64,000 bases of DNA. Source: Sulfurimonas sp. HSL3-2. GTDB taxonomy: Bacteria; Campylobacterota; Campylobacteria; Campylobacterales; Sulfurimonadaceae. Shown piece by piece: positions 1 to 64,000 of this stretch (the first letter of the stretch is position 1; each line of letters begins with the position of its first letter). The stretch lies in NCBI RefSeq assembly GCF_039645965.1, contig NZ_CP147917.1, positions 1,860,001 through 1,924,000 of the forward strand, in the 5' to 3' direction. The notes under the pieces were generated by a model. It did not search any database. It worked only from the letters and a program-made list of their open reading frames with translations, and was not told the origin of the DNA. Made by a program: the position numbers and the translations under genes.

Positions 1-2
1 GC

Positions 3-119
3 ATCGCAGATGAAGCTCTGAATGAAGAAGAGATCATTAAACAAGCAGACAAAAAGCTTTATGAAGCAAAAGAGAGTGGCAGAAATAGATATGTTATGAG
101 TGATGAGATCATAGGTTAA
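3..119 (+). CDS. GGDEF-domain protein, C-terminal fragment
   Basis: The frame is open from the window edge and stops at TAA 117-119, giving the last 38 residues of a protein that starts upstream. The stretch ADKKLYEAKESGRNRY is the typical end of a GGDEF (diguanylate cyclase) domain. It holds the conserved 'AD..LY.AK..GRN' signature that closes the fold. The GG(D/E)EF active site lies outside the window, so activity and any sensor domain cannot be judged. It is convergent with the porin gene that follows. Confidence 0.8.
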   Translation: MADEALNEEEIIKQADKKLYEAKESGRNRYVMSDEIIG

Positions 120-437
120 ACTTCTCCTTATCAATACTGCAAAGAACCAATACAGACCGACTACATAACGCTTTACACAGTAAAGAATATAACACTAATC
201 CCTTTACAGTTCATATAATATAAACCTCTGTCTACAGCGTAGAATAATTATCCTAATGATATTCATGTCAGTATTATAAAGCTCCATTTGAATATACCAA
301 TACATATGTATGCTTGTCTACGTTAACAAGATATGATAATCATTCTTTGTAAAAGAGATGTCGGTTGATAAGAGGAAATTGAGAATAAGAAGTAATTTCG
401 CCCGAAGGCGAAATAAGAGTTTAACTAAAAGCTTTTA
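120..437. other. 318-bp intergenic region, no gene seen
   Basis: No convincing ORF, tRNA or repeat lies here. It contains a short hairpin CTTTAC-ACA-GTAAAG at 171-185 that may help end the upstream GGDEF gene. There is an isolated TATAAT at 214-219 with no gene behind it. The porin terminator is at 395-414. An unannotated small RNA starting near 226 is possible but unsupported. Confidence 0.5.
395..414 (-). terminator. UUCG-type hairpin terminator of the porin gene
   Basis: Read on the minus strand this is a perfect 8-bp stem, ATTTCGCC/GGCGAAAT, closed by a TTCG tetraloop. A pyrimidine-rich tail (TACTTCTTATTC) follows. It lies 23 bases past the porin stop codon. Confidence 0.75.
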
Positions 438-1814
438 TTAGAAGTTTAAAGTTAAGTATGCTTGTACTTGGTTGTAAGCAGTACCTTTAGTAGCACCAGC
501 TTTGATATTTTGATCATCAGCCTTGATATTGCTATATACTAAACTTGCATCTAATGGTCCAAATGATCTAGAAGCAGTTAAAGTAACTTCTGTCATATCT
601 GCACGATCAGTTGCCCCACCATTTTTGCCAGAGTCTGTATTTGTATAATAAACACCGAAATCAGCTATATCTTTTACAGGCACTTCTACAGTTACGTTAT
701 ATGCTTTTGTATCAGCACGAACTACATAACCATAAGACCACCATGCTTCAGTATAAAGTTTAGATGCTCCAGAAGATGTTGCAGTATTGAAACCAGCAGC
801 TAGACCGGCAAGTTCTTCTTTCCCTACAGAAGAGTAAGACACTTTAGCAGTGAACATATCTTTCATCTCATATCCAAGCATTAATGCATATACATCATTA
901 TCAATGTCTTTTGTAATACCATTAGCTACAGCGAAGCTACTACCTTTTTCAAGATTAATTCCTGAGTATTGTGCACCCGCAAGGATACCTTCCATACTTA
1001 CATCAGCTTGTAACCAATAAGCTTGTGCTAATTTAGATACATCATAGTACCATGCTTGTACAGTTAATGGTTTGATAGAGTTATTGATGATACCTGCTGC
1101 ATATGCACCATTTTCACCATATGTTTCAAATCTACCGTTTGAATTTACAACAGCACCAACTGCTAAGTTTAAAGAAGATACAGAATCAGCATTACCTGCA
1201 GCTCCAAAAGTTTCTGTACCGTTTCCGTTACCAACATAAGCACCAACTAAAGTAGTGTCAGGAAGGTCAGTATTGATTAATACTGCTGCTTCAAACGTAT
1301 TTTTTTCAACTGACCATGTTTCAGTGAATGCAAGTGGAGTGTCTAGTTCCATACGACCAACTTTTGCAGTTGTATTACCAGCACTGATAGCAATCCATGC
1401 TTCATTAAACCATGAATTTGTATCAACTTTAGCCGGATAGTTAGATCCGTTTGTACCAAGATTACTTGCAGTATGAGATCCACCCCATACATTACTAACA
1501 AAGTTATTCTCTAGACCTAAAGTTGAAAGAGCAGTAAAGCCAGCACCAGCACTTACACTTACTAAATCATTTTTAGCTAAGTCAGCACTTACATTTAAAT
1601 GTAGAGCAGCATCAGCAGCAGAGTTTTCTTTATCAAATAAATTTCCGCTTGTACCTGTACCTGCACCTGTACCAACAGTATTTGTGTATGACGGAGTCAT
1701 ATCATTAGTATTATAGAATACTTGTGCATCACCAGATATTTTAACGTTATCAACTGCGAACGCTGATGCACCAACTAATACAGCTGCTGCTAAACTCATT
1801 TTTACTATTTTCAT
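438..1814 (-). CDS. Outer-membrane beta-barrel porin
   Basis: This is a 458-residue exported protein. The signal peptide is MKIVKMSLAAAVLVGASAFA, with cleavage likely after AFA. The mature protein is rich in Gly, Ala, Ser, Thr and aromatic residues in alternating strands (VSVSAGAGF, AKVGRMELD, VTVEVPVKDIADFGVYYTN). It ends in QAYLTLNF, the C-terminal Phe signature recognised by the BAM complex. Size and style match the abundant major porins of Campylobacterota, so a general diffusion channel is the likely role; substrate specificity cannot be read. A strong Shine-Dalgarno (AAGGAGA) precedes the ATG. The gene stands alone with its own promoter and a tetraloop terminator, as expected for a highly expressed monocistron. 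Confidence 0.85.
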   Translation of the reverse strand: MKIVKMSLAAAVLVGASAFAVDNVKISGDAQVFYNTNDMTPSYTNTVGTGAGTGTSGNLFDKENSAADAALHLNVSADLAKNDLVSVSAGAGFTALSTLGLENNFVSNVWGGSHTASNLGTNGSNYPAKVDTNSWFNEAWIAISAGNTTAKVGRMELDTPLAFTETWSVEKNTFEAAVLINTDLPDTTLVGAYVGNGNGTETFGAAGNADSVSSLNLAVGAVVNSNGRFETYGENGAYAAGIINNSIKPLTVQAWYYDVSKLAQAYWLQADVSMEGILAGAQYSGINLEKGSSFAVANGITKDIDNDVYALMLGYEMKDMFTAKVSYSSVGKEELAGLAAGFNTATSSGASKLYTEAWWSYGYVVRADTKAYNVTVEVPVKDIADFGVYYTNTDSGKNGGATDRADMTEVTLTASRSFGPLDASLVYSNIKADDQNIKAGATKGTAYNQVQAYLTLNF

Positions 1815-1862
1815 TCATTCTCCTTAAATAAGCTTGACCTATTTTAATTTTTTGTCGAAACC

Positions 1863-1868
1863 ATTGTA
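1863..1868 (-). promoter_or_regulatory. Candidate -10 box of the porin gene
   Basis: On the minus strand TGTGATACAATGG contains TACAAT with an upstream TG-like extension. It lies 48 bases before the porin ATG. No clear -35 is visible, which is normal for sigma70 promoters in this phylum. Confidence 0.5.
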
Positions 1869-1996
1869 TCACACATTTCTTAAAAATTTCTGTAATGGCA
1901 AATAAATTATTTTATTGCTACAACCCCCTATTTCAAGGGATTTATCACATAGTTATCACAACTGGATGTACGATAATACAAAAATGTATCTTTTTT

Positions 1997-2005
1997 TGAT
2001 ATACT
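1997..2005 (+). promoter_or_regulatory. Extended -10 promoter of the lipoprotein gene
   Basis: TGATATACT is an extended -10 (TGnTATACT). Transcription would begin near 2012, leaving a leader of about 34 bases that carries AAGGA before the ATG at 2046. Confidence 0.55.
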
Positions 2006-2045
2006 AGCGTTTCGTTTAAAATAAGATTAAGTTATAAGGACAGAA

Positions 2046-2471
2046 ATGAAGTTTTTAGGTCATATTTTTGTGTTTACTATCGTAACACTTATCATTACCG
2101 GATGTAGTGGACACACTATGCAAGATTATGCAGATAAGCATTTTAATAATAAAGAAGAGGTAAAAGTACAAAAACAAGAGTATGTTGCACCTACTCAAAA
2201 CAAAGCACTAAACAGTGTTTCTCCTACAAATCAGGAGAAAAAAGATGGAGCAATGCAAAAGTCACTTGATAACTGGCTTGAAAAAGAGTGGACTCCGACT
2301 GTAGAACAAAATGAGACTATCAAAAAGATGAATGAAGATAAAAATAGAAACTTTACTTTGCAAGAGTATGTTGATAAAGCCGGAGCTTACATAAAAAACA
2401 AACCGAAGTCAGATGAACCTTCGATGAAAGAGAAAATGGATACTATGCCGGTAATCGGAACAAAAAAATAA
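2046..2471 (+). CDS. Predicted lipoprotein, function unknown
   Basis: The 141-residue product begins with a lipoprotein signal: a hydrophobic stretch (HIFVFTIVTLIIT) ending in the lipobox IITGC, with Cys20 the expected lipidated residue. The mature part is hydrophilic, charged and rich in Lys, Glu and Asn (EKKDGAMQKSLDNWLEKEW, YVDKAGAYIKNKPKSDEP). It has no domain I recognise and is probably largely disordered or helical. It has its own promoter and a good ribosome binding site (AAGGA). It is convergent with fabI across a shared hairpin. The membrane anchor is well supported; the role is unknown. Confidence 0.75.
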   Translation: MKFLGHIFVFTIVTLIITGCSGHTMQDYADKHFNNKEEVKVQKQEYVAPTQNKALNSVSPTNQEKKDGAMQKSLDNWLEKEWTPTVEQNETIKKMNEDKNRNFTLQEYVDKAGAYIKNKPKSDEPSMKEKMDTMPVIGTKK

Positions 2472-2474
2472 AAA

Positions 2475-2500
2475 ATAGATACACTAAATAGTGTATCTAT
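2475..2500 (-). terminator. Terminator at the end of the gap-pgk-tpiA-fabI operon
   Basis: Two perfect 11-base arms, ATAGATACACT and AGTGTATCTAT, surround a 4-base loop. On the minus strand the stem is followed by a T-run (TTTTTTATTTTTTTG), so it works mainly for fabI. It also sits just past the lipoprotein stop codon at 2471. Confidence 0.8.
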
Positions 2501-2507
2501 ATAGAAC

Positions 2508-3335
<828 letters not shown>

Positions 3336-3348
3336 CTATCTCCTAAAT

Positions 3349-4053
3349 TTATTTTATATTTTCTGCGTCGTTTATCATAGAGCAAAAATCATTCACATTT
3401 AATGCTCCGCTTCCTACAAGTACCCCGTCAACATTATGAAGTGAAAGTATCTCTTTAGCATTGTCAGCTTTTACACTTCCGCCGTAAAGAATAGGTCTCT
3501 TGCATGAATTACGAAGTATTGAATGGATCTTTACTATATCGTCGTTAGTCGGTGTTACACCCGTACCTATAGCCCATACCGGCTCATAAGCTAGTATCAG
3601 GTTTTCATAATTCATGTCTATTCCGATTAGCTGTGCTCTTAAATAGTTCATCATCTCGTCCATGCCCTTTTCTCTGATATTCAAGGGTTCACCTATACAG
3701 TAGACGATCGTATATCCCAGATTTTTGTAAAACTCATACTTGGCTGTGATCAGTTCCTGAGTCTCACCCAAGACATGACGGCGTTCGCTGTGACCTATAA
3801 GAACAGTCTTAATATTAAACTCTTCTAACTGATCGACTCCTATCTCACCTGTAAATGCTCCATTTTTTGTCGGATATGCATTTTGTACGCCTACATTTAC
3901 ATTGCCGTCATGAGCATAAATAGATGTCGCTGTCGGGAAAACAAAAACTTCTTGACGAACACTGTTATCATGTATGAATTTCTCTAACGATGCTATATAT
4001 TCTCTTGTCTGATAACGTGTTAAATTTGTCTTGAAGTTTGCTGCAATAACCAT
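3349..4053 (-). CDS. tpiA: Triosephosphate isomerase
   Basis: It interconverts dihydroxyacetone phosphate and glyceraldehyde 3-phosphate in the cytoplasm. The 234-residue TIM barrel is short against the usual 250, as in other Campylobacterota. Visible catalytic elements are N7/K9-type residues in AANFKTNLTRY, the His in IGHSERR, and the Glu in the AYEPVWAIGTG motif that precedes loop 6. The phosphate-binding GGSVKADN is near the C-terminus. Its ATG meets the pgk stop codon at 4053, so the two are translationally coupled. Confidence 0.95.
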   Translation of the reverse strand: MVIAANFKTNLTRYQTREYIASLEKFIHDNSVRQEVFVFPTATSIYAHDGNVNVGVQNAYPTKNGAFTGEIGVDQLEEFNIKTVLIGHSERRHVLGETQELITAKYEFYKNLGYTIVYCIGEPLNIREKGMDEMMNYLRAQLIGIDMNYENLILAYEPVWAIGTGVTPTNDDIVKIHSILRNSCKRPILYGGSVKADNAKEILSLHNVDGVLVGSGALNVNDFCSMINDAENIK

Positions 4054-5255
4054 TATTCAGCCACCGCCTTTACAAGTGGCTCGACACCCGGAAGTGTTTT
4101 TCCTTCTAAAAGCTCTAGCGTAGCACCGCCGCCTGTAGAGATAAAAGTCATCTCATCATCAAGGCCAACACGCTGAACCAGATCCGCAGTATCTCCGCCG
4201 CCGATAACAGTCGTTGCATAGCTGTCTGCGACATAATGAGCAATTTTCCCTGAACCGCGTGAGAAACGTTCCATCTCATACACACCCATAGGTCCGTTCC
4301 ATAGTACAGTCTGAACATTGTTTAGAACTTCACGGTAAAGTCTGACAGTCGCAGGACCGATATCAAGACCCATCCATCCATCTGGAATCTCTTGAGCTGT
4401 AACTGCCTTACTGACTGCATCTGCATCAAACTTCTCCGCTGCAATGACGTCGACTGGAAGATAGAACTTAACGCCAAGTCTTTTAGCCTCTTCCATAATA
4501 CGTCCTGCTTCTTCAAGAAGATCATCTTCAACCAAAGATGCTCCGATGTCATAACCAAGCTTTTTCAAGAATGTAAACGCCATACCGCCGCCAATAAGTA
4601 TCTTGTCTACGCGAGGGAGAAGATTTACCAGTGCTTCAAGTTTTCCTGAAACCTTACTGCCACCCACTATCGCTACAAACGGACGAGCCGGTTTTTTCAT
4701 TAATGTTGCAAAAAACTTGATCTCTTTTTGTAGTAAGAAACCTGCAGCTTTAGAGTTCTCATCAAAGAAATGAGTGATCCCTTCAACCGAAGCATGAGCA
4801 CGATGCGAAACACCGAATGCGTCATTGATATAGATATCTGCCATTGATGCTAATTGCTTAGAAAGCTCTTCATCATTTTTTGTCTCACCGGCTTCAAAAC
4901 GAAGGTTTTCAAGCAGTAAAACTTCTCCGTTTTTTAGTTCAGATGCTTGTTTCATCGCATCTTCACCGATAACGTCACTAGCAAGAGCAACATCTCTTTT
5001 TAAAAGTTGATACAGACGTTTTTGAACAGGGACAAGTGAATATTTCTCATCAAACTCTCCCTTAGGACGTCCAAAATGTGAAGCCAATATGACTGCACAT
5101 TCATGATCTAAACAATAATTTATAGTAGCTAATGCCGAACGGATACGGCGATCATCTGTTATATTGTTGTATTCATCTGTCGGAACGTTAAAGTCACAAC
5201 GGATAAACACTTTTTTGTTTGTTAAATCTAGATCTTTTATACTATATAATTCCAT
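4053..5255 (-). CDS. pgk: Phosphoglycerate kinase
   Basis: It transfers phosphate between 1,3-bisphosphoglycerate and ADP. The 400 residues match the family length. The N-terminal substrate site shows [15 protein letters not shown] and ASHFGRPKG. The hinge and nucleotide domain show [20 protein letters not shown] and the C-terminal [13 protein letters not shown]. It is second in the operon, 10 bases after gap. In an autotroph these enzymes would mainly run in the gluconeogenic direction; this is inference. Confidence 0.96.
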
Positions 5256-5265
5256 TCAGTCTCAC

Positions 5266-6267
5266 TTATTTACTAATGTGAAGTGCCATATCGATCAGAC
5301 GGCTAGAGTATCCCCACTCATTGTCATACCATGCCATCACTTTTACCATATTGCCACCGATCACCTGAGTCAGGTCATCTGCGACGATAGAGCTGTAAGT
5401 AGAACCTACGAAGTCTTGAGAAACACGCATCTCTTCATCTACAAGTAAAAGACCTTTAAGATCTGTCGCTGCTTTTTCTTTGAAAAGTGCGCTTATCTCC
5501 TCTTTTGAAGTATCGCGACCAACGATCACGTTTAAGTCTACCATTGAAACATCCGGAGTCGGAACACGGACACTTTGACCATGAAGTTTACCAAGAAGCT
5601 GCGGAAGGACAAGACCTATGGCTTTTGCTGCACCTGTCGTCGTCGGGATCATATTGATAGCACCTGCACGAGCACGGCGTTTATCTTTTGTATGCTTCAC
5701 ATCTAAGATATTTTGATCATTAGTATATGAGTGAATAGTCGTCATTAGACCTTTTTCTATTGTAAATGCATCGTCAAGTACTTTTGCAACAGGGCCAAGA
5801 CAGTTAGTCGTACATGAAGCATTAGAGACGATCTTTTGCCCGTCATAACTACTTTCATTGACACCCATAACAAATGTTGCAGTCTCTTTATCTTTTGAAG
5901 GAGCCGAAAAAAGTACTTTTTCTACACCGTTTTGTATATGTACTTGAGCACTTTCCTGAGTTAAGAACACACCTGTACACTCTAAAACGATGTCAGCACC
6001 GCAACCTGCAAAATCAAGATTTTTAGGATCTCTATCACAAAAGATCTTCACTTTATCATTTCCGATCTTTAAATAATTGTTTTCTAAAATCTCTACATCT
6101 TTTCCAAAGTTACCGTGAACAGAATCATTATTTAAAAGATATACCATCATATCTAAGCTAGCAGTATCGTTTATAGCTACTATCTCAACATCATCACGCT
6201 CTGAGGCTATACGAGCTACACAACGTCCAATACGTCCAAATCCATTAATTGCTATCTTTAGTGACAT
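5266..6267 (-). CDS. gap: Glyceraldehyde-3-phosphate dehydrogenase, type I
   Basis: This enzyme performs NAD(P)-dependent oxidative phosphorylation of glyceraldehyde 3-phosphate, or the reverse. The 333-residue protein has the Rossmann start INGFGRIGRCVAR, the catalytic Cys in SNASCTTNCL, and the conserved WYDNEWGYSSRL near the C-terminus. Asp35-equivalent lies in AINDTAS, which suggests NAD preference (inference). It is first in the gap-pgk-tpiA-fabI operon and divergent from nadD across a very compact promoter region. Confidence 0.96.
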   Translation of the reverse strand: MSLKIAINGFGRIGRCVARIASERDDVEIVAINDTASLDMMVYLLNNDSVHGNFGKDVEILENNYLKIGNDKVKIFCDRDPKNLDFAGCGADIVLECTGVFLTQESAQVHIQNGVEKVLFSAPSKDKETATFVMGVNESSYDGQKIVSNASCTTNCLGPVAKVLDDAFTIEKGLMTTIHSYTNDQNILDVKHTKDKRRARAGAINMIPTTTGAAKAIGLVLPQLLGKLHGQSVRVPTPDVSMVDLNVIVGRDTSKEEISALFKEKAATDLKGLLLVDEEMRVSQDFVGSTYSSIVADDLTQVIGGNMVKVMAWYDNEWGYSSRLIDMALHISK

Positions 6268-6301
6268 ATCATTCCTTACTAATAGGCGTTAAAATTGGGT
6301 T

Positions 6302-6325
6302 ATTTTAGCAAAAACTTGCTATAAT
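6302..6325. promoter_or_regulatory. Back-to-back -10 boxes for gap (minus) and nadD (plus)
   Basis: The minus strand shows TGCTAAAAT (box 6302-6307) for gap. The plus strand shows TATAAT at 6320-6325 for nadD. The boxes are only 12 bases apart, so each promoter's -35 region lies across or beyond the other's -10 and polymerase could occupy only one at a time. The nadD leader would be about 15 bases and contains a small TTAAAGG-CGC-CCTTTAA inverted repeat at 6331-6347. Confidence 0.55.
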
Positions 6326-6346
6326 TTTGTTTAAAGGCGCCCTTTA

Positions 6347-6886
6347 ATGAAAACTATAGCTCTTTTTGGCGGATCGTTCGATCCTCCCCATCTAGGACAT
6401 CTCAGTGTAGTCAATACTGCGTTATCAAGTTTGGATATAGATAAAGTTATAGTTATGCCGGCATATCTAAACCCTTTTAAATCAAAAGTTTGCGCACCGC
6501 CTGAGCTTCGCTTAAAATGGCTTAAAAAGATTTTTTATTCTTACAATAATGTTGAAGTCGATGATTTTGAGATTAAGTGTAAACGTAAAGTGCCAAGCTT
6601 AGAGACTGTACGCCACCTTAAAGAGAGATATGAAAAGATATATCTGATCATAGGTGCAGATAATCTTAAAAGCTTAGATCAATGGTATGGGTATGATGAG
6701 CTAAAAAAGCTAGTCACTTTTGTCGTAGCTTCAAGAGATGATATAGATATACCCGGTGAGTATATACTCTTACATGTAGATCAGCCTATAAGTTCTACAC
6801 GTTTAAGAGAAGATATCAAAAAAGAGTTTTTGCCCGTAGATGTAGCTGGTGAAATAGAAAAATTTTATAAGGAAAACAATGGATAA
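6347..6886 (+). CDS. nadD: Nicotinate-nucleotide adenylyltransferase
   Basis: It adenylates nicotinate mononucleotide, giving deamido-NAD in NAD biosynthesis. The 179-residue product has the nucleotidyltransferase signature GGSFDPPHLGHL at the N-terminus and the ISSTRLRED motif (ISSTxxR) near the C-terminus. It is shorter than the E. coli enzyme (about 213). The next gene, rsfS, overlaps it by 8 bases, a nadD-rsfS pairing that is widely conserved. One TTACATGTAG near-copy of the repeated palindrome is read here as LLHVD. Confidence 0.92.
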   Translation: MKTIALFGGSFDPPHLGHLSVVNTALSSLDIDKVIVMPAYLNPFKSKVCAPPELRLKWLKKIFYSYNNVEVDDFEIKCKRKVPSLETVRHLKERYEKIYLIIGADNLKSLDQWYGYDELKKLVTFVVASRDDIDIPGEYILLHVDQPISSTRLREDIKKEFLPVDVAGEIEKFYKENNG

Positions 6887-7199
6887 AAGAGTAGAAAAAA
6901 TATCTAATATTTTAGATGCGAACAAAGCTGAAGCGATAGAGGTCTTCGACCTAAAAGGAAAAGATTATTTTGTAGATTATGTCGTTATCGCTTCATCACT
7001 TGGTCAACGCCATACGGAAGCATTACTTGACCATCTTAAAAAGGGTCTAAAACCTGAGGAAGAGTTCTTACATGTAGATGAGAGCAGCGACTGGATAGTT
7101 GCCGATCTTGGAGATATCCTGATCCATATAATGACTCCTGAATTTAGAGTCAAATACGATATGGAAAGCTTTTTAGCCGAGCTTGGAAAAGCTCAGTAA
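6879..7199 (+). CDS. rsfS: Ribosomal silencing factor RsfS (RsfA/Iojap family)
   Basis: It binds ribosomal protein uL14 and blocks joining of the subunits when nutrients are short. The 106 residues cover the whole small family: the DLKGKDYFVDYVVIASS core, the SDWIVADLGDILIHIM motif (equivalent of W..D.GD...H) and a short C-terminal tail. It overlaps nadD by 8 bases and is probably translated from the same message. Its TAA stop lies inside a 26-base palindrome shared with the convergent lipoprotein gene. A TTACATGTAG near-copy is read as FLHVDES. Confidence 0.92.
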   Translation: MDKRVEKISNILDANKAEAIEVFDLKGKDYFVDYVVIASSLGQRHTEALLDHLKKGLKPEEEFLHVDESSDWIVADLGDILIHIMTPEFRVKYDMESFLAELGKAQ

Positions 7200-7220
7200 T
7201 CAAGAAATTTCTTGATTACT
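7195..7220. terminator. 26-base perfect palindrome holding two convergent stop codons
   Basis: The half-site AGTAATCAAGAAA is followed directly by its reverse complement. The rsfS stop TAA (7197-7199) and the small lipoprotein stop (7216-7218 on the minus strand) sit in mirror positions in the two arms. It probably acts as a bidirectional terminator, although neither side has a strong T-run. Confidence 0.6.
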
Positions 7221-7359
7221 TCTCTCCTGAATTATCTTTCGAACCTTTAAAAGCGTTATTTATATCGTCACCCCAACCGTGAACCGTCGACTTCATCTCT
7301 TTTGTAGAACAACCTGTCAATAACGTCAGCGCTACTAAACTCATAATTATAAATCTCAT
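7216..7359 (-). CDS. Small predicted lipoprotein (47 aa)
   Basis: A short ORF lies directly downstream of ymdB. It starts at an ATG that overlaps the ymdB stop in ATGA (7356-7359). The product begins MRFIIMSLVALTLLTGCSTK: a hydrophobic signal with lipobox LTGC, so Cys17 should be lipidated. About 30 polar residues follow (KSTVHGWGDDINNAF). The size and pattern recall entericidin-like small lipoproteins, but similarity is not enough to name it. Translational coupling to ymdB and a clean lipobox support a real gene. It is the last gene of the long leftward cluster. Confidence 0.7.
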   Translation of the reverse strand: MRFIIMSLVALTLLTGCSTKEMKSTVHGWGDDINNAFKGSKDNSGEK

Positions 7360-8165
7360 TTTTCAATCCATCCTTTTGTAACAATTTTAGTGTTATCATC
7401 AAATACTTTTACTTTAAATGCATCTTCGCACTTTCCATTTTTTATATCGTATATTACCATTTGTAAGATTTTTTTACAATTTTTCGGGATATCGAAATGA
7501 CCTTTTATTCCCGTAAAAAAAGCGTCTAAAGGAGTCTTTTTGTCCATTCCTATAACATTATCGCGGCAACCTGTAAGACCTATATCACTTAGATAACCTG
7601 TACCGTTTGCTATCTGCAGGTCATCGCTGCTGACATGAGTATGTGTCCCGCAGATAGCGCTTACACGCCCTTCTAAAAGCATCATCATCCCGCGTTTTTC
7701 ACTTGTAGCTTCCGCATGGATATCTACAAAAATATTTGTAATATTTTCTTCATGCAGCTTTGTCACTGCGTCATCTGCACATCTAAACGCATTATCCACA
7801 TAAGGCATGCCGTAATGTCCCATGACGTTTAAAACAGCCAGCTTTTCGCCGTTTACATCATATACTTTCATTCCTGTCCCCGGTACAATATCGGGATAGT
7901 TATGCGGACGGAGAATCTCATACGAATCAAAAAGAGCGAATATCTCTCTTTTATCAAATGTATGATTTCCACCCGTCATCACATCGATCCCAGTTTTGAA
8001 AAGCTCATCCGCATTCTTTGAAGTAAGTCCGAAACCGTGCGACGCATTCTCGTAATTTGCTATGACAAAATCGATCTCGTACTCCGCGCGGAGTTTTTTA
8101 AGATGCTGTTCTATCATAACACGTCCCGGACGCCCTACGATATCTCCGATAAATGCAATTTTCAT
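7356..8165 (-). CDS. ymdB: YmdB-family metallophosphoesterase
   Basis: This is a 269-residue calcineurin-like phosphoesterase of the TIGR00282/YmdB family. In Bacillus the family hydrolyses 2',3'-cyclic nucleotides and affects biofilm and motility decisions. Metal ligands are visible in order: FIGDIVGRPGR, ANYENASHG, TGGNHTFD, VDIHAEATSEK and GTHTHVSS. Length is typical (about 265). Its ATG joins the mfd stop codon at 8165, so it is part of the same operon. The biological substrate in this phylum is not known. Confidence 0.88.
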   Translation of the reverse strand: MKIAFIGDIVGRPGRVMIEQHLKKLRAEYEIDFVIANYENASHGFGLTSKNADELFKTGIDVMTGGNHTFDKREIFALFDSYEILRPHNYPDIVPGTGMKVYDVNGEKLAVLNVMGHYGMPYVDNAFRCADDAVTKLHEENITNIFVDIHAEATSEKRGMMMLLEGRVSAICGTHTHVSSDDLQIANGTGYLSDIGLTGCRDNVIGMDKKTPLDAFFTGIKGHFDIPKNCKKILQMVIYDIKNGKCEDAFKVKVFDDNTKIVTKGWIEK

Positions 8166-11155
8166 TATAAAACCTTTGGTTTGGAGTTTCTTAGATACTC
8201 CAGTGTTGCTTTGATGATATCGTCATCATCTTTACTCGATGCGCTGATACTCTCTTTTGAATCGTTTTGATAGATAAAAGTGATGTTCTGCGCATATGAA
8301 GTAACTGTCTTTATCTTTTTACCGAGACTTAAAAGCTTGATGACCATCAATTCGAAGAACTGCTTTGTGACATCATCCAGTGACCCGAATCTGTCTACCG
8401 TTTCTTCCTCTATCTCATAGATCTCAGTCACATCTTCAGCTTGAGACAGGCGGCGGTAAAGATCGAGTCTGAGTCTGTCTTCGCTCACGATCGCGTCGGA
8501 TATATATGCACTGATAGCCAGTTTTATATCCACTTTCGCTTTTGTCTCTTCGACTTTGTTGCTCAGCTCTTTTATCGCATCTTCCAGCATTCTGAGATAA
8601 AGCGAGTAACCGATGTTTTTAATATGTCCGCTTTGGGCATCGCCGACAAGGTTTCCGCCGCCTCTTATCTCCAAGTCATGATATGCTAAAACAGAACCGC
8701 TTCCCAAAAATGAGTTTGATTCCAGAGCAATAAGACGTTTTTTTGCTTCCTCTGTAATGTTGTCTTTATCCTCGACTATGAAGTAGGCAAAGCCTTCGAT
8801 GTTTGAACGTCCCACACGACCGCGAAGCTGATGAAGATCCGCGATGCCGAAACGGTCTGCTCCGTCTATTATCATCGTATTGACCGACGGCATATGAATA
8901 CCGGACTCGATGATGGATGTCGCTATCATCAGATCGTACTCACGGTTTTCAAACTTTAAGAGCTCTTTTTCCGTATCGGCTGAAGAGATCTTAGAGTGAA
9001 GCATCACCATTCTAAGCTCAGGAAGAAGTGCTTTTAACTCTCCGTATTTTATCGGCATATGATCTATAGAGTTATGTACGTAAAACACCTGACCGCCGCG
9101 GCGTAGTTCACGAAGTATGACCTCTTTTACAAGCTTTTCATCATAGCTTTTGACAAAAGTTCTTACACCCTGTCTCTCTACAGGAGGAGTCTGAAGTGTA
9201 CTCATAGTCTTAATGGAGCTCAGCGCCTGATTAAGCGAACGCGGGATAGGCGTCGCACTCATGGAAAGCATATGGATGTTGTTATAAAGTTCTTTGATCT
9301 TCTCTTTTTGCTTTACACCAAACTTATGTTCCTCATCGACGATGACAAGTCCGAGTTTGTGAAAGACTGCACTAAAGATCGCATGAGTCCCGACAACGAC
9401 ATCTATCGTTCCCTCTTTTAAAGCGGTCAATATGTTTTTCTTATCTTTTGCGGAGATAAATCTGTCAAGTTTTGCGACTCTCACACCCATTGCATCAAAT
9501 CTTTTTTCTAAAGATTTAAAATGCTGCGAGCTAAGAAGTGTCGTCGGGACGATCAGCGCACTTTGATATCCCGCCTTACATGTAGCGTAAATAGCGTTCA
9601 TCGCTACCTCTGTCTTCCCAAAACCGACATCACCGCTAAGAAGTCTATCCATGATATGACCGCTTGCAATCTCATCAAGTATCTCACCGATCGACTGCTT
9701 CTGATCATCAGTATAAACGAATCCCGCAGAAGACTGAAACTCTTTTATCACGCTTTTAGCGACCTCGATCTTAGGAGCTTTTATAAGAGCACGCGCTGCT
9801 GCAGTATTGACGATAGAAGATGCTATCTCAAAGAGTTTGGTTCGTACACTCTCTTTAAGTTTTGCAAAGCTGCCTTTACCTAGTCTGTCTAGTACAGGTA
9901 CAGCTCCCCCGCCTGCGATGTAACGGTCTATATAGTCAAGGTTCTCGACAGGTAGAAGGACTTTGTCATCACCTATGTAGCGAATAACAATAAAGTCTTT
10001 TACACCGCCGAGTATCTCCATCTGGTCTATCTTTTCAAAGATACCCACACCGTAATCCTCATGGACTACATAATCACCCGGCTTCAGGTCATCAAGCAGG
10101 ATAGATGTCTTTCTGCGTCTGCGCTTCTTCTCCGGTTTGTTTAATGAGATGATAAGTTCACTATCGCCGATCACGTTTAAGATGATAGGGCTGTAAACGA
10201 CCTCAATCCCTTTAAGATCAAAGATACCCGATTGTTTTATCTGTGACTCGTTTGAAGCGATAAGCGTGATCTTTTTGTTTTTGTGAACGCCTAAAATGGT
10301 CTTGACATCGGTAAGTATTACAGGATGATACTTATCCTCTTCCGGAATGACCTCAACATTAAAAAACTCTCTTGATATCTGCGGATCGTTTAAGCCGTAC
10401 ACCTCGTCTAAAGCACTCTCCATCTTGGAGATAAGTTTTCTATCTTTACCCTCTATGAAGTTTTGAGAAAGCTCGTCAAGATGCCAAAATCCCAGTGAAG
10501 CCAGATCTTTTACAAAACTGTCACTATCGCTTTCTTGGATCCTCTCTTGCAAAGCGTTGAACTGCTTCTCGTCAAGTGAATAAAAAGCCGGTGTTATCTC
10601 AAAACTTTCAAGCTCATCACCCAACGTTCTTTGAGTTTCCAATTCAAACTCTTTTATCTGCTCTATCTCGTTGTCAAACAGTGAAACTCTGATAGGATTT
10701 TCTGCTGAAGGTGCATAGATATCTATGATATCCCCGCGAAATGAGATCTCTCCCTCCATCTGGACGATATCGACAAACTCGTATCCCCAAAAAAGCATCT
10801 GTTCCTTGAAGTTTTTCAGATCTATCGTCCCGCCGAACTCTATTGTAGTCGATTGTAAAAGTTCCGGTTTTGGAAAAGGGAAAAGCAGGGTCTTAAGCGG
10901 TGAGATTATAAGCGGTTTTTTGTTGCTTTTATAGTAAGTTCTAAGTGCTGAAAAAAGTTCAAAAAGCTCCTCTTTAAAGGGACGAAGGTCATCTTTAAAA
11001 CGTGCTCTGAAATCTGGGAATACGATATAGTCGAGATTAAAATATCTGACGACATCTGCAAGTGAAGATGCCTCTTTGGCATCTTGACATATCAAGATAT
11101 CCAATGATGGCTTTTTTTGTGTTTTTAGATACTCAAATAAACGTGTTTGCGACAA
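8165..11155 (-). CDS. mfd: Transcription-repair coupling factor
   Basis: Mfd removes RNA polymerase stalled at DNA lesions and recruits UvrA. The 996-residue protein is shorter than E. coli Mfd (1148) but complete: a UvrB-like N-terminal region, and the RNA polymerase interaction domain around residue 365 (DDLKPGDYVVHEDYGVGIF). A superfamily 2 helicase follows with Walker A (LSGDVGFGKTEVA), DEEH box (VIVDEEHKFG), MSATPIPRSL and QLRGRVGRS. Translation starts at TTG 11153-11155 (MSQTR) behind AGGA. It lies 38 bases after the bactofilin gene, as I recall from H. pylori. Confidence 0.95.
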   Translation of the reverse strand: MSQTRLFEYLKTQKKPSLDILICQDAKEASSLADVVRYFNLDYIVFPDFRARFKDDLRPFKEELFELFSALRTYYKSNKKPLIISPLKTLLFPFPKPELLQSTTIEFGGTIDLKNFKEQMLFWGYEFVDIVQMEGEISFRGDIIDIYAPSAENPIRVSLFDNEIEQIKEFELETQRTLGDELESFEITPAFYSLDEKQFNALQERIQESDSDSFVKDLASLGFWHLDELSQNFIEGKDRKLISKMESALDEVYGLNDPQISREFFNVEVIPEEDKYHPVILTDVKTILGVHKNKKITLIASNESQIKQSGIFDLKGIEVVYSPIILNVIGDSELIISLNKPEKKRRRRKTSILLDDLKPGDYVVHEDYGVGIFEKIDQMEILGGVKDFIVIRYIGDDKVLLPVENLDYIDRYIAGGGAVPVLDRLGKGSFAKLKESVRTKLFEIASSIVNTAAARALIKAPKIEVAKSVIKEFQSSAGFVYTDDQKQSIGEILDEIASGHIMDRLLSGDVGFGKTEVAMNAIYATCKAGYQSALIVPTTLLSSQHFKSLEKRFDAMGVRVAKLDRFISAKDKKNILTALKEGTIDVVVGTHAIFSAVFHKLGLVIVDEEHKFGVKQKEKIKELYNNIHMLSMSATPIPRSLNQALSSIKTMSTLQTPPVERQGVRTFVKSYDEKLVKEVILRELRRGGQVFYVHNSIDHMPIKYGELKALLPELRMVMLHSKISSADTEKELLKFENREYDLMIATSIIESGIHMPSVNTMIIDGADRFGIADLHQLRGRVGRSNIEGFAYFIVEDKDNITEEAKKRLIALESNSFLGSGSVLAYHDLEIRGGGNLVGDAQSGHIKNIGYSLYLRMLEDAIKELSNKVEETKAKVDIKLAISAYISDAIVSEDRLRLDLYRRLSQAEDVTEIYEIEEETVDRFGSLDDVTKQFFELMVIKLLSLGKKIKTVTSYAQNITFIYQNDSKESISASSKDDDDIIKATLEYLRNSKPKVL

Positions 11156-11193
11156 ATCTTATCCTATAAAAAATTGTCGACATTTTAACATAA

Positions 11194-11586
11194 CTAGCTT
11201 TTTTTAACCGAGGTATCCGTTTTTATTTTACTGTCACCCTCAAAAATACCTTTTGATTCTATGATCAGTTCTGATGAAGTTATTGTACCCACGACATGAC
11301 CGCCGGCTTTAATATGCACTTTATCTGCATCTACAGTTCCGTCGACTTTCCCTTGAATGATGATGTATTTGGCGATAACATTGCCTTTTACATGCCCGTT
11401 TTTACCGATGTTTACATTCTTTTTCGAGTTTATAACACCTTCAAACTCTCCATCGACGTATAGATCGCATTCTAGATTTATTTCTCCCTTAATGAAAGCA
11501 CCGACGGTGATGATGGTTGTACTTGCATCTGGGCTGCTGCTGTTACTACTTTCAGGTTTGACGTCGCTGTTATTAAAGATTGCCAT
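11194..11586 (-). CDS. ccmA: Bactofilin (CcmA-like polymer-forming protein)
   Basis: Bactofilins assemble into filaments through a beta-helix and in Helicobacter help set helical cell shape. In the 130-residue product the helix core runs from about residue 25 to 118 (TIITVGAFIKGEINLECDL, YVDGEFEGVINSKKNVNIG, GHVKGNVIAKYIIIQGKVDG). It is flanked by short disordered tails. A good GGAAG site lies 10 bases before the ATG, inside the upstream M23 gene. The first 36 codons overlap that gene's 3' end by 109 bases in another frame. Adjacent M23 and bactofilin genes are the arrangement of the Helicobacter csd/ccmA shape locus. Confidence 0.9.
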   Translation of the reverse strand: MAIFNNSDVKPESSNSSSPDASTTIITVGAFIKGEINLECDLYVDGEFEGVINSKKNVNIGKNGHVKGNVIAKYIIIQGKVDGTVDADKVHIKAGGHVVGTITSSELIIESKGIFEGDSKIKTDTSVKKS

Positions 11587-12446
11587 GGTATGTTTTCTTC
11601 CTTCTCAAAAATTTCTTTATAGTTTTTAACACTCCATTTTACAAAGTAAAACGGATTTAACGGTCTTTGTATAAATCTAATCTCATAATGTAGATGCGGT
11701 CCGTTACTCATACCGGTATTTCCCGTATATGCAATGACAGTACCCTTTTTTACAAATTGACCTGATTTTACCACAACTTTGTTTAGATGTCCAAAATATG
11801 TTTTAAATCCAAAACTGTGATCCAGAATTATCAGGTTTCCATATCCGCTTGTTTTGTGAAAACCTGCATACTCCACCATACCGTCAGCCGTTGCATGGAC
11901 AGGAGTATTCATCTCGGCTTTCATGTCACTGCCTCTATGAAACTCCTTTACATGTAAGGTCGGATGTATACGATAACCGAACTTACTCGTAATACCGTTA
12001 TACGGCACAGGTGAACCGTTTGGAACAAGTTTCATAAGTACTGCTATCTGTTGAGAGGTCACTGTCGTCATATCAGCCCGTTTTATCAGAGGCGTCCCTT
12101 TTGGAGGATTGAGCCCGATAAGATCTTCAATATCTTCGAGCTTATCCGAAACACTTTGAAGTTCATCTTTTTTTTCATCTAAACTTTGTTGTGTCTGTGC
12201 AATAGAGAGTTTTAGCTCATTGTTGTGCTGGTCCAAGAGTTTGTATGCCTCTTCGAGTTTACTTTTCTTTTGCGCAACCGCATCTACTCGATAATCAAGA
12301 TAAAGTATAGTCGTCACTGCTATAAAAGCTAAGCTCATTAAAAAGACAACGGCATATGAAAGAGCTTTCTTTACAAATTTATGTAAGTTTATCTGCTTAA
12401 AATTATTATCATCATGAATCGTAATCGTAAATTTCTTATCCAACAT
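11478..12446 (-). CDS. M23 (LytM) peptidoglycan endopeptidase, Csd-like
   Basis: The 322-residue protein is probably anchored in the inner membrane and acts in the periplasm. It has a TM helix near residues 32-50 (SYAVVFLMSLAFIAVTTIL), a coiled coil from about 55 to 110, then an M23 domain. The zinc motifs are visible: HRGSDM (HxxxD) and GPHLHYEIR (HxH). It is likely to cut peptide cross-links and alter cell shape together with the bactofilin. As I recall, H. pylori has two tandem M23 genes (csd1, csd2) at this spot and only one is present here. One TTACATGTAA copy is read as LHVKE. It overlaps folC by 11 bases and the bactofilin by 109. Confidence 0.9.
   Translation of the reverse strand: MLDKKFTITIHDDNNFKQINLHKFVKKALSYAVVFLMSLAFIAVTTILYLDYRVDAVAQKKSKLEEAYKLLDQHNNELKLSIAQTQQSLDEKKDELQSVSDKLEDIEDLIGLNPPKGTPLIKRADMTTVTSQQIAVLMKLVPNGSPVPYNGITSKFGYRIHPTLHVKEFHRGSDMKAEMNTPVHATADGMVEYAGFHKTSGYGNLIILDHSFGFKTYFGHLNKVVVKSGQFVKKGTVIAYTGNTGMSNGPHLHYEIRFIQRPLNPFYFVKWSVKNYKEIFEKEENIPWQSLITATSNLKVVTAAAQMQVQPSSPSVLSLREK
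11948..11957. repeat. Iterated palindrome TTACATGTAA, first of 12 copies
   Basis: Exact copies begin at 11948, 15604, 21449, 24574, 33826, 40884, 47724, 48145, 61960, 62662, 62683 and 63292. Near copies (one or two changes at the ends) begin at 6770, 7068, 9576, 28660 and 28982. Flanks favour Y before and R after. Eight copies lie inside recognised coding genes: the M23 gene, lptE, lnt, the efflux adaptor gene, waaA, the TRIC-like gene, argJ and murD. Three lie between convergent genes and one just upstream of the rsmG start. ACATGT occurs about 20 times in the window, so the extension to 10 bases is specific. The function is unknown; see findings. Confidence 0.85.
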
Positions 12447-13590
12447 AACCCTTTAAAAACGTCTCGGCGACACTAAATGAACCAAAAACAAGATAGTCTG
12501 TATCTTCATCGATCGACCCGTAATCTTTACTAGGTATAGATAACTCTTTAAGCGTAGAGAGTAAAATATCTTTATTTACGATCCTCTGCTCATCGACGTC
12601 TATTATTTCAACACTATTTATTATAGGTTTTAAGATAGTCAAAATCGATTTAAAATCCTTATCTTTATATGTATTATAGATAAGTGTGACTTTTTTACCC
12701 GCAAAATAGTCTGCGATCGCATGAGCGGCAAGAGCATTGTGTCCGACATCAAGATAGATATTCGATGCGACTTTACTAAGTCTGCCAAAAAGTCTGGCAT
12801 CCATAAAATCACCCGTATTGTAATTAAATCCGAGAGATAAAAGAGCTGAAACCGCTAAAGCAAGATTGTCTTTAAAATAACTTGTCAACTCAAATTTATC
12901 GGCTATCATCTCGATCTTTTCTATATTTTCAGAGTCCAGATCTTTTACAAAGGACAACTCTGTGCCTTTTTTGGCAGCTATATCCTTTGCGATACTATAG
13001 ACCTCTTCATATTTTTGAAGTCCGACGATAGCTTTTTTACTCATAACATTTAATTTGGTAGTAGCAATACTTTTTATACTGTCACCTAAAAATGCCTGAT
13101 GGTCAAAATCTATGGGAGTAAAAAGTGTCAACTCTTTGTCAAATACGGCAGTCGCATCGTGCTCACCGCCAAGACCTGCCTCAAGCACGATGTAATCACA
13201 ATCAGAGAAGACTGCTATCGCAAGAAGTGTGGTATACTCGAAATAACTAAGAGCATCCCTATCCTTTTTTTCAAGGAGTTTATAAAGTTTTTTGTGTGCG
13301 ATCTCTAGTTCTTTGTCATTCACATCCGCACGATTTTTCCATATACGTTCATTGAACTTTAAAATATGCGGTGACGTATAGTGTCCTACACTAAACCCCT
13401 TATGAAAAAGGGCAGTAGCCAAAAACCTGCCGGTAGTTCCTTTTCCGTTTGTTCCTACAAGATGTATTATCTTAGCATGCGGCAGTTTTGCTCTTATCTT
13501 TTGATAGATACGCGGCATTCTTTCATAATCGATCTCATCATAAAAAAGAGGCTTATTATCTAAAAACTCAGCAAGTGGCTCTATTATCAT
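12436..13590 (-). CDS. folC: Folylpolyglutamate synthase / dihydrofolate synthase
   Basis: FolC adds glutamates to folates and may also make dihydrofolate. The 384-residue Mur-ligase-like protein has the P-loop VGTNGKGTTGRFLATAL, YTSPHILKFNERIW, and the downstream GLGGEHDATAVFD and PIDFDHQAFLGD motifs. The C-terminal domain shows LDVGHNALAAHAI. The last 11 bases overlap the M23 gene and its start overlaps the upstream diguanylate cyclase by 4 bases. Its place next to cell-wall genes matches the recalled Helicobacter gene order. Confidence 0.92.
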   Translation of the reverse strand: MIIEPLAEFLDNKPLFYDEIDYERMPRIYQKIRAKLPHAKIIHLVGTNGKGTTGRFLATALFHKGFSVGHYTSPHILKFNERIWKNRADVNDKELEIAHKKLYKLLEKKDRDALSYFEYTTLLAIAVFSDCDYIVLEAGLGGEHDATAVFDKELTLFTPIDFDHQAFLGDSIKSIATTKLNVMSKKAIVGLQKYEEVYSIAKDIAAKKGTELSFVKDLDSENIEKIEMIADKFELTSYFKDNLALAVSALLSLGFNYNTGDFMDARLFGRLSKVASNIYLDVGHNALAAHAIADYFAGKKVTLIYNTYKDKDFKSILTILKPIINSVEIIDVDEQRIVNKDILLSTLKELSIPSKDYGSIDEDTDYLVFGSFSVAETFLKGYVG

Positions 13591-15128
13591 GCTGACTCTA
13601 CTCTATTTCTTCCATTCTTTTTCGCTAAGTACAGGTACTCATCAGCAGAATGGATAGTAGCCTTTTGAGTCGGAAATTTTGCTCTTTCACTTACGCCGGC
13701 ACTTATAGTTACATCGATGCGTTTATCTTGAAACATAAACTTTGCACTTTGAACATGCTGACGTACTTTTTCAGCAAAAATCACACCGCCTTTAACATCA
13801 GTCTCGCTGAGTATCGCCATAAACTCTTCACCGCCGTATCTACCGATGATATCAACTGTCCTGCTCTCTTGTTTTAGTATCTTTGAAAAGGCTGTCAAAA
13901 TTACATCACCTGCTTCGTGTCCATACTCATCATTGACTGTTTTAAAGTGATCCAGGTCAAACATAACGATCGAGTAGTTTCTATCATATCTTTCAAACTC
14001 ACTCTCTTTAATCTCTAAGTAGTCATCAAGAGCACGCTTGTTATAAAGTTTTGTCAAGAAATCTTCCCGAGAAGCTTTTTTAGCATCTTCGAGCTCTTTT
14101 TCTAAGACCTCTATCTTCGTACTTAATGCTTTTACCTTATCATCATGTGCTTTAAGGTCTTTACTCAGTGCTGCCGTATTTTCTTCCAGTGCTATCGCAA
14201 TATTGTATAATTTATTGTGCGCTGTCTTAAAGTCTAGATTTTCCTGTTTGTTTAAGTTATCAAGATCCTCTTTGATCTCTTTGATCTCAGTATTTGACTG
14301 GTCGGATTTTTCGATCATCTCTATTAGCTGTATAGAGAGTTTGTCAAGGACATTGTCTAACGACTGAATCATCTCTCGTAATGCATCTTTATCAAGTGCA
14401 ATACGGAGTTTTATAGCTGATTTTACCTCTTTTTCAATAGATTCGGAAGTGAGTATTTCCGGATGGTTTCTAAGATTATCACTTATCTTTGCTATCGTAT
14501 CGTTGACACTTGATGCGATAGATGGTACCAATGATGCAATGATGATCGCTGCAATATGTCTTAGGTCGTTTTCATTTGAAACAGCTTTTTGTTGTGCCAG
14601 ATTTTCAATTGTAGACTTTAGGTCATGAACGTTGACCTTGCCCATAGGTTTTAGATGGTTTAAAAAGGCATCATCATAGTTTGTTATAAAGTTTATCCAG
14701 AGTTGACGGTAGTTTTCATACTGTTCTTTTGAAGCGTTTGGAGTGTTTATGATATCGATGCTTTTTCTGGCAAGAGTAGCAGCTTCTTTATTATGAAGCA
14801 GTTCAACAGCTTCAAGTACTCTTTTCATTAAAAGCTGACTCTCTGAGAGTAAAGTCGCACAGTTTGACGGATTCATACGGTTGAGCTTCGATATAAGATA
14901 TCTGACAAGCTCCTGTGTTGTTTTTAAGTGATATTGTCGCAGTTCCTGCTGATACTCTTTATTGAGGGTATTTGCATATTTATCGACTTGATTACAGTCT
15001 TCTACAAGTATTCCGGCGATCTTGGCTTCTTTACAAAAAGCTTCGGCATACGCATCTGGCGTGAGTAACTTATCCTCTTGTTTTAATCTCTCGATAGCAT
15101 TTTTAATAATACCCTTAATAGTCATCAT
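13587..15128 (-). CDS. Diguanylate cyclase (GGDEF) with helical N-terminal domain
   Basis: The protein should make cyclic di-GMP from GTP. It has 513 residues. Residues 1 to about 250 are helical without recognised domain or TM segment. Residues 260-345 are a predicted coiled coil (ALEENTAALSKDLKAHDDK, TKIEVLEKELEDAKK). Residues 350-513 are a GGDEF domain. The active site reads GRYGGEEFM, and an RxxD inhibitory site (RTVD) lies exactly five residues before GGEEF. The enzyme is therefore probably active and subject to product inhibition. The N-terminus is presumably a cytoplasmic sensor or dimerisation module. It begins next to the lptE-like stop with a 4-base overlap. Confidence 0.9.
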   Translation of the reverse strand: MMTIKGIIKNAIERLKQEDKLLTPDAYAEAFCKEAKIAGILVEDCNQVDKYANTLNKEYQQELRQYHLKTTQELVRYLISKLNRMNPSNCATLLSESQLLMKRVLEAVELLHNKEAATLARKSIDIINTPNASKEQYENYRQLWINFITNYDDAFLNHLKPMGKVNVHDLKSTIENLAQQKAVSNENDLRHIAAIIIASLVPSIASSVNDTIAKISDNLRNHPEILTSESIEKEVKSAIKLRIALDKDALREMIQSLDNVLDKLSIQLIEMIEKSDQSNTEIKEIKEDLDNLNKQENLDFKTAHNKLYNIAIALEENTAALSKDLKAHDDKVKALSTKIEVLEKELEDAKKASREDFLTKLYNKRALDDYLEIKESEFERYDRNYSIVMFDLDHFKTVNDEYGHEAGDVILTAFSKILKQESRTVDIIGRYGGEEFMAILSETDVKGGVIFAEKVRQHVQSAKFMFQDKRIDVTISAGVSERAKFPTQKATIHSADEYLYLAKKNGRNRVESA

Positions 15129-15655
15129 TTAGCCTTATTGGATCTAGCTCCCTGTGCAGAAACTTTAGCAACGAAAGCAGATATCGCTTTTGTCGCACTA
15201 TACTTTATCGCTTCAAAACGAATCTGATCAGATATTATAGCATTTGGTTCTATCGTAAAATCATATGTACCGACAACTTTATAGTTTTGGCTGATTCCCT
15301 GATGGATCATATCAATGTTCAAGACAATCATCGTTCTGTAGCCGACTACATATCCATTATTATCATACTGGATAGGAGAGTAGTTGACACTTTCCAAAGA
15401 GATAATAAGATGTGTTGTAGAGTGTGCTTTATCAGTAAGTGAAGTTCTAAAACTTTTTATGATCGCACTATCTACCGCATCTTTGATAAGTACCGTATTC
15501 TGAGGATCGACGGCGGAGATGATAACCTGTGTACTGACTTTATCTCCGACAACTTCTCTCGCATACTTAGAACTTGGCACATATCCACATCCGCTTAATA
15601 TACTTACATGTAAGATGATAACTAAAACTGCTATAAAACTTCTTACATGCTGCAC
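15125..15655 (-). CDS. lptE: LptE-like LPS-assembly lipoprotein
   Basis: The 176-residue protein has a lipoprotein signal, FIAVLVIILHVSILSGCGY, with lipobox LSGC. LptE sits inside the LptD barrel and helps place LPS in the outer membrane. Similarity is structural rather than strong: length, the CGY start of the mature part, and alternating strands (THLIISLESVNYSPIQYDNNG). Position between leuS and folC matches what I recall as the LptE candidate in H. pylori. Translation starts at GTG (MQHVRS). One TTACATGTAA copy is read within the signal peptide as LHVS. Confidence 0.7.
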   Translation of the reverse strand: MQHVRSFIAVLVIILHVSILSGCGYVPSSKYAREVVGDKVSTQVIISAVDPQNTVLIKDAVDSAIIKSFRTSLTDKAHSTTHLIISLESVNYSPIQYDNNGYVVGYRTMIVLNIDMIHQGISQNYKVVGTYDFTIEPNAIISDQIRFEAIKYSATKAISAFVAKVSAQGARSNKAK

Positions 15656-15659
15656 TTTT

Positions 15660-18110
15660 TTATCCTTTTATAACTATATTTACAAGTTTACCCGGAACAA
15701 CGATCTCTTTAACGATCTCTTTGCCCTCTATCCACTTCTCGATACTCTCTTTTGCAAGAGCCAGTATAGCTGCATTGTCATCACCTACACCCACTTCGAT
15801 CTCTGAGCGTTTTTTACCGTTTACCGATACACCCATACTAATAGTGTCCACTTCAAAGACCTCATCTATGATCTTTTGAGGAGCAAGGTTTTTGCACTCA
15901 AAAAGACTTGAACTCAGTTCCCAGCAGATATGCGGGACGATAGGTTCTAAGATCGATGTAAGTATCCAGTAGCCTTCCGTCCAGACATCTGAATTTTCTT
16001 GACTTCCAAGAGCATTCATCGCTTCCATGACACCTGCTACCATAGTATTAAACGTATAACGCTCTGCGTAGACCTCTATGCTTCTTTGAAGTGCTTCATA
16101 GACTTTTTTACGTGCAAATTTTTCCTCTTTAGAGAGGCTTGCATGATCTATCACCGGTAAAACGTCACTCTTATATGCGTTCGAACTGCGGTCATAAAAG
16201 CGCTTTAAGAATCTGTATGCACCTTCGACGGCACTGTCATTCCACTCCAGTTCCTGCGTCGGCGGAGCTGCAAAAAGAATGAACAGTCTTGCCGTGTCTG
16301 CACCGTATTTTTCAATGAGCGCATCCGGATCGACCGTATTGCCTTTTGATTTACTCATCTTTGAACCGTCTTTAAGAACCATTCCTTGAGTAAGCAGTCT
16401 TTCAAACGGTTCCGTGTTATCGATATAACCAAGGTCTCTTAATACTTTTGTAAAAAATCTTGAATACAGAAGGTGAAGGATCGCGTGTTCGATACCGCCG
16501 ATATAGTGATCGACGTTCATCCAGTAATCGACCTCTTTTTTATCAAAACCTTTTATCCCCTGCGTAGCACGTGACGCCGTATAGCGTAAAAAGTACCAAG
16601 AAGACTCCACGAATGTATCCATCGTATCCGTCTCACGCGTTGCATCTCCGCCACATTTCGGACATTTACAGTTTTTCCAAGTCGGATGGTTATCTATCGG
16701 ATTGCCTTCTCCCGTGAACTCTACATCTTCAGGCAGAGTGACAGGCAGGTTCTCTTTTTTCTCTGCGACTATTCCACACTTGTCACAGTGTACTAAAGGG
16801 ATCGGTGCACCCCAATATCTTTGACGTGATATTCCCCAGTCTTTCAGACGGAAATTGATCACCTTTTTCCCGATATTTTTAGCCTCGAAAGAATCCATGA
16901 TCTTCTGTTTTGCATCGATCGAAGAGATACCGTCAAACTCGCCTGAATTAAACAGAACACCCGCTTCGGTATATGCTGAGTCAGTCGGAAGTTCACCTTC
17001 ACTTGGTTTTATGACTGCGTTTATCGGCAGGTCATATTTTTTTGCAAACTCATAGTCTCTGTCATCATGTGCAGGAACAGCCATAACCGCCCCGCTTCCA
17101 TAATCCATCAAAACGAAGTTTGCTATCCATACCGGGATACTTTTTCCCGTAAGCGGATGAATGACATTGATACCAAGAGATACACCCTGCTTGTCTTTTT
17201 GACGATCTATGTTGTTTGAATTTTTCATATGACGGACAAGGTTAGCCGTCTCTTCATCAAAAAGCTTGTTCTCTAACATATAGGTAACGATATCATGTTC
17301 AGGTGCGAGTGCAGTATAACTCACGCCATAGATAGTATCGGGACGAGTCGTAAATACATCGAACTTTTCAAAGTTTCCGCCCAAACGTGCTTTACTTGCA
17401 TCATCAAGATAAAGATCGAACTCCAGACCAGTTGACTTTCCTATCCAGTTCTCCTGCATAGTCAGTACCTGTTTCGGCCAGCCGTTCTCTAAAAGTTTTA
17501 GATCGTTTAAAAGCTCATCTGCATAATCAGAGATCTTGAGGTAATACTGATACATCTCTTTTTTTACGACTTCCGTATCACATCTCCAGCAGCATCCGTC
17601 TATGACCTGCTCGTTAGCAAGCACCGTCTGATCATGAGGACACCAGTTTAGGAAACCTTTTTTACGGTAAAGTATCCCTTTTTCAAACATATCGATAATA
17701 AAGCCCTGCTCGAACTTCGTATATATCTCATCACTCGTCGCGAACTCACGGTCTTTTGAAAATGAAAGACCAAGGTTCGAGAGTTCACCTCTCATATAGT
17801 CTATATTTTCGTATGTCCATTTTTTCGGGTGTATCCCGTTTTTGATAGCCGCATTTTCTGCAGGCATACCGAAACTGTCAAAACCGATGGGATGAAGAAC
17901 ATTAAGACCTTGCTGACGGTAATAGCGTGCAAAAGCATCACCTATCGAGTAGTTACGTACGTGACCCATATGCAGTCTTCCGCTTGGAAACGGGAACATA
18001 CTGAGTATATATTTTTTCTCTTTTGTAAAATCATTACTCGGCTCGAAACTAGAGTTTTCACTCCAGAATTTCTGCCATTTTGTTTCTATTGTTGCAGGGG
18101 TGTATTGCAA
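15660..18110 (-). CDS. leuS: Leucyl-tRNA synthetase
   Basis: It charges tRNA-Leu. The 816-residue class Ia synthetase shows the HIGH equivalent in [16 protein letters not shown], the zinc-binding/editing region ([21 protein letters not shown]), the CP1 editing motif TTRPDTIYG, and [13 protein letters not shown] near the C-terminal third. Length is typical for bacteria (about 810-870). Start is TTG at 18110 ([13 protein letters not shown]) with GGAGA six bases upstream. It follows a small membrane protein gene and precedes lptE in the same transcript. Confidence 0.96.
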
Positions 18111-18123
18111 AAAAATCTCCTAA

Positions 18124-18462
18124 TTAATACTCTTCTCTATTTTTAGAACTCTCTATGTATACAAGACCCATTGAGAATATGTTTGCTATTAACGCACCGA
18201 TAGATAAAGCTATCGCCCAGCTCATATTTCCAACTATCTCTACATAGATAAATGCAGGTATAAGATGCATATCCGCTACCAATGAAGCAGCCAAAAGCTC
18301 TGCTGAAAGAAGGTTTCTTACACCTATTTTCAGTATTGTCGAAACAAGATTCACACTTGCTGCGACAAATAGCGCAGTACTCGTGTGCTCATATAAAAAT
18401 CCAGCTATCGTCGTTAAACTCATCAACGAAAAAAATACGTATATTACTTTTCCCCAATCCAT
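18124..18462 (-). CDS. Small conserved membrane protein, function unknown
   Basis: The 112-residue protein has about four hydrophobic segments: VIYVFFSLMSLTTIAGFLY, ALFVAASVNLVSTIL, SAELLAASLVADMHLIPAFIYV and MSWAIALSIGALIANIFSMGL (quoted in parts). It ends in a charged ESSKNREEY tail. I recognise it only as a small Campylobacterota membrane protein found between secF and leuS. That position suggests a link to membrane protein handling, but this is inference. It is 15 bases after secF and 13 before leuS. Confidence 0.75.
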   Translation of the reverse strand: MDWGKVIYVFFSLMSLTTIAGFLYEHTSTALFVAASVNLVSTILKIGVRNLLSAELLAASLVADMHLIPAFIYVEIVGNMSWAIALSIGALIANIFSMGLVYIESSKNREEY

Positions 18463-18477
18463 AACACTCTCCTTGTT

Positions 18478-19449
18478 TTAAACTATACCGCCCTCATATT
18501 GAGCCCTGATCTTCTCTTTTTCCAACTCACGTTTCTCTTTTTCAGCCAGCTTCGTACGGTAAGATCTTATGTCAAAACCAAACCATAAAAGTATAGGTGA
18601 AGCTACGAAAATCGATGAATATGTACCCACTACTACCCCGACTAACATCGTAAATGAAAACGCATGAATGATCTCACCACCAAATACGAATAATGTAAGT
18701 ACAACAAAGAACGTCGTAAGAGATGTCAATGTCGTACGAGAAAGAGTACGTGTTATAGAGTCGTTTATAACTTCACTTAACTCTAGCTCTTTGCTCTCGA
18801 CTACACCCTCACGGATCCTGTCAAAAACGATGATCGTATCGTTTAACGAATAACCGAGTATCGTAAGAACCGCCGCCAAGACATCAAGGTTGACATCGAT
18901 ACCTACTAATGAGATCGCACCGAGTGAGATCGAGACATCATGCACTAAAGCGACTACTGAAGCCACCGCAAAACGCCATTCAAATCTAAATGCGACATAT
19001 ATAAGTATACCGACAATTGCAAGAAGCAATGACATAACACCTTTTTCTCTTAACTCGCTACCGACTTTTGGACCGACGATATCGACACGTCTGATCTCAA
19101 AATCACCGCTGCCTTTAAGAGCTTCTCTAGTGATATCACCGATATCCTGTCCTACACTGCTTGAAGATGTCTTCATGCGTATAACGACCTCTTCAGGTGA
19201 GCCGAATTCCGTGATCGATGCACCGTCATAAAGAGGATTAGACTTCAACTGATCTCTCATTTTATCAATTGGAGCCGCCTCTTTGTATTTTACCTGAACG
19301 ATCGTTCCGCCGGCAAAGTCTATCCCGTAGTTTAGACCTTTTGTAGCCAGTAGTGCATATGATGACAATACCAAGATGATCGAGATAGCAATAGCTATTT
19401 TTGAACGTCCCATAAAGTTAAATGGACGTGTGTATCTGAAAAATTCCAT
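18478..19449 (-). CDS. secF: Protein translocase subunit SecF
   Basis: SecF works with SecD and YajC beside SecYEG, using proton flow to pull proteins across the inner membrane. The 323-residue product has the N-terminal TM (ISIILVLSSYALLATKGLNY) followed by GIDFAGGTIVQVKY. After a periplasmic domain it has five further TM helices, with the GYSLNDTIIVFDRIRE signature between them. The family pattern is complete. Its ATG overlaps the secD stop codon by one base (TAATG). Confidence 0.95.
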   Translation of the reverse strand: MEFFRYTRPFNFMGRSKIAIAISIILVLSSYALLATKGLNYGIDFAGGTIVQVKYKEAAPIDKMRDQLKSNPLYDGASITEFGSPEEVVIRMKTSSSSVGQDIGDITREALKGSGDFEIRRVDIVGPKVGSELREKGVMSLLLAIVGILIYVAFRFEWRFAVASVVALVHDVSISLGAISLVGIDVNLDVLAAVLTILGYSLNDTIIVFDRIREGVVESKELELSEVINDSITRTLSRTTLTSLTTFFVVLTLFVFGGEIIHAFSFTMLVGVVVGTYSSIFVASPILLWFGFDIRSYRTKLAEKEKRELEKEKIRAQYEGGIV

Positions 19450-21017
19450 TACTTCTCCTTAATCCCGAACCAAAACAGATAGTTCTTAGTTTTTTCCAAT
19501 CTACTCTCTAACATATCATAGATACCGTGCGTTCCAAGGATTGCTGTGAGCATAGAAGCCAAGATACCGATACTGATCGTGATAGCAAAACCTTTGATAG
19601 CACCCGTTCCGTAAGCATACAGTACCACTGAAGCGATCAAAGTCGTTATGTTCGCGTCAAGGATCGCACGCATAGCATTCGAGTAACCCTCTTTTATGGC
19701 TTTTTTCATGCTTACTCCGCTATAGAGAAGCTCTCTGATACGCTCGGAGATAATAACGTTGGAATCGACTGCCATACCGACGGTAAGTACGATACCCGCC
19801 ATACCAGGAAGCGTAAGTGTCGCTCCAAAAAGCGCCATCACCGCGATGATGATGAAAAGGTTCGCGATCAAAGCGATATTTGCGATAACACCTGCCATAC
19901 GGTAATAGAAGATCATAAACATAAATACCAGTACGAATCCGCCGCCAAGAGCCATCATACTCGCTTTAATACTGTCTGCACCCAAGCTCGGTCCTACTGA
20001 ACGTTTTTCCATCAGATAGATCGGAGCCAAAAGTGCACCCGAACGTAATGCGATCGCAAGGTCTTGAGCCTCTTGTACAGTATAGTTTCCACTTATCTGT
20101 CCGTGTCCACCGCCTATACGCTCGTTAATTACAGGAGCCGAGTAGACTTTTCCGTCAAGTACGATAGCAAGATGGTTTCCTACGTTTTTACCCGTAAAGT
20201 CTCCAAATATCTGAGCACCTTCAGAGTTCAACGTGAAGCTGATTACCGGACGGTTGTTCTTATCGAATCCGACTCTTGCGTCTGTCAGCATCCCGCCGTC
20301 AAGAATAGGTATCTCGCGGGTAAGGTGTTTGATCTCTTTATGTTGAGCATCAGGCAGTATCACATCACCAAAACCTGCTGCTTCAGCCTGCGTCATCGTA
20401 GCAACACGAGCAGCACGGTCTTCATCGATAGCCATTAGTTCAAGTTTTGCAGCACGGGAGATAAGCTCACGGGCACGCTGTTCCTCTTCTTGAGTCTTGA
20501 TCCCGGGAAGTTCTACAAGTATCTTGTCTTCACCTTGACGAGCGACGATCGGCTCAGCCAGACCGAACTGATCCAAACGATTACGGATAGTCTCGATAGC
20601 TTGAGTGATAGCCTGCTGTTTCGTCTTCTCAATCTCTTCTGGAGTAAGAGAAAGCGTATAGTCTTCACCGCTGATATCTACTTTTATACCTTCGATAGTC
20701 TTTAGAAATTCAGAGACTGATTTTGTATCATCCGAGTCTAAAAGAGAGAAAACGACACTGTTCTCTTTGACGCTGAGTGAGTCTATTAAGATGTCATTAT
20801 GGTCTGTGAAGTGTTTAACGCTTGAAGCTAAAGATTTGATGCGAGAAACTACCGCTTCATCGGTTTTCACGCCAAGAAGCATATGAAGTCCGCCTTGAAG
20901 ATCAAGGCCAAGTGTGATCTTAGAACCTTTGTCCGTTTGCATTATAGACGGGATAGAAAAAAATATCCCGAAAACTATAGCTGCGGCAAAGATTGCAATT
21001 CTATAATTAAGCTTCAT
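19449..21017 (-). CDS. secD: Protein translocase subunit SecD
   Basis: The 522-residue partner of SecF has an N-terminal TM (IAIFAAAIVFGIFFSIPSI), LGLDLQGGLHMLLG, and a large periplasmic P1 domain. Its family motifs are TIRNRLDQFGLAEP and VARQGEDKILVELPG. A five-helix membrane domain follows, with GMAVDSNVIISERIRE. This is shorter than E. coli SecD (615) but usual for the phylum. It overlaps yajC by 11 bases, so the whole yajC-secD-secF set is translationally coupled. Confidence 0.95.
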   Translation of the reverse strand: MKLNYRIAIFAAAIVFGIFFSIPSIMQTDKGSKITLGLDLQGGLHMLLGVKTDEAVVSRIKSLASSVKHFTDHNDILIDSLSVKENSVVFSLLDSDDTKSVSEFLKTIEGIKVDISGEDYTLSLTPEEIEKTKQQAITQAIETIRNRLDQFGLAEPIVARQGEDKILVELPGIKTQEEEQRARELISRAAKLELMAIDEDRAARVATMTQAEAAGFGDVILPDAQHKEIKHLTREIPILDGGMLTDARVGFDKNNRPVISFTLNSEGAQIFGDFTGKNVGNHLAIVLDGKVYSAPVINERIGGGHGQISGNYTVQEAQDLAIALRSGALLAPIYLMEKRSVGPSLGADSIKASMMALGGGFVLVFMFMIFYYRMAGVIANIALIANLFIIIAVMALFGATLTLPGMAGIVLTVGMAVDSNVIISERIRELLYSGVSMKKAIKEGYSNAMRAILDANITTLIASVVLYAYGTGAIKGFAITISIGILASMLTAILGTHGIYDMLESRLEKTKNYLFWFGIKEK

Positions 21018-21273
21018 CCTCGAACTTTCTTGATACTGAGTCTTTTACCAATTTTGCTGTATTTTCTTTATCAATAGAAACCGTTAAAAACTTCTCTTCA
21101 ACTTTTCTTATCTCAACGATAAGTCCGCCAGCTGTAACGACTTTATCACCTTTTTTAAGTGAGTCTATCATCTCTTTACGAGCTTTAGCCTCTTTTTGCT
21201 GAGGGCGAATGATCACAAAATACATGATCGCAATTAAAAATATAAACGGTAGCAACTGACTGAATAGTTCCAT
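21007..21273 (-). CDS. yajC: Preprotein translocase subunit YajC
   Basis: The 88-residue protein has a single N-terminal TM helix (LLPFIFLIAIMYFVIIRPQQ) followed by the family signature RPQQKEAKARKEMIDSLKKGDKV (quoted in part) and VVTAGGLIVEI. It is the first gene of the 13-gene leftward cluster. A TATAAT box lies 30 bases upstream and AAAGG precedes the ATG. Confidence 0.94.
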   Translation of the reverse strand: MELFSQLLPFIFLIAIMYFVIIRPQQKEAKARKEMIDSLKKGDKVVTAGGLIVEIRKVEEKFLTVSIDKENTAKLVKDSVSRKFEDEA

Positions 21274-21302
21274 AAATAACCTTTATCGTAAAAATTGTTG
21301 TT

Positions 21303-21336
21303 ATTATACAAAACTAAACATAAACAAAGATATAAT
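21303..21336. promoter_or_regulatory. Divergent -10 boxes for yajC (minus) and lnt (plus)
   Basis: TATAAT for yajC lies at 21303-21308 on the minus strand, with an expected start near 21296 and a leader of about 23 bases. TATAAT for lnt lies at 21331-21336 on the plus strand. Standard spacing puts its +1 at or next to 21343, the A of the lnt ATG. Confidence 0.6.
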
Positions 21337-21342
21337 TTTGCC

Positions 21343-22572
21343 ATGAAAAACTATATTAATGGCATTAATCCCTATATTAAAGATATTTTCTTAGCACTAT
21401 TTACCGCATCGATGTTTAGTGCGTTTATCTATTTTGAACATTTCGGTCTTACATGTAAGCTATGTAACTCACTCTTTGCCGTCGTCGCGATCGCGTCACT
21501 GCTCTACAGCTCAAAAAGAGTCGTGCTGTTTAGCGGTTTTTTTATAGGACTGCTCTGGTTTTACTGGATCGGATTCAGTTTTAAATACTATGGGATGGGT
21601 ACTTGGGTAGAACCGCTCGTAGCTCTTGGATTTGCCCTTATCTATACGCTGTTTTTCGGGACACTCGCGCTTACAAAGAAGGTCTACATCAGAGCTCTGA
21701 TACTCTTTGGACTCAGCTTTATCGAGCCATTTGGTTTTAACTGGATGAAGATCGAACTTCTTTTCGTTGAGAGCTATTTCGGGATATCCAAACTTGACCT
21801 GGCTTTTATCTTGACTGCGTTGGCACTTCCGAGCTTTTTTAAAGGCAGATACAAATATGCTCCTCTATTACTCATAAGTGCCGCTCTCTCTTTTTCACAT
21901 CAAGAGTTAAAGCTTCCGCCGTTAAAGATAGACCTTGCCTCCACAAACCTCAAGCAAGATGAGAAATGGGACAGAGCAAATCTGCCAAGAATAATAAACA
22001 TGAATCTCTCCTCTATAGACGATGCCATAAACGAAGGTTACGACGTAGTCGTCCTGCCCGAATCGGCTTTTCCGCTTTATCTCAACCACGATCCAGAGCT
22101 TCTCTATTATCTGAGTGAAAAGTCAAAAGATATCTCCATCATCACAGGTGCTTTGATATCTGAAAAAGGCAGACATTTTAATGTCACTTATCATTTTCAT
22201 GACGGAAACTATACAATTGCGAAAAAGATGATCTTAGTCCCTTTTGGAGAGTATATACCGCTCCCGAGATTCGCTCAAAAATGGGTAAGCGACACCTTTT
22301 TTGACGGTGCATCGGATTTCTCCGTAGCATCGACTCCTACCGATTTTACTATCAAGGGAGTGAAGTTTAGAAATGCGATATGCTACGAAGCTACTAAGGA
22401 TGAATTGTATTTAAACGATCCTCAGTATATAATAGCCGTTAGTAATAACGCTTGGTTCCTGCCATCGATAGAACCGACTTTGCAGAGATTATTGCTCAAA
22501 TATTACTCAAAAAAGTATGGTACTATTATATTCCATTCAGCCAACCGCGCCGGAACAGCCATTATAAAATGA
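21343..22572 (+). CDS. lnt: Apolipoprotein N-acyltransferase
   Basis: Lnt adds the third acyl chain to lipoproteins in the inner membrane. The ORF is open from 21295, but ATG 21343 (MKNYINGINPY) is the natural start, giving 409 residues. Several TM helices fill the first 200 residues. The nitrilase-like periplasmic domain shows the Glu-Lys-Cys triad: VVLPESAFPL, YTIAKKMILVPFGEY and RNAICYEATKDE. It is shorter than E. coli Lnt (512). It lies 10 bases before cysK. One TTACATGTAA copy is read as LTCKLC. It fits a genome with several lipoproteins nearby. Confidence 0.9.
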   Translation: MKNYINGINPYIKDIFLALFTASMFSAFIYFEHFGLTCKLCNSLFAVVAIASLLYSSKRVVLFSGFFIGLLWFYWIGFSFKYYGMGTWVEPLVALGFALIYTLFFGTLALTKKVYIRALILFGLSFIEPFGFNWMKIELLFVESYFGISKLDLAFILTALALPSFFKGRYKYAPLLLISAALSFSHQELKLPPLKIDLASTNLKQDEKWDRANLPRIINMNLSSIDDAINEGYDVVVLPESAFPLYLNHDPELLYYLSEKSKDISIITGALISEKGRHFNVTYHFHDGNYTIAKKMILVPFGEYIPLPRFAQKWVSDTFFDGASDFSVASTPTDFTIKGVKFRNAICYEATKDELYLNDPQYIIAVSNNAWFLPSIEPTLQRLLLKYYSKKYGTIIFHSANRAGTAIIK

Positions 22573-22582
22573 AGGACATATT

Positions 22583-23506
22583 ATGAACATTGCACAAAAC
22601 ATAACTGAGCTTATAGGGAACACTCCTTTAGTTAAACTCTCAAAACTTTCAAAACAGACAGGTGCGACGATACTGGCAAAATGTGAGTTTATGAATCCTA
22701 CAAGTTCCGTAAAAGACCGCATCGGGTTTAATATGATAAAAACCGCTATGGATAATGGTCTCATCAATAAAGATACGACTATCATCGAGCCTACAAGCGG
22801 TAATACCGGAATCGCATTGGCTTCCATCTGTGCGGCGCTTGACCTGAAACTTATCCTTACTATGCCTGAGTCTATGAGTCTGGAACGCCGTAAACTTTTA
22901 AAAGCTCTTGGTGCACAGCTTGTCCTGACAAATGCGACAGAGGGGATGAAAGGTGCTATCGACAAAGCAAATGAGTTAAAAAGTGAAATAGACAACTCAC
23001 TTATCCTGCAGCAGTTTGCAAATCCTGCAAATCCTGAGATCCATACAAAGACGACAGCTTTGGAGATCCTAAGAGATACTGACAAGAATGTCGATGCTTT
23101 TGTGGCTGCTGTCGGCACCGGAGGAACGCTTACGGGAACATCTACTAAACTCAAAGAGGAACTTCCGGACATCAAGATATTTGCCGTTGAACCGAGTGAC
23201 TCGGCGATCCTTTCAGGCGGTCGTCCCGGCCCTCACAAGATACAGGGGATCGGTGCCGGTTTTATACCCGATATCTTGGATGTGACAATCTATAACGAAG
23301 TCATCAAGGTAAGCAATGAAGATGCTATAGACACGGCTAAGTTGCTTGCAGCGACAGAGGGACTTCTTGTCGGGATATCCGCAGGGGCGAACGTATATGC
23401 TGCGATGCAGGTCGCTTCAAGACCTGAGTTTAAAGGCAAGACTATCGTGACCGTTCTTTGCGACACGGGTGAAAGATATCTGAGCACCTCTTTATTTGAT
23501 GAATAA
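22583..23506 (+). CDS. cysK: Cysteine synthase (O-acetylserine sulfhydrylase)
   Basis: A PLP enzyme that makes cysteine from O-acetylserine and sulfide. The 307-residue protein has the PLP lysine in NPTSSVKDRIGFNMI, the substrate loop EPTSGNTGIALA, the phosphate-binding GTGGTLTGTSTKLKE, and GGRPGPHKIQGIGAGFIP. Its C-terminal LCDTGERYLST is typical of the CysK/CysM group. It follows lnt by 10 bases and overlaps the next gene by 8. Confidence 0.95.
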   Translation: MNIAQNITELIGNTPLVKLSKLSKQTGATILAKCEFMNPTSSVKDRIGFNMIKTAMDNGLINKDTTIIEPTSGNTGIALASICAALDLKLILTMPESMSLERRKLLKALGAQLVLTNATEGMKGAIDKANELKSEIDNSLILQQFANPANPEIHTKTTALEILRDTDKNVDAFVAAVGTGGTLTGTSTKLKEELPDIKIFAVEPSDSAILSGGRPGPHKIQGIGAGFIPDILDVTIYNEVIKVSNEDAIDTAKLLAATEGLLVGISAGANVYAAMQVASRPEFKGKTIVTVLCDTGERYLSTSLFDE

Positions 23507-24077
23507 CAACCTCTTAGAGACCATCAAAGCAATTGATGGCGAGATACAACATCTCTCATATCATCAATCAAGATATGAGAACTCCTTACGCACTTTAAAC
23601 AAAACAATAAAATATGATCTTAAAGAGTTTATAACCCCTCCAAAAGAGGGCGTTTACAGATGCAGAGTGATCTATAACGAAAATGATATCAATGTGACCT
23701 ATCATCCATATGCTTTTAATGAGATCAACTCTTTAAAACTTCTCACTGATGATACGATAGACTACCCGTTAAAGTATGAAAATAGAACTGAACTAGACAG
23801 ACTTTTTGATCTGCGCGGGGAATGTGATGACATACTTATCGTGAAGAACTCTCTTTTAACAGATACGTCAAAAGCAAATATCGCTCTTTTTGACGGCTCC
23901 AAATGGTACACACCGAAAAATCCGCTTTTACAGGGAACATCAAGGGCAAGACATCTTGATCAAGGCAGGATATTTGAAAGAACATTACATATAGACGATC
24001 TGTCAAGCTTCAGCGAAGTCGCAGTCCTAAATGCGATGGTTGATTTTTACATCGTTAAAAATGGTATAATTTCATAA
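23499..24077 (+). CDS. Class IV PLP-dependent aminotransferase/lyase (PabC-like)
   Basis: The product of about 192 residues belongs to the fold-type IV PLP family that includes branched-chain aminotransferase and 4-amino-4-deoxychorismate lyase. Visible family features are the N-terminal NLLETIKAIDGEIQHLSYHQ, a likely PLP lysine in YPLKYENRTEL, and the downstream block LLTDTSKANIALFDGSKWYT and PLLQGTSRARHL. It is short compared with PabC (about 270). The first domain is reduced, so substrate is uncertain; folate synthesis is a guess. Start is ATG 23499, inside the end of cysK; a TTG just before is also possible. Confidence 0.75.
   Translation: MNNNLLETIKAIDGEIQHLSYHQSRYENSLRTLNKTIKYDLKEFITPPKEGVYRCRVIYNENDINVTYHPYAFNEINSLKLLTDDTIDYPLKYENRTELDRLFDLRGECDDILIVKNSLLTDTSKANIALFDGSKWYTPKNPLLQGTSRARHLDQGRIFERTLHIDDLSSFSEVAVLNAMVDFYIVKNGIIS
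24065..24070 (+). promoter_or_regulatory. Internal -10 box before the SspB-like gene
   Basis: TATAAT sits in the last codons of the PabC-like gene (TGG just upstream). It would start transcription near 24077, 28 bases before the next ATG. Confidence 0.5.
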
Positions 24078-24104
24078 AAACTCTTAACCGTGAAGGCGAT
24101 TTCA

Positions 24105-24563
24105 ATGCTACTTGATATCATAAAAAATGACAATTTTAGAAAGTTGATGCAGAATCATATAGAAGAGTTGATTGTCTATTTTTTTAAAAGTGAACAAAAC
24201 TTCGGGATACTATGTAAGATAGACGAGATATCTTTCGAACCTGAACTTCCGGAATACATATCAGCGGAATTCAGACCGATGACACTTTTCTTTTTGGCAG
24301 GATACACATTTGAGACTGCTCATATAGACGGAGACAAACTTATTTTCGAAGCGGGTTTCGGTTCTGAAAATGTAGGCAGTTTCGTAAGCGTGCCTTTACT
24401 TAGTATCATGCAGATCATTATTGACGAAACGCCTATCTTTGTCAATCTTGCTACTTATGAAAAAAACAGTGAAGAAAAAACTGAAGTAAAAAATGTAGAC
24501 GGGATTAAAAATTCTATGGAAGCCCTACTCTCAAATCCTGAAAACAAAAAATTTAAGAAATAG
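24105..24563 (+). CDS. SspB-like protein (possible ClpXP adaptor)
   Basis: I call this by pattern only. ATG 24105 is the likely start, with GAAGG upstream; a GTG at 24090 is also in frame. The core of the 152-residue product reads GDKLIFEAGFGSENVG then SFVSVPLLSIMQII. This resembles the SspB motif in which a beta hairpin ending in FG(G) is followed by a (V/I)(S/T)(V/I)P(L/F) segment and a helix. A charged, disordered C-terminal tail (EKNSEEKTEVKNVDG, NPENKKFKK) also matches SspB, where the tail binds ClpX. The N-terminal dimer helix is plausible in LLDIIKNDNFRKLMQNHIEE. It has its own -10 box. Without a structure search the assignment is tentative. Confidence 0.5.
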   Translation: MLLDIIKNDNFRKLMQNHIEELIVYFFKSEQNFGILCKIDEISFEPELPEYISAEFRPMTLFFLAGYTFETAHIDGDKLIFEAGFGSENVGSFVSVPLLSIMQIIIDETPIFVNLATYEKNSEEKTEVKNVDGIKNSMEALLSNPENKKFKK

Positions 24564-24565
24564 TC

Positions 24566-24591
24566 ATAAACCCTTACATGTAAGGGTTTAT
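24566..24591. terminator. 26-base palindromic terminator built on TTACATGTAA
   Basis: TTACATGTAA is flanked by ATAAACCC on the left and GGGTTTAT on the right, so the whole 26 bases are self-complementary. It separates the convergent SspB-like and lysR genes. The lysR stop codon (24588-24590, minus strand) lies in the right arm. Confidence 0.75.
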
Positions 24592-25484
24592 ACTTTTATA
24601 GATAGAAGAAAGTTTACGACGTTATCGATAAACGCGTCGTGTTTGCGCTCTTTTGAGTACGCTATATAGAACTTACGAGTGATCTTGTAGTTTTTGATCC
24701 TTGCCTCATATAAAGTCCCGTTTTCAATCTCGTTTGATATAACATGGCGAGATACGACGGATACGACCGGACGTCCGCTTTTTGGAGCATGTGCAATCGA
24801 TTCTTTTATAGCAGTCGTACTTGCGACAACACCTATAACGTTAAAGCTGCTGCACTCCACACCGATCTCTTCAAACACTTCTGAAGTCAGTTTTCTCGTA
24901 TGAGAGTTCTCATCTCTACAGATCCAATCAAACTTATAAAGATCCTCTTTTCTGAGGTTTTTCGGAATAGGCTGGTTTGAGAACATGACAAGTTCGTCTT
25001 CTACCCATTCTCTATAGATGATACCGTCATGAAATACCGGTGATTCGATAAGAGCGATATCTATCTTTTTATCTTCAAGCTGCTCGATGATCTCAGCTGA
25101 AAGAGCGACCTGCATATGCACTTCATTATCTATTTTATCTTTTATTGCGCCTATGTATGAAGGTAAAATGTAGTTACCGATCGCATACGATGCACCCATT
25201 ACAAAAGTAAAATCTTTATTGATAATCTTTAAAAGCTCTTTTTCGCTGTTTAGTATCGCTTTCTCTAAACGTGTTGCAATACGAAAAAGATCTTCACCCT
25301 CTTTTGTTAAACGGATACCGTTTTTCTTACGCTCTACTACTTTTGTATCAAGGTAGTCTTCGATGAATTTTATCTGTTGCGTCACGGCAGGCTGAGAGAT
25401 TCCCAGCTTTGCAGAGGCTTTAGAAAAACTCTTTTCTTTTACTACAGTCAAGAAGGTTTGTAGTTTCGCAAAATCTTTTAACAT
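24588..25484 (-). CDS. LysR-family transcriptional regulator
   Basis: The 298-residue protein has an N-terminal winged helix-turn-helix (FLTVVKEKSFSKASAKLGIS, QPAVTQQIKFIEDYLD). A periplasmic-binding-protein-like effector domain runs from about residue 90 to 295. Length is typical. The ligand is not deducible. It is transcribed alone, divergent from uvrD, and a 7-bp inverted repeat upstream may be its own operator. Its stop codon lies in a palindromic terminator. Confidence 0.9.
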   Translation of the reverse strand: MLKDFAKLQTFLTVVKEKSFSKASAKLGISQPAVTQQIKFIEDYLDTKVVERKKNGIRLTKEGEDLFRIATRLEKAILNSEKELLKIINKDFTFVMGASYAIGNYILPSYIGAIKDKIDNEVHMQVALSAEIIEQLEDKKIDIALIESPVFHDGIIYREWVEDELVMFSNQPIPKNLRKEDLYKFDWICRDENSHTRKLTSEVFEEIGVECSSFNVIGVVASTTAIKESIAHAPKSGRPVVSVVSRHVISNEIENGTLYEARIKNYKITRKFYIAYSKERKHDAFIDNVVNFLLSIKV

Positions 25485-25515
25485 AATAATTCCTATAAGC
25501 TCAATGAATAATAAA

Positions 25516-25536
25516 ATTATAACTCAAAATTATAAT
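25516..25536. promoter_or_regulatory. Inverted repeat upstream of lysR; candidate operator and -10
   Basis: ATTATAA-N7-TTATAAT is a perfect 7-bp inverted repeat. It fits the T-N11-A style of LysR sites. It also contains a minus-strand TATAAT (25516-25521) that would start lysR transcription about 25 bases before its ATG. Confidence 0.4.
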
Positions 25537-25574
25537 GAATGCAATAGTTTTGAAATAATAGCTATTTTTTTAGG

Positions 25575-25580
25575 TATAAT
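25575..25580 (+). promoter_or_regulatory. -10 box of the uvrD-truB-csrA-ispE-smpB operon
   Basis: TATAAT lies 39 bases upstream of the uvrD ATG, giving a leader of about 32 bases. No clear -35 is visible. Confidence 0.5.
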
Positions 25581-25618
25581 TAAAGAATAAATCAAACAAT
25601 AGATAGCGATGTGACAAT

Positions 25619-27667
25619 ATGGAAAAGATTTTTAACAAGCTTAATGCTGCGCAGATAGATGCCGTCAAACAAACAGAGGGTCCTGTGCTCATACTCGCGG
25701 GGGCTGGAAGCGGGAAGACCACGACCATTACTTCAAGACTCGCATACCTTTTAAAAGAGGTAGGTATCCCTGCAAGTAATACGCTTACATTGACATTTAC
25801 AAATAAAGCCGCAAACGAGATGCGCGAGCGTGCTTTAAATATGATAGAGAACAAATCTTATCCACCGCTTTTATGTACTTTTCACAAATTTGGACTACTC
25901 TTTTTAAAGTTTAATATCCATCTTTTAGGACGTGACAACAACTTTGTCGTCATAGATACCGACGATAAAAAAAAGATACTGAAAAAACTCAATCCTGAGA
26001 TCCCTACACCGCTAATCGCAAGCGAGATCTCAAGATATAAAAACTCTTTATTGACTCCTGATGATGCATATAAGCAAGCAGAGATGTCGATATATCAGCA
26101 GATCGCAAATGTCTACGAGGAGTATGAACGTTATCTTCTAGAAAACAATCTCGTAGATTTCGACGATCTTTTAGCACTTCCTTATAAGCTTTTATGCGAA
26201 AATGAAGAGCTTGCCCTAAAGACAAGCCAAAAATATCAATACATAATGATCGATGAGTATCAAGATACCAACGAACTGCAGTTAAAACTGATACAGAAGC
26301 TCTGCTCTACTCATAACAACCTCTGTGTCGTCGGTGATGACGATCAAAGTATCTACGGATGGCGCGGTGCGCATATAAGAAATATCTTGGAGTTCGATCA
26401 GGATTTTAAAGATGCGTTTGTAGTGAAGTTAGAAGAGAACTACCGTTCACGCGAGCCGATCCTCAAAGTCGCCAATGCTCTTATAGAACATAACCGCTCA
26501 CGTCTTGGCAAAAAACTTATCAGCACACGCGGAAACGGCGAAGATGTAAGGACATTAAACTCCGATGATGAAAACGAAGAAGCAAGAAAGATAGCAGACC
26601 AGATCATCAAGCTTATCGACAGCGGCGTGGCGCCGCGCGAGATAGCGATCCTCTACCGCGTAAATGCACTCAGCCGTTCCATAGAAGACGGGCTTAACCG
26701 TGCGAACATCCCATACAAGCTTGTCGGCGGACTGAGATTTTACGATCGTGCAGAGGTCAAAGATCTTATCTCATACCTTCGCGTTATCACAAATTTCCAT
26801 GACAACTTTTCATTTAAAAGGATCATGAACAAACCAAAACGCGGTCTTGGAAAAGCGACTATCGACAAACTCGAACTTGCAGCAATCGCTGAAGACATCT
26901 CTATGTTCGAGTACATAGACAGACATTCATTAGCCGAACTCGAAGTACTGGTGAAAAAGAAAAATGCACAGACACTCAAAAGCTTTATAGAAGATATTAA
27001 AGAGGCCTATAAAGTCTCACAAGAAGCGATGTACGAGTTTGTGGACTTTATCGAAGAAACTTTTCATATCAAAGATATCTATAACAACCTTCCTGACGGT
27101 CAGGAGAGGATCTTGAACATCGACGAGTTTTACGGACTGTTCCGCGAATACATCAAACAGCATCCCGAAGTCACACTGGATGAATTTTTAAATGAACTGA
27201 CTCTTCAAAGCGATCAAGATGAGATAGAGGGTGAGAGCATCTATATGATGAGTATCCATGCCTCTAAAGGTCTGGAGTTCGACCATCTTTTCATCATAGG
27301 TCTGGAAGAGGGATTTTTACCGCTTATAGGTGACGGCAGTGACTTAGAAGAGGAACGCCGTCTCGGATACGTGGCATTTACCAGAGCAAGAGAGACTCTG
27401 ACACTTTCTCATGCCAACAGCAGATTTTATAAAGGCAGAAGAAGCGACCTCGGCAAAAGCAGATTTTTTAACGAAGCGGGACTGTGTGAAGGTTCTTTAG
27501 TCGTTGAAAAGAGTACGACCTTTAAAAAAGGTGATCTAGTCCGTCACAAGATATTTGGTGCAGGACGCGTAACGGGTGTCAGCAAAGCCGGTAAAGAGTT
27601 CAAACTAAGCATCAACTTTAGCGGAAACAATCGCGAGATACTAGCTTCTTTCGTGGAAAAACTTTGA
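25619..27667 (+). CDS. uvrD: UvrD/PcrA/Rep-type superfamily 1 DNA helicase
   Basis: A 3'-5' helicase for repair and replication. In 682 residues it shows all SF1A motifs: Q-motif region LNAAQIDAVKQ, Walker A AGAGSGKTTTITSR, Walker B IDEYQDTNELQ, GDDDQSIYGWRGAH, EENYRSREPIL, the SIHASKGLEFDHLFI block, and EERRLGYVAFTRARETL. The C-terminal tail ends with a KGDLVRHKIFGAGRVTGVS Tudor-like fold seen in UvrD/PcrA. It could be called rep or pcrA. Its stop overlaps the TTG start of truB. Confidence 0.93.
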   Translation: MEKIFNKLNAAQIDAVKQTEGPVLILAGAGSGKTTTITSRLAYLLKEVGIPASNTLTLTFTNKAANEMRERALNMIENKSYPPLLCTFHKFGLLFLKFNIHLLGRDNNFVVIDTDDKKKILKKLNPEIPTPLIASEISRYKNSLLTPDDAYKQAEMSIYQQIANVYEEYERYLLENNLVDFDDLLALPYKLLCENEELALKTSQKYQYIMIDEYQDTNELQLKLIQKLCSTHNNLCVVGDDDQSIYGWRGAHIRNILEFDQDFKDAFVVKLEENYRSREPILKVANALIEHNRSRLGKKLISTRGNGEDVRTLNSDDENEEARKIADQIIKLIDSGVAPREIAILYRVNALSRSIEDGLNRANIPYKLVGGLRFYDRAEVKDLISYLRVITNFHDNFSFKRIMNKPKRGLGKATIDKLELAAIAEDISMFEYIDRHSLAELEVLVKKKNAQTLKSFIEDIKEAYKVSQEAMYEFVDFIEETFHIKDIYNNLPDGQERILNIDEFYGLFREYIKQHPEVTLDEFLNELTLQSDQDEIEGESIYMMSIHASKGLEFDHLFIIGLEEGFLPLIGDGSDLEEERRLGYVAFTRARETLTLSHANSRFYKGRRSDLGKSRFFNEAGLCEGSLVVEKSTTFKKGDLVRHKIFGAGRVTGVSKAGKEFKLSINFSGNNREILASFVEKL

Positions 27668-28488
27668 ATAGACTTTTAGTAGCGTACAAACCTACGGGTG
27701 TAGGTTCAAATAAGTTTCTGTCGCAGTTAAAAAGAAAGTACAAAGAGAAAAAAGCCGGATTTTCAGGCACACTCGACCCTTTTGCAAAAGGTGTGCTTAT
27801 TATCGGTTTCGGTTCACATACAAGACTTTTCCGCTTTTTGGACAAGACACCGAAAAAGTACCGGGCCACTCTTTGGCTGGGTGCACACTCGGACAGTCTG
27901 GATATAGAGCTGATCGACAAGATAGACGAGATAAAAGCTTTTGGAGAAGATACAGTCAAAGATGCGATAAAAAAACTTGAAGGCACTCTGACATATGATC
28001 CGCCGATATTCAGCGCAAAGAAGATAGACGGGCAGCGTGCCTATGATCTGGCACGTGCAGGTAAAGAGGTAGTCTTAAACAAGATAACTTCGACCATTTA
28101 TGAAACAAAGTTTATCTCCTACTGCCATCCGTTCGTCACTTTTGAAGCAACGGTATCAGAAGGAACCTATATCCGCTCGCTCGGACGCATCGTCGCACAC
28201 AATCTAAACGTCGAAAACGGCAGTCTTACTGCACTGGAGAGACTTAGCGAAGGACAGTTCTTTTATGAGAATGAAAAACCGCTGGATATCAAAAGATCTC
28301 TGAATATCCCGCAGAACTATTACCTTGGAGACACTCAAAACATCTTTTACGGAAAGCCTTTGGATATAGAAGATCTGAAAATAAAAGATGAGGGTTACTA
28401 CTACTTGGATAATAATGATACAATTACGATAATAAATGTATCTGAGAACAGAGTTAAATATGAACTTAATAAGGTTGAAATATGCTAA
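27664..28488 (+). CDS. truB: tRNA pseudouridine(55) synthase
   Basis: TruB makes pseudouridine 55 in the T-loop of tRNAs. The 274-residue protein has the catalytic Asp in [19 protein letters not shown] (GxLDxxA motif) and the conserved [12 protein letters not shown] and [10 protein letters not shown] blocks. Start is TTG 27664 ([16 protein letters not shown]), overlapping the uvrD stop as TTGA. It is coupled to csrA by a 7-base overlap. Confidence 0.94.
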
Positions 28489-28712
28489 TTTTATCTCGTA
28501 AAGTAGATGAATCTATAATCATCGGCGATAATATAGAGGTAAAGATCATCTCTATCGATAAGGGAATGGTAAAGATCGGTATCGAAGCACCCTCTTCCGT
28601 GTCGATCTTAAGAAGTGAACTTCTCAAAGAGGTAGAGAACTCAAATAAAGCGGCATCTGTACATGTAGATGATGCAGTACTAGAAAGTTTTTACAAGAAG
28701 TTTTCCAAATAG
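28482..28712 (+). CDS. csrA: Carbon storage regulator CsrA
   Basis: A small dimeric RNA-binding protein that represses translation at GGA sites. In Campylobacterota it controls flagellin production with FliW. The 76 residues contain the whole fold: [21 protein letters not shown], then [17 protein letters not shown] with the RNA-binding Arg. The C-terminal extension is long ([20 protein letters not shown]), as in the FliW-type CsrA group; I infer that grouping. A GTACATGTAG near-copy of the repeated palindrome is read as VHVDD. Confidence 0.94.
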
Positions 28713-28714
28713 AT

Positions 28715-29503
28715 ATGAAGATATATAAAGCCTGCGCGAAAGTAAATATATTTTTAAAGATCACGGGTACAAGAGGAGACTATCATGAGATAATCTCGCG
28801 TTTTATGAAAGTACCCTCTTTATATGATGAACTCTCATTTGTCCCAAAGACAAGTGAAAAGTTTGAGATCATCGGAGACTTTAACTGCGAGACTCAGCAA
28901 AATACGATATATAAAGCATACATCGCACTAAAAGAGTACACAAAGTCCGAATCTCTTACAAAACTGCTTCGCAACTACGCCGTACATGTAAACAAAAAGA
29001 TACCCTCTTTTGCAGGTCTCGGCGGAGGAAGCAGCGATGCGGCTACATTTTTAAGAATGTGCAACGAAGTCCTGCATCTGGGACTTTCAAAAAGCGAGTT
29101 GGCAAAAGTCGGAGCAAAAGTCGGAGCGGACGTTCCCTTTTTTATCTATGACTATGAGAGTGCAAATGTAAGCGGTATAGGTGAGATAGTCGAAAAGTTC
29201 AATGAAGAACTGTTGGATCTGGAGATAGTGACACCTAAGATAGAGATATCTACACCGCAGGTCTACAAGACATACAGAGAGCTTTATTTTAACCCCATTG
29301 ACGGATTCAAAGTCGATGAGTTAAAACGTATGAAGTCGATAGAGATACTAAAAAAGTTCAGTATAGATGAGGCAAATGACCTCTTTAAACCCGCGCTGCA
29401 TAACTATCCGAAGCTCAAAGAGAGTTATAAGGGCGGATATTTTTTCAGCGGAAGCGGAAGCAGTTTTTTTTATATGAAAGAAGTTAAGGATATAAATGGG
29501 TAA
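28715..29503 (+). CDS. ispE: 4-diphosphocytidyl-2-C-methyl-D-erythritol kinase
   Basis: IspE phosphorylates CDP-ME in the non-mevalonate isoprenoid pathway. The 262-residue GHMP kinase shows [20 protein letters not shown], the ATP loop [17 protein letters not shown], and [10 protein letters not shown]. It ends with a GSGSSFF glycine-rich motif. Spacing is 2 bases after csrA, and it overlaps smpB by 8. A T8 run lies near its 3' end (29464-29471). Confidence 0.94.
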
Positions 29504-29948
29504 AACGATAGCAAAAAATAAAAAAGCCTATCATGATTATCATATCGAAGAAAAATTTGAAGCAGGACTCGTGCTCAGCGGAAGCGAGATAAAAGGGATC
29601 CGTGCTTCAAGAGTCAATCTCAAAGACAGTTTCATTCGCTTTGTTAAGGGTGAGGCATATCTTTTTAATGCCCATATAGGCAAACTAGAGACGACTCACC
29701 ACTACTTCGGACATGAAGAGAGAGGCAATAGAAAACTGCTTCTGCATAAAAAAGAGCTCAAAAAACTTCAAGAAGCGGTAGAAAAAGACGGTTACACGAT
29801 AGTCCCTTTAGAACTCTATCTTAACAACAGAAATCTTGCAAAACTGCAGATCGCCATTGCAAAAGGGAAAAACCTGCATGACAAACGTCATGATCTCAAA
29901 GAAAAAGATATGAAAAGGGATATAGAAAGAGCGTTAAAAGACTACTAG
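29496..29948 (+). CDS. smpB: SsrA-binding protein SmpB
   Basis: SmpB carries tmRNA to stalled ribosomes. The 150-residue protein has the OB-fold start [38 protein letters not shown], and the basic C-terminal tail [11 protein letters not shown]. Length is standard. The last codons and the TAG stop lie inside a large inverted repeat shared with the convergent efflux-pump gene. Confidence 0.95.
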
Positions 29949-29968
29949 CCTTTTAACGAAGCTCTTTC
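29925..29968. terminator. Inverted repeat at the smpB / efflux-pump junction
   Basis: Left arm GAAAGAGC+GTTAAAAG (29925-29940) pairs with CTTTTAAC+GCTCTTTC (29950-29968), interrupted only by a 3-base GAA bulge. The two stop codons share the loop as CTAG. On the minus strand the stem reads into the end of smpB, and on the plus strand into the pump gene, so it may end transcripts from both sides. Confidence 0.6.
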
Positions 29969-32900
29969 AAAATTTTCATTAGCTGTTTTTTTATCAAATA
30001 TATACGCAAACATCGGCACATATACAAGCGTTAAAAGCGTCCCTACTAAAAGCCCGCCGATCGCTACGTCTGCTAACGGACTCAGACGTTCCAGCCCCAC
30101 AGCCTGTTCCAGCGCGATTGGGATCATCCCTGCGATCGTTCCAAAAGCAGTCATCATAACGGGACGAAATCTTACTTTAACAGACTCGATCGCACTCTCA
30201 TATGCATCCTCACCGTTAGCGCGGTAGCCTTGATAAAAATCTATCAACAGTACCGCATTTTTGATGATGATACCAAAAAGAAGAAGTATCCCAAGCAGAC
30301 TCGGCATACAGCTCGGCTTTTCAAAGATAAGCATCGACCATGATGCACCGATAAGCGAGAGAGGCAGGACGATTATCATAATAAACGCCATTCTCACGGA
30401 GCGATATATTGCGATAAGCGTCATTATAAGCATAACGATGCCCAGACCTATCGCTTTTAACATACGTTTAAAGCTGTCATTTATCTGAGCAATATCTCCG
30501 CTTTGACTCATCTGTATATCATCTATACCCGCTTTTGCAAGCGCTGTCTCAGCGTCTGCCGTGATATGCGTTACGGGACGTTTTGCACGGTAGCCGTTTA
30601 CATCAAGACTGTAAAGCATCTTGTCTCTTTCTATCCTTGCAAACGTCAGATGACGTTTGATCTTCGCGATCTGCTCCAGCGGTATCTCTCCCGCAGCTGT
30701 TTTGATCGGAAGAAGTCTCAGTGTCTCGATGTTTTCAGAGAACTTGCCTTTGAGATAAAGTCTGACAAACTGCGTGTTCATAGATTCCAAGTTCGCATTG
30801 AGTCCTACGACCTCTCCTTTTATCGGAAGCTGCATCGCTATCTGGTAAGGTGTCACACCGTAGCTGAGTGCTTTGTTCTCATCGATATCAAGCTCTATCT
30901 CCGTAAAATCCCTGTCCCAGCTTGTAGAGACAGAGGTAAGACCTCGGACATCCTCTATCGCTTTTTGCACCTTGTGAGATGCATCGGAGAGTCCCTCGAC
31001 GACCGGAGACTGAAGCCTGACATCCAGACTAGCCTTGATCGAAGATACGGCGGTAGCTCCAAAATCATAGACATCGTTTCTTTTCACACCTTCTATATGG
31101 GATATCTTCTCTCTGATGATGTTTTCAAGCTCCCAGATGCTCTCTTTACGCTCAAAACGATTAACGGCATTGATGGTTATCGTCGCTTCAGCAGGGATAT
31201 TTCCGCTGCCAAGACTAAGGACTCCCGCCTCGGTTCCAAATGCGACAGAGCTCATCTTTGCCCAAGGCTGTTTGTCTATCCATTCTATGACCGGTTTTAT
31301 CTTTGCCTCTGCACTCTCAACACTTTCATTTGTGCTAAAAGCCACCTGTGCTTTTATGATCCCCGTATCCATCGGAGGCATTGCGTCTTTACCGATCGTA
31401 GGCATTATGTTTTTCATACTAAGTGCGAGTACTATAATAACCCCAGCAGTCAGCATAATGCGGCGCACTACTCTAAAGTTTCCGTTTGAAAACCTGATGA
31501 TCCCCACATAAGGTGTCACCAGCCTTCCTATCGTCTTTTGATAGATAAGCTCAAAGATATTCTCTATCTTAGTCTTGCCCGTTCCGTTTTTATAAAGCCA
31601 CATAGAAAGAAGCGGTATAAAAGTGATAGATAGGAAATAACTCACTAAAAGAGCGATGATAAGCGTTTCTATCAGTGGTCTGAATATCTTCTGCGGAAAT
31701 CCGCCCACGAACATAAGAGGAAAAAGGATGACGATCGTTGCAATCGTTCCTGCAAATATCGGACTGAGTACCTCTCTTGTCCCGTTTTTGACGGCAGTCT
31801 TAAGGTCTTCATGTTTCTCTTTGAGATGCCTTTCTATGTTTTCAAGGATCACGACCGCATCATCTGTCAGCATCCCAAGGGCTAGTATGATAGCCGTATA
31901 GATGACTATATTCAGCTCTCCGCCTGTAAGCCAGATGATCGCCATCGTAGAGAAAAACACCATAGGGATGGAGAGACCCGCAGCGATAATAGCTCTAAAG
32001 TTCCCCAGAAATATCATGATCACTAAAAGCGTATAGATTACGGCATCTTTTAAAGCTTCGAGCATATTGGTATTTGCCTGTTCTATCAGATCTCTTTGCG
32101 TATCGCTTATCTCGAAGCTGATATTTGGGTACTGTGATTCCAGTTTTTTCATCTCTTTACGTGTCGCTTTACTAACATCCAAGACACTCCCGCCAGGTGC
32201 ACGCTGCACCGCCAGCGCGATCGCATCTTTACCGTTTCCGATGTAACCGCTAGTGCGCTTTTTATAACTCCAGCTGACATCAGCCACATCGCTAAGCTTG
32301 ACATTTGGGAGTATCGGAAGCTGTTTTAACTTTTCTATATTGTCTTTTTCACCGTAAAAAGTCACGGTGTAAAAATCGTTATCCCCTTTGATAAATCCTA
32401 AAGGCATATCGCGGTTTAAGACCTGAAGTGATTTTGTTATCGTCTCAAAATTCACACCGTATCTTTTTGCTTTAAAGGGATCGACCTCTATGTTTATGGA
32501 GCTTTCATATCCGCCGAACACCTCGACATTTCCTATGCTTTCATTGCTTAAAAGATAGGGCTTTATGAAACTGTCCGCGATCTTGCGGATATCTGCCAGA
32601 TCGATATTGGAGTTTTTCGGACTCAGCGATATCACATCCACAGGAAGTGTAAAGTCACCTGCGGTGTAGATCGCAGGAGTCATCCCAGAGGGAAGTTTTG
32701 CTTTTGCGATTGAGAGCGCATTTGCGACATCCACAGCTGCGGCATTAAGTCCCTTTTTATAGTCAAAATCAGCTTTAACGATAGAGAAGTTTGCCACGTT
32801 GATACTGCTCACATCCGTTACCAGACCCAAACGGGATATCTCCTCCTCTATCGGCTTTGATACCGTGCTGGCTACAACCTGCGCGGTTGCACCCGGGACT

Positions 32901-33046
32901 TTTGTTATCACGATGACCTGAGGAGGATTTGCATCGGGAAAAAGGTTTTTAGGGAGCGTTACCAGTGCGATGATCCCCATAACGAAAAATGCTGCGATGA
33001 GGGAGTAAAGCAGATAAGGCCGTTTGTAAAAATACTCGAATATCAT
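29945..33046 (-). CDS. RND efflux pump, inner-membrane transporter (AcrB-like)
   Basis: A 1033-residue proton-driven exporter. It has the usual 12-helix, duplicated layout: TM1 near residues 12-30, a first periplasmic porter domain, TM helices 2-6 around 335-540, a second porter domain, and TM helices 8-12 at the end. The proton relay is intact: two Asp in [17 protein letters not shown] and Lys in [15 protein letters not shown]. This favours the drug/hydrophobe (HAE1) group over heavy-metal pumps, but substrate is not readable. It is last in the tetR-tolC-MFP-RND operon, 3 bases after the adaptor gene. Confidence 0.92.
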
Positions 33047-33049
33047 AGG

Positions 33050-34099
33050 CTATTCCTTTACTTTTAAGGCATAACCGCTTGTCAGTCTTAAGAGGATATC
33101 AGGCTTTGCCACGACAATATCTTTGCCCTCTAACGCTTCTTTAATGACAACACCCTGCTGTGCACTTTGTATGATGTGTACCTCTTCGGCAGCCGCATGA
33201 CTTCCCTTGATGACCAGTACATAGCTTTTACCCTCTCTGTTTAGCAGTGCGTCAAACGGAAGAAGTGTCGCTTTGGCGTCAAATACGACTACATCGACCT
33301 CTATCCTGTCTCCACTTGTCAAATTGTCAGCTCCGACGTACACCTTGTACTCTGCAAGACCTGCCGATGTACTTCCTAGAGGTATTGCGTCATAGGTCTT
33401 AGAGTTAAACACGACACCCTTTATCTTAAGATCGCTTGGAACTCTTACCATCAGGTAAAATCCGTTCTTCGCACTTATGTTTATAAGCGGTTTACCCGGC
33501 ATACTGACCGCACCCTCGTTATCAAACGTCTTTGTTATAACACCCTCGACCGGAGATGTGATAGTCGCATAAGAGAGGCTGTTGTTCAGCTCTATCGCTT
33601 TTTGTTTTAGCGATGCTATCTGTGCCTGGGCATTTGCTATGGCACTCGACTCTTTTTGCGACTCCTCTATGGAAGCACCCTGCACTTTTAAAAGCTGCTC
33701 TGTCCTTTGATGTGTCGCTTCGAGGTTTGCAAGTGAGACCTCTGCCGCTTTTAACTGCTCGTTCACACTAGAGAGATTACTCTCTATCGCAGTGGTATCG
33801 AGCCTTGCGATGATCTCACCTTTGCTTACATGTAAGCCGCTTGACTTGATACTTACGATCCTGGCAGCAATGCGTGAAGAGAGCTTTACGTCCTTGTCGT
33901 TACTGACCTCTGCAAGATACGGCAGAGTCAGCTTTGCAGGCACAATCTTCGGACTCATCTTTTGAACCACTATAGAGTATATTACAGCCTGCGGAGCAGC
34001 AGCATCTTTAGCCTTTGCCTTTTTGATCGTCTTTACACCTGCGATGATAAGTGCGATTGCAACTGCTGCGCCTATCGCTATTTTTACTGCTTTACTCAT
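33050..34099 (-). CDS. RND efflux periplasmic adaptor (membrane fusion protein)
   Basis: The 349-residue adaptor has an N-terminal TM/signal anchor (IAIGAAVAIALIIAGVKTI). A beta-barrel and lipoyl halves surround a coiled-coil hairpin (VNEQLKAAEVSLANLEATHQ onward). The lipoyl motif is visible in ARIVSIKSSGLHVSKGEIIA and SPVEGVITKTFDNEGAV. It should bridge the pump and the TolC-like channel. One TTACATGTAA copy is read as LHVSK. Its ATG overlaps the upstream channel stop by 4 bases. Confidence 0.9.
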   Translation of the reverse strand: MSKAVKIAIGAAVAIALIIAGVKTIKKAKAKDAAAPQAVIYSIVVQKMSPKIVPAKLTLPYLAEVSNDKDVKLSSRIAARIVSIKSSGLHVSKGEIIARLDTTAIESNLSSVNEQLKAAEVSLANLEATHQRTEQLLKVQGASIEESQKESSAIANAQAQIASLKQKAIELNNSLSYATITSPVEGVITKTFDNEGAVSMPGKPLINISAKNGFYLMVRVPSDLKIKGVVFNSKTYDAIPLGSTSAGLAEYKVYVGADNLTSGDRIEVDVVVFDAKATLLPFDALLNREGKSYVLVIKGSHAAAEEVHIIQSAQQGVVIKEALEGKDIVVAKPDILLRLTSGYALKVKE

Positions 34100-35364
34100 T
34101 TTACTATCTCCTCAATATTGTTTGCATATATAACGGCTAACTGCATTAGCGTCTGCCACGACGTCGCCTGGGTTTTGTATAGGTTTGCTTCCTCTTGGAC
34201 TACATCATCCTCATATCTGAGATACTCTTCGGTCGAGAGTCTTGCATTCGTGTAGTTTAGTTTTGCGATCTCAAGAAGTTTTTTCTTCTCCTCTATGCTC
34301 TTTGTATACAATTTTTTCGAATTTTCTAAGAGAGGCAGAGACTCCTCTAACATCTTTGCTTTTGATGCAAGCTCATCGCTTAGTTTTTGCAGCTCTATCT
34401 CACCCGCATTTACTTCAATCTGCGCTAAAGAGATATTATCATACTGACTCATCGCAAATATCGGGATATTAAGTACCACTCCGACATCACCGTACTCTTC
34501 ATCGACAGAGTCATAACTGTTATAAGACTCGCCGTAGCTTTTGACATAACTTCCATGTGCATACAGTGAAGGGTACAACTTCTCTTTTTGCGCTCTGAGA
34601 TCCAATCTGTCTGCTTTTATCTTTTCACGCATCGGCTTTAAAGATTCCAGAGCGTTTTTTGTGATCTCTCCTGTTTGCTGCATCATCACGGCATCATCAA
34701 GTGTGATTCCCGTCAAAGTTTCTATGGTACTTATAACGGTTTTCTTTTGGATATCTATATTGTTATTTGCGATATCTATCTGGTTTAATCTGTCGTTTAT
34801 CATATAAAGAGCTGATGCTGCAGCACGGCCATTTTCGACTTTTATCTCTACTGTCTTTTTTGTTTCCAGTAGTGATCTTTTTTTCCCTTCAAGCGCTGTG
34901 CCAAGAACATTTAGATATATCAGATTTGCATTTGCACCCACTAAGACGGCTTCATTTTTTATAAGGTTGATCCTTTTCTTTGCCTTTGCACTCTGCTGCA
35001 TCGCTTTTGCTTTGTCCGCCGTAGTAAATATAGACTTTACAAAGATAGGCATCGTTGCAGACACACCTGCTGCGTAGATGTTATAACTAAACGGCTGCGG
35101 CTTTTTTGTCGTTACCAAAGCGAGCATATGATTAGGGGCTAAAGGTATCATCCCCGTAGGAAGCGAATAGTTGTCATATTTTGCAAACAGATTGACTTGG
35201 GGATAGAGCTTTGAATACGCCTGATCTTCGTGTATCTGAGTCATTTTTACAAGTATCTCATCAGACTTGGTCTGTGAATGCGATTTGAGTGCATCGAAAA
35301 GTCCACTCATCGTCTGTGCATTCAGAGCGAACGGGACTATCAATGATAAGAGTGCTCTTTTCAT
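34096..35364 (-). CDS. TolC-like outer-membrane efflux protein
   Basis: The 422-residue product has a signal peptide (MKRALLSLIVPFALNAQT, cleavage after NAQ or nearby). It then has the duplicated long-helix pattern of the OEP family: helices rich in Lys, Glu, Leu around QSAKAKKRINLIKNEAVLVG, RLNQIDIANNNIDIQKKTV and YTNARLSTEEYLRYEDDV. Short beta-strand segments such as YPQVNLFAKYDNYSLP would form the barrel. It is the exit duct for the adjacent pump. It begins one base from the tetR stop. Confidence 0.88.
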   Translation of the reverse strand: MKRALLSLIVPFALNAQTMSGLFDALKSHSQTKSDEILVKMTQIHEDQAYSKLYPQVNLFAKYDNYSLPTGMIPLAPNHMLALVTTKKPQPFSYNIYAAGVSATMPIFVKSIFTTADKAKAMQQSAKAKKRINLIKNEAVLVGANANLIYLNVLGTALEGKKRSLLETKKTVEIKVENGRAAASALYMINDRLNQIDIANNNIDIQKKTVISTIETLTGITLDDAVMMQQTGEITKNALESLKPMREKIKADRLDLRAQKEKLYPSLYAHGSYVKSYGESYNSYDSVDEEYGDVGVVLNIPIFAMSQYDNISLAQIEVNAGEIELQKLSDELASKAKMLEESLPLLENSKKLYTKSIEEKKKLLEIAKLNYTNARLSTEEYLRYEDDVVQEEANLYKTQATSWQTLMQLAVIYANNIEEIVK

Positions 35365-35993
35365 TACTTAACCTCCAGCATAAGTTTTATCTTTTCAAAT
35401 ATATAATCAGATATCTCATCCATAGGACAATCACTGCATGTATTAATCTCATCTGTCATCTGAGCCGCTTTTTTTCGAAGTGGAGCAGTCGTCACCAAAA
35501 GGTTTACCGTTCCTATAATCATAAAGTGGATGACCATAGGGATCACGTTTTTAAATACACCCTCTTCCTCGCCTTTTTTAAGTATCTCGCTTAAAAGCTT
35601 AAAGAGCTTTCTCATACTTGAAAACATCATCTCAGGGATATGTGCTCCGTTATCACTCAGCTCTCTTAAAAGCAGTGCGGGAAAATAAGGCTGCTTATTT
35701 GCAAACTCGGCATAGGTCTTGATAAAAGCCTCAAGCTCATCGATAGGGCTCTTACATATTTTATTTGCTTCAATGACCTTTGTATAGATCGCTGAGAGTA
35801 CCTCGTTCATCACGATCTCATAAAGCCCTGCTTTGTTCTTAAAGTAGTAGTAGATAAGTGCTTTGTTGACATCGCTTACATTAGCTATCTCATCTACCGT
35901 CGTAGCATCGAAGCCGTTTTTTGAAAAGAGCATCATAGAATTTTCGATGATCTTTGCCTTTGTAGCTTCTGCATCACGTTTTTGTTTTGACAT
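35364..35993 (-). CDS. TetR-family repressor of the efflux operon
   Basis: The 209-residue protein has an N-terminal TetR helix-turn-helix (IIENSMMLFSKNGFDATTVD, EIANVSDVNKALIYYYFKNK, AGLYEIV). A helical ligand-binding domain follows. It heads the pump operon, and a 26-base palindrome lies just before its start and overlaps the -10 box, so it almost certainly represses itself and the pump. The C-terminal part carries two nearby Cys (NTCSDCPMDE), which could sense redox or metal; this is inference. Confidence 0.92.
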   Translation of the reverse strand: MSKQKRDAEATKAKIIENSMMLFSKNGFDATTVDEIANVSDVNKALIYYYFKNKAGLYEIVMNEVLSAIYTKVIEANKICKSPIDELEAFIKTYAEFANKQPYFPALLLRELSDNGAHIPEMMFSSMRKLFKLLSEILKKGEEEGVFKNVIPMVIHFMIIGTVNLLVTTAPLRKKAAQMTDEINTCSDCPMDEISDYIFEKIKLMLEVK

Positions 35994-36002
35994 ATTGACC
36001 CT

Positions 36003-36028
36003 TAATTAACTAACTAGTTAGTTAATTA
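36003..36028. promoter_or_regulatory. TetR operator (26-base perfect palindrome)
   Basis: Half-site TAATTAACTAACT is followed by its exact reverse complement. It lies 10-35 bases before the tetR ATG. It covers the predicted transcription start and the downstream part of the -10 box, the position expected for repression by blocking polymerase. Confidence 0.8.
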
Positions 36029-36053
36029 TATATAAAAAATAGAGAAAATACAA
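36025..36053 (-). promoter_or_regulatory. Promoter of the tetR-efflux operon
   Basis: The minus strand gives -35 TTGTAT (36048-36053), a 17-base spacer, and -10 TATAAT (36025-36030). AAGGG lies before the ATG. This is one of the few promoters in the window with both boxes, and its -10 overlaps the operator. Confidence 0.75.
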
Positions 36054-36122
36054 TAAAATGTATTTTTATAAAGTTGTGTTAGTTTTTGATTGTTAAATAG
36101 TTTGGAAGAAGTTGAAGGGGGT

Positions 36123-36149
36123 ACTTAGAAGAATTATTTTCTTCTAAGT
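36123..36149 (-). terminator. Hairpin around the rplS stop codon
   Basis: Two 11-base arms, ACTTAGAAGAA and TTCTTCTAAGT, enclose a 5-base loop. The rplS TAA (36134-36136 on the minus strand) is in the loop, so the hairpin spans the last codons. No T-run follows, so it may act on mRNA stability rather than termination. Confidence 0.55.
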
Positions 36150-36493
36150 TCTTTAATACGAGCTTTTTTACCTGCAAGATCACGAAGATAGAACAGTTTC
36201 GCACGACGTACACGACCGCGACGGATAACAGTTATCTCGTTGATGCTATCAGTATAGATTGGGAAGATTCTCTCTATTCCAACACCGTTAGCGCCAATTT
36301 TACGAACAGTGATAGTTCTACCAGTTCCCTCACCACGAATTGCTATACAAACACCTTCGTAATTTTGAACACGAGTTTTATCACCCTCTTTAATAGTTAC
36401 CGCTAAACGAACAGTATCACCAGCACGAAAATCTGGAATGTTTTTCTCAGCTGTTTGTGCTTTTTCGAAATTTTCAATATACTTATTTCTCAT
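36134..36493 (-). CDS. rplS: 50S ribosomal protein L19
   Basis: The 119-residue L19 sits at the 30S-50S interface. It has the signature [38 protein letters not shown], and the basic C-terminus [20 protein letters not shown]. Length is normal. It overlaps the end of trmD by 11 bases, and closes the rpsP-khpA-rimM-trmD-rplS operon. Confidence 0.97.
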
Positions 36494-37187
36494 AAGATTT
36501 CCTTGTATTATGCTTCAAATGCCTACCCGGACGAAAAAAAGAGGTTTTACATTCTGATAAAGCAAATTTTAGTGTGCGAATTTTACTATGATTTCCCTTT
36601 AAAAATTCTGATGGGACATTTTTTTCTTTATAAATTTGCGGTTTGGTAAAAGACGGGGCTTCTAACAGCTCACTTTCGAAGCTCTCGACTTCCAAAGATT
36701 CACTGTTTCCAAGTACTCCGTCGATGTTTCTCACAATAGCGTCACACATCACTAATGACGGCAGTTCGCCGCCTGTAAGAATGTAATCGCCTATGCTAAA
36801 GACCTCATCCGCATACTCTTCTATCACTCTCTCATCGATACCTTCATATCTACCGCTTACAAAAACAATATGTTTTTTATTTGCCAGACGTTTTGCATCG
36901 TTTTGTACAAATCTTTTTGCAACGGGAGTGACAAAGATCACATAAGCATCCTCGTCCTCTTCTTTTATACTGTCTAAAGTATCATAAAGAGGCTGAGGAG
37001 ACATAAGCATCCCTGCCCCACCGCCAAATGCAGTATCGTCGACTTTTTTGTGTTTTGAATCACTAAAGTCTCTCGGATTGACATAGTTGATACTAAAAAG
37101 ATCTTTTTCTATCGCACGTGAAAGAATAGAGTCTTGGAAGTATCCATCTATCAGATTAGAAAAAAGAGTGACAAAGGTAAAACGCAT
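36483..37187 (-). CDS. trmD: tRNA (guanine37-N1)-methyltransferase
   Basis: TrmD methylates G37 next to the anticodon, preventing frameshifts. The 234-residue protein has the SPOUT trefoil-knot motifs: [36 protein letters not shown] and [20 protein letters not shown]. The C-terminal domain is complete. It lies 12 bases after rimM in the standard ribosomal operon. Confidence 0.96.
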
Positions 37188-37199
37188 GATCTCTCTTTT

Positions 37200-37739
37200 T
37201 TATGATGCTTTTAAGATATCAAGTCCGCCGTTGACTTCTATTATCTTTTTATCGATATCTACCGAGATGACAAAATGATCTTGGTAGGGAATCAAAAAAG
37301 ATTTCGGAAGATCTTTTTCTACTAACGAGATATCAGTAATAACTGTCAGATAGTCGGTAGCACCGATACGATCGACCTCATCCACTACACCCAAAAGCTG
37401 TCCATTTTCATAGACTTGACAATCTTCGATATCAAAGTAAAAATACTGACCCTCTTGGAGGTCTATATTTTTTCTTGTGTCTTCATACGTCGTATAGATC
37501 TTTTCATTCGTAAAACGTTTTGCGTCTTCCGGATTATTGACACCGACGATCTTTATAAGAGAACGGTCATGATCTACTTTTGAGAGTTCGATAGTGCGAT
37601 TTTTACTTATAAAAAATTTTGCACCTTTTACGAATTGTTCGGGGAAATCACTTTTAATATGAAGTTTCATATCGCCGCCAAGACCAACGGCCTTGCCTAT
37701 AGTGGCGATATGAAGGAGTTTATCTGATCGGTTCGACAT
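37200..37739 (-). CDS. rimM: Ribosome maturation factor RimM
   Basis: RimM binds ribosomal protein S19 and helps 16S maturation. The 179 residues hold an N-terminal RimM domain (IATIGKAVGLGGDMKLHIKSD) and a C-terminal PRC-barrel with QYFYFDIEDCQVYENGQLLG and SFLIPYQDHFVISVDIDKKI. It overlaps khpA by 20 bases, a stronger overlap than elsewhere in this operon. Confidence 0.94.
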   Translation of the reverse strand: MSNRSDKLLHIATIGKAVGLGGDMKLHIKSDFPEQFVKGAKFFISKNRTIELSKVDHDRSLIKIVGVNNPEDAKRFTNEKIYTTYEDTRKNIDLQEGQYFYFDIEDCQVYENGQLLGVVDEVDRIGATDYLTVITDISLVEKDLPKSFLIPYQDHFVISVDIDKKIIEVNGGLDILKAS

Positions 37740-37959
37740 TTATACGGTAACTCTTACCATCTTTAGCTTTACAGCCAGAGATCACTGTCTTGATCGCACC
37801 GATCATCTTGCCCTCTTTACCTATCAGTTTACCAACGTCTACTTGATTGGCATAGAGTACGATCTCTACTAAATCGTCGCTCTCTTTTGACTCCACCTTA
37901 ATCTCATTTGGATATGTTGCTATTAAACGGGCAAATTCAGCGACGAAGTTAGTTATCAT
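37720..37959 (-). CDS. khpA: KH-domain RNA-binding protein KhpA
   Basis: A 79-residue single KH domain, placed between rpsP and rimM as in many bacteria. The KH core VDVGKLIGKEGKMIGAIKTV contains the GxxG-type loop (GKEG). KhpA pairs with KhpB (Jag) in Gram-positives to bind RNA; a role in ribosome or small RNA biology is likely here but not shown. Its ATG is 2 bases from the rpsP stop. Confidence 0.9.
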   Translation of the reverse strand: MITNFVAEFARLIATYPNEIKVESKESDDLVEIVLYANQVDVGKLIGKEGKMIGAIKTVISGCKAKDGKSYRINVEPIR

Positions 37960-37961
37960 TA

Positions 37962-38189
37962 TTATTTACCAGTGATTTTTTTAACGCGGTCACTCATTTT
38001 AGCACCAACGCTTAACCAGTAGTCAAGACGCTCAGCATCAAATTTCAATGTTTTTTCTTCGTTCATTGGATTGTAGTGTCCGATTAGTTCGATCCATCCA
38101 CCATCTCTACGTTTACGAGAATCTGTTACCACGATACGGTAAAATGGTTTTTTGTTACGACCCATACGAGTAAGTCTAATTGTTGTCAT
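37962..38189 (-). CDS. rpsP: 30S ribosomal protein S16
   Basis: The 75-residue S16 shows [20 protein letters not shown] and the [20 protein letters not shown] block. Length is typical of the phylum. It is first in the rpsP-khpA-rimM-trmD-rplS operon, with a TATAAT box 48 bases upstream and AAGGA before the ATG. Confidence 0.97.
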
Positions 38190-38236
38190 TAGTTTTCCTT
38201 GGAATAATATAGTATAGGGGAATGTCGCAAAATAAA

Positions 38237-38242
38237 ATTATA
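38237..38242 (-). promoter_or_regulatory. -10 box of the rpsP operon
   Basis: TATAAT on the minus strand predicts a start near 38230 and a leader of about 41 bases. The remaining gap to ffh contains only a short hairpin, CGCC-TTTT-GGCG at 38265-38276, of uncertain purpose. It could belong to a weak end signal or to an RNA leader from an earlier start. Confidence 0.55.
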
Positions 38243-38362
38243 GTAGTTTTATGATGCCTCTTACCGCCTTTTGGCGTTATATACAGCTCACAATCACAGA
38301 GGGATTATTTTGAGAGCCAAAACGATAACGCAATTGTACTAAAATTTTTAGTAAAAGTAAAG

Positions 38363-39715
38363 TTATCTTCTCAGGGCGTTCAATCCGCCGCCGCCCATCT
38401 GGCTCATCATGTTCTGCAGATCCTGCATCCCTTTTTTGCTAGAGAACTTCTTAGCCATCTTACCCGCATTTTTAAACTGTTTTAACACACGGTTTACCTC
38501 AGCTTGGCTAAGTCCGCATCCTTGTGCTATTCTCTGTTTTCTAGAGTTGTTTAAAAGTTCAGGGTCCTCACGCTCTTTTGGAGTCATTGACGAGACCATC
38601 GCTTTGATCTGCTTCAGCTCTTGCGAGTTATCCAGATCAAAGTCTTTTAATGCTCCTGCCATACCTGACATACCCGGGATCATACCGATGAGAGATTTCA
38701 TACTTCCCATCTTTTTCATACTTTCCATCTGCTCTAAAAAGTCATTGAAATTAAACTGACCTTTTTTGATCTTTTTGGTCATCGCTTTAGCTTGTTTCTC
38801 ATCGATGATATTAGCCGTTTTTTCAGCCAGACCTTCGATGTCTCCAAGACCCATTAGACGGTTTACGATACGTTCCGGGATAAAGACCTCAAGGTCTTCC
38901 ATCTTTTCACCGCTACCGATAAAACGAAGAGGGACTTCTACCTGAGATGAAAGTCCAAGTGCGACACCGCCTTTTGAATCACCGTCGTATTTACTTAATA
39001 TAACCCCGTCGATACCTATCTGCTCTTTAAAGCTGATAGCAGTTTTGACCGAGTCTTGACCGGTAAGTGAATCGGCTACATAAAAGATCTCGTCAGGTTT
39101 TGCAACTGTTTTAACCTCTTTTAGCTCACTCATCAACTCTTCATCGATCGCCAGACGGCCTGCCGTATCTATAAGAACGACATCAAAAAGTTTTGTGTCC
39201 GCATATGCCAGCGCCGCTTTTACGACCTCTACAGGGTTCTTATTTGCTTCATCTTCATACAGTTCTACTTCGATCTTTGAAGTTATCTGACGAAGCTGTT
39301 CGACTGCTGCTAAACGCTGTAGATCGGCTGCAACGACTAGGACTCTTTTCTTTTTGTTTTTAAGATAAAGTGCAAGTTTTCCAGTAGTCGTAGTTTTCCC
39401 TGAACCTTGAAGACCTGTCATAAGGATGACTGTCGGAGGATTCGGTGCAAAAATGAAGCCTTTGTTCCCGCCGACTTCAAGAAGAGAGTATAGAGTCTCT
39501 CTTAAAGCTTCAAGGAACTGATCTTTTCCGATCCCTTTTAGCTTTGTCTTTAGCTCTACATTTTGTATTAGGTCTTTTACAACTTTGTGATTTACATCAG
39601 CTTTTAAAAGAGCTTTTTTAAGCTCTCCCGTTGCTTTTGTAAGAGACTTTTCATCATCATGAAAACGTATCTTTTTTATTGCAGATGTAAACGAGTCGGT
39701 CAATGTATCAAACAT
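38363..39715 (-). CDS. ffh: Signal recognition particle protein Ffh
   Basis: Ffh binds signal sequences of nascent membrane proteins with 4.5S RNA and hands them to FtsY. The 450 residues contain the N domain, the G domain (GLQGSGKTTTTGKLALYL, VVAADLQRLAAVEQL, LIDTAGRLAIDEEL, LSKYDGDSKGGVALG), and a Met-rich M domain (MESMKKMGSMKSLIGMIPGM). The C-terminal LQNMMSQMGGGG is typical. Start is ATG with AGGATAG upstream. Confidence 0.97.
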   Translation of the reverse strand: MFDTLTDSFTSAIKKIRFHDDEKSLTKATGELKKALLKADVNHKVVKDLIQNVELKTKLKGIGKDQFLEALRETLYSLLEVGGNKGFIFAPNPPTVILMTGLQGSGKTTTTGKLALYLKNKKKRVLVVAADLQRLAAVEQLRQITSKIEVELYEDEANKNPVEVVKAALAYADTKLFDVVLIDTAGRLAIDEELMSELKEVKTVAKPDEIFYVADSLTGQDSVKTAISFKEQIGIDGVILSKYDGDSKGGVALGLSSQVEVPLRFIGSGEKMEDLEVFIPERIVNRLMGLGDIEGLAEKTANIIDEKQAKAMTKKIKKGQFNFNDFLEQMESMKKMGSMKSLIGMIPGMSGMAGALKDFDLDNSQELKQIKAMVSSMTPKEREDPELLNNSRKQRIAQGCGLSQAEVNRVLKQFKNAGKMAKKFSSKKGMQDLQNMMSQMGGGGLNALRR

Positions 39716-39746
39716 AAAACTATCCTAAATATATTTAAAGTGTCAA

Positions 39747-39752
39747 ATTGTA
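39747..39752 (-). promoter_or_regulatory. Extended -10 box of ffh
   Basis: TGATACAAT on the minus strand is an extended -10 (TGnTACAAT), 32 bases before the ffh ATG, giving a leader of about 25 bases. Confidence 0.5.
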
Positions 39753-39774
39753 TCAAAAGCTTGCTTAGAAAAAT

Positions 39775-40512
39775 TTATGATTCAAAGTGCTTAAATGCTG
39801 TCGGTTCTGGAGCCTCGAAAGTCATCCCCAACAGTACTACTTTTCTCGCATGAAGCATCACACGCTTGTAACGTCTTCCGCCGTACTGCTCATCTCCGAT
39901 GATCGGAAAATCGATGCTTCTTAAGTGCGCACGGATCTGGTGTGTACGTCCGTGATGGATCACACACTTCACCTTCGTCTTTTTGCCGCTTACGATCTCA
40001 GGTGTGACCTCGGTACGTGCAGGTTTTCCCTTTTTAGAGACTTTTGAATAAGCCTTGTTGTTCTTCTTCTCAGTGATGATACCTTTGTCGATATCGACAC
40101 TCTCTACCAAGATACCGTCGATCCAAGCCGAGTACTCTTTATATACAGTGTCTTTTTTAAACTCTTTGATCGCTTTTTCACGGAACTCTTCATTTTTCAC
40201 AAGCATCAAAACACCGCTTGTCTCACGGTCAAGTCTGTGAAGAAGTTTCGCGCCTTTAAACTGACGCTCAACTTCGTCTGAGTTTACAAATGCCGGTTTG
40301 TCTACGACTATCAAGTCATCGTTTTCAAAAATAGGTCTGATCTTTTCGATCTTTTCAACTCTGAACTTTGTCTTAGTATCGATATCTCCGCGGGCGATCA
40401 TCACTTTTTTATTGCCTGCGTAGACAAGACCTCTGTCTATAAGAGATTTTGCCTCGTTATTCGAGATCCCCTCTTGGGCTGCCAATACTTTATATGCTTT
40501 ATCTTTTTCCAT
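39775..40512 (-). CDS. RluA-family pseudouridine synthase
   Basis: The 245-residue enzyme modifies uridines in rRNA or tRNA. It has the catalytic signature LLHRLDRETSGVLMLVK (Asp in RLD) and the later RTHQIRAHLRSIDFPIIGDE block. A short S4-like N-terminal segment (VLAAQEGISNNEAKSLIDRG) could bind RNA. It is smaller than E. coli RluA/C/D enzymes. Target position is unknown. It is the last gene of the waaA operon, 27 bases downstream. Confidence 0.9.
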   Translation of the reverse strand: MEKDKAYKVLAAQEGISNNEAKSLIDRGLVYAGNKKVMIARGDIDTKTKFRVEKIEKIRPIFENDDLIVVDKPAFVNSDEVERQFKGAKLLHRLDRETSGVLMLVKNEEFREKAIKEFKKDTVYKEYSAWIDGILVESVDIDKGIITEKKNNKAYSKVSKKGKPARTEVTPEIVSGKKTKVKCVIHHGRTHQIRAHLRSIDFPIIGDEQYGGRRYKRVMLHARKVVLLGMTFEAPEPTAFKHFES

Positions 40513-40539
40513 TTTTAATTCCTTGAGTAAAATCCTGTT

Positions 40540-41703
40540 TTAACTCTCTATGTATTTTATCACTCTATCCAAATCTATCTGCTCATCTACAGATGAAGGA
40601 GGTAGATTCTGTGCCTCTTCCAACGCATTGCAAAGTTCATCGTTTTCGATGTACTGAACATGATGGACATACTTAAACAGCTCTTTTTGATCGTGAAAAT
40701 GTTTACCTGTTATGATCTTACACCCAAAATGAGCCGGTTCGAGCGGATTATGCCCGCCGACATCCTCTTTAAACGCTCCGCCTAAGACTGCGATATCGCT
40801 TATCTTATAGATGTTGTTGAGTTCACCCATCATATCTACTAAAACGATCTCTGTAGATAAACTTTTATCTTCACTGAAACGGTTTACATGTAAGCTGTTC
40901 TGATTACAAAATTCAACCAAGATCTTATATACCGCTTCAAATCTTTCAGGATGACGCGGAACGACTATGAGCTTGGCTGCATTGTTTTTTATATACTCTT
41001 TATAGCCCTCTAAGACTACCTTCTCTTCACCATCGTGAGTACTTGCCGCGACTATGGTAGTGATGTCCGGTTTCTCATACTCTTTTGTGCTTTCGATCTT
41101 TTGAGCCAGTTTGATGTTTCCGACTATCTCTATATCTTTAGCACCCAACGTCTCAAAACGAAATGCATCGATCTCGCTTTGGCAAAAGATCTTATCGACG
41201 TTTGCCAGCAGGCGTCTGTAAAACCAGCCCATCTTCATATACTTTTTAACGCTTTTATCTGAGATACGCGCATTTAAAAGCACGACTTTCCCGCCTCTTG
41301 CTGCCACTACGGCAAAAAGCATATACCAAAACTCCGCTTCGAGCACTACCACCATCTTTTGCGGTTTGATCCAAAACGGCAGAAACATCTCATACGGAAG
41401 ATATCTTAGATCGACTCCATACTTCTTTGCTTCATTTTGTCCGGTTTGTGTGATGGTGGTTATCTTGACATTCTCTTTGTCGATACTGTCTAGAATCGGT
41501 TTAAGTGCTCTGCTTTCGCCAAGCGAACAGACATGAAACCATATACCGTTACTATTTTTAAATCTTGGATTGTTAAAAAGAAAAAAACGTGATGGGATAG
41601 ACTCTTTGTATTTTTGTTTAAAAGACAAAGATATCAAAAGCGGCAGTGCCAGAATATAGAGCACTACGCTTAAGATATAATAGATGAAGGAAAATGGCCT
41701 CAA
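40540..41703 (-). CDS. waaA: Kdo transferase
   Basis: WaaA (KdtA) attaches Kdo to lipid A at the inner membrane. The GT30 enzyme starts MRPFSFIYYILSVVLYILAL, a TM anchor, and has WFHVCSLGESRALKPI, VEAEFWYMLFAVVAARGG and GGAFKEDVGGHNPLEPAHFG. I choose TTG 41703, which lies just after the upstream stop codon. The ORF is open to an ATG at 41757, which would overlap the zinc-ribbon gene by 52 bases and add 18 unusual residues before the anchor. One TTACATGTAA copy is read as LHVNR. Confidence 0.9.
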   Translation of the reverse strand: MRPFSFIYYILSVVLYILALPLLISLSFKQKYKESIPSRFFLFNNPRFKNSNGIWFHVCSLGESRALKPILDSIDKENVKITTITQTGQNEAKKYGVDLRYLPYEMFLPFWIKPQKMVVVLEAEFWYMLFAVVAARGGKVVLLNARISDKSVKKYMKMGWFYRRLLANVDKIFCQSEIDAFRFETLGAKDIEIVGNIKLAQKIESTKEYEKPDITTIVAASTHDGEEKVVLEGYKEYIKNNAAKLIVVPRHPERFEAVYKILVEFCNQNSLHVNRFSEDKSLSTEIVLVDMMGELNNIYKISDIAVLGGAFKEDVGGHNPLEPAHFGCKIITGKHFHDQKELFKYVHHVQYIENDELCNALEEAQNLPPSSVDEQIDLDRVIKYIES

Positions 41704-41705
41704 GC

Positions 41706-42422
41706 CTATGCTTCTTCGCCCTCGGCCATATATAATATACGACCACAGTGTGGACATGTAACGATCTCTTCACCTTTGATAACGTCCGCATAAACTTTAT
41801 CGTTTACATGCATAAAACATCCCATACATGCTTGTTCTTTTACTGCAACTGCCGTAGTGTTTTTAGCCCAGCGACGAATCTTTTGATAAAAAGCAAGACC
41901 TTTTTGGTTCATCCCGCCTACAAGTTTCTCTTTTCTTGCAAAAACCTCATGACGAGCTTTTTCAATGCTTGCAAGTTTTTCATCAACATCAGCTTTGATC
42001 GCTGACAAGTTTGCGTCTAACTCATTTCTTGTCTGAGTCAACTCTTCAAGCTTCTCTTTTTTTGCTGTGATCAGTTTATCTAAACGTACGATCTCTTCAT
42101 TAGCAAAAGTGACCTGCTCTTTAGCGATCTCTTCTTCAAGTTGTAAAGATTTCATCTCACGTTCAGTTTTTATTTCTGCAGCTTTTTTCTTGTTTTCTTC
42201 AAGCTTTGCAGAAAGTTCAGCTAAATGAAGCTCGTTTTTGTGTTTTTTCAACTCTTCATTTTTCATCTCTTCTTCTAAAGATGAGATCTCATTGTCTAAA
42301 TTGTCTTTTGTTGCAAGAGCTGCTTCATACTTATAGTTAACCTCGTCTATCTGAGGTTCAAAAGCGTCTATCTCTTTGTCAACTTCTGAGAGGTCTATTA
42401 GTTGTTTTAAGTGTTTGTTCAT
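41706..42422 (-). CDS. Zinc-ribbon coiled-coil protein (HP0958/FlgZ-like)
   Basis: The 238-residue protein is almost all coiled coil (residues 10-165, rich in Glu, Lys and Leu). It ends with a four-Cys zinc ribbon, QACMGCFMHVNDKVY with VTCPHCGRILY. This matches Helicobacter HP0958, a chaperone of RpoN and a binder of flagellin mRNA that is needed for flagella. The neighbours, NIF3-like upstream and waaA downstream, are the same order I recall in Helicobacter. Naming by synteny and shape is strong; function here is inferred. Confidence 0.85.
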   Translation of the reverse strand: MNKHLKQLIDLSEVDKEIDAFEPQIDEVNYKYEAALATKDNLDNEISSLEEEMKNEELKKHKNELHLAELSAKLEENKKKAAEIKTEREMKSLQLEEEIAKEQVTFANEEIVRLDKLITAKKEKLEELTQTRNELDANLSAIKADVDEKLASIEKARHEVFARKEKLVGGMNQKGLAFYQKIRRWAKNTTAVAVKEQACMGCFMHVNDKVYADVIKGEEIVTCPHCGRILYMAEGEEA

Positions 42423-42456
42423 CTATTTCCTTTTTGGATGCGGTGCGACAATATCC

Positions 42457-43179
42457 CTATATATATGTGAAAGGGTTTTTTGATTGTGAAATTATAACCG
42501 CTAATCCTAAATTTTCCAAATATGTTGCTAAAATTTTTCCAAAAAATTGTTCACTTTCATAATGACCGATGTCGATCATCGATAAATTTATGGTTTTTGC
42601 TTCCATTGCATCATGATATTTTATGTCACCTGTTAAAAAGCAGTCAGCATCTATGGAGCGCATTAATGAAGCTCCCGAGCCGGTTGTAAGTGCAACGGTT
42701 TTGATACGTTCATGAGCTTTTACACATTTTACATGCGGCAACCCGAAAGCTTCAGAGATTTTGTGTGCAAAATCATCAAATTTCTCATCAACTTCCATAT
42801 AAGCTATAAAACCCTCTTTTTTTACTATCTCCAAACCGAGTACTTTTGTCGCGACATATTCATTTAGATGTGTCTGGTCAAAATTTGTATGCATAGCGAT
42901 ATTCGAGATATTTTTTTGTACCATCTTTCTTATGAGATGTGCCGGATATTGATTGAACTGAAGTTGTTTAATCCCGCCGAAAATAAGCGGATGATGCGTA
43001 ATAAGCAGAGAGTTCTCATCCATCTCCTCTATCAGTTTTTCATCCACATCGATACTGAGATATACTTTGTCTACCTCTTCGTTCAGATCACCAAGAAGAA
43101 GTCCCGAGTTATCCCAGCTTTCCTGTAGTTCAAAGGGTGAGATCTCATCTAAAAAGTTATAGATATCTATCGTTTTCAT
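42457..43179 (-). CDS. NIF3-like dinuclear metal protein
   Basis: A 240-residue member of the NIF3/YbgI family. These are widespread hexameric proteins with two metal ions and debated activity (possibly GTP cyclohydrolase I type 2). Family features are FELQESWDNSGLLLG, the metal site LLITHHPLIFGG, and the C-terminal DCFLTGDIKYHDAMEA and LSMIDIGHYESE. It overlaps the NYN gene by 4 bases. Confidence 0.88.
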   Translation of the reverse strand: MKTIDIYNFLDEISPFELQESWDNSGLLLGDLNEEVDKVYLSIDVDEKLIEEMDENSLLITHHPLIFGGIKQLQFNQYPAHLIRKMVQKNISNIAMHTNFDQTHLNEYVATKVLGLEIVKKEGFIAYMEVDEKFDDFAHKISEAFGLPHVKCVKAHERIKTVALTTGSGASLMRSIDADCFLTGDIKYHDAMEAKTINLSMIDIGHYESEQFFGKILATYLENLGLAVIISQSKNPFTYI

Positions 43180-43922
43180 GCATAACTCCTTGTACGTTTA
43201 CATCTTACGTAAACCGCTTTTGTCTTAAAGCCGGACTCCTCTTTAAACTCGAACATATCGGTGCTCTGCATCAGATCGACAAGCTTTTTAAAGCCGTAAT
43301 TACGGGAATCGAATTCAGGTATCTTGTTGACGATCTTCTGTCCTACAGAACCCAGATAAGACCATCCCGTATAATCAGATGTGTCATCGACTGCATTACG
43401 CAGGATCGCTAAAAGTCTTATATCTTTTGATATATCTTTTATCTCTTTTGATTTTACTGGTTTTCCGGTCTCTTCGATCTCGTCATTTCTCAGGTTCTCC
43501 GTATAGATAAACTTGTCACACGCACTCATAAACGATTTGGGTGTCTTTTTCTCTCCGAATCCGTAAACAGTAAGTCCGCTCTCTCTGATCCTTGACGCCA
43601 GACGTGTAAAATCGCTGTCGCTTGAGACTATACAAAAACCGTCGAAGTTTTGTGCATACAAAAGGTCCATCGCGTCGATGATCATCGCAGAATCGGTCGC
43701 ATTTTTTCCCGTTGTGTATGCAAACTGCTGCATAGGATGGATACCGTGTTCGAGAAGTGCGTTTTTCCATCCTTTGAGTTTTGTATCTGTCCAGTCACCG
43801 TAGATCCTCTTAACACTTGCGACACCGTAGTTTGCTATCTCGTCAAGAAGTCCTTCGATGATCTTGGGCTGTGAGTTATCTGCATCTATAAGTACGGCTA
43901 ATTTTTTTTGTTCACTGCTCAA
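43176..43922 (-). CDS. NYN-domain putative ribonuclease with LOTUS-like C-terminus
   Basis: The 248-residue product starts with a NYN (PIN-like) fold. It shows LAVLIDADNSQPKIIEGLLD, RIYGDWTD, KNATDSAMIIDAMDLLY and CIVSSDSDFTRLASRIRES. The four Asp (ADN, ATD, SSDSD) form the expected metal site of an RNase. Residues 175-245 (DIRLLAILRNAVDDTSDYTG and GWSYLGSVGQKIVNKIPEFD) look like an OST-HTH/LOTUS RNA-binding domain. Start is TTG 43922, overlapping the TPR stop. The RNA target is unknown. Confidence 0.85.
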   Translation of the reverse strand: MSSEQKKLAVLIDADNSQPKIIEGLLDEIANYGVASVKRIYGDWTDTKLKGWKNALLEHGIHPMQQFAYTTGKNATDSAMIIDAMDLLYAQNFDGFCIVSSDSDFTRLASRIRESGLTVYGFGEKKTPKSFMSACDKFIYTENLRNDEIEETGKPVKSKEIKDISKDIRLLAILRNAVDDTSDYTGWSYLGSVGQKIVNKIPEFDSRNYGFKKLVDLMQSTDMFEFKEESGFKTKAVYVRCKRTRSYA

Positions 43923-44512
43923 ACTCTATCCTTGATCTTTTGTATCTCTGCTTTTGCTTCTTCGAGTTCAGGGTTTAACTCCAACGCTTTTTCGTACATC
44001 TTTAAAGCTTCGTCATACTGGTTCATATCTACTAGAAGATTGGCATAATTAAAGTATGTGACATCATACTCATCATCAATCTCTAAAGCTTTTTTATAAT
44101 GCTCTTCAGCCTTGGGAAAATCACCGATCTTTCTAAAAAGTGAAGCCAATGCGTTATGCATTGTATCATTATATTTATCAATGCCCAAAGCCTCTTGATA
44201 GTAGGAGATCGCTTCATTATCTCTCTCCTCTTGTGCCGAGATATATCCCATCTTTCCAAGGATGTCAGGGTTGCTCGGATCTTTTACATTCGCTTCATCC
44301 AAAAGTGCAAAAGCTTTTTGAAGGTCACCCGCCATAAAAGCCTCATCCGCTTTTTTCACCAACTGTTCGGGATCAAACGGAGAGAAACCGTTTTGTGAAC
44401 GCGGAGTCGGTTTATCATTTTGATCGTTGTCTTCTAAATTTTGCACATGCTGATAGACTTTATATGAAAAAAATGCTGCCATGCCTAACATTAGAATTTG
44501 AAATATTGTCAT
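43919..44512 (-). CDS. TPR-repeat membrane-anchored protein
   Basis: The 197-residue protein has one N-terminal hydrophobic segment (IFQILMLGMAAFFSYKVYQH), a linker rich in Asp, Asn and Pro, then about three to four TPR repeats. Examples are AFALLDEANVKDPSNPDIL, EAISYYQEALGIDKYNDTM, KAEEHYKKALEIDDEYDVT and EALKMYEKALELNPELEEA. The TM probably faces the repeats to the cytoplasm or periplasm as a scaffold. It heads the TPR-NYN-NIF3-zinc-ribbon-waaA-rluA operon. Leader is only about 11 bases. Confidence 0.82.
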   Translation of the reverse strand: MTIFQILMLGMAAFFSYKVYQHVQNLEDNDQNDKPTPRSQNGFSPFDPEQLVKKADEAFMAGDLQKAFALLDEANVKDPSNPDILGKMGYISAQEERDNEAISYYQEALGIDKYNDTMHNALASLFRKIGDFPKAEEHYKKALEIDDEYDVTYFNYANLLVDMNQYDEALKMYEKALELNPELEEAKAEIQKIKDRV

Positions 44513-44529
44513 AAGGTTCCTTTTTCGTT

Positions 44530-44565
44530 ATTATAACCTGTTTGTAACCATCTCTACGATATAAT
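44530..44565. promoter_or_regulatory. Divergent -10 boxes for the TPR operon and ppk
   Basis: The minus strand has TATAAT at 44530-44535, with a start near 44523 only about 11 bases before the TPR ATG. The plus strand has TATAAT at 44560-44565, 32 bases before the ppk ATG. Confidence 0.55.
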
Positions 44566-44596
44566 AAGTAAAATTCAATTTATACGGTTTTATATT

Positions 44597-46693
44597 ATGA
44601 TAAATTTAAAAGACCCTAGTTTATACAACAATCGTGAGCTTTCTTGGCTTCAATTTAATACAAGAGTATTAAAGCAGGCACAAGACCAATCTCTTCCATT
44701 ACTTGAAAGATTAAAGTTCCTTGCAATATACGGAACCAATCTTGACGAATTTTATATGATCCGTGTTGCCGGACTTAAAAAGCTTTTTAGCGTCGGCGTT
44801 ATAGTCTCCGGTGCAGACAGACTTACACCCCTTCAGCAGCTTATTGACATCAGAACATACCTGCATCAAGAGCAGCAGGTAGTCGAATACTGTATGACCG
44901 ATATCTTTAAATCACTCGAAGAGGAAGGGATATTTCTAAAAAAATACAAAGACCTTAATGTACATGAAAAAAAGGTCATCAATAAAAAGTTTTTTGAGTC
45001 TATCTATCCTATTATCATCCCTATCGCCGTCGATGCGACACACCCGTTCCCGCACCTGAACAACCTGAGTTTCGGGATCATCGTCAAGCTTTTAGACAAA
45101 GACGACAGCACTGTAGAGAGATTCGGGATCGTCAGGGTCCCTCGTGTTCTATCGAGATTCGTACAATTGACCGACAGTATCTATGTACCTGTCGAAGATG
45201 TCGTTGCCGAACATATCGAGGATATCTTCCCTGGTTACAAGCTTTTAAAAAGCGTACCGTTCAGGATCACGAGAAATGCCGATATCGCCATCGAAGAAGA
45301 GGAAGCGGACGACTTTTTGGAGATCCTTGAAGAGGGTCTGAAGCTTCGTAGAAAAGGTGAGATCGTAAGACTTGAAGTCGGCTCCGATGCAGATGACGAG
45401 ATCATCGATTTTTTCAACAGCCATATCAATGTCTTTAAAAACGATATCTATAAGTTTCACACGATACTAAACCTTTCATCTCTATGGCAGATAGTAGGAA
45501 ACAAGGATTTTGCACATCTTTTAAACGAGCAGTTCAATCCTAAGATCCTGCCTCCGCTAAACTCGAATGAAAATATTTTTAATATCTTAGAGGCTCAGGA
45601 TATCATCCTTTACCATCCGTATGAAAGTTTTGAACCGATCGTAAGAATGATCCAGACTGCGGCAAAAGACCCTGATGTCGTAACGATCAAGATGACGCTT
45701 TACCGTGCAGGACCGCTCTCTCCGATAGTCCAGTCGCTCATGAACGCTGCAGAATCGGGCAAGCAGGTAACCGTTATGGTCGAGCTAAAAGCAAGGTTTG
45801 ACGAAGAGAACAACCTTATCTGGGCAAAAGCACTTGAAAAAGCGGGAGCACACGTTATCTACGGTATTTTCGGATTTAAAGTACATGCAAAAGCGACGCT
45901 TATCACAAGACGTACAAACGGAAAACTAAAACAGTATGCACACTTAGGTACGGGTAACTACAACCCGAGTACGGCTAAGATATATACTGACATCAGCTAT
46001 ATGACTGCAAAAGATGAGATAACGAACGACTTGACACGTTTTTTCCACTTTTTGACAGGTTTTAGTAAAAAAGGAAAGCTGGAAAAACTTTATATGTCTC
46101 CGGCACAGATCAAACCGAAACTTCTCTCACTTATAAATAATGAGACAAGAAAAGGAAAAGAGGGACAGATCATCGCGAAGATGAACTCTTTGGTTGATGA
46201 CGACGTTATCCGCGCACTTTATAAAGCAAGTCAGGCAGGTGTGAAGATAGAACTTATCATCCGCGGTGTGTGTTGTCTAAAACCTGGTATTCCGGGAATT
46301 AGTGAAAATATCAGAGTCATCTCGATAATCGGAAAATATCTTGAGCACGCAAGAATCTTTTACTTTAAGAACACGCTTCCGAATCTGTTTATCTCAAGCG
46401 CGGACTGGATGCCTCGTAATCTTATGAGACGTATAGAACTTTTAACAGGGATAGAAGATAAAGAAAATGCGCAGAAGCTTCTTCAGATATTGCAGCTTCA
46501 ATGTTCAGACAACACGCTCTCACATGAACTTGTAAGTGACGGAAGTTATCATAGAGTCAAAACAGATCCGGCTCATGTAGTTAACAACCATAAGATGATC
46601 GAAGAACATATGAGCAGTATGCAAAAAGCTCTTAAAAAAGAGTCGCCAAACTACGTACAACAGCTTGCATACAGACTTTTAAAGGACTCGTAA
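44597..46693 (+). CDS. ppk: Polyphosphate kinase 1
   Basis: PPK1 reversibly makes inorganic polyphosphate from ATP, used in stress and stationary phase. The 698-residue enzyme has the N-terminal NRELSWLQFNTRVL, the catalytic phosphohistidine region GFKVHAKATLITRR, LGTGNYNPSTAKIYTDISY, and the second active-site block ISSADWMPRNLMRR. Length is normal. It is followed with a 1-base TAATG overlap by the carbonic-anhydrase-like gene. Confidence 0.95.
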   Translation: MINLKDPSLYNNRELSWLQFNTRVLKQAQDQSLPLLERLKFLAIYGTNLDEFYMIRVAGLKKLFSVGVIVSGADRLTPLQQLIDIRTYLHQEQQVVEYCMTDIFKSLEEEGIFLKKYKDLNVHEKKVINKKFFESIYPIIIPIAVDATHPFPHLNNLSFGIIVKLLDKDDSTVERFGIVRVPRVLSRFVQLTDSIYVPVEDVVAEHIEDIFPGYKLLKSVPFRITRNADIAIEEEEADDFLEILEEGLKLRRKGEIVRLEVGSDADDEIIDFFNSHINVFKNDIYKFHTILNLSSLWQIVGNKDFAHLLNEQFNPKILPPLNSNENIFNILEAQDIILYHPYESFEPIVRMIQTAAKDPDVVTIKMTLYRAGPLSPIVQSLMNAAESGKQVTVMVELKARFDEENNLIWAKALEKAGAHVIYGIFGFKVHAKATLITRRTNGKLKQYAHLGTGNYNPSTAKIYTDISYMTAKDEITNDLTRFFHFLTGFSKKGKLEKLYMSPAQIKPKLLSLINNETRKGKEGQIIAKMNSLVDDDVIRALYKASQAGVKIELIIRGVCCLKPGIPGISENIRVISIIGKYLEHARIFYFKNTLPNLFISSADWMPRNLMRRIELLTGIEDKENAQKLLQILQLQCSDNTLSHELVSDGSYHRVKTDPAHVVNNHKMIEEHMSSMQKALKKESPNYVQQLAYRLLKDS

Positions 46694-47220
46694 TGGTTCA
46701 TAACTTTAAAGATATCTCACCAAAAATAGGTGAGAAAAGCTGGGTAGCACCCTCAGCTGATGTCATTGGAGATGTTACGATAGGCAAAGACTGCTCTATC
46801 TGGTTTGGCTGTGTGGTCCGCGGAGATGTTCACTACATCACCATCGGTGACAGGACAAATATCCAAGACCTTTCAATGATACATGTGACGCACTACAAAA
46901 AAGCGGACAAAAGCGACGGTAATCCTACCGTGATAGGCAACGACGTGACTATCGGTCACCGCGTTATGCTTCACGGCTGTACCATAGAGGACGCTTGTCT
47001 CATCGGGATGAGTGCGACTATACTTGACGGTGCGGTGATAGGAAAAGAGTCCATAGTCGGTGCCGGAGCGCTTGTAACAAAAAACAAAGTATTTCCTCCG
47101 CGCTCGCTCATCATGGGAAGTCCTGCAAAAGTCGTCAAAGATCTGAGTGATGAAGAGGTAAAAGAGCTTTATGCATCAGCTTCAAGATATGTGAACTTCA
47201 AAGAGGACTATAGAATCTGA
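46693..47220 (+). CDS. Gamma-carbonic anhydrase family protein
   Basis: The 175-residue left-handed beta-helix protein shows hexapeptide turns (VIGDVTIGKDCSIWFGCVVR) and the three zinc-binding His in MIHVTHYK and IGHRVMLHGCT. It belongs to the YrdA/PaaY group. Activity as a CO2/HCO3- enzyme is possible but unproven for many members. It is in an apparent operon with ppk and a channel-like gene, so a bicarbonate or ion link is an attractive guess. Confidence 0.88.
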   Translation: MVHNFKDISPKIGEKSWVAPSADVIGDVTIGKDCSIWFGCVVRGDVHYITIGDRTNIQDLSMIHVTHYKKADKSDGNPTVIGNDVTIGHRVMLHGCTIEDACLIGMSATILDGAVIGKESIVGAGALVTKNKVFPPRSLIMGSPAKVVKDLSDEEVKELYASASRYVNFKEDYRI

Positions 47221-47837
47221 TGCCGCACCTTGATCCGCTTATATTAGTAGATATCTTAGGTATCGTCGCATTTGCGATAAGCGGATTTTTAGTCGGTACC
47301 AGAAACAACCTAGACATACTCGGTGTCGTCATAGCTGCTTCACTGACTGCACTCGGCGGCGGGATCGTGAGAGACACCATCCTAAGCGTCACCCCTTTTG
47401 CTTTTAAGACACTCTACCCTGCGACTGCTCTTTTTGTAGTCATACTTTTAGCGTTTATCATCAAGATACATAGGTTCGGGAGTATAGAAAAGAGATGGCT
47501 TTTTGTCGTAACCGATACCATCGGACTTGTCGCATTCAGCATTACGGGAGCGCTGCTTGCGATAAATGCGGGATATAACTTTTTTGGAGTCATCATCCTC
47601 AGTTTCATCACCGCGATGGGAGGAGGAGTCATAAGAGACATCCTCATAAACCAAGTGCCTGCAGTGCTCATAAGCGACTTCTACGGCTCGATCTCGGTTA
47701 TAGTCTCCATACTTCTGCTGCTCTTACATGTAAGCGATCTTCTAAACCAGACGACCATCCTCTTAGTTGCGATATTCTCTATAGCACTCAGACTTGTGGC
47801 TTATAAATATAAATGGGAATTACCGAAAATTATCTGA
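47220..47837 (+). CDS. TRIC-type cation channel family protein (UPF0126)
   Basis: The 205-residue membrane protein has about seven hydrophobic segments as two related halves. Each half holds a glycine motif: LTALGGGIVRDTIL and ITAMGGGVIRDILI. This GGG.(V/I)RD signature marks the bacterial TRIC/UPF0126 family, whose structures form K+ channels. One TTACATGTAA copy is read as LHVSD. It is third in the ppk transcript and ends before a hairpin. Confidence 0.88.
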   Translation: MPHLDPLILVDILGIVAFAISGFLVGTRNNLDILGVVIAASLTALGGGIVRDTILSVTPFAFKTLYPATALFVVILLAFIIKIHRFGSIEKRWLFVVTDTIGLVAFSITGALLAINAGYNFFGVIILSFITAMGGGVIRDILINQVPAVLISDFYGSISVIVSILLLLLHVSDLLNQTTILLVAIFSIALRLVAYKYKWELPKII

Positions 47838-47848
47838 AGCTTTTCACA

Positions 47849-47890
47849 GGAGAATCCCTTTAGAAGGGACTCCTTATTTTGATACTTTTT
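47849..47890 (+). terminator. Terminator of the ppk transcript
   Basis: GGAGAATCCCTT-TAG-AAGGGACTCC forms a bulged stem (47849-47873), followed by TTATTTTGATACTTTTTT. It lies 11 bases past the TRIC-like gene and before the convergent argJ. Confidence 0.75.
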
Positions 47891-47927
47891 TGCGGAGAAA
47901 AAAGTACAGAAGTTATATTAAAGTAAA

Positions 47928-49109
47928 TTACGTTCTATAATCCGCATTGATCTTGACATACTCATATCCAAGATCACATCCGTATGCCGTGAACTTCCCG
48001 TCTGCGATACCAAGATCACAGCTGATAGTAAACGCTGGAAGTTTCATAACAGCTGCAGCTTCTACTTCCATATCTTTGTTAAAATAGATCTCGCCTCTGT
48101 CATAGACACAAAGTTCGTTAAAAGAGATCTTGAGTGTTTCTTCCTTACATGTAACGCCGCTTGCTCCCACAGTTGAAGCGATACGTCCCCAGTTCGGGTC
48201 TTCCCCGTAAAGTGCAGTCTTTACTAGAAGTGAATCGCTTAACGCTTTTGCCACTCTTTCAGCTTCGATGTCGTCTTTTGCACCAGTGACGTTGTATGTC
48301 ACAAGTTTCGTCGCACCTTCACCGTCTCTTACCATCTCTTTTGCTAAGAAAAGCATGATCTCATAAACCGCTTCTTTAAATGCTTCTTTGTTGTAAACAC
48401 CGCTTTTTTTGTTGCTAAAAAGCATGACTGTGTCATTTGTAGAGGTATCACCGTCCACGCTCGCTGCATTAAATGTCGTCTTGACGTTTGCATCAAGGAT
48501 GGACTGCATCTCCTGCTTGCTCACATCTGCATCTGTTGTTATAAAACAAAGCATCGTAGCCATTGCAGGATTTATCATCCCCGCACCCTTCGCCATCGCG
48601 CCGATATGAAACTTACTTCCATCTTCAAGCACTACTTCATAAGCGATGCTTTTAGAGAAACTGTCAGTTGTCATGATCGCTTTGCTTGCGTTTACAGGTT
48701 CTCTTTTTGTGATGTCAAATTTTGCTGCACCTGCAATGATCTTCTCTTTTGGGATTCTCACGCCGATAACACCCGTCGAGCTCATAACAGGGTTTACAAG
48801 GCCCTCGATGTTGATAGCAGAAAGTATCTCGTCAATATCCGTAACACCCTTAGCTCCCGTCATCGCATTTGCATTTTTAGAGTTGATGATCAGAAAGTTT
48901 GTCTGAAACTCACCCTTGTCTTTAAAGTGTTTTATCGGTGCCGCTGCCATCTTGTTCGTCGTAAAAGTCGATGCTATATCGCACAGTGTGTCACTATATA
49001 TAAAAGCCATATCCAAAGCGTTGTTTGCTTTTAGACCGGCACTGATGCCATCGGCAAAGAAACCATCTGCCGCACAAACACCGCCCTCAATCTTGTTTAA
49101 TTTATACAT
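47928..49109 (-). CDS. argJ: Bifunctional ornithine acetyltransferase / N-acetylglutamate synthase
   Basis: ArgJ recycles acetyl groups in arginine synthesis. The 393-residue precursor cleaves itself before the Thr in NPAMATMLCFITTD, preceded by AKGAGMI. Other blocks are GVCAADGFFADGISAGLK and AVYEIMLFLAKEMVRDGEGA. Length is typical. One TTACATGTAA copy is read as VTCKEE. It overlaps the K+ channel gene by 8 bases. Confidence 0.95.
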   Translation of the reverse strand: MYKLNKIEGGVCAADGFFADGISAGLKANNALDMAFIYSDTLCDIASTFTTNKMAAAPIKHFKDKGEFQTNFLIINSKNANAMTGAKGVTDIDEILSAINIEGLVNPVMSSTGVIGVRIPKEKIIAGAAKFDITKREPVNASKAIMTTDSFSKSIAYEVVLEDGSKFHIGAMAKGAGMINPAMATMLCFITTDADVSKQEMQSILDANVKTTFNAASVDGDTSTNDTVMLFSNKKSGVYNKEAFKEAVYEIMLFLAKEMVRDGEGATKLVTYNVTGAKDDIEAERVAKALSDSLLVKTALYGEDPNWGRIASTVGASGVTCKEETLKISFNELCVYDRGEIYFNKDMEVEAAAVMKLPAFTISCDLGIADGKFTAYGCDLGYEYVKINADYRT

Positions 49110-50232
49110 ATTTTAGTTCCTCAGGTTTTTTACGTTTCATAACTATATCTTTTGTCATAGAGATACCCTGCTGTGTTCCGATGACCAGCAGACTGCACTC
49201 GCTTGTTATCAGGACATCGCCTTTTGGCATCGTCACAAATTTTCCATCTTTTTTCGTGATCCCCACAACCGAGACATTCGCGATCTCTCTTAAGTGTGAT
49301 TCTCTTAGTTTTTTTAGTACCATCCAGCTGAATTTCGGAACATATACCTGTTCCATATCAAGCGGCGTATCGTTTCTATACAGGAACTCTTCAAGCAGGT
49401 TTTCCATGTCAGGACGTGCCGCCATCGTACTTACACGCTGTGCTGTCAGTTTTGTCGGAGAGACGACCGTATCGGCTCCCAGCTTTTTCAGTTTTTCAAC
49501 ATCACTCATACTCTCAGCCGAACTGATAATATAGTATGGACGAGGAAGCAAATGCTCTTTTTCAAACAGCCTGACGGATGCGATGATCGCGATATTGTCG
49601 GCGATGTTATCTGAAAGAGTAATGATCCCCTTGCCTGATGAAAGGTGAGCTTTAAGCATTGCCACTTCTGTATGCGGTTCAGCCTGCAGATAGTACGGAT
49701 ATTTGTGTTTTTTTGCCAACTCATCCATATCTTCTCTGTGATCTATCACAACAAAAGGTATATGATTTTTACGTAGTTGTTTGGTAACTTCTATCGTGTA
49801 ATCATTGTGAAAACATACAACGAAATGATTTTTTAAACGTGCAATCTTATATAACATACGGCGTTCCTTTAATACTCTGGAAATAACTCCCTTATTCAGC
49901 TCCGAGACCAATGTACCTATCGCACTCGAAAATACGGCGAATCCTGCAATAATAAGTGTGATGGTGAATATACGACCGGCTTGAGATATTGGATATATCT
50001 CTCCATATCCGACTGTTGTAAATGTTATACCGGTTTGATAGATCGCGTCCATTAACGGGAAATCATCAATCAGCATATAGCCGAATGTTCCAATTAACAT
50101 TATCAATACAGTTAGAATTAGAGGTAAGCGGAATGGTTTGAGGTGCCCATAAAACTCCGGTAGGAGTCTTACTTCAGGCTTAGGAGGTGTCTCCCAATGG
50201 ATAAATTTACGAATCCTAGCTAAAAGATTCAA
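49102..50232 (-). CDS. Voltage-independent potassium channel with RCK/TrkA domain
   Basis: The 376-residue protein has two TM helices around a pore loop with the selectivity filter TTVGYGEIYP. TrkA-N (FVVCFHNDYTIEVTKQLRKN) and TrkA-C-like regulatory domains follow. This matches the single two-TM K+ channel reported for Helicobacter, also found near rpmB. The start is TTG 50232 (MNLLARIRKF). It lies 16 bases after rpmB and overlaps argJ. Confidence 0.9.
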   Translation of the reverse strand: MNLLARIRKFIHWETPPKPEVRLLPEFYGHLKPFRLPLILTVLIMLIGTFGYMLIDDFPLMDAIYQTGITFTTVGYGEIYPISQAGRIFTITLIIAGFAVFSSAIGTLVSELNKGVISRVLKERRMLYKIARLKNHFVVCFHNDYTIEVTKQLRKNHIPFVVIDHREDMDELAKKHKYPYYLQAEPHTEVAMLKAHLSSGKGIITLSDNIADNIAIIASVRLFEKEHLLPRPYYIISSAESMSDVEKLKKLGADTVVSPTKLTAQRVSTMAARPDMENLLEEFLYRNDTPLDMEQVYVPKFSWMVLKKLRESHLREIANVSVVGITKKDGKFVTMPKGDVLITSECSLLVIGTQQGISMTKDIVMKRKKPEELKYV

Positions 50233-50248
50233 TACATATCCCTACGTG

Positions 50249-50437
50249 TTACGAGTTTTTCTTAAGTGTGCGAAGCTCTTTTGCAGAAATTTTGATTTTC
50301 TTCGTTGTTCCATCTTCTAATGTAACACGAACTGTTCTCAAGTTTGGTAAAAAACGACGTTTAGTTCTGTTCTTCGCATGAGAAACATTGTTTCCGCTCA
50401 TTGGGCCTTTACCACTAATAGCACATCTTCTTGCCAT
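50249..50437 (-). CDS. rpmB: 50S ribosomal protein L28
   Basis: The 62-residue L28 starts [20 protein letters not shown] and has the basic core [20 protein letters not shown]. It lacks the extra C-terminal residues of longer forms, as normal in the phylum. It has the clearest constitutive promoter of the region and leads into the K+ channel and argJ genes. Confidence 0.96.
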
Positions 50438-50472
50438 ATCTAGGCTCCCTTGTACAAAAATTTAAGTTGCGA

Positions 50473-50500
50473 ATTATAGCAAATAAAAACAAAAGTGCAA
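50473..50500 (-). promoter_or_regulatory. Promoter of rpmB
   Basis: The minus strand shows -35 TTGCAC (50495-50500), a 16-base spacer, and an extended -10 TGCTATAAT (TATAAT at 50473-50478). Confidence 0.7.
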
Positions 50501-50601
50501 CTTAAGTGCGTATTTATTTTATCTTTCTTCTATTATTTAATTATCGATTAAACTCTAAAGAGATAAAATCGTTCATAATTAACTATTGATTGGAACAAAA
50601 A

Positions 50602-51408
50602 ATGGTTACAACCGAAGATATTAAAGATTATATCAAAAAAATCCCTCCAACTCCAGAGGTTCTCAATAAAACTGTTTCTTGTGTTAATGCCGGAGAGTTG
50701 GTAAAAGCCGCAAAAATAGCTGAAGAGGACTTGGCACTCAAGTCATATCTTAAAGATCTTGTCAACAAACCTATATATGGATTTAGAAATGAGGTCAGCG
50801 ATCTTTCCCAGATATTTGGTATTTTAGGCATAAATGCTGCGAAACAATCACTTTATAACTATATGCTTTCACTGCTCAGTCCTAAAGAGTGGGTTCTCTT
50901 TAAAATGAACAAAGTACTGTTTTACGATTTCCAAGCCGATCTCAGCAGGAGATGGCACGATATATTGATCCATTTAAAGATAGACGACAAAGATATAGAG
51001 AGTTCTATTACTCTTCTGCCTTCGAGCATCATCGTGTGTGAAGCACTTTTTAAAAACAATATAGAAAATGTCAGACTCTTAAAAGGTGCAAAAGACCTGG
51101 ATTATAATACTATATTAAAGAGACTTACGAAACTAGACCTTTTTGACATCTCTAAACATATTGCAAAGACTTGGGATATGCCCGATAGAATAGGAGAGGT
51201 GGTGCAGGCTGCATCAGGAGTCAAACCGTCAAATGACCCGACGATCAACACTTTAGGAAAGTGGATGCATCTGCTTCTGTTTTATGAACTTTCTCAACCG
51301 AAATTCATTGAAGCAGGTCTTAATGACTTCATCGAATTCAATGTCGAGTACGTAGGAGATATTTATGAGGATTTTATGCAGTTGATGAATGTGGGTGAAA
51401 AAGAATGA
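50602..51408 (+). CDS. HDOD-domain protein
   Basis: HDOD is a catalytically dead relative of HD phosphodiesterases, often used in signalling. The 268-residue protein has the domain in residues 10-200. PPTPEVLNKTVSCVNAGEL and the KSYLKDLVNKPIYGFRNEVS block are typical, as is IFGILGINAAKQSLYNYML. ATG 50602 is preferred because TTGGAAC precedes it; a TTG at 50590 is in frame. Its stop overlaps the STAS-CheX gene by 4 bases, so the pair should act together, probably in motility or chemotaxis. Confidence 0.85.
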   Translation: MVTTEDIKDYIKKIPPTPEVLNKTVSCVNAGELVKAAKIAEEDLALKSYLKDLVNKPIYGFRNEVSDLSQIFGILGINAAKQSLYNYMLSLLSPKEWVLFKMNKVLFYDFQADLSRRWHDILIHLKIDDKDIESSITLLPSSIIVCEALFKNNIENVRLLKGAKDLDYNTILKRLTKLDLFDISKHIAKTWDMPDRIGEVVQAASGVKPSNDPTINTLGKWMHLLLFYELSQPKFIEAGLNDFIEFNVEYVGDIYEDFMQLMNVGEKE

Positions 51409-52799
51409 GAGCGGTAGTAAAAGACAGAATCGGGGTATTTTATCCTCAAGGATTTTTAGACGGGAACAACGCACCCTCTTATCTGACTATCGAAGATATC
51501 AAAGCGACAGAACAGTTAAATGTCGATATGCTTTTAGTATCTCTTAAAAAGGTAGTCTTTTTCAATCTAAACGGAATCGACGTCTTTGTAAAACTCCTGC
51601 AGAGAGTAAAAGCAAAAAATCATATTGATGTCGGTATATGCGATTATGACCAAAAGAAATATGAGTCTATTATGGCTTACTATAAAGACAACCTTTCATT
51701 TTCACTCTTTAAGACGCAGCAGATCGCCGAACTTTTTACGGCATCTTATACAAATCAGGGCAAGACTCTGCTTCTTTACAGCGAAGACCCTTCACAGCGT
51801 TCGGCAATGGCGATAGAACTTTACGACAACGGTCACAACCCTATAATCGCTCAGACAAAAGAGGATTTTATTGAAAAGTCGGCACATCCCGATGCATATG
51901 ACGATATAGTTCAAAACACTCACCTCGGCCTTATGGGACAAAAGGTCGCTACACGTGTTACCGGCAATGCTATTATCTATACGGTATCCGGATTTTTAGA
52001 TGCGGAGATCGGTAGTACTTTCAATATCGCATATCATAACAACTCGTTAAACGTAGGTTTCAGGCTCTTTATATTCGATGCATATAAAGTCCTTTCAATG
52101 AACATTCATGCAGTCAATTTCCTCTCGAAACTCTGTTCCGCTGCAGCAGAATATAATGCGACGATCTGTTTTGTCGGTATGACGTTTGAGAAGACTCCGC
52201 TTGCTTTTAAAGAGGAACTTGAAGATGCAGGTATGATGTTCTTTGATGATATGGATGACATACTTCAGGACAAAGAACTTCTTGAAGAGCTAGGCGGAAG
52301 CAGTGCAGCGTCAGGAAAGAACAAACGTTCTTTGACCAAAGTCGTAGTACAGGAACTTCCCGACTTTATCGATGCTACGGTTTCTACTATTGAGATGATG
52401 ACGAATGCAAAAGCCGTAAAAAAATCAGCTGACATACAAAAACTTTTTATTGAAGATATCAATACCAAGATGGCAAGTTCGATCGGTTTTTACGGAGGCA
52501 TCGACGGGATGATAATCCTTATATTTCCAAAAGATGTCGCTAAAAAAAGCTGTGCCCTGCTTTTAGGTGAAGAGACAGATGATGTCAATCAGATCTTAGA
52601 CGCACTAGCCGAATTTGTAAATATTATCGGCGGGCGTACAAAGACTCTGCTCTCTGAAAAACATATAAGTGTCGATATCACACTTCCTAGGACTTATGCG
52701 GATGTCTCAAGCCTGTTAGAGGTCGTAGACAGTAAAAAAGGGGTGCAGGTCGATATGGCTTTTAACACTGACCACTTCACTTTTTTCCTTACAAGATAG
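51405..52799 (+). CDS. STAS-STAS-CheX fusion, likely CheY-P phosphatase
   Basis: The 464-residue protein is modular. Residues 1-105 are a STAS-like fold (RIGVFYPQGFLDGNNAPSYL, LVSLKKVVFFNLNGIDVFVK). Residues 120-170 resemble a truncated receiver domain (LLLYSEDPSQRSAMAIELYD). Residues 175-300 are a second STAS (YTVSGFLDAEIGSTFNIAYH, LFIFDAYKVLSMNIHAVNFL). Residues 335-464 are CheX-like, with the Glu-x2-Asn active pair in LDALAEFVNIIGGRTKTLL. CheX proteins dephosphorylate CheY-P. The rest may tether it or sense HDOD. It shares a transcript with the HDOD gene. Confidence 0.8.
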   Translation: MRAVVKDRIGVFYPQGFLDGNNAPSYLTIEDIKATEQLNVDMLLVSLKKVVFFNLNGIDVFVKLLQRVKAKNHIDVGICDYDQKKYESIMAYYKDNLSFSLFKTQQIAELFTASYTNQGKTLLLYSEDPSQRSAMAIELYDNGHNPIIAQTKEDFIEKSAHPDAYDDIVQNTHLGLMGQKVATRVTGNAIIYTVSGFLDAEIGSTFNIAYHNNSLNVGFRLFIFDAYKVLSMNIHAVNFLSKLCSAAAEYNATICFVGMTFEKTPLAFKEELEDAGMMFFDDMDDILQDKELLEELGGSSAASGKNKRSLTKVVVQELPDFIDATVSTIEMMTNAKAVKKSADIQKLFIEDINTKMASSIGFYGGIDGMIILIFPKDVAKKSCALLLGEETDDVNQILDALAEFVNIIGGRTKTLLSEKHISVDITLPRTYADVSSLLEVVDSKKGVQVDMAFNTDHFTFFLTR

Positions 52800-52837
52800 C
52801 GGTAAAAAAGAGTGTAAGCTTTTACTCTAAAGAGTTT

Positions 52838-52846
52838 TGGTAAAAT
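52838..52846 (+). promoter_or_regulatory. Extended -10 box before rpe
   Basis: TGGTAAAAT (box TAAAAT at 52841-52846) lies 25 bases before the rpe ATG. It separates rpe-trpF-dnaQ from the HDOD/CheX pair. Confidence 0.45.
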
Positions 52847-52870
52847 TTCAAAAAATATTAAAGGCGATAT

Positions 52871-53512
52871 ATGCTTGTAGCTCCTAGTGTACTCTCTGCA
52901 GATTTCGGAAATCTTGCAAACGATGTTAAAGCTATCTGTGATGCTGGATGCGATCTGGTCCACGTTGATGTAATGGACGGACATTTTGTTCCGAATCTGA
53001 CAATTGGGCCTGTTGTCGTTTCAGCTATAGCAAAGGCGGCTACAAAACCTCTTGATATACACCTTATGGTACAAAACAACACTTTCTTCGTTGAACTCTT
53101 TGCACCTCTAAAACCGGAATATATCTCTTTTCATATCGAAGAGGAGAAACATCCGCATAGACTGATCCAAAAGATCAGATCACTCGGTATTAAACCGGCG
53201 ATCGTTTTAAATCCTCACACTCCGCCTGAAGCTATCGAATATATCCTCGAAGATCTGGACATGGTACTTGTGATGAGTGTCAATCCGGGATTCGGCGGGC
53301 AGAGTTTCATACCAAATGTCGTTAAAAAAGTAAAACGCTTAAAAGAGCTAAGAGACGCGATCAATCCAAACTGCCTTATCGAGATAGACGGCGGCGTGAC
53401 AGATAAAAACATCGAGATGCTTCGTGATGCGGGAGTCGATGTTTGTGTTGCGGGAAGTTATGTGTTTAAACATGACTCATATAAAGAAGCGATAGACAGT
53501 CTGCATATATGA
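52871..53512 (+). CDS. rpe: Ribulose-phosphate 3-epimerase
   Basis: It interconverts ribulose 5-phosphate and xylulose 5-phosphate in the pentose phosphate and reductive pathways. The 213-residue TIM barrel has VAPSVLSADFGNLANDVK, the metal site VHVDVMDGHFVPNLTIGP and PLDIHLMVQN, and VMSVNPGFGGQSFIP. Its C-terminal IEIDGGVTDKNI completes the site. It overlaps trpF by 4 bases. Confidence 0.96.
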   Translation: MLVAPSVLSADFGNLANDVKAICDAGCDLVHVDVMDGHFVPNLTIGPVVVSAIAKAATKPLDIHLMVQNNTFFVELFAPLKPEYISFHIEEEKHPHRLIQKIRSLGIKPAIVLNPHTPPEAIEYILEDLDMVLVMSVNPGFGGQSFIPNVVKKVKRLKELRDAINPNCLIEIDGGVTDKNIEMLRDAGVDVCVAGSYVFKHDSYKEAIDSLHI

Positions 53513-54093
53513 GAACAAAAATCTGTGGAATAACCTCTTTTGAAGATGCGATGGCAGCGATCGACGCCGGTGCGGATGCCTTAGGATTTGTCTTTTATAA
53601 AGAATCTCCTAGATATATCTCTAAAGAGGATGCCAGAGATATTATCAAAGATCTTCCTCCTTTTGTCGAAAAAGTCGCCCTTTTTGTCAACGAAGATGCA
53701 GATACAATCGATGAGATATGCAGGTTTACGGGTGCGACACTCGCACAGATCCATTTTGATGCAGACAAAAAACTTTATAGCTCACTCAAAACTCCTCACC
53801 TTAAAGTCATACGGGCTCAGACAAAAGACGATGTAGCAAAATACAAAGATGAGTATAGGTTAGTCGATGCATACTGTGAAAGTTACGGCGGAGCAGGAAA
53901 AAGAATAAACATAGAGTGGTTTGACGATGTCGACTGTTCAAAGATCATACTTGCAGGCGGACTAGACCCTCAAAATGTAGCTGATCTGAAGAAGTACGGC
54001 TTTTACGGTGTCGATGTCAGCAGCGGAGTCGAAAAAAGCAAAGGTAAAAAAGACTATAAGAAAGTAAGAGAATTTATAAAAAATGCTAAGTGA
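53509..54093 (+). CDS. trpF: Phosphoribosylanthranilate isomerase
   Basis: It catalyses the Amadori rearrangement in tryptophan synthesis. The 194-residue barrel starts MRTKICGITSFEDAMAAIDA, with catalytic Cys in KICGIT and Asp near the C-terminal VDAYCESYGGAGKRINIEWF region. It ends with LAGGLDPQNVADL and GVDVSSGVEKSKGKKDY. It stands apart from other trp genes, between rpe and dnaQ. Confidence 0.94.
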   Translation: MRTKICGITSFEDAMAAIDAGADALGFVFYKESPRYISKEDARDIIKDLPPFVEKVALFVNEDADTIDEICRFTGATLAQIHFDADKKLYSSLKTPHLKVIRAQTKDDVAKYKDEYRLVDAYCESYGGAGKRINIEWFDDVDCSKIILAGGLDPQNVADLKKYGFYGVDVSSGVEKSKGKKDYKKVREFIKNAK

Positions 54094-54880
54094 CTTTATA
54101 CTTGATAGAAAAAGTCTATCAAAACTCTCTACCAGCGGTCTATCCTATGAAAGCATAAAATCTCAAACCGGTTCTGAAGACGTAGATTTCACATTGGAGC
54201 TATGGCGTGCACAGGGGCTTGATATTGTAAGAGACAGAGCCCTTTACTACTATGCTACAAAGTTTGTCAATATAAAAGACGCAGTGTTTTGTATCGTCGA
54301 TGTCGAGACGAACGGTTCTAAGACAGATAAACATCAGATCATAGAGATCGGTGCCGTCAAGGTACTAAACGGTGAGATCATAGATACATATGAAAGTCTG
54401 GTACATTGTACGGACATCAATAAACATATAACAGATATCACAGGAATAAGCGTAGAAGATACTAAAGATGCTCCACCGCTTAAACAGGTGATGCAGGAAT
54501 TTAAACTTTTTTTAGCCGACAGTGTCTTTGTCGCCCATGACGTAAAATTCGACTTCAAGTTTATCTCTTCTATGATGGAGAAGATCGGTCTCAGCCCCAT
54601 ACTAAACCGCCACCTGTGTAGTATAAACCTTGCAGAAAGAACTATAGAATCATACAGATACGGACTTTCCTATCTTAATGAACTTCTAAACCTGCATGAA
54701 GATGCCACGCATCACAGAGCACTCTCAGATGCACTCACAACTGCAAAACTGTTTATAAAATCTTTGAGCTTACTTGATGATAATGTTGTTACTGTAGAAG
54801 ATCTGATAAATTTTTCAAAAAATGAGAGAAGATTAAAAAGACCGAAGTTCGATCCTCTTATAAAAGATGAAGAGGAGTAG
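54083..54880 (+). CDS. dnaQ: DnaQ-like 3'-5' exonuclease
   Basis: The 265-residue protein has the DEDDh exonuclease motifs: CIVDVETNGSKTDKHQIIEI (Exo I), VAHDVKFDFKFI (Exo II) and ATHHRALSDALTTAKL (Exo III with His). This could be the polymerase III epsilon subunit or a general exonuclease. The N-terminal 65-residue extension is not typical of E. coli DnaQ. It overlaps trpF by 11 bases. Both its stop and that of accA lie in one hairpin. Confidence 0.88.
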   Translation: MLSDFILDRKSLSKLSTSGLSYESIKSQTGSEDVDFTLELWRAQGLDIVRDRALYYYATKFVNIKDAVFCIVDVETNGSKTDKHQIIEIGAVKVLNGEIIDTYESLVHCTDINKHITDITGISVEDTKDAPPLKQVMQEFKLFLADSVFVAHDVKFDFKFISSMMEKIGLSPILNRHLCSINLAERTIESYRYGLSYLNELLNLHEDATHHRALSDALTTAKLFIKSLSLLDDNVVTVEDLINFSKNERRLKRPKFDPLIKDEEE

Positions 54881-54890
54881 TTTCTACTCC
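54874..54890. terminator. Hairpin holding both dnaQ and accA stop codons
   Basis: GGAGTAG-TTT-CTACTCC is a perfect 7-bp stem with a 3-base loop. The TAG of dnaQ is in the left arm and the TAG of accA in the right arm; only three bases separate the coding regions. Confidence 0.6.
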
Positions 54891-55819
54891 GAAAACTCGC
54901 CTATACTGACAAGTCTTTCATAACGTTTTTGCATTCTTTCTTCATCGCTCATCGAACGCAGCTCTTGAAGTTTATTTAAGAAGTAGTCACCTAACGCTTT
55001 TGCTGCACCCTCTTTATCACGATGCGCACCGATCAACGGTTCATCTATGACATCATCGATAAGATCTAACTCTTTTAGATCTTCACTTGTGATTCTAAGA
55101 GCTTTTGTAGCAGTCTCCACTTTTGTCGGGTCATTCCAAAGGATAGCAGAACACCCTTCAGGTGAGATGACGCTAAATACAGAGTAACGCATCATCGCAA
55201 GTCTGTCTGCAACACCGATAGCCAGTGCCCCGCCGCTTCCGCCTTCACCGATAACTATAGAGATAGTCTGTGTGTTCAGTTTTGAAAGTTCAAGCAGGTT
55301 TCTAGCGATAGCTTCACTTTGGTTTCTCTCTTCTGCGCCTAGACCAGGGTAAGCGCCCGGAGTGTCTATAAGCATAAGAACAGGGATATGAAACTTCTCT
55401 GCCATCTGTGCGGCACGTAAAGCTTTACGGTATCCTTCAGGGTTTGGCATACCGAAGTTACGCTTGAGCTTGTTCTTCGTTCCACGCCCTTTTTGTTCAC
55501 CGATAACCATGACTTTCTCTTCACCGATATAGCCAAGGTAGCAGATAATCGCAGGATCGTCTCTAAAGTGACGGTCTCCATGGATCTCATACATATCATG
55601 CATTAAGATATTGATATAATCCAGCGCATATGGGCGATCTTGATGACGAGCAAGTTGTAGTTTTTGAAATGGAGATAGATTTTTATAAGTTTTAGATACT
55701 TCTTTATCTAAGTCTTTTTTTAAAATCTGTACTGCATGGTCGTCACGACGAACCTCTGCAGAGATTATCTCCTCTTGTATCTGTTTTATTTTTTGTTCAA
55801 AATCAAGATATGTTGCCAA
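54884..55819 (-). CDS. accA: Acetyl-CoA carboxylase carboxyltransferase subunit alpha
   Basis: AccA pairs with AccD to carboxylate acetyl-CoA, the first step of fatty acid synthesis. The 311-residue protein shows [55 protein letters not shown] and [17 protein letters not shown]. Length is typical. Start is TTG 55819 (MATYLDFEQ) with AAGGA upstream. It lies 9 bases after fabF. Confidence 0.95.
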
Positions 55820-55828
55820 GAAGGTTCC

Positions 55829-57046
55829 TTAGATTTTTTTGAAAATTACAACGCCGTTTGTACCGCCAAAACCAAATGAGTTACTCATAACTACGTTTAG
55901 CTCAGCTTTGCGCGCTTGATTTGGAACATAGTCTAAATCACAATTTTCATCTGGTGTTTCATAGTTTATCGTCGGAGGGATGATCCCGTCACGCATAGCC
56001 ATTAGACAAGTAACAGCTTCGATACCGCCTGCTGCACCTAGACAGTGACCAATCTGACCTTTGATAGAACTCATCGGAGGACAGTTTTGTGCACCGCCTA
56101 GTAGTTCTTTCACTGCAGCCGTCTCGTTTTTGTCATTGATCGGAGTACTTGTACCGTGAGCGTTTACATAGTCAAGTTTAGGCTCACCTGCCATTTTATA
56201 TGCAGCTTTCATAGCACGTAACGGACCGTCAAGACTTGGAGTCGTGATGTGGTTTGCATCGCCGCTCTCACCAAAACCGATGATCTCAGCATAGATGTTA
56301 GCACCGCGAGCAACTGCTGCTTCATACTCTTCAAGGACAAGTGCACCTGCACCCTCACCCATAACAAACCCGTCACGACCTGAATCAAATGGACGAGAAG
56401 CATGTTTAGGATCGTCATTTCTTGTAGAAAGAGCTTTCATAGCAGCGAATCCGCCGACACCTGCACCTGTGATCGCTGATTCTGCAGCGACAACCAGCAT
56501 TCTGTCAGCACCGTTACACATAATAGTCTTTGCTGCTTCACTGATAGCGTGAGTCCCAGCAGCACAAGCCGTTACTGATGAAAGGTTAGGACCTTTTAAG
56601 TCGTGAGCTATAGAAACAAATCCGCCAAGCATATTTACTAAAGCAGACGGGATAAAAAACGGAGATATACGACGAGGACCTTTAGTCTCGATGATGATAG
56701 AGTTTTTCTCGATAGCCGGAAGTCCGCCGATACCTGAAGCTGCAGATATACCGAAACGTTCAGCATCGATATCGTCACCAAATTTAGCATCTGCGATCGC
56801 TTCTTGTGCCGCTTTTAGTCCTAAATGGATAAATCTATCAGCTTTTTTAACCTCTTTTGCGTCCATCACAGTTGCCGGATCAAAATCTTTGACCTCACCT
56901 GCGATCTTAACAGCATAATCACTAGGATCAAATATAGTTATAGTATCTATTCCACATTCACCGGCACACATAGCTTTAAACGAACTCTCTTTATCATGCC
57001 CTATTGAATTTATCATTCCTAAACCAGTTACTACAACTCTTCTCAT
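55829..57046 (-). CDS. fabF: 3-oxoacyl-ACP synthase II
   Basis: FabF condenses malonyl-ACP with acyl-ACP. The 405-residue thiolase-fold enzyme has the Cys-His-His triad: VTACAAGTHAISEA, YVNAHGTSTPINDKNE and SSIKGQIGHCLGAAGG. It starts MRRVVVTGLGMINSIGHD. It follows acpP by 116 bases and precedes accA by 9. Confidence 0.96.
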   Translation of the reverse strand: MRRVVVTGLGMINSIGHDKESSFKAMCAGECGIDTITIFDPSDYAVKIAGEVKDFDPATVMDAKEVKKADRFIHLGLKAAQEAIADAKFGDDIDAERFGISAASGIGGLPAIEKNSIIIETKGPRRISPFFIPSALVNMLGGFVSIAHDLKGPNLSSVTACAAGTHAISEAAKTIMCNGADRMLVVAAESAITGAGVGGFAAMKALSTRNDDPKHASRPFDSGRDGFVMGEGAGALVLEEYEAAVARGANIYAEIIGFGESGDANHITTPSLDGPLRAMKAAYKMAGEPKLDYVNAHGTSTPINDKNETAAVKELLGGAQNCPPMSSIKGQIGHCLGAAGGIEAVTCLMAMRDGIIPPTINYETPDENCDLDYVPNQARKAELNVVMSNSFGFGGTNGVVIFKKI

Positions 57047-57162
57047 ATTTTTTAGCTCCTATATTATATATATCTATAAATACTCTTAGAAATACTTTTT
57101 CAAAAAATCACATCTAAAAATATATTTTTGTTATATTGAGGCTATTTGCCTCAATAATGTAA

Positions 57163-57393
57163 TTATTTACTTTCTATATAATCAATTACATCTTTAACAG
57201 TTTGAATTTTTTCCGCTTCATCATCAGGGATTTCAATATCAAACTTCTCTTCAAGCGCCATTACTAATTCAACGACATCAAGGCTATCAGCACCTAGATC
57301 CTCAACAAATTTAGAATCCTCTTTTACTTCGTCTGGGTTAACGCTTAATTGTTCAACAACAACTTCTTTAATATCATCGATTAGTGCCATCAT
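57163..57393 (-). CDS. acpP: Acyl carrier protein
   Basis: The 75-76-residue carrier holds acyl chains on a phosphopantetheine arm. The attachment Ser is in [19 protein letters not shown]. The ORF begins with two ATGs; the second, giving [11 protein letters not shown] (start 57390), is better spaced after AGGAGC. It has its own promoter and is flanked by fabG and fabF. Confidence 0.96.
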
Positions 57394-57423
57394 AGCTCCT
57401 ATTTTTAAGTATAAAATCTTGGA

Positions 57424-57429
57424 ATTGTA
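57424..57429 (-). promoter_or_regulatory. Extended -10 box of acpP
   Basis: TGTTACAAT on the minus strand is an extended -10 (TGnTACAAT), giving a leader of about 24-27 bases. The remainder of the 166-base gap to fabG shows no gene. Confidence 0.55.
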
Positions 57430-57559
57430 ACATATTTTGCTTAAATTACTAAGTAATTCATGTGAGGTTTTGAAGTGTCAGTCCTAATAAAATAGAACTT
57501 TAATCGGCAAATTAAAATATAAGTGCCGAAAGTGCGGATGAGCAGAAGGGCAAAGCGCC

Positions 57560-58306
57560 TTATGCCATGTTCATCCCGCCGTTTACTTTTAGCGTTTCAC
57601 CCGTGATATAACTTGAGTGGTCTGAAAGTAAAAATGCAGTCGCTTCTGCAACTTCTTTCGCATCTCCAAAACGTCCCATAGGGATCTTAGATGTAAAAGA
57701 GTTTTTGATCTCGTCACTTAAGACATCTGTCATCTCAGTTGCGATAAAACCAGGAGTAAGTGAGTTATAACGGATACCGCTTGACGCTGCTTCGATAGCA
57801 AAACTTTTTGTCATAGCTATCACACCGCCTTTACTTGCCGCGTAATTTGTCTGACCGCCGTTACCCGTCTCGCCTACGATAGAAGAGATGTTTACGATCG
57901 AACCGAATTTTTTCTTTCTCATAACTTTCATCGCTTCACGACAACCGATAAATGCAGATGTAAGATTTGCATTAATAACAGACATAAAATCTTCTACTTT
58001 CATACGAAGTGCAAGTTTATCGTTTGTGATCCCTGCATTGTTTACAAGATATGAAAGTTCACCGTCAGAATCAACGATAGTTTTGATAGCATCTACGAAT
58101 GCATCTTCATCACTTACGTCAAATCCGATAACAGCAGCGACGCCGCCTGCAGCTTCTATCTCAGCTTTTACTGCGTCAGCTTCTGCTGCACCGCTTCTAT
58201 AGTTGATCCATACTTTAAGACCGTATGTCGCTAAAACTTTTGCTATCTCTGCACCGATACCGCGGCTTGAACCCGTTACTAAAACATTTTTTCCACTAAA
58301 TCTCAT
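57560..58306 (-). CDS. fabG: 3-oxoacyl-ACP reductase
   Basis: FabG reduces 3-ketoacyl-ACP with NADPH. The 248-residue SDR protein has the Rossmann motif VLVTGSSRGIGAEIAK, LVNNAGITNDKLALRM, the catalytic Ser in VNISSIVGETGN, the YxxxK pair in NYAASKGGV, and the C-terminal ITGETLKVNGGM. Length is typical. Confidence 0.96.
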   Translation of the reverse strand: MRFSGKNVLVTGSSRGIGAEIAKVLATYGLKVWINYRSGAAEADAVKAEIEAAGGVAAVIGFDVSDEDAFVDAIKTIVDSDGELSYLVNNAGITNDKLALRMKVEDFMSVINANLTSAFIGCREAMKVMRKKKFGSIVNISSIVGETGNGGQTNYAASKGGVIAMTKSFAIEAASSGIRYNSLTPGFIATEMTDVLSDEIKNSFTSKIPMGRFGDAKEVAEATAFLLSDHSSYITGETLKVNGGMNMA

Positions 58307-58335
58307 AAAACTATTTTCTCCATTTCAATTAAATT

Positions 58336-58353
58336 AAAAAAGCACCAAGGTGC
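58336..58353 (-). terminator. Terminator of gpmI
   Basis: The minus strand reads GCACC-TT-GGTGC (58342-58353), followed at once by six T. It lies between the gpmI stop and the fabG start. Confidence 0.65.
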
Positions 58354-58354
58354 G

Positions 58355-59830
58355 TTATATTAGACCGTGATCCATCTCTTGTGGGATCTCTAAATCCATC
58401 AGTTTCAAGATAGTCGGCGCTATGTTGTTCAGACCGCCTGTCTCTACTTTTGTAACACCGTCAGCCATAACAAAACACCAGACTTTTCCGACTGTATGGT
58501 TTGTCAGTACATTACCGCTTGAGTCTTTCATCTCTTCACAGTTACCATGATCGGAAGTGATCACTAAAGCGTAATCTTTTTCTTTGGCTTTTTCTACGAT
58601 ACGTCCAAGCTGTGCATCGACCGTCTCGACAGCTTTCACGGCTGCATCAAAATCTCCCGTATGCCCTACCATGTCGCCGTTTGCAAAGTTGACGACTACA
58701 AAATCATACTCCTCATCCATCGCTTTTACGACTGCATCGCCTACTTCAGGAGCACTCATCTCAGGTTTCATATCGTAAGTCCTGACATTTGGACTAGGGA
58801 TCAGTACGCGTGTCTCGTTTAAACACGGTTCATCTATCCCGCCGTTTAAAAAGAATGTGACGTGTGCATATTTTTCAGTCTCGGCCGTATGAAGCTGACG
58901 AAGACCGTTTGCAGAGATGACCTCTGCCAATGTATTTTTCGGTGACTCTTTTTTAAACAAAACCGGATAGTTGAAACTTTTGTCGTACTCGGTGATCGTC
59001 GCGACATTGACCGGAATATATTTTCTTGCGAATCCGTCAAAATCTTTATCTCCGATGGCTGTCACCATCTCTCTCATCCTGTCACTTCTAAAGTTTATAG
59101 TAAGAACGCTATCGCCCTCTTTAAAACCTTCATATCCGTCAAATGCTGTCGGTTCTATAAACTCATCCGTCACATTTTTTGCATAAGAGTCTTCAATATA
59201 GTCTTCGACACTGTAGTCGCTCTTTGGAGTCGCATTTACGATCGCGTCGTATCCTGCTTTTACTCTTTCCCAGCGGTTGTCACGGTCCATTGAATAAAAA
59301 CGCCCTCCGATAGTCGCTATCTTTACATTGTCTCCAAGGTGAGCCTGGACTTGATGCAGATAGAGTGTCGCAGATGTCGGAGAGACATCACGGCCGTCCG
59401 TGATAAGATGTAAAAACACCTCTTTGCCTTGTGATGCGGCCAAATCTGCTATCCCCATAAAATGGTCTATATGCGAGTGAACACCACCGTCACTCATAAG
59501 TCCTATCAGATGCAGTCTTTTTGATTTTTTGAGTAAGTTTTTAAACTCGATATTGTCGTTGAAACTATGCTCATCAAGCGCTAAAGAGATCTTTACCAGA
59601 TCTTGATATAAAACACGCCCGCTGCCTATAGTCATATGCCCTACTTCAGAGTTCCCCATCTGTCCGTGAGGAAGTCCGACACTTAGACCGAATGTATCTA
59701 TAAGTGAGTGCGGTACATTTTTAAAAAGATTATCGTAAGTCGGTTTTTTTGCATTATAAAATGCGTTGTACTCTGTTTTTGAAGAGTACCCAATACCGTC
59801 TGTAATAACTAAAACTGCTTTTTTAGACAA
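58355..59830 (-). CDS. gpmI: 2,3-bisphosphoglycerate-independent phosphoglycerate mutase
   Basis: It interconverts 2- and 3-phosphoglycerate with two Mn ions. The 491-residue alkaline-phosphatase-fold enzyme shows VLVITDGIGYSSKTEYNAF, the catalytic Ser in PHGQMGNSEVGHMTIGSGR, and HLITDGRDVSP. The metal sites follow in VVNFANGDMVGHTGDFDAA and ITSDHGNCEEM. The start is TTG 59830 (MSKKAVLVIT) with AAAGGA upstream. Confidence 0.95.
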   Translation of the reverse strand: MSKKAVLVITDGIGYSSKTEYNAFYNAKKPTYDNLFKNVPHSLIDTFGLSVGLPHGQMGNSEVGHMTIGSGRVLYQDLVKISLALDEHSFNDNIEFKNLLKKSKRLHLIGLMSDGGVHSHIDHFMGIADLAASQGKEVFLHLITDGRDVSPTSATLYLHQVQAHLGDNVKIATIGGRFYSMDRDNRWERVKAGYDAIVNATPKSDYSVEDYIEDSYAKNVTDEFIEPTAFDGYEGFKEGDSVLTINFRSDRMREMVTAIGDKDFDGFARKYIPVNVATITEYDKSFNYPVLFKKESPKNTLAEVISANGLRQLHTAETEKYAHVTFFLNGGIDEPCLNETRVLIPSPNVRTYDMKPEMSAPEVGDAVVKAMDEEYDFVVVNFANGDMVGHTGDFDAAVKAVETVDAQLGRIVEKAKEKDYALVITSDHGNCEEMKDSSGNVLTNHTVGKVWCFVMADGVTKVETGGLNNIAPTILKLMDLEIPQEMDHGLI

Positions 59831-59888
59831 TTTTTTTCCTTTGAATATGTTTGAAAATTTTCATTTTTAAACAAAAGATTAGTGCGAT

Positions 59889-59899
59889 TATACTATAAT
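59889..59899 (+). promoter_or_regulatory. -10 region of mraY-murD
   Basis: TATACTATAAT holds two overlapping -10-like boxes (TATAAT at 59894-59899). This gives a leader of about 26 bases with AGGA before the TTG start. Confidence 0.55.
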
Positions 59900-59930
59900 C
59901 TCTATTTTAAATTGATTTAGGACTCTGCTT

Positions 59931-60992
59931 TTGCTTTATTGGCTTCACATACATTTTGATATAAACATCCTTGGATATATAACAATACGCGCAGGGATCG
60001 CATTTTTCTTAGGTCTAATATTTACTCTTTTTTTAATGCCTAAATTTATAAAATGGGCGAAGAATAGCTCGAGTGTACAACCAATAAACAACTGGGCACC
60101 TGAAGCTCACCAGCTCAAATCAAAGACTCCTACAATGGGCGGGATCGTTTTTATAACATCCACCATCATCGCTTCACTTTTAACGGTAAAACTGACAAAT
60201 ATCTATGTTATCGGCGCACTTACCACCATCATCACTTTTGCACTTATCGGTCTTCAAGACGATATGGCAAAGATAAAAAATAAACTCAATACTGCCGGAC
60301 TCTCTGCACGTGCAAAACTTTTTGCTCAGATACTCAGTGCAGGCGGTATTGCACTGTTTTTATATATTTTCGCAGAGTTCGATACCGATCTGTACATACC
60401 GTTTATGAAGAACCCGATCTTTGATATGGGGATCTTCGCCATCATTTTTTGGATCATCGTCATGGTCTCTGCTTCAAATGCCGTAAACCTGACAGACGGT
60501 CTTGACGGTCTTGCTACCGTTCCTTCCATCGCATCTTTGTCATCACTCAGCCTTATCGTGTATGCAACGGGGAACAGCGTGTTTAGCGACTACCTGTTGA
60601 TCCCGCATTTCAATGTCGGCGAGGTGGTCATCATCGCAGCGGCACTCATCGGTTCGCTTGCAGGATTTTTATGGTTTAACTGTCATCCGGCAGAGGTATT
60701 TATGGGTGACAGCGGTTCACTGACTCTTGGAGCGTTTATAGCTTACATGGCGGTCATAAGTAAAGTCGAGATACTTCTAGTGTTGATCGGTCTTATCTTC
60801 GTGATCGAGACTCTTTCCGTGATACTTCAAGTCGGAAGCTTTAAACTGCGTAAAAAACGCATCTTTTTAATGGCTCCGATCCACCACCATTTCGAGATGA
60901 AGAACTGGTCTGAGAACAAGATCATCGTCAGATTCTGGATCATCGCGATCATCTCAAACCTGATCGCTATCATAACTCTAAAGATACGCTAA
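59931..60992 (+). CDS. mraY: Phospho-N-acetylmuramoyl-pentapeptide transferase
   Basis: MraY makes lipid I from undecaprenyl phosphate. The 353-residue protein has about ten TM helices. Family motifs are [12 protein letters not shown]-type ([15 protein letters not shown]), the Mg-binding [16 protein letters not shown], and [16 protein letters not shown]. The C-terminal [18 protein letters not shown] is typical. Start is TTG 59931 (MLYWLHIHF). It lies 1 base from murD. Confidence 0.95.
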
Positions 60993-60993
60993 G

Positions 60994-62214
60994 ATGGGTG
61001 TAGTATCTCTTTTTGGATATGGCGGAACTACAAAAGCTCTTGCAAAGAAGATCAAAAACGTCGTCTTTTACGATGATAAAGTCACAAAACCCTTTACTGA
61101 TGAAAATGGTTTTAAAGTAAAACCTTCAAGCGACTTCGATCCTAAATATTCCTCTTTGGAGATCACTTCTCCGGGTATCCCGCCGCACAATCCACTGATA
61201 CAAAAAGCTGCAAACCTTATCAGCGAATATGACTATTTTGCAGATAAGATGCCTTTTTCTATCTGGATCAGCGGGACAAACGGTAAGACGACGACTACAC
61301 AGATGACACATCATCTGCTTCGCGAGTATGGAAGCCTTGAGGGCGGAAACATCGGGACGGCTCTTGCAGATCTTGCAACCGAAGCTCCGATATGGGTTCT
61401 TGAGACCAGCAGTTTTACCCTTCACTATACAAACAAAGCAAAACCGAATATCTATGTCTTGCTTCCTCTTTCTCCCGACCATCTTTCATGGCACGGTGAT
61501 ATGTCTTCATATATAGAAGATAAACTAAAACCTGTTCAAATGATGAAGGACGGGGAGATAGCTATAATCCCAAAAGAGCATAAAGACTCTTTAAAAAGCA
61601 AAGCAAACATCATCTTTTATGAAGATGAAAACGAGCTGGCAGACATCTTTGAGATCGAACTTGAAAAGATCAATTTTCAAGGGGTGTTTTTACTTGATGC
61701 ACTTTTAGCACTTTGTATCAAAAAGATACTTTATAACATAGCGGACTATGAAGCGATCAATGCATTTGTCATTGATCCTCACCGCCAGGAGGAACTGCAG
61801 GACTCAAAAGGCAGACTTTGGGTAAACGATACAAAAGCAACCAATCTTGATGCGACCATCGGTGCACTTAAAAGATATAAAGAGAAAAATATCCATCTAA
61901 TACTCGGCGGAGACGACAAAGGTGTCGATCTGACACAGCTTTTTGAATACCTAAAAGAGTTACATGTAAAGCGCCCTGCAGGTGTAAGCATCTATGCGAT
62001 AGGCTCAAACCAAGAGAAACTTTTAAAACTTTCAAATGAGTATGGCCTGCAATGTAAAGGGTACGGTATCTTAGACAATGCCGTAAGCGAAATAGCCAAA
62101 GTTCTAAAAGCTGATGAAGTCGCACTGCTCTCGCCTGCGGCCGCAAGTTTAGATCAGTTTACTTCCTATGCTCACCGCGGGGACAGATTCAAAGAGCTAG
62201 TCCGTAGTCTCTAG
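60994..62214 (+). CDS. murD: UDP-N-acetylmuramoylalanine--D-glutamate ligase
   Basis: MurD adds D-Glu to the peptidoglycan precursor. The 406-residue ligase shows the N-terminal SLFGYGGTTKALAKK, the P-loop WISGTNGKTTTTQMTHHL, and VNDTKATNLDATIGALKRY. It ends with LLSPAAASLDQFTSYAHRGD. Length is short relative to 450 but usual in the phylum. One TTACATGTAA copy is read as LHVKR. Its stop lies in a hairpin. Confidence 0.94.
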   Translation: MGVVSLFGYGGTTKALAKKIKNVVFYDDKVTKPFTDENGFKVKPSSDFDPKYSSLEITSPGIPPHNPLIQKAANLISEYDYFADKMPFSIWISGTNGKTTTTQMTHHLLREYGSLEGGNIGTALADLATEAPIWVLETSSFTLHYTNKAKPNIYVLLPLSPDHLSWHGDMSSYIEDKLKPVQMMKDGEIAIIPKEHKDSLKSKANIIFYEDENELADIFEIELEKINFQGVFLLDALLALCIKKILYNIADYEAINAFVIDPHRQEELQDSKGRLWVNDTKATNLDATIGALKRYKEKNIHLILGGDDKGVDLTQLFEYLKELHVKRPAGVSIYAIGSNQEKLLKLSNEYGLQCKGYGILDNAVSEIAKVLKADEVALLSPAAASLDQFTSYAHRGDRFKELVRSL

Positions 62215-62219
62215 CTCTT
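62192..62219 (+). terminator. Hairpin around the murD stop codon
   Basis: AAGAGCTAG (62192-62200) pairs with CTAGCTCTT (62211-62219) around a 10-base loop. The stop TAG at 62212-62214 is inside the right arm. A TGTTTT tail follows. Confidence 0.6.
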
Positions 62220-62311
62220 CTGTTTTACCCTTATATATAGGTATTCTACATTTATTACTCTTTATCAAATAAAATTTCTCAGAAAATATAGGGATATTAA
62301 AAAAATTAATA

Positions 62312-62317
62312 TATAAT
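62312..62317 (+). promoter_or_regulatory. -10 box of the Cys-rich peptide gene
   Basis: TATAAT predicts a start near 62324 and a 28-base leader ending in AAAGGAAAAAT before ATG 62352. No -35 is clear. Confidence 0.55.
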
Positions 62318-62351
62318 GACGCAGTTTTTAAATACTTCAAAAAGGAAAAAT

Positions 62352-62651
62352 ATGAAAAAATTTACACTATCGGCTTTATTATTGGCTGCAATGATGTTTA
62401 TAGGTGCATCTTCACTAAATGCTAGTGATATGAAATGTGGTGCAGGAAAATGTGGTACTGCAATGAAATGTGGCGCTGCTATGTCAAAAGATATGAAAGT
62501 AAAAGGTTGTAAATGTAAAGACTGCAACCATCCAAACTGTGCGGCAAAACTAGATCCGACAAAAGCTTGTGACTGCCCTATGAAACCTATCAAAAAATGT
62601 AACGGTAAAAAAGCTGATATGCCTGCAAAAAAATGCGGTAACTCGAACTAA
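62352..62651 (+). CDS. Secreted Cys-rich peptide, putative metal binder
   Basis: The 99-residue preprotein has a signal peptide (MKKFTLSALLLAAMMFIGAS, cleavage near NAS). About 75 residues with 11 Cys and many Lys follow. The Cys occur in repeats: MKCGAGKCGTAMKCGAAM, then KGCKCKDCNHPNC and CDCPMK. GKCG units recall bufferin/HvfA-type copper-binding RiPP precursors, which carry EGKCG. However, no DUF692 or DUF2063 partner is next to it. A metallothionein-like periplasmic role is also possible. ATG 62352 is chosen for its AAAGGA site; an upstream ATG at 62316 is in frame but would spoil the signal peptide. Confidence 0.72.
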   Translation: MKKFTLSALLLAAMMFIGASSLNASDMKCGAGKCGTAMKCGAAMSKDMKVKGCKCKDCNHPNCAAKLDPTKACDCPMKPIKKCNGKKADMPAKKCGNSN

Positions 62652-62660
62652 TTTTTCTCT

Positions 62661-62693
62661 TTTACATGTAAGGGTATCTTCCTTACATGTAAA
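62661..62693. repeat. Inverted pair of TTACATGTAA motifs
   Basis: Arms TTTACATGTAAGG (62661-62673) and CCTTACATGTAAA (62681-62693) are exact reverse complements around a 7-base loop. They lie between the convergent Cys-rich and EF-hand genes. They may serve as a bidirectional terminator. Confidence 0.8.
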
Positions 62694-62724
62694 CTCTTCT
62701 CTTTATAAAATCTACTTTATTACT

Positions 62725-63171
62725 CTAAACCGATATACTTAAACTTCCGCCGTTTGTCTGTGACTGGCTGGTATTATATGCCGACAGTATATTTTTCATC
62801 AGTATCGATTGCAGACCGTTTTGCGCATGGCTGTTTGTTTTACAGTTAGCTTTAGGTGCCTGCGGGCTGCACTGCCCAAGTGCACTTAAAAGTTCATTGC
62901 CGTCTATCATGCCGTCTGAATTTTGATCCAGTCTGCTAAAGAGCTTGTCTGACTCGGCCATATCCTGCGATAACTGCATAGCAGCACTGCTGAACTCAAT
63001 TTTATCGATAGAGCCGTTTTTGTTAGTATCTAAAGTACTTAGGAGCTGATTGCTGATCTCCTTCATCTTAGAACTAAAATCATTTTTTGCTAGTGCGTTT
63101 ACTCCGCTTTGACTTTGTGTATTTAGCATAGATGCATAGTTTTTTGACACCATACTACTATTTACTATCAT
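62725..63171 (-). CDS. EF-hand calcium-binding protein
   Basis: The 148-residue protein has two canonical EF loops: DTNKNGSIDKIEF (about residues 48-60) and DQNSDGMIDGNEL (about 82-94), with all Ca ligands present. It lacks a signal peptide; the N-terminus is Ser/Asn-rich (MIVNSSMVSKNYASMLNTQS). The C-terminus is low-complexity (NTSQSQTNGGSLSISV). A sigma54-type promoter lies 50-66 bases upstream, so it may belong to the flagellar regulon and might be exported by the flagellar system; that is inference. AAGGAG lies before the ATG. Confidence 0.85.
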   Translation of the reverse strand: MIVNSSMVSKNYASMLNTQSQSGVNALAKNDFSSKMKEISNQLLSTLDTNKNGSIDKIEFSSAAMQLSQDMAESDKLFSRLDQNSDGMIDGNELLSALGQCSPQAPKANCKTNSHAQNGLQSILMKNILSAYNTSQSQTNGGSLSISV

Positions 63172-63221
63172 AGTTATCTCCTTTCTTCGATCTTACCTAG
63201 CTTGAATAGATATGGATGCTT

Positions 63222-63237
63222 AGCAAAAACAATTCCA
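63222..63237 (-). promoter_or_regulatory. Candidate sigma54 (RpoN) promoter of the EF-hand gene
   Basis: The minus strand reads TGGAAT-TGTTT-TTGCT. The invariant GG and GC are separated by exactly 10 bases, and it matches the GGAAY..TTGCT form used by flagellar genes in Campylobacter. Transcription would start near 63211, about 40 bases before the ATG. Confidence 0.65.
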
Positions 63238-63312
63238 TCTTATTAGAAACCGTTTTGGATGTTTCAAAAGCTACCTTATGCTAAAATATGTTTACATGTA
63301 AAGGATGATAGT

Positions 63313-63894
63313 TTGGATTTAAAAGCTCAAATACTTAAAGACGGCATCGATGTTCCCGATAACTTTTTTTATAACGTACAAAAGTACAAAGAACATCTCT
63401 TAAAATGGAACAAGATCCATAACCTTACAGGCGCTAAAGATGAAAAGACACTGGATGATTTCATCTATGATGCCGTGTTCCCGGTCAAATTTCTACCACA
63501 TGTCGATACATTAATGGATATAGGGACAGGTGCAGGATTTCCGGGGATGATACTTGCTTTTGCCCTGCCTGATACCAAAGTGACCCTTGTAGAGCCTCTT
63601 GCAAAGCGTGCGAGTTTTTTACAGTTTATAAAAGCTGATCTGAAACTTGACAATGTCGAGGTCAAAAAATGCAGGGTTGAAGAACTGGAAAACAGAACAT
63701 TTGATATAATAACATCACGCGCAGTGACTGAGACGAAGATGTTACTTGAACTCAGCCGTCCTTTTAGAACCGAAGCTACCATGCTTCTTTTTTACAAGGG
63801 TGAAAAAGTGTATGATGAAGTGGACGAAGGGTATGACCATGAGGTCATCAAGACCCATAACCGTCATTACCTCATCATAAAAAATATAAAATAG
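63313..63894 (+). CDS. rsmG: 16S rRNA (guanine527-N7)-methyltransferase
   Basis: RsmG (GidB) methylates G527. The SAM site is [20 protein letters not shown], and later [18 protein letters not shown] and [13 protein letters not shown] fit. I place the start at TTG 63313 ([11 protein letters not shown]), behind AAAGGA (8 bases). This gives 193 residues, close to other Campylobacterota. An ORF runs back to 63259, but that extension has no binding site and crosses a TTACATGTAA copy. Confidence 0.9.
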
Positions 63895-63906
63895 TCAGGA
63901 AATAAA

Positions 63907-64000
63907 ATGTTAAAGTATCTAGTAGTCATCGGTGTGATAGCCGCAGTTTATTATTTTTTTATAAAGAAAAAACCAGCTGTCACTTCATCGAACAAATCCG
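63907..64000 (+). CDS. Small membrane-anchored protein, 3' end cut by window
   Basis: Only 31 codons are seen: MLKYLVVIGVIAAVYYFFI, a single TM helix, then KKKPAVTSSNKS. It lies 12 bases after rsmG. The start resembles PP0621-type small proteins with an N-terminal TM and a later zinc-binding segment, but the diagnostic part is missing. Confidence 0.6.
   Translation, partial: MLKYLVVIGVIAAVYYFFIKKKPAVTSSNKS

Follow-up and report, generated by a model that had tools for sequence, protein, structure and literature searches.

A two-EF-hand protein gene of Sulfurimonas sp. HSL3-2 behind a putative flagellar sigma54 promoter

A small gene of Sulfurimonas sp. HSL3-2 that encodes an EF-hand protein is preceded by a sequence, TGGAATTGTTTTTGCT, whose reading as a sigma54 (RpoN) promoter of the flagellar type is strongly supported, and the predicted Ca2+-binding product is very probably part of the flagellum programme. 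The strong support for the promoter reading comes from a genome scan, from 25 of 25 orthologs, from the absence of the site from paralogs and from the make-up of the sigma54 machinery. The features of the locus are given below in the coordinates of the window, which is the whole 64-kb stretch of DNA that was analyzed; positions called genome positions are those of the 2.24-Mb genome.

63237-63222, minus strand: putative sigma54 (RpoN) -24/-12 promoter, TGGAATTGTTTTTGCT; exact match to the flagellar motif, kept in orthologs
63211, minus strand: predicted transcription start, from the usual sigma54 spacing; leaves a 5' UTR of 40 nt
63182-63178, minus strand: Shine-Dalgarno sequence AGGAG, read from the sequence, between promoter and start codon
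62725-63171, minus strand: gene for the 148-aa EF-hand protein, from the ORF list, Pfam and orthologs; ATG start codon at 63171
62995..63030, minus strand: EF-hand loop 1, DTNKNGSIDKIE, aa 48-59, from Pfam
62893..62928, minus strand: EF-hand loop 2, DQNSDGMIDGNE, aa 82-93, from Pfam
62776..62817, minus strand: conserved C-terminal helix GLQSILMKNILSAY, aa 119-132, common to both paralog groups
62661..62693, plus strand: stem-loop of 14 pairs with two TTACATGTAA palindromes, found as a plus-strand terminator

An earlier note on this DNA had proposed a TGGAAT-N5-TTGCT element with exact GG-N10-GC spacing, and such an element is present at 63237-63222 on the minus strand. It fits the consensus TGGNAY-N5-TTGCW and is the only exact match to the motif within the window. 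Its -12 GC lies 51 bases from the start codon, and the predicted transcription start lies 12 bases past the C of that GC. Matches with two mismatches numbered 29 in the window against 37.6 expected, which is not above chance, and the signal therefore resides only in the full consensus. A second motif-like site at 57426, TGTAACATATTTTGCT, was rejected, as it is missing the GG and faces into genes on the opposite strand.

The earlier note had also suggested scanning the genome for similar promoters. The scan, which used exact patterns and not a weight matrix, returned 19 matches to TGGAAY-N5-TTGCW, 17 of them with TTGCT, versus 2 for the reversed control. Eight of the sites lie upstream of flgE, a flagellin gene, fliD, flgB, flgI, flgL, fliW and flgH, all eight identities being backed by a Pfam family or domain, with 30 to 93 bases between the -12 GC and the start codon. 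The classic variant TGGCAY-N5-TTGCW gave 3 matches versus 4 in the control and was set aside as carrying no signal. Flagellated relatives have 12 to 18 TGGAAY-type sites per genome, and six non-flagellated relatives have 0 to 4, which is about the level of their controls. Exact sites also occur at genome positions 195601, 329742, 1228452 and 2058422 (loci L005, L006, L013 and L018, respectively); they precede the genes of a 328-aa protein that matches nothing in Pfam or NCBIfam, a DnaJ-domain protein and a 112-aa protein with no Pfam match, and one of the four sites has no clear ORF behind it. The exact-spacing motif offers, in these three proteins, a ready list of unknown candidates for the flagellar regulon.

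The short form of the EF-hand gene is present in related genera, and removal of identical proteins left 25 distinct orthologs for comparison with 16 other homologs. A weight matrix built from the eight flagellar sites, with the site of the EF-hand gene left out, scored all 25 short-form orthologs at 11.6 to 26.2 and the other 16 homologs at 3.2 or below. The GG-N10-GC spacing and TTGCT are kept in every one of the 25, with both G residues of the GG, an A, TT, G, C and T invariant. Information per column over these loci is 1.40 bits in the promoter, 0.14 in the upstream flank and 0.30 in the downstream flank; the 25 orthologs are related sequences and not independent samples, and their flanks have diverged freely. 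The site is also kept in differing neighborhoods, lying beside rsmG in its own genus and, in one Sulfuricurvum, adjoining with its gene a phosphoenolpyruvate-synthase-type gene (named by eye, as were all genes lacking a Pfam or NCBIfam match). The likeness to flagellar RpoN promoters that had been proposed is borne out in that the same motif precedes the eight flagellar genes and persists across the orthologs.

Matches to the EF-hand family model were found in 51 of 200 family genomes, and FlhA in 173. Genomes with the sigma54-type gene carry flagellar genes as far as checked, including the two gene-carrying exceptions in the FlhA search, which have flagellins; as most relatives are flagellated anyway, this co-occurrence carries little statistical weight. 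The EF-hand gene is missing from many flagellated relatives and is therefore not needed for a flagellum. Matches in two non-flagellated genomes (G033 and G064) were considered as counter-examples and proved to belong to another family of EF-hand proteins, which has a signal peptide; a third non-flagellated match (G071) is from the same genus and of the same kind and place.

The genome has two rpoN genes, one (copy 1, genome position 1196346) adjoining an lptB-like gene and the other (copy 2, 1517801) lying by nif-type genes. It encodes exactly two strong sigma54 activators. The FlgR-like activator consists of REC and AAA+ domains with no helix-turn-helix and scores 628 bits to the FlgR model (cut-off 750), and the NifA-like activator has GAF, AAA+ and HTH_8 domains and falls just under the cut-off of its model. 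With only these two to choose from, FlgR is the likely activator, and it is highly probable that FlgR and RpoN copy 1 are used at the EF-hand promoter. H. pylori FlgR acts from solution without DNA binding (PMC3930126), and the protein here likewise lacks a DNA-binding domain, which fits the absence of a conserved upstream enhancer at the EF-hand gene. H. pylori and C. jejuni have the same regulator set (RpoN/FlgRS) for their flagellar sigma54 promoters, the difference being that the target here is an EF-hand protein; a literature search for EF-hand proteins in flagellar regulons found nothing relevant. The earlier note had drawn attention to an HP0958-like protein in the window. The homolog (HP0958/FlgZ, 41706-42422, minus strand) is real, with 178 bits to PDB 3na7 (HP0958), and in H. 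pylori the accumulation of RpoN depends on HP0958 (PMC3372290), but the gene lies 20 kb away, and as a general RpoN/flagellum factor it adds nothing specific on the EF-hand gene.

Could the motif be a chance match and not a promoter? Chance alone would give about 2 matches in the genome, and at least 3 of the 17 TTGCT sites fall within genes, but conservation of this site in 25 diverged orthologs with freely drifting flanks and different neighborhoods makes chance extremely improbable. Alternatively, the site may be a true sigma54 promoter under nitrogen control, read by RpoN copy 2 with the NifA-like protein as its activator. Both proteins are encoded, with the second rpoN placed by nif-type genes, yet TGGAAY-N5-TTGCT is the variant found in front of flagellar genes, and the motif was not seen in the upstream regions inspected on the nif side, nor was the nifH promoter itself identified. 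We therefore consider control through copy 2 very unlikely.

The product is a small two-EF-hand protein for which Ca2+ binding is predicted from the loops. Pfam EF-hand_1 (PF00036) matches two stretches with 34.8 bits (cut-off 25.4), and canonical residues occupy positions 1, 3, 5, 6, 8 and 12 of both loops, so the two Ca loops described earlier are indeed complete. Across the A1 group, D48, D56, K57, E59 and F60 are invariant in the region of loop 1, as are D82, N84, D86, G87 and E93 in loop 2. The absence of a hydrophobic signal peptide was likewise upheld, the maximum 15-residue Kyte-Doolittle mean being 0.46 versus 2.17 in a secreted neighbor. The N-terminus is disordered and rich in Ser, Thr, Asn and Gln, and the C-terminal helix is followed by a short tail with a hydrophobic end. 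An AlphaFold model of low confidence (mean pLDDT 53) places an EF-hand lobe at residues 27-100 and a helix at 117-133, with disordered ends.

The homologs fall into two groups that share the N-terminal start, the EF-hands, the C-terminal helix and the short tail. Members of the second group are longer, Pro-rich, three-EF-hand proteins, and unlike the EF-hand gene none of them has a sigma54 site. Of the 16 non-sigma54 homologs, 12 have GTTAC-N6-GTTAC in its stead, placed about 70 to 93 (mostly 81) bases before the start, an element found in 0 of the 25 sigma54-type genes. A pair of paralogs whose two promoter types exclude each other would be a clear case of rewiring into the flagellar regulon, and the simplest reading, we infer, is that the flagellar programme captured one paralog. 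On the tree the promoter label has to change twice, with one of the changes depending on a very long branch, and a short-form homolog of Sulfurospirillum with the GTTAC box groups beside the sigma54 set; a single origin of the promoter switch may still hold. A more far-reaching scenario, which we put forward tentatively and think somewhat unlikely as a whole, is that an ancestral Sec-less EF-hand family under GTTAC and two-component control was duplicated, that one copy was captured by flagellar RpoN in Sulfuricurvum/Sulfurimonadaceae, and that its product became a flagellum-exported, Ca2+-folded and Ca2+-gated component of the flagellum or cell surface. The paralog of the same genome (L031/L076, genome position 1573299 onward) has its GTTAC-N6-GTTAC box at about -81, and downstream of it come a regulator of the OmpR type and a kinase of the ArsS family. 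The kinase (351 bits, cut-off 250) has a sensor region that is Pro-rich, like the EF-hand protein just upstream, and the two could possibly be a sensor/ligand pair.

Whether the EF-hand protein leaves the cell is evenly balanced on the sequence evidence; if it does, the flagellar route would be the most likely one, with a type I system possible. In the sigma54-type group Cys makes up 0.14% (6 in 4199 residues, 2 of them in the Sulfurimonas sp. HSL3-2 member) versus 0.72% in the proteins of the window, and Ser, Thr, Asn and Gln make up 42% versus 19%; the corresponding values for FlgE, FliC, FliD and FlgL are 0% and 35%. This composition fits export, yet it is also found, together with the same termini, in the non-flagellar paralogs, so export is just the leading guess and the termini, being common to paralogs under another promoter, may have no role as a signal for flagellar export. 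Such a Ser/Thr/Asn/Gln-rich, Cys-poor make-up is also usual for small disordered proteins.

One alternative is that the protein, although a product of the flagellar regulon, remains cytoplasmic and, as a sensor or buffer of Ca2+, tunes the assembly of the flagellum or the output of the motor and chemotaxis. The two canonical loops and the lack of a Sec signal would suit this role, the conserved C-terminal helix might serve to bind a partner, and FliW, a cytoplasmic regulator, is under the same promoter class. We regard a cytoplasmic role as possible but doubtful, as the composition is like that of exported flagellar proteins and unlike that of the other window proteins, the linker and tails vary highly among orthologs and include His-rich runs, and the gene has no adjacent partner gene. 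It is also conceivable that only the timing of expression is flagellar and that another one-step system such as type I exports the protein by means of its C-terminal helix and hydrophobic-ending tail. The C-terminal element is common to the sigma54-driven and GTTAC-driven groups, and at one locus (L029 of genome G001) a TolC/NodT-like gene (named by eye) lies just upstream on the same strand. Against this, no ABC exporter was noticed directly beside the genes that were read and RTX repeats are absent, which makes such a route unlikely.

The explanation that we favor, and which is somewhat probable taken as a whole, is that the EF-hand gene belongs to the flagellar RpoN regulon as one of its middle-class genes. 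The flagellar export gate and basal body, while growing, would signal through FlgRS, and FlgR, lacking a DNA-binding domain, would activate from solution the RpoN encoded beside the lptB-like gene. The EF-hand gene would then be transcribed from 63211 together with hook, ring, rod and filament genes, even though it is not within a flagellar operon. Its product would leave the cell without the Sec route, probably via the flagellar type III export apparatus, and fold outside on taking up Ca2+; action at the surface of the cell or flagellum is weakly suggested. If so, the flagellar programme of this free-living branch within the Campylobacterota would include an uncharacterized Ca2+-binding protein.

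Proteins of this description have parallels. The C. jejuni flagellum secretes Fed and Cia proteins, and Fed-like proteins are non-structural, expressed with the flagellar programme and in some cases secreted by the flagellum, a likeness to the EF-hand protein that is one of description (PMC12445086). The composition of the EF-hand protein is compatible with flagellar secretion in the manner of this class, for which no recognized signal motif exists to score. We know of no EF-hand Fed. The nearest named family is XopAW (NCBIfam NF041410, type III secreted EF-hand proteins), which likewise has the EF-hand region and no signal peptide. The NF041410 model matches all 14 aligned members (best E 5.8e-27), but membership was rejected, the EF-hand protein scoring 49.4 bits and the paralog 93 against a cut-off of 120; unlike for XopAW, no injectisome is implied here.

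The EF-hand gene stands alone, with rsmG divergent on one side and a gene for a small Cys-rich secreted protein (62352-62651, plus strand) convergent on the other; the stem-loop at 62661..62693 lies between the convergent pair. The Cys-rich protein has repeated KCG and CKC motifs and no Pfam match, looks metal-binding, and its gene is kept beside the EF-hand gene within the same genus. The palindrome in the stem-loop, TTACATGTAA, occurs 12 times in the window versus 0.11 expected in shuffles, and 367 times genome-wide versus 3 for the reversed control.

11948, 15604, 21449, 24574, 33826, 40884, 47724, 48145, 61960, 62662, 62683, 63292: copies of TTACATGTAA in the window

Some copies stand in close pairs forming stem-loops, and others lie within genes. 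A Sulfurospirillum locus (L058) and L046/L051 likewise hold the palindrome at high density, and the Sulfuricurvum loci have no copy of it. It resembles a motif of the uptake-signal type or one interspersed across the whole chromosome; a literature search gave no relevant paper among the matches listed. About 2.5 kb beyond the EF-hand gene, at genome position 1925679-1925864 (L041, L043), lies a member of a second, unrelated EF-hand family, which has a signal peptide and a Met/Gly-rich tail and adjoins a cytochrome-c-peroxidase-like gene. This family also occurs in relatives (L116-L121), non-flagellated ones included.
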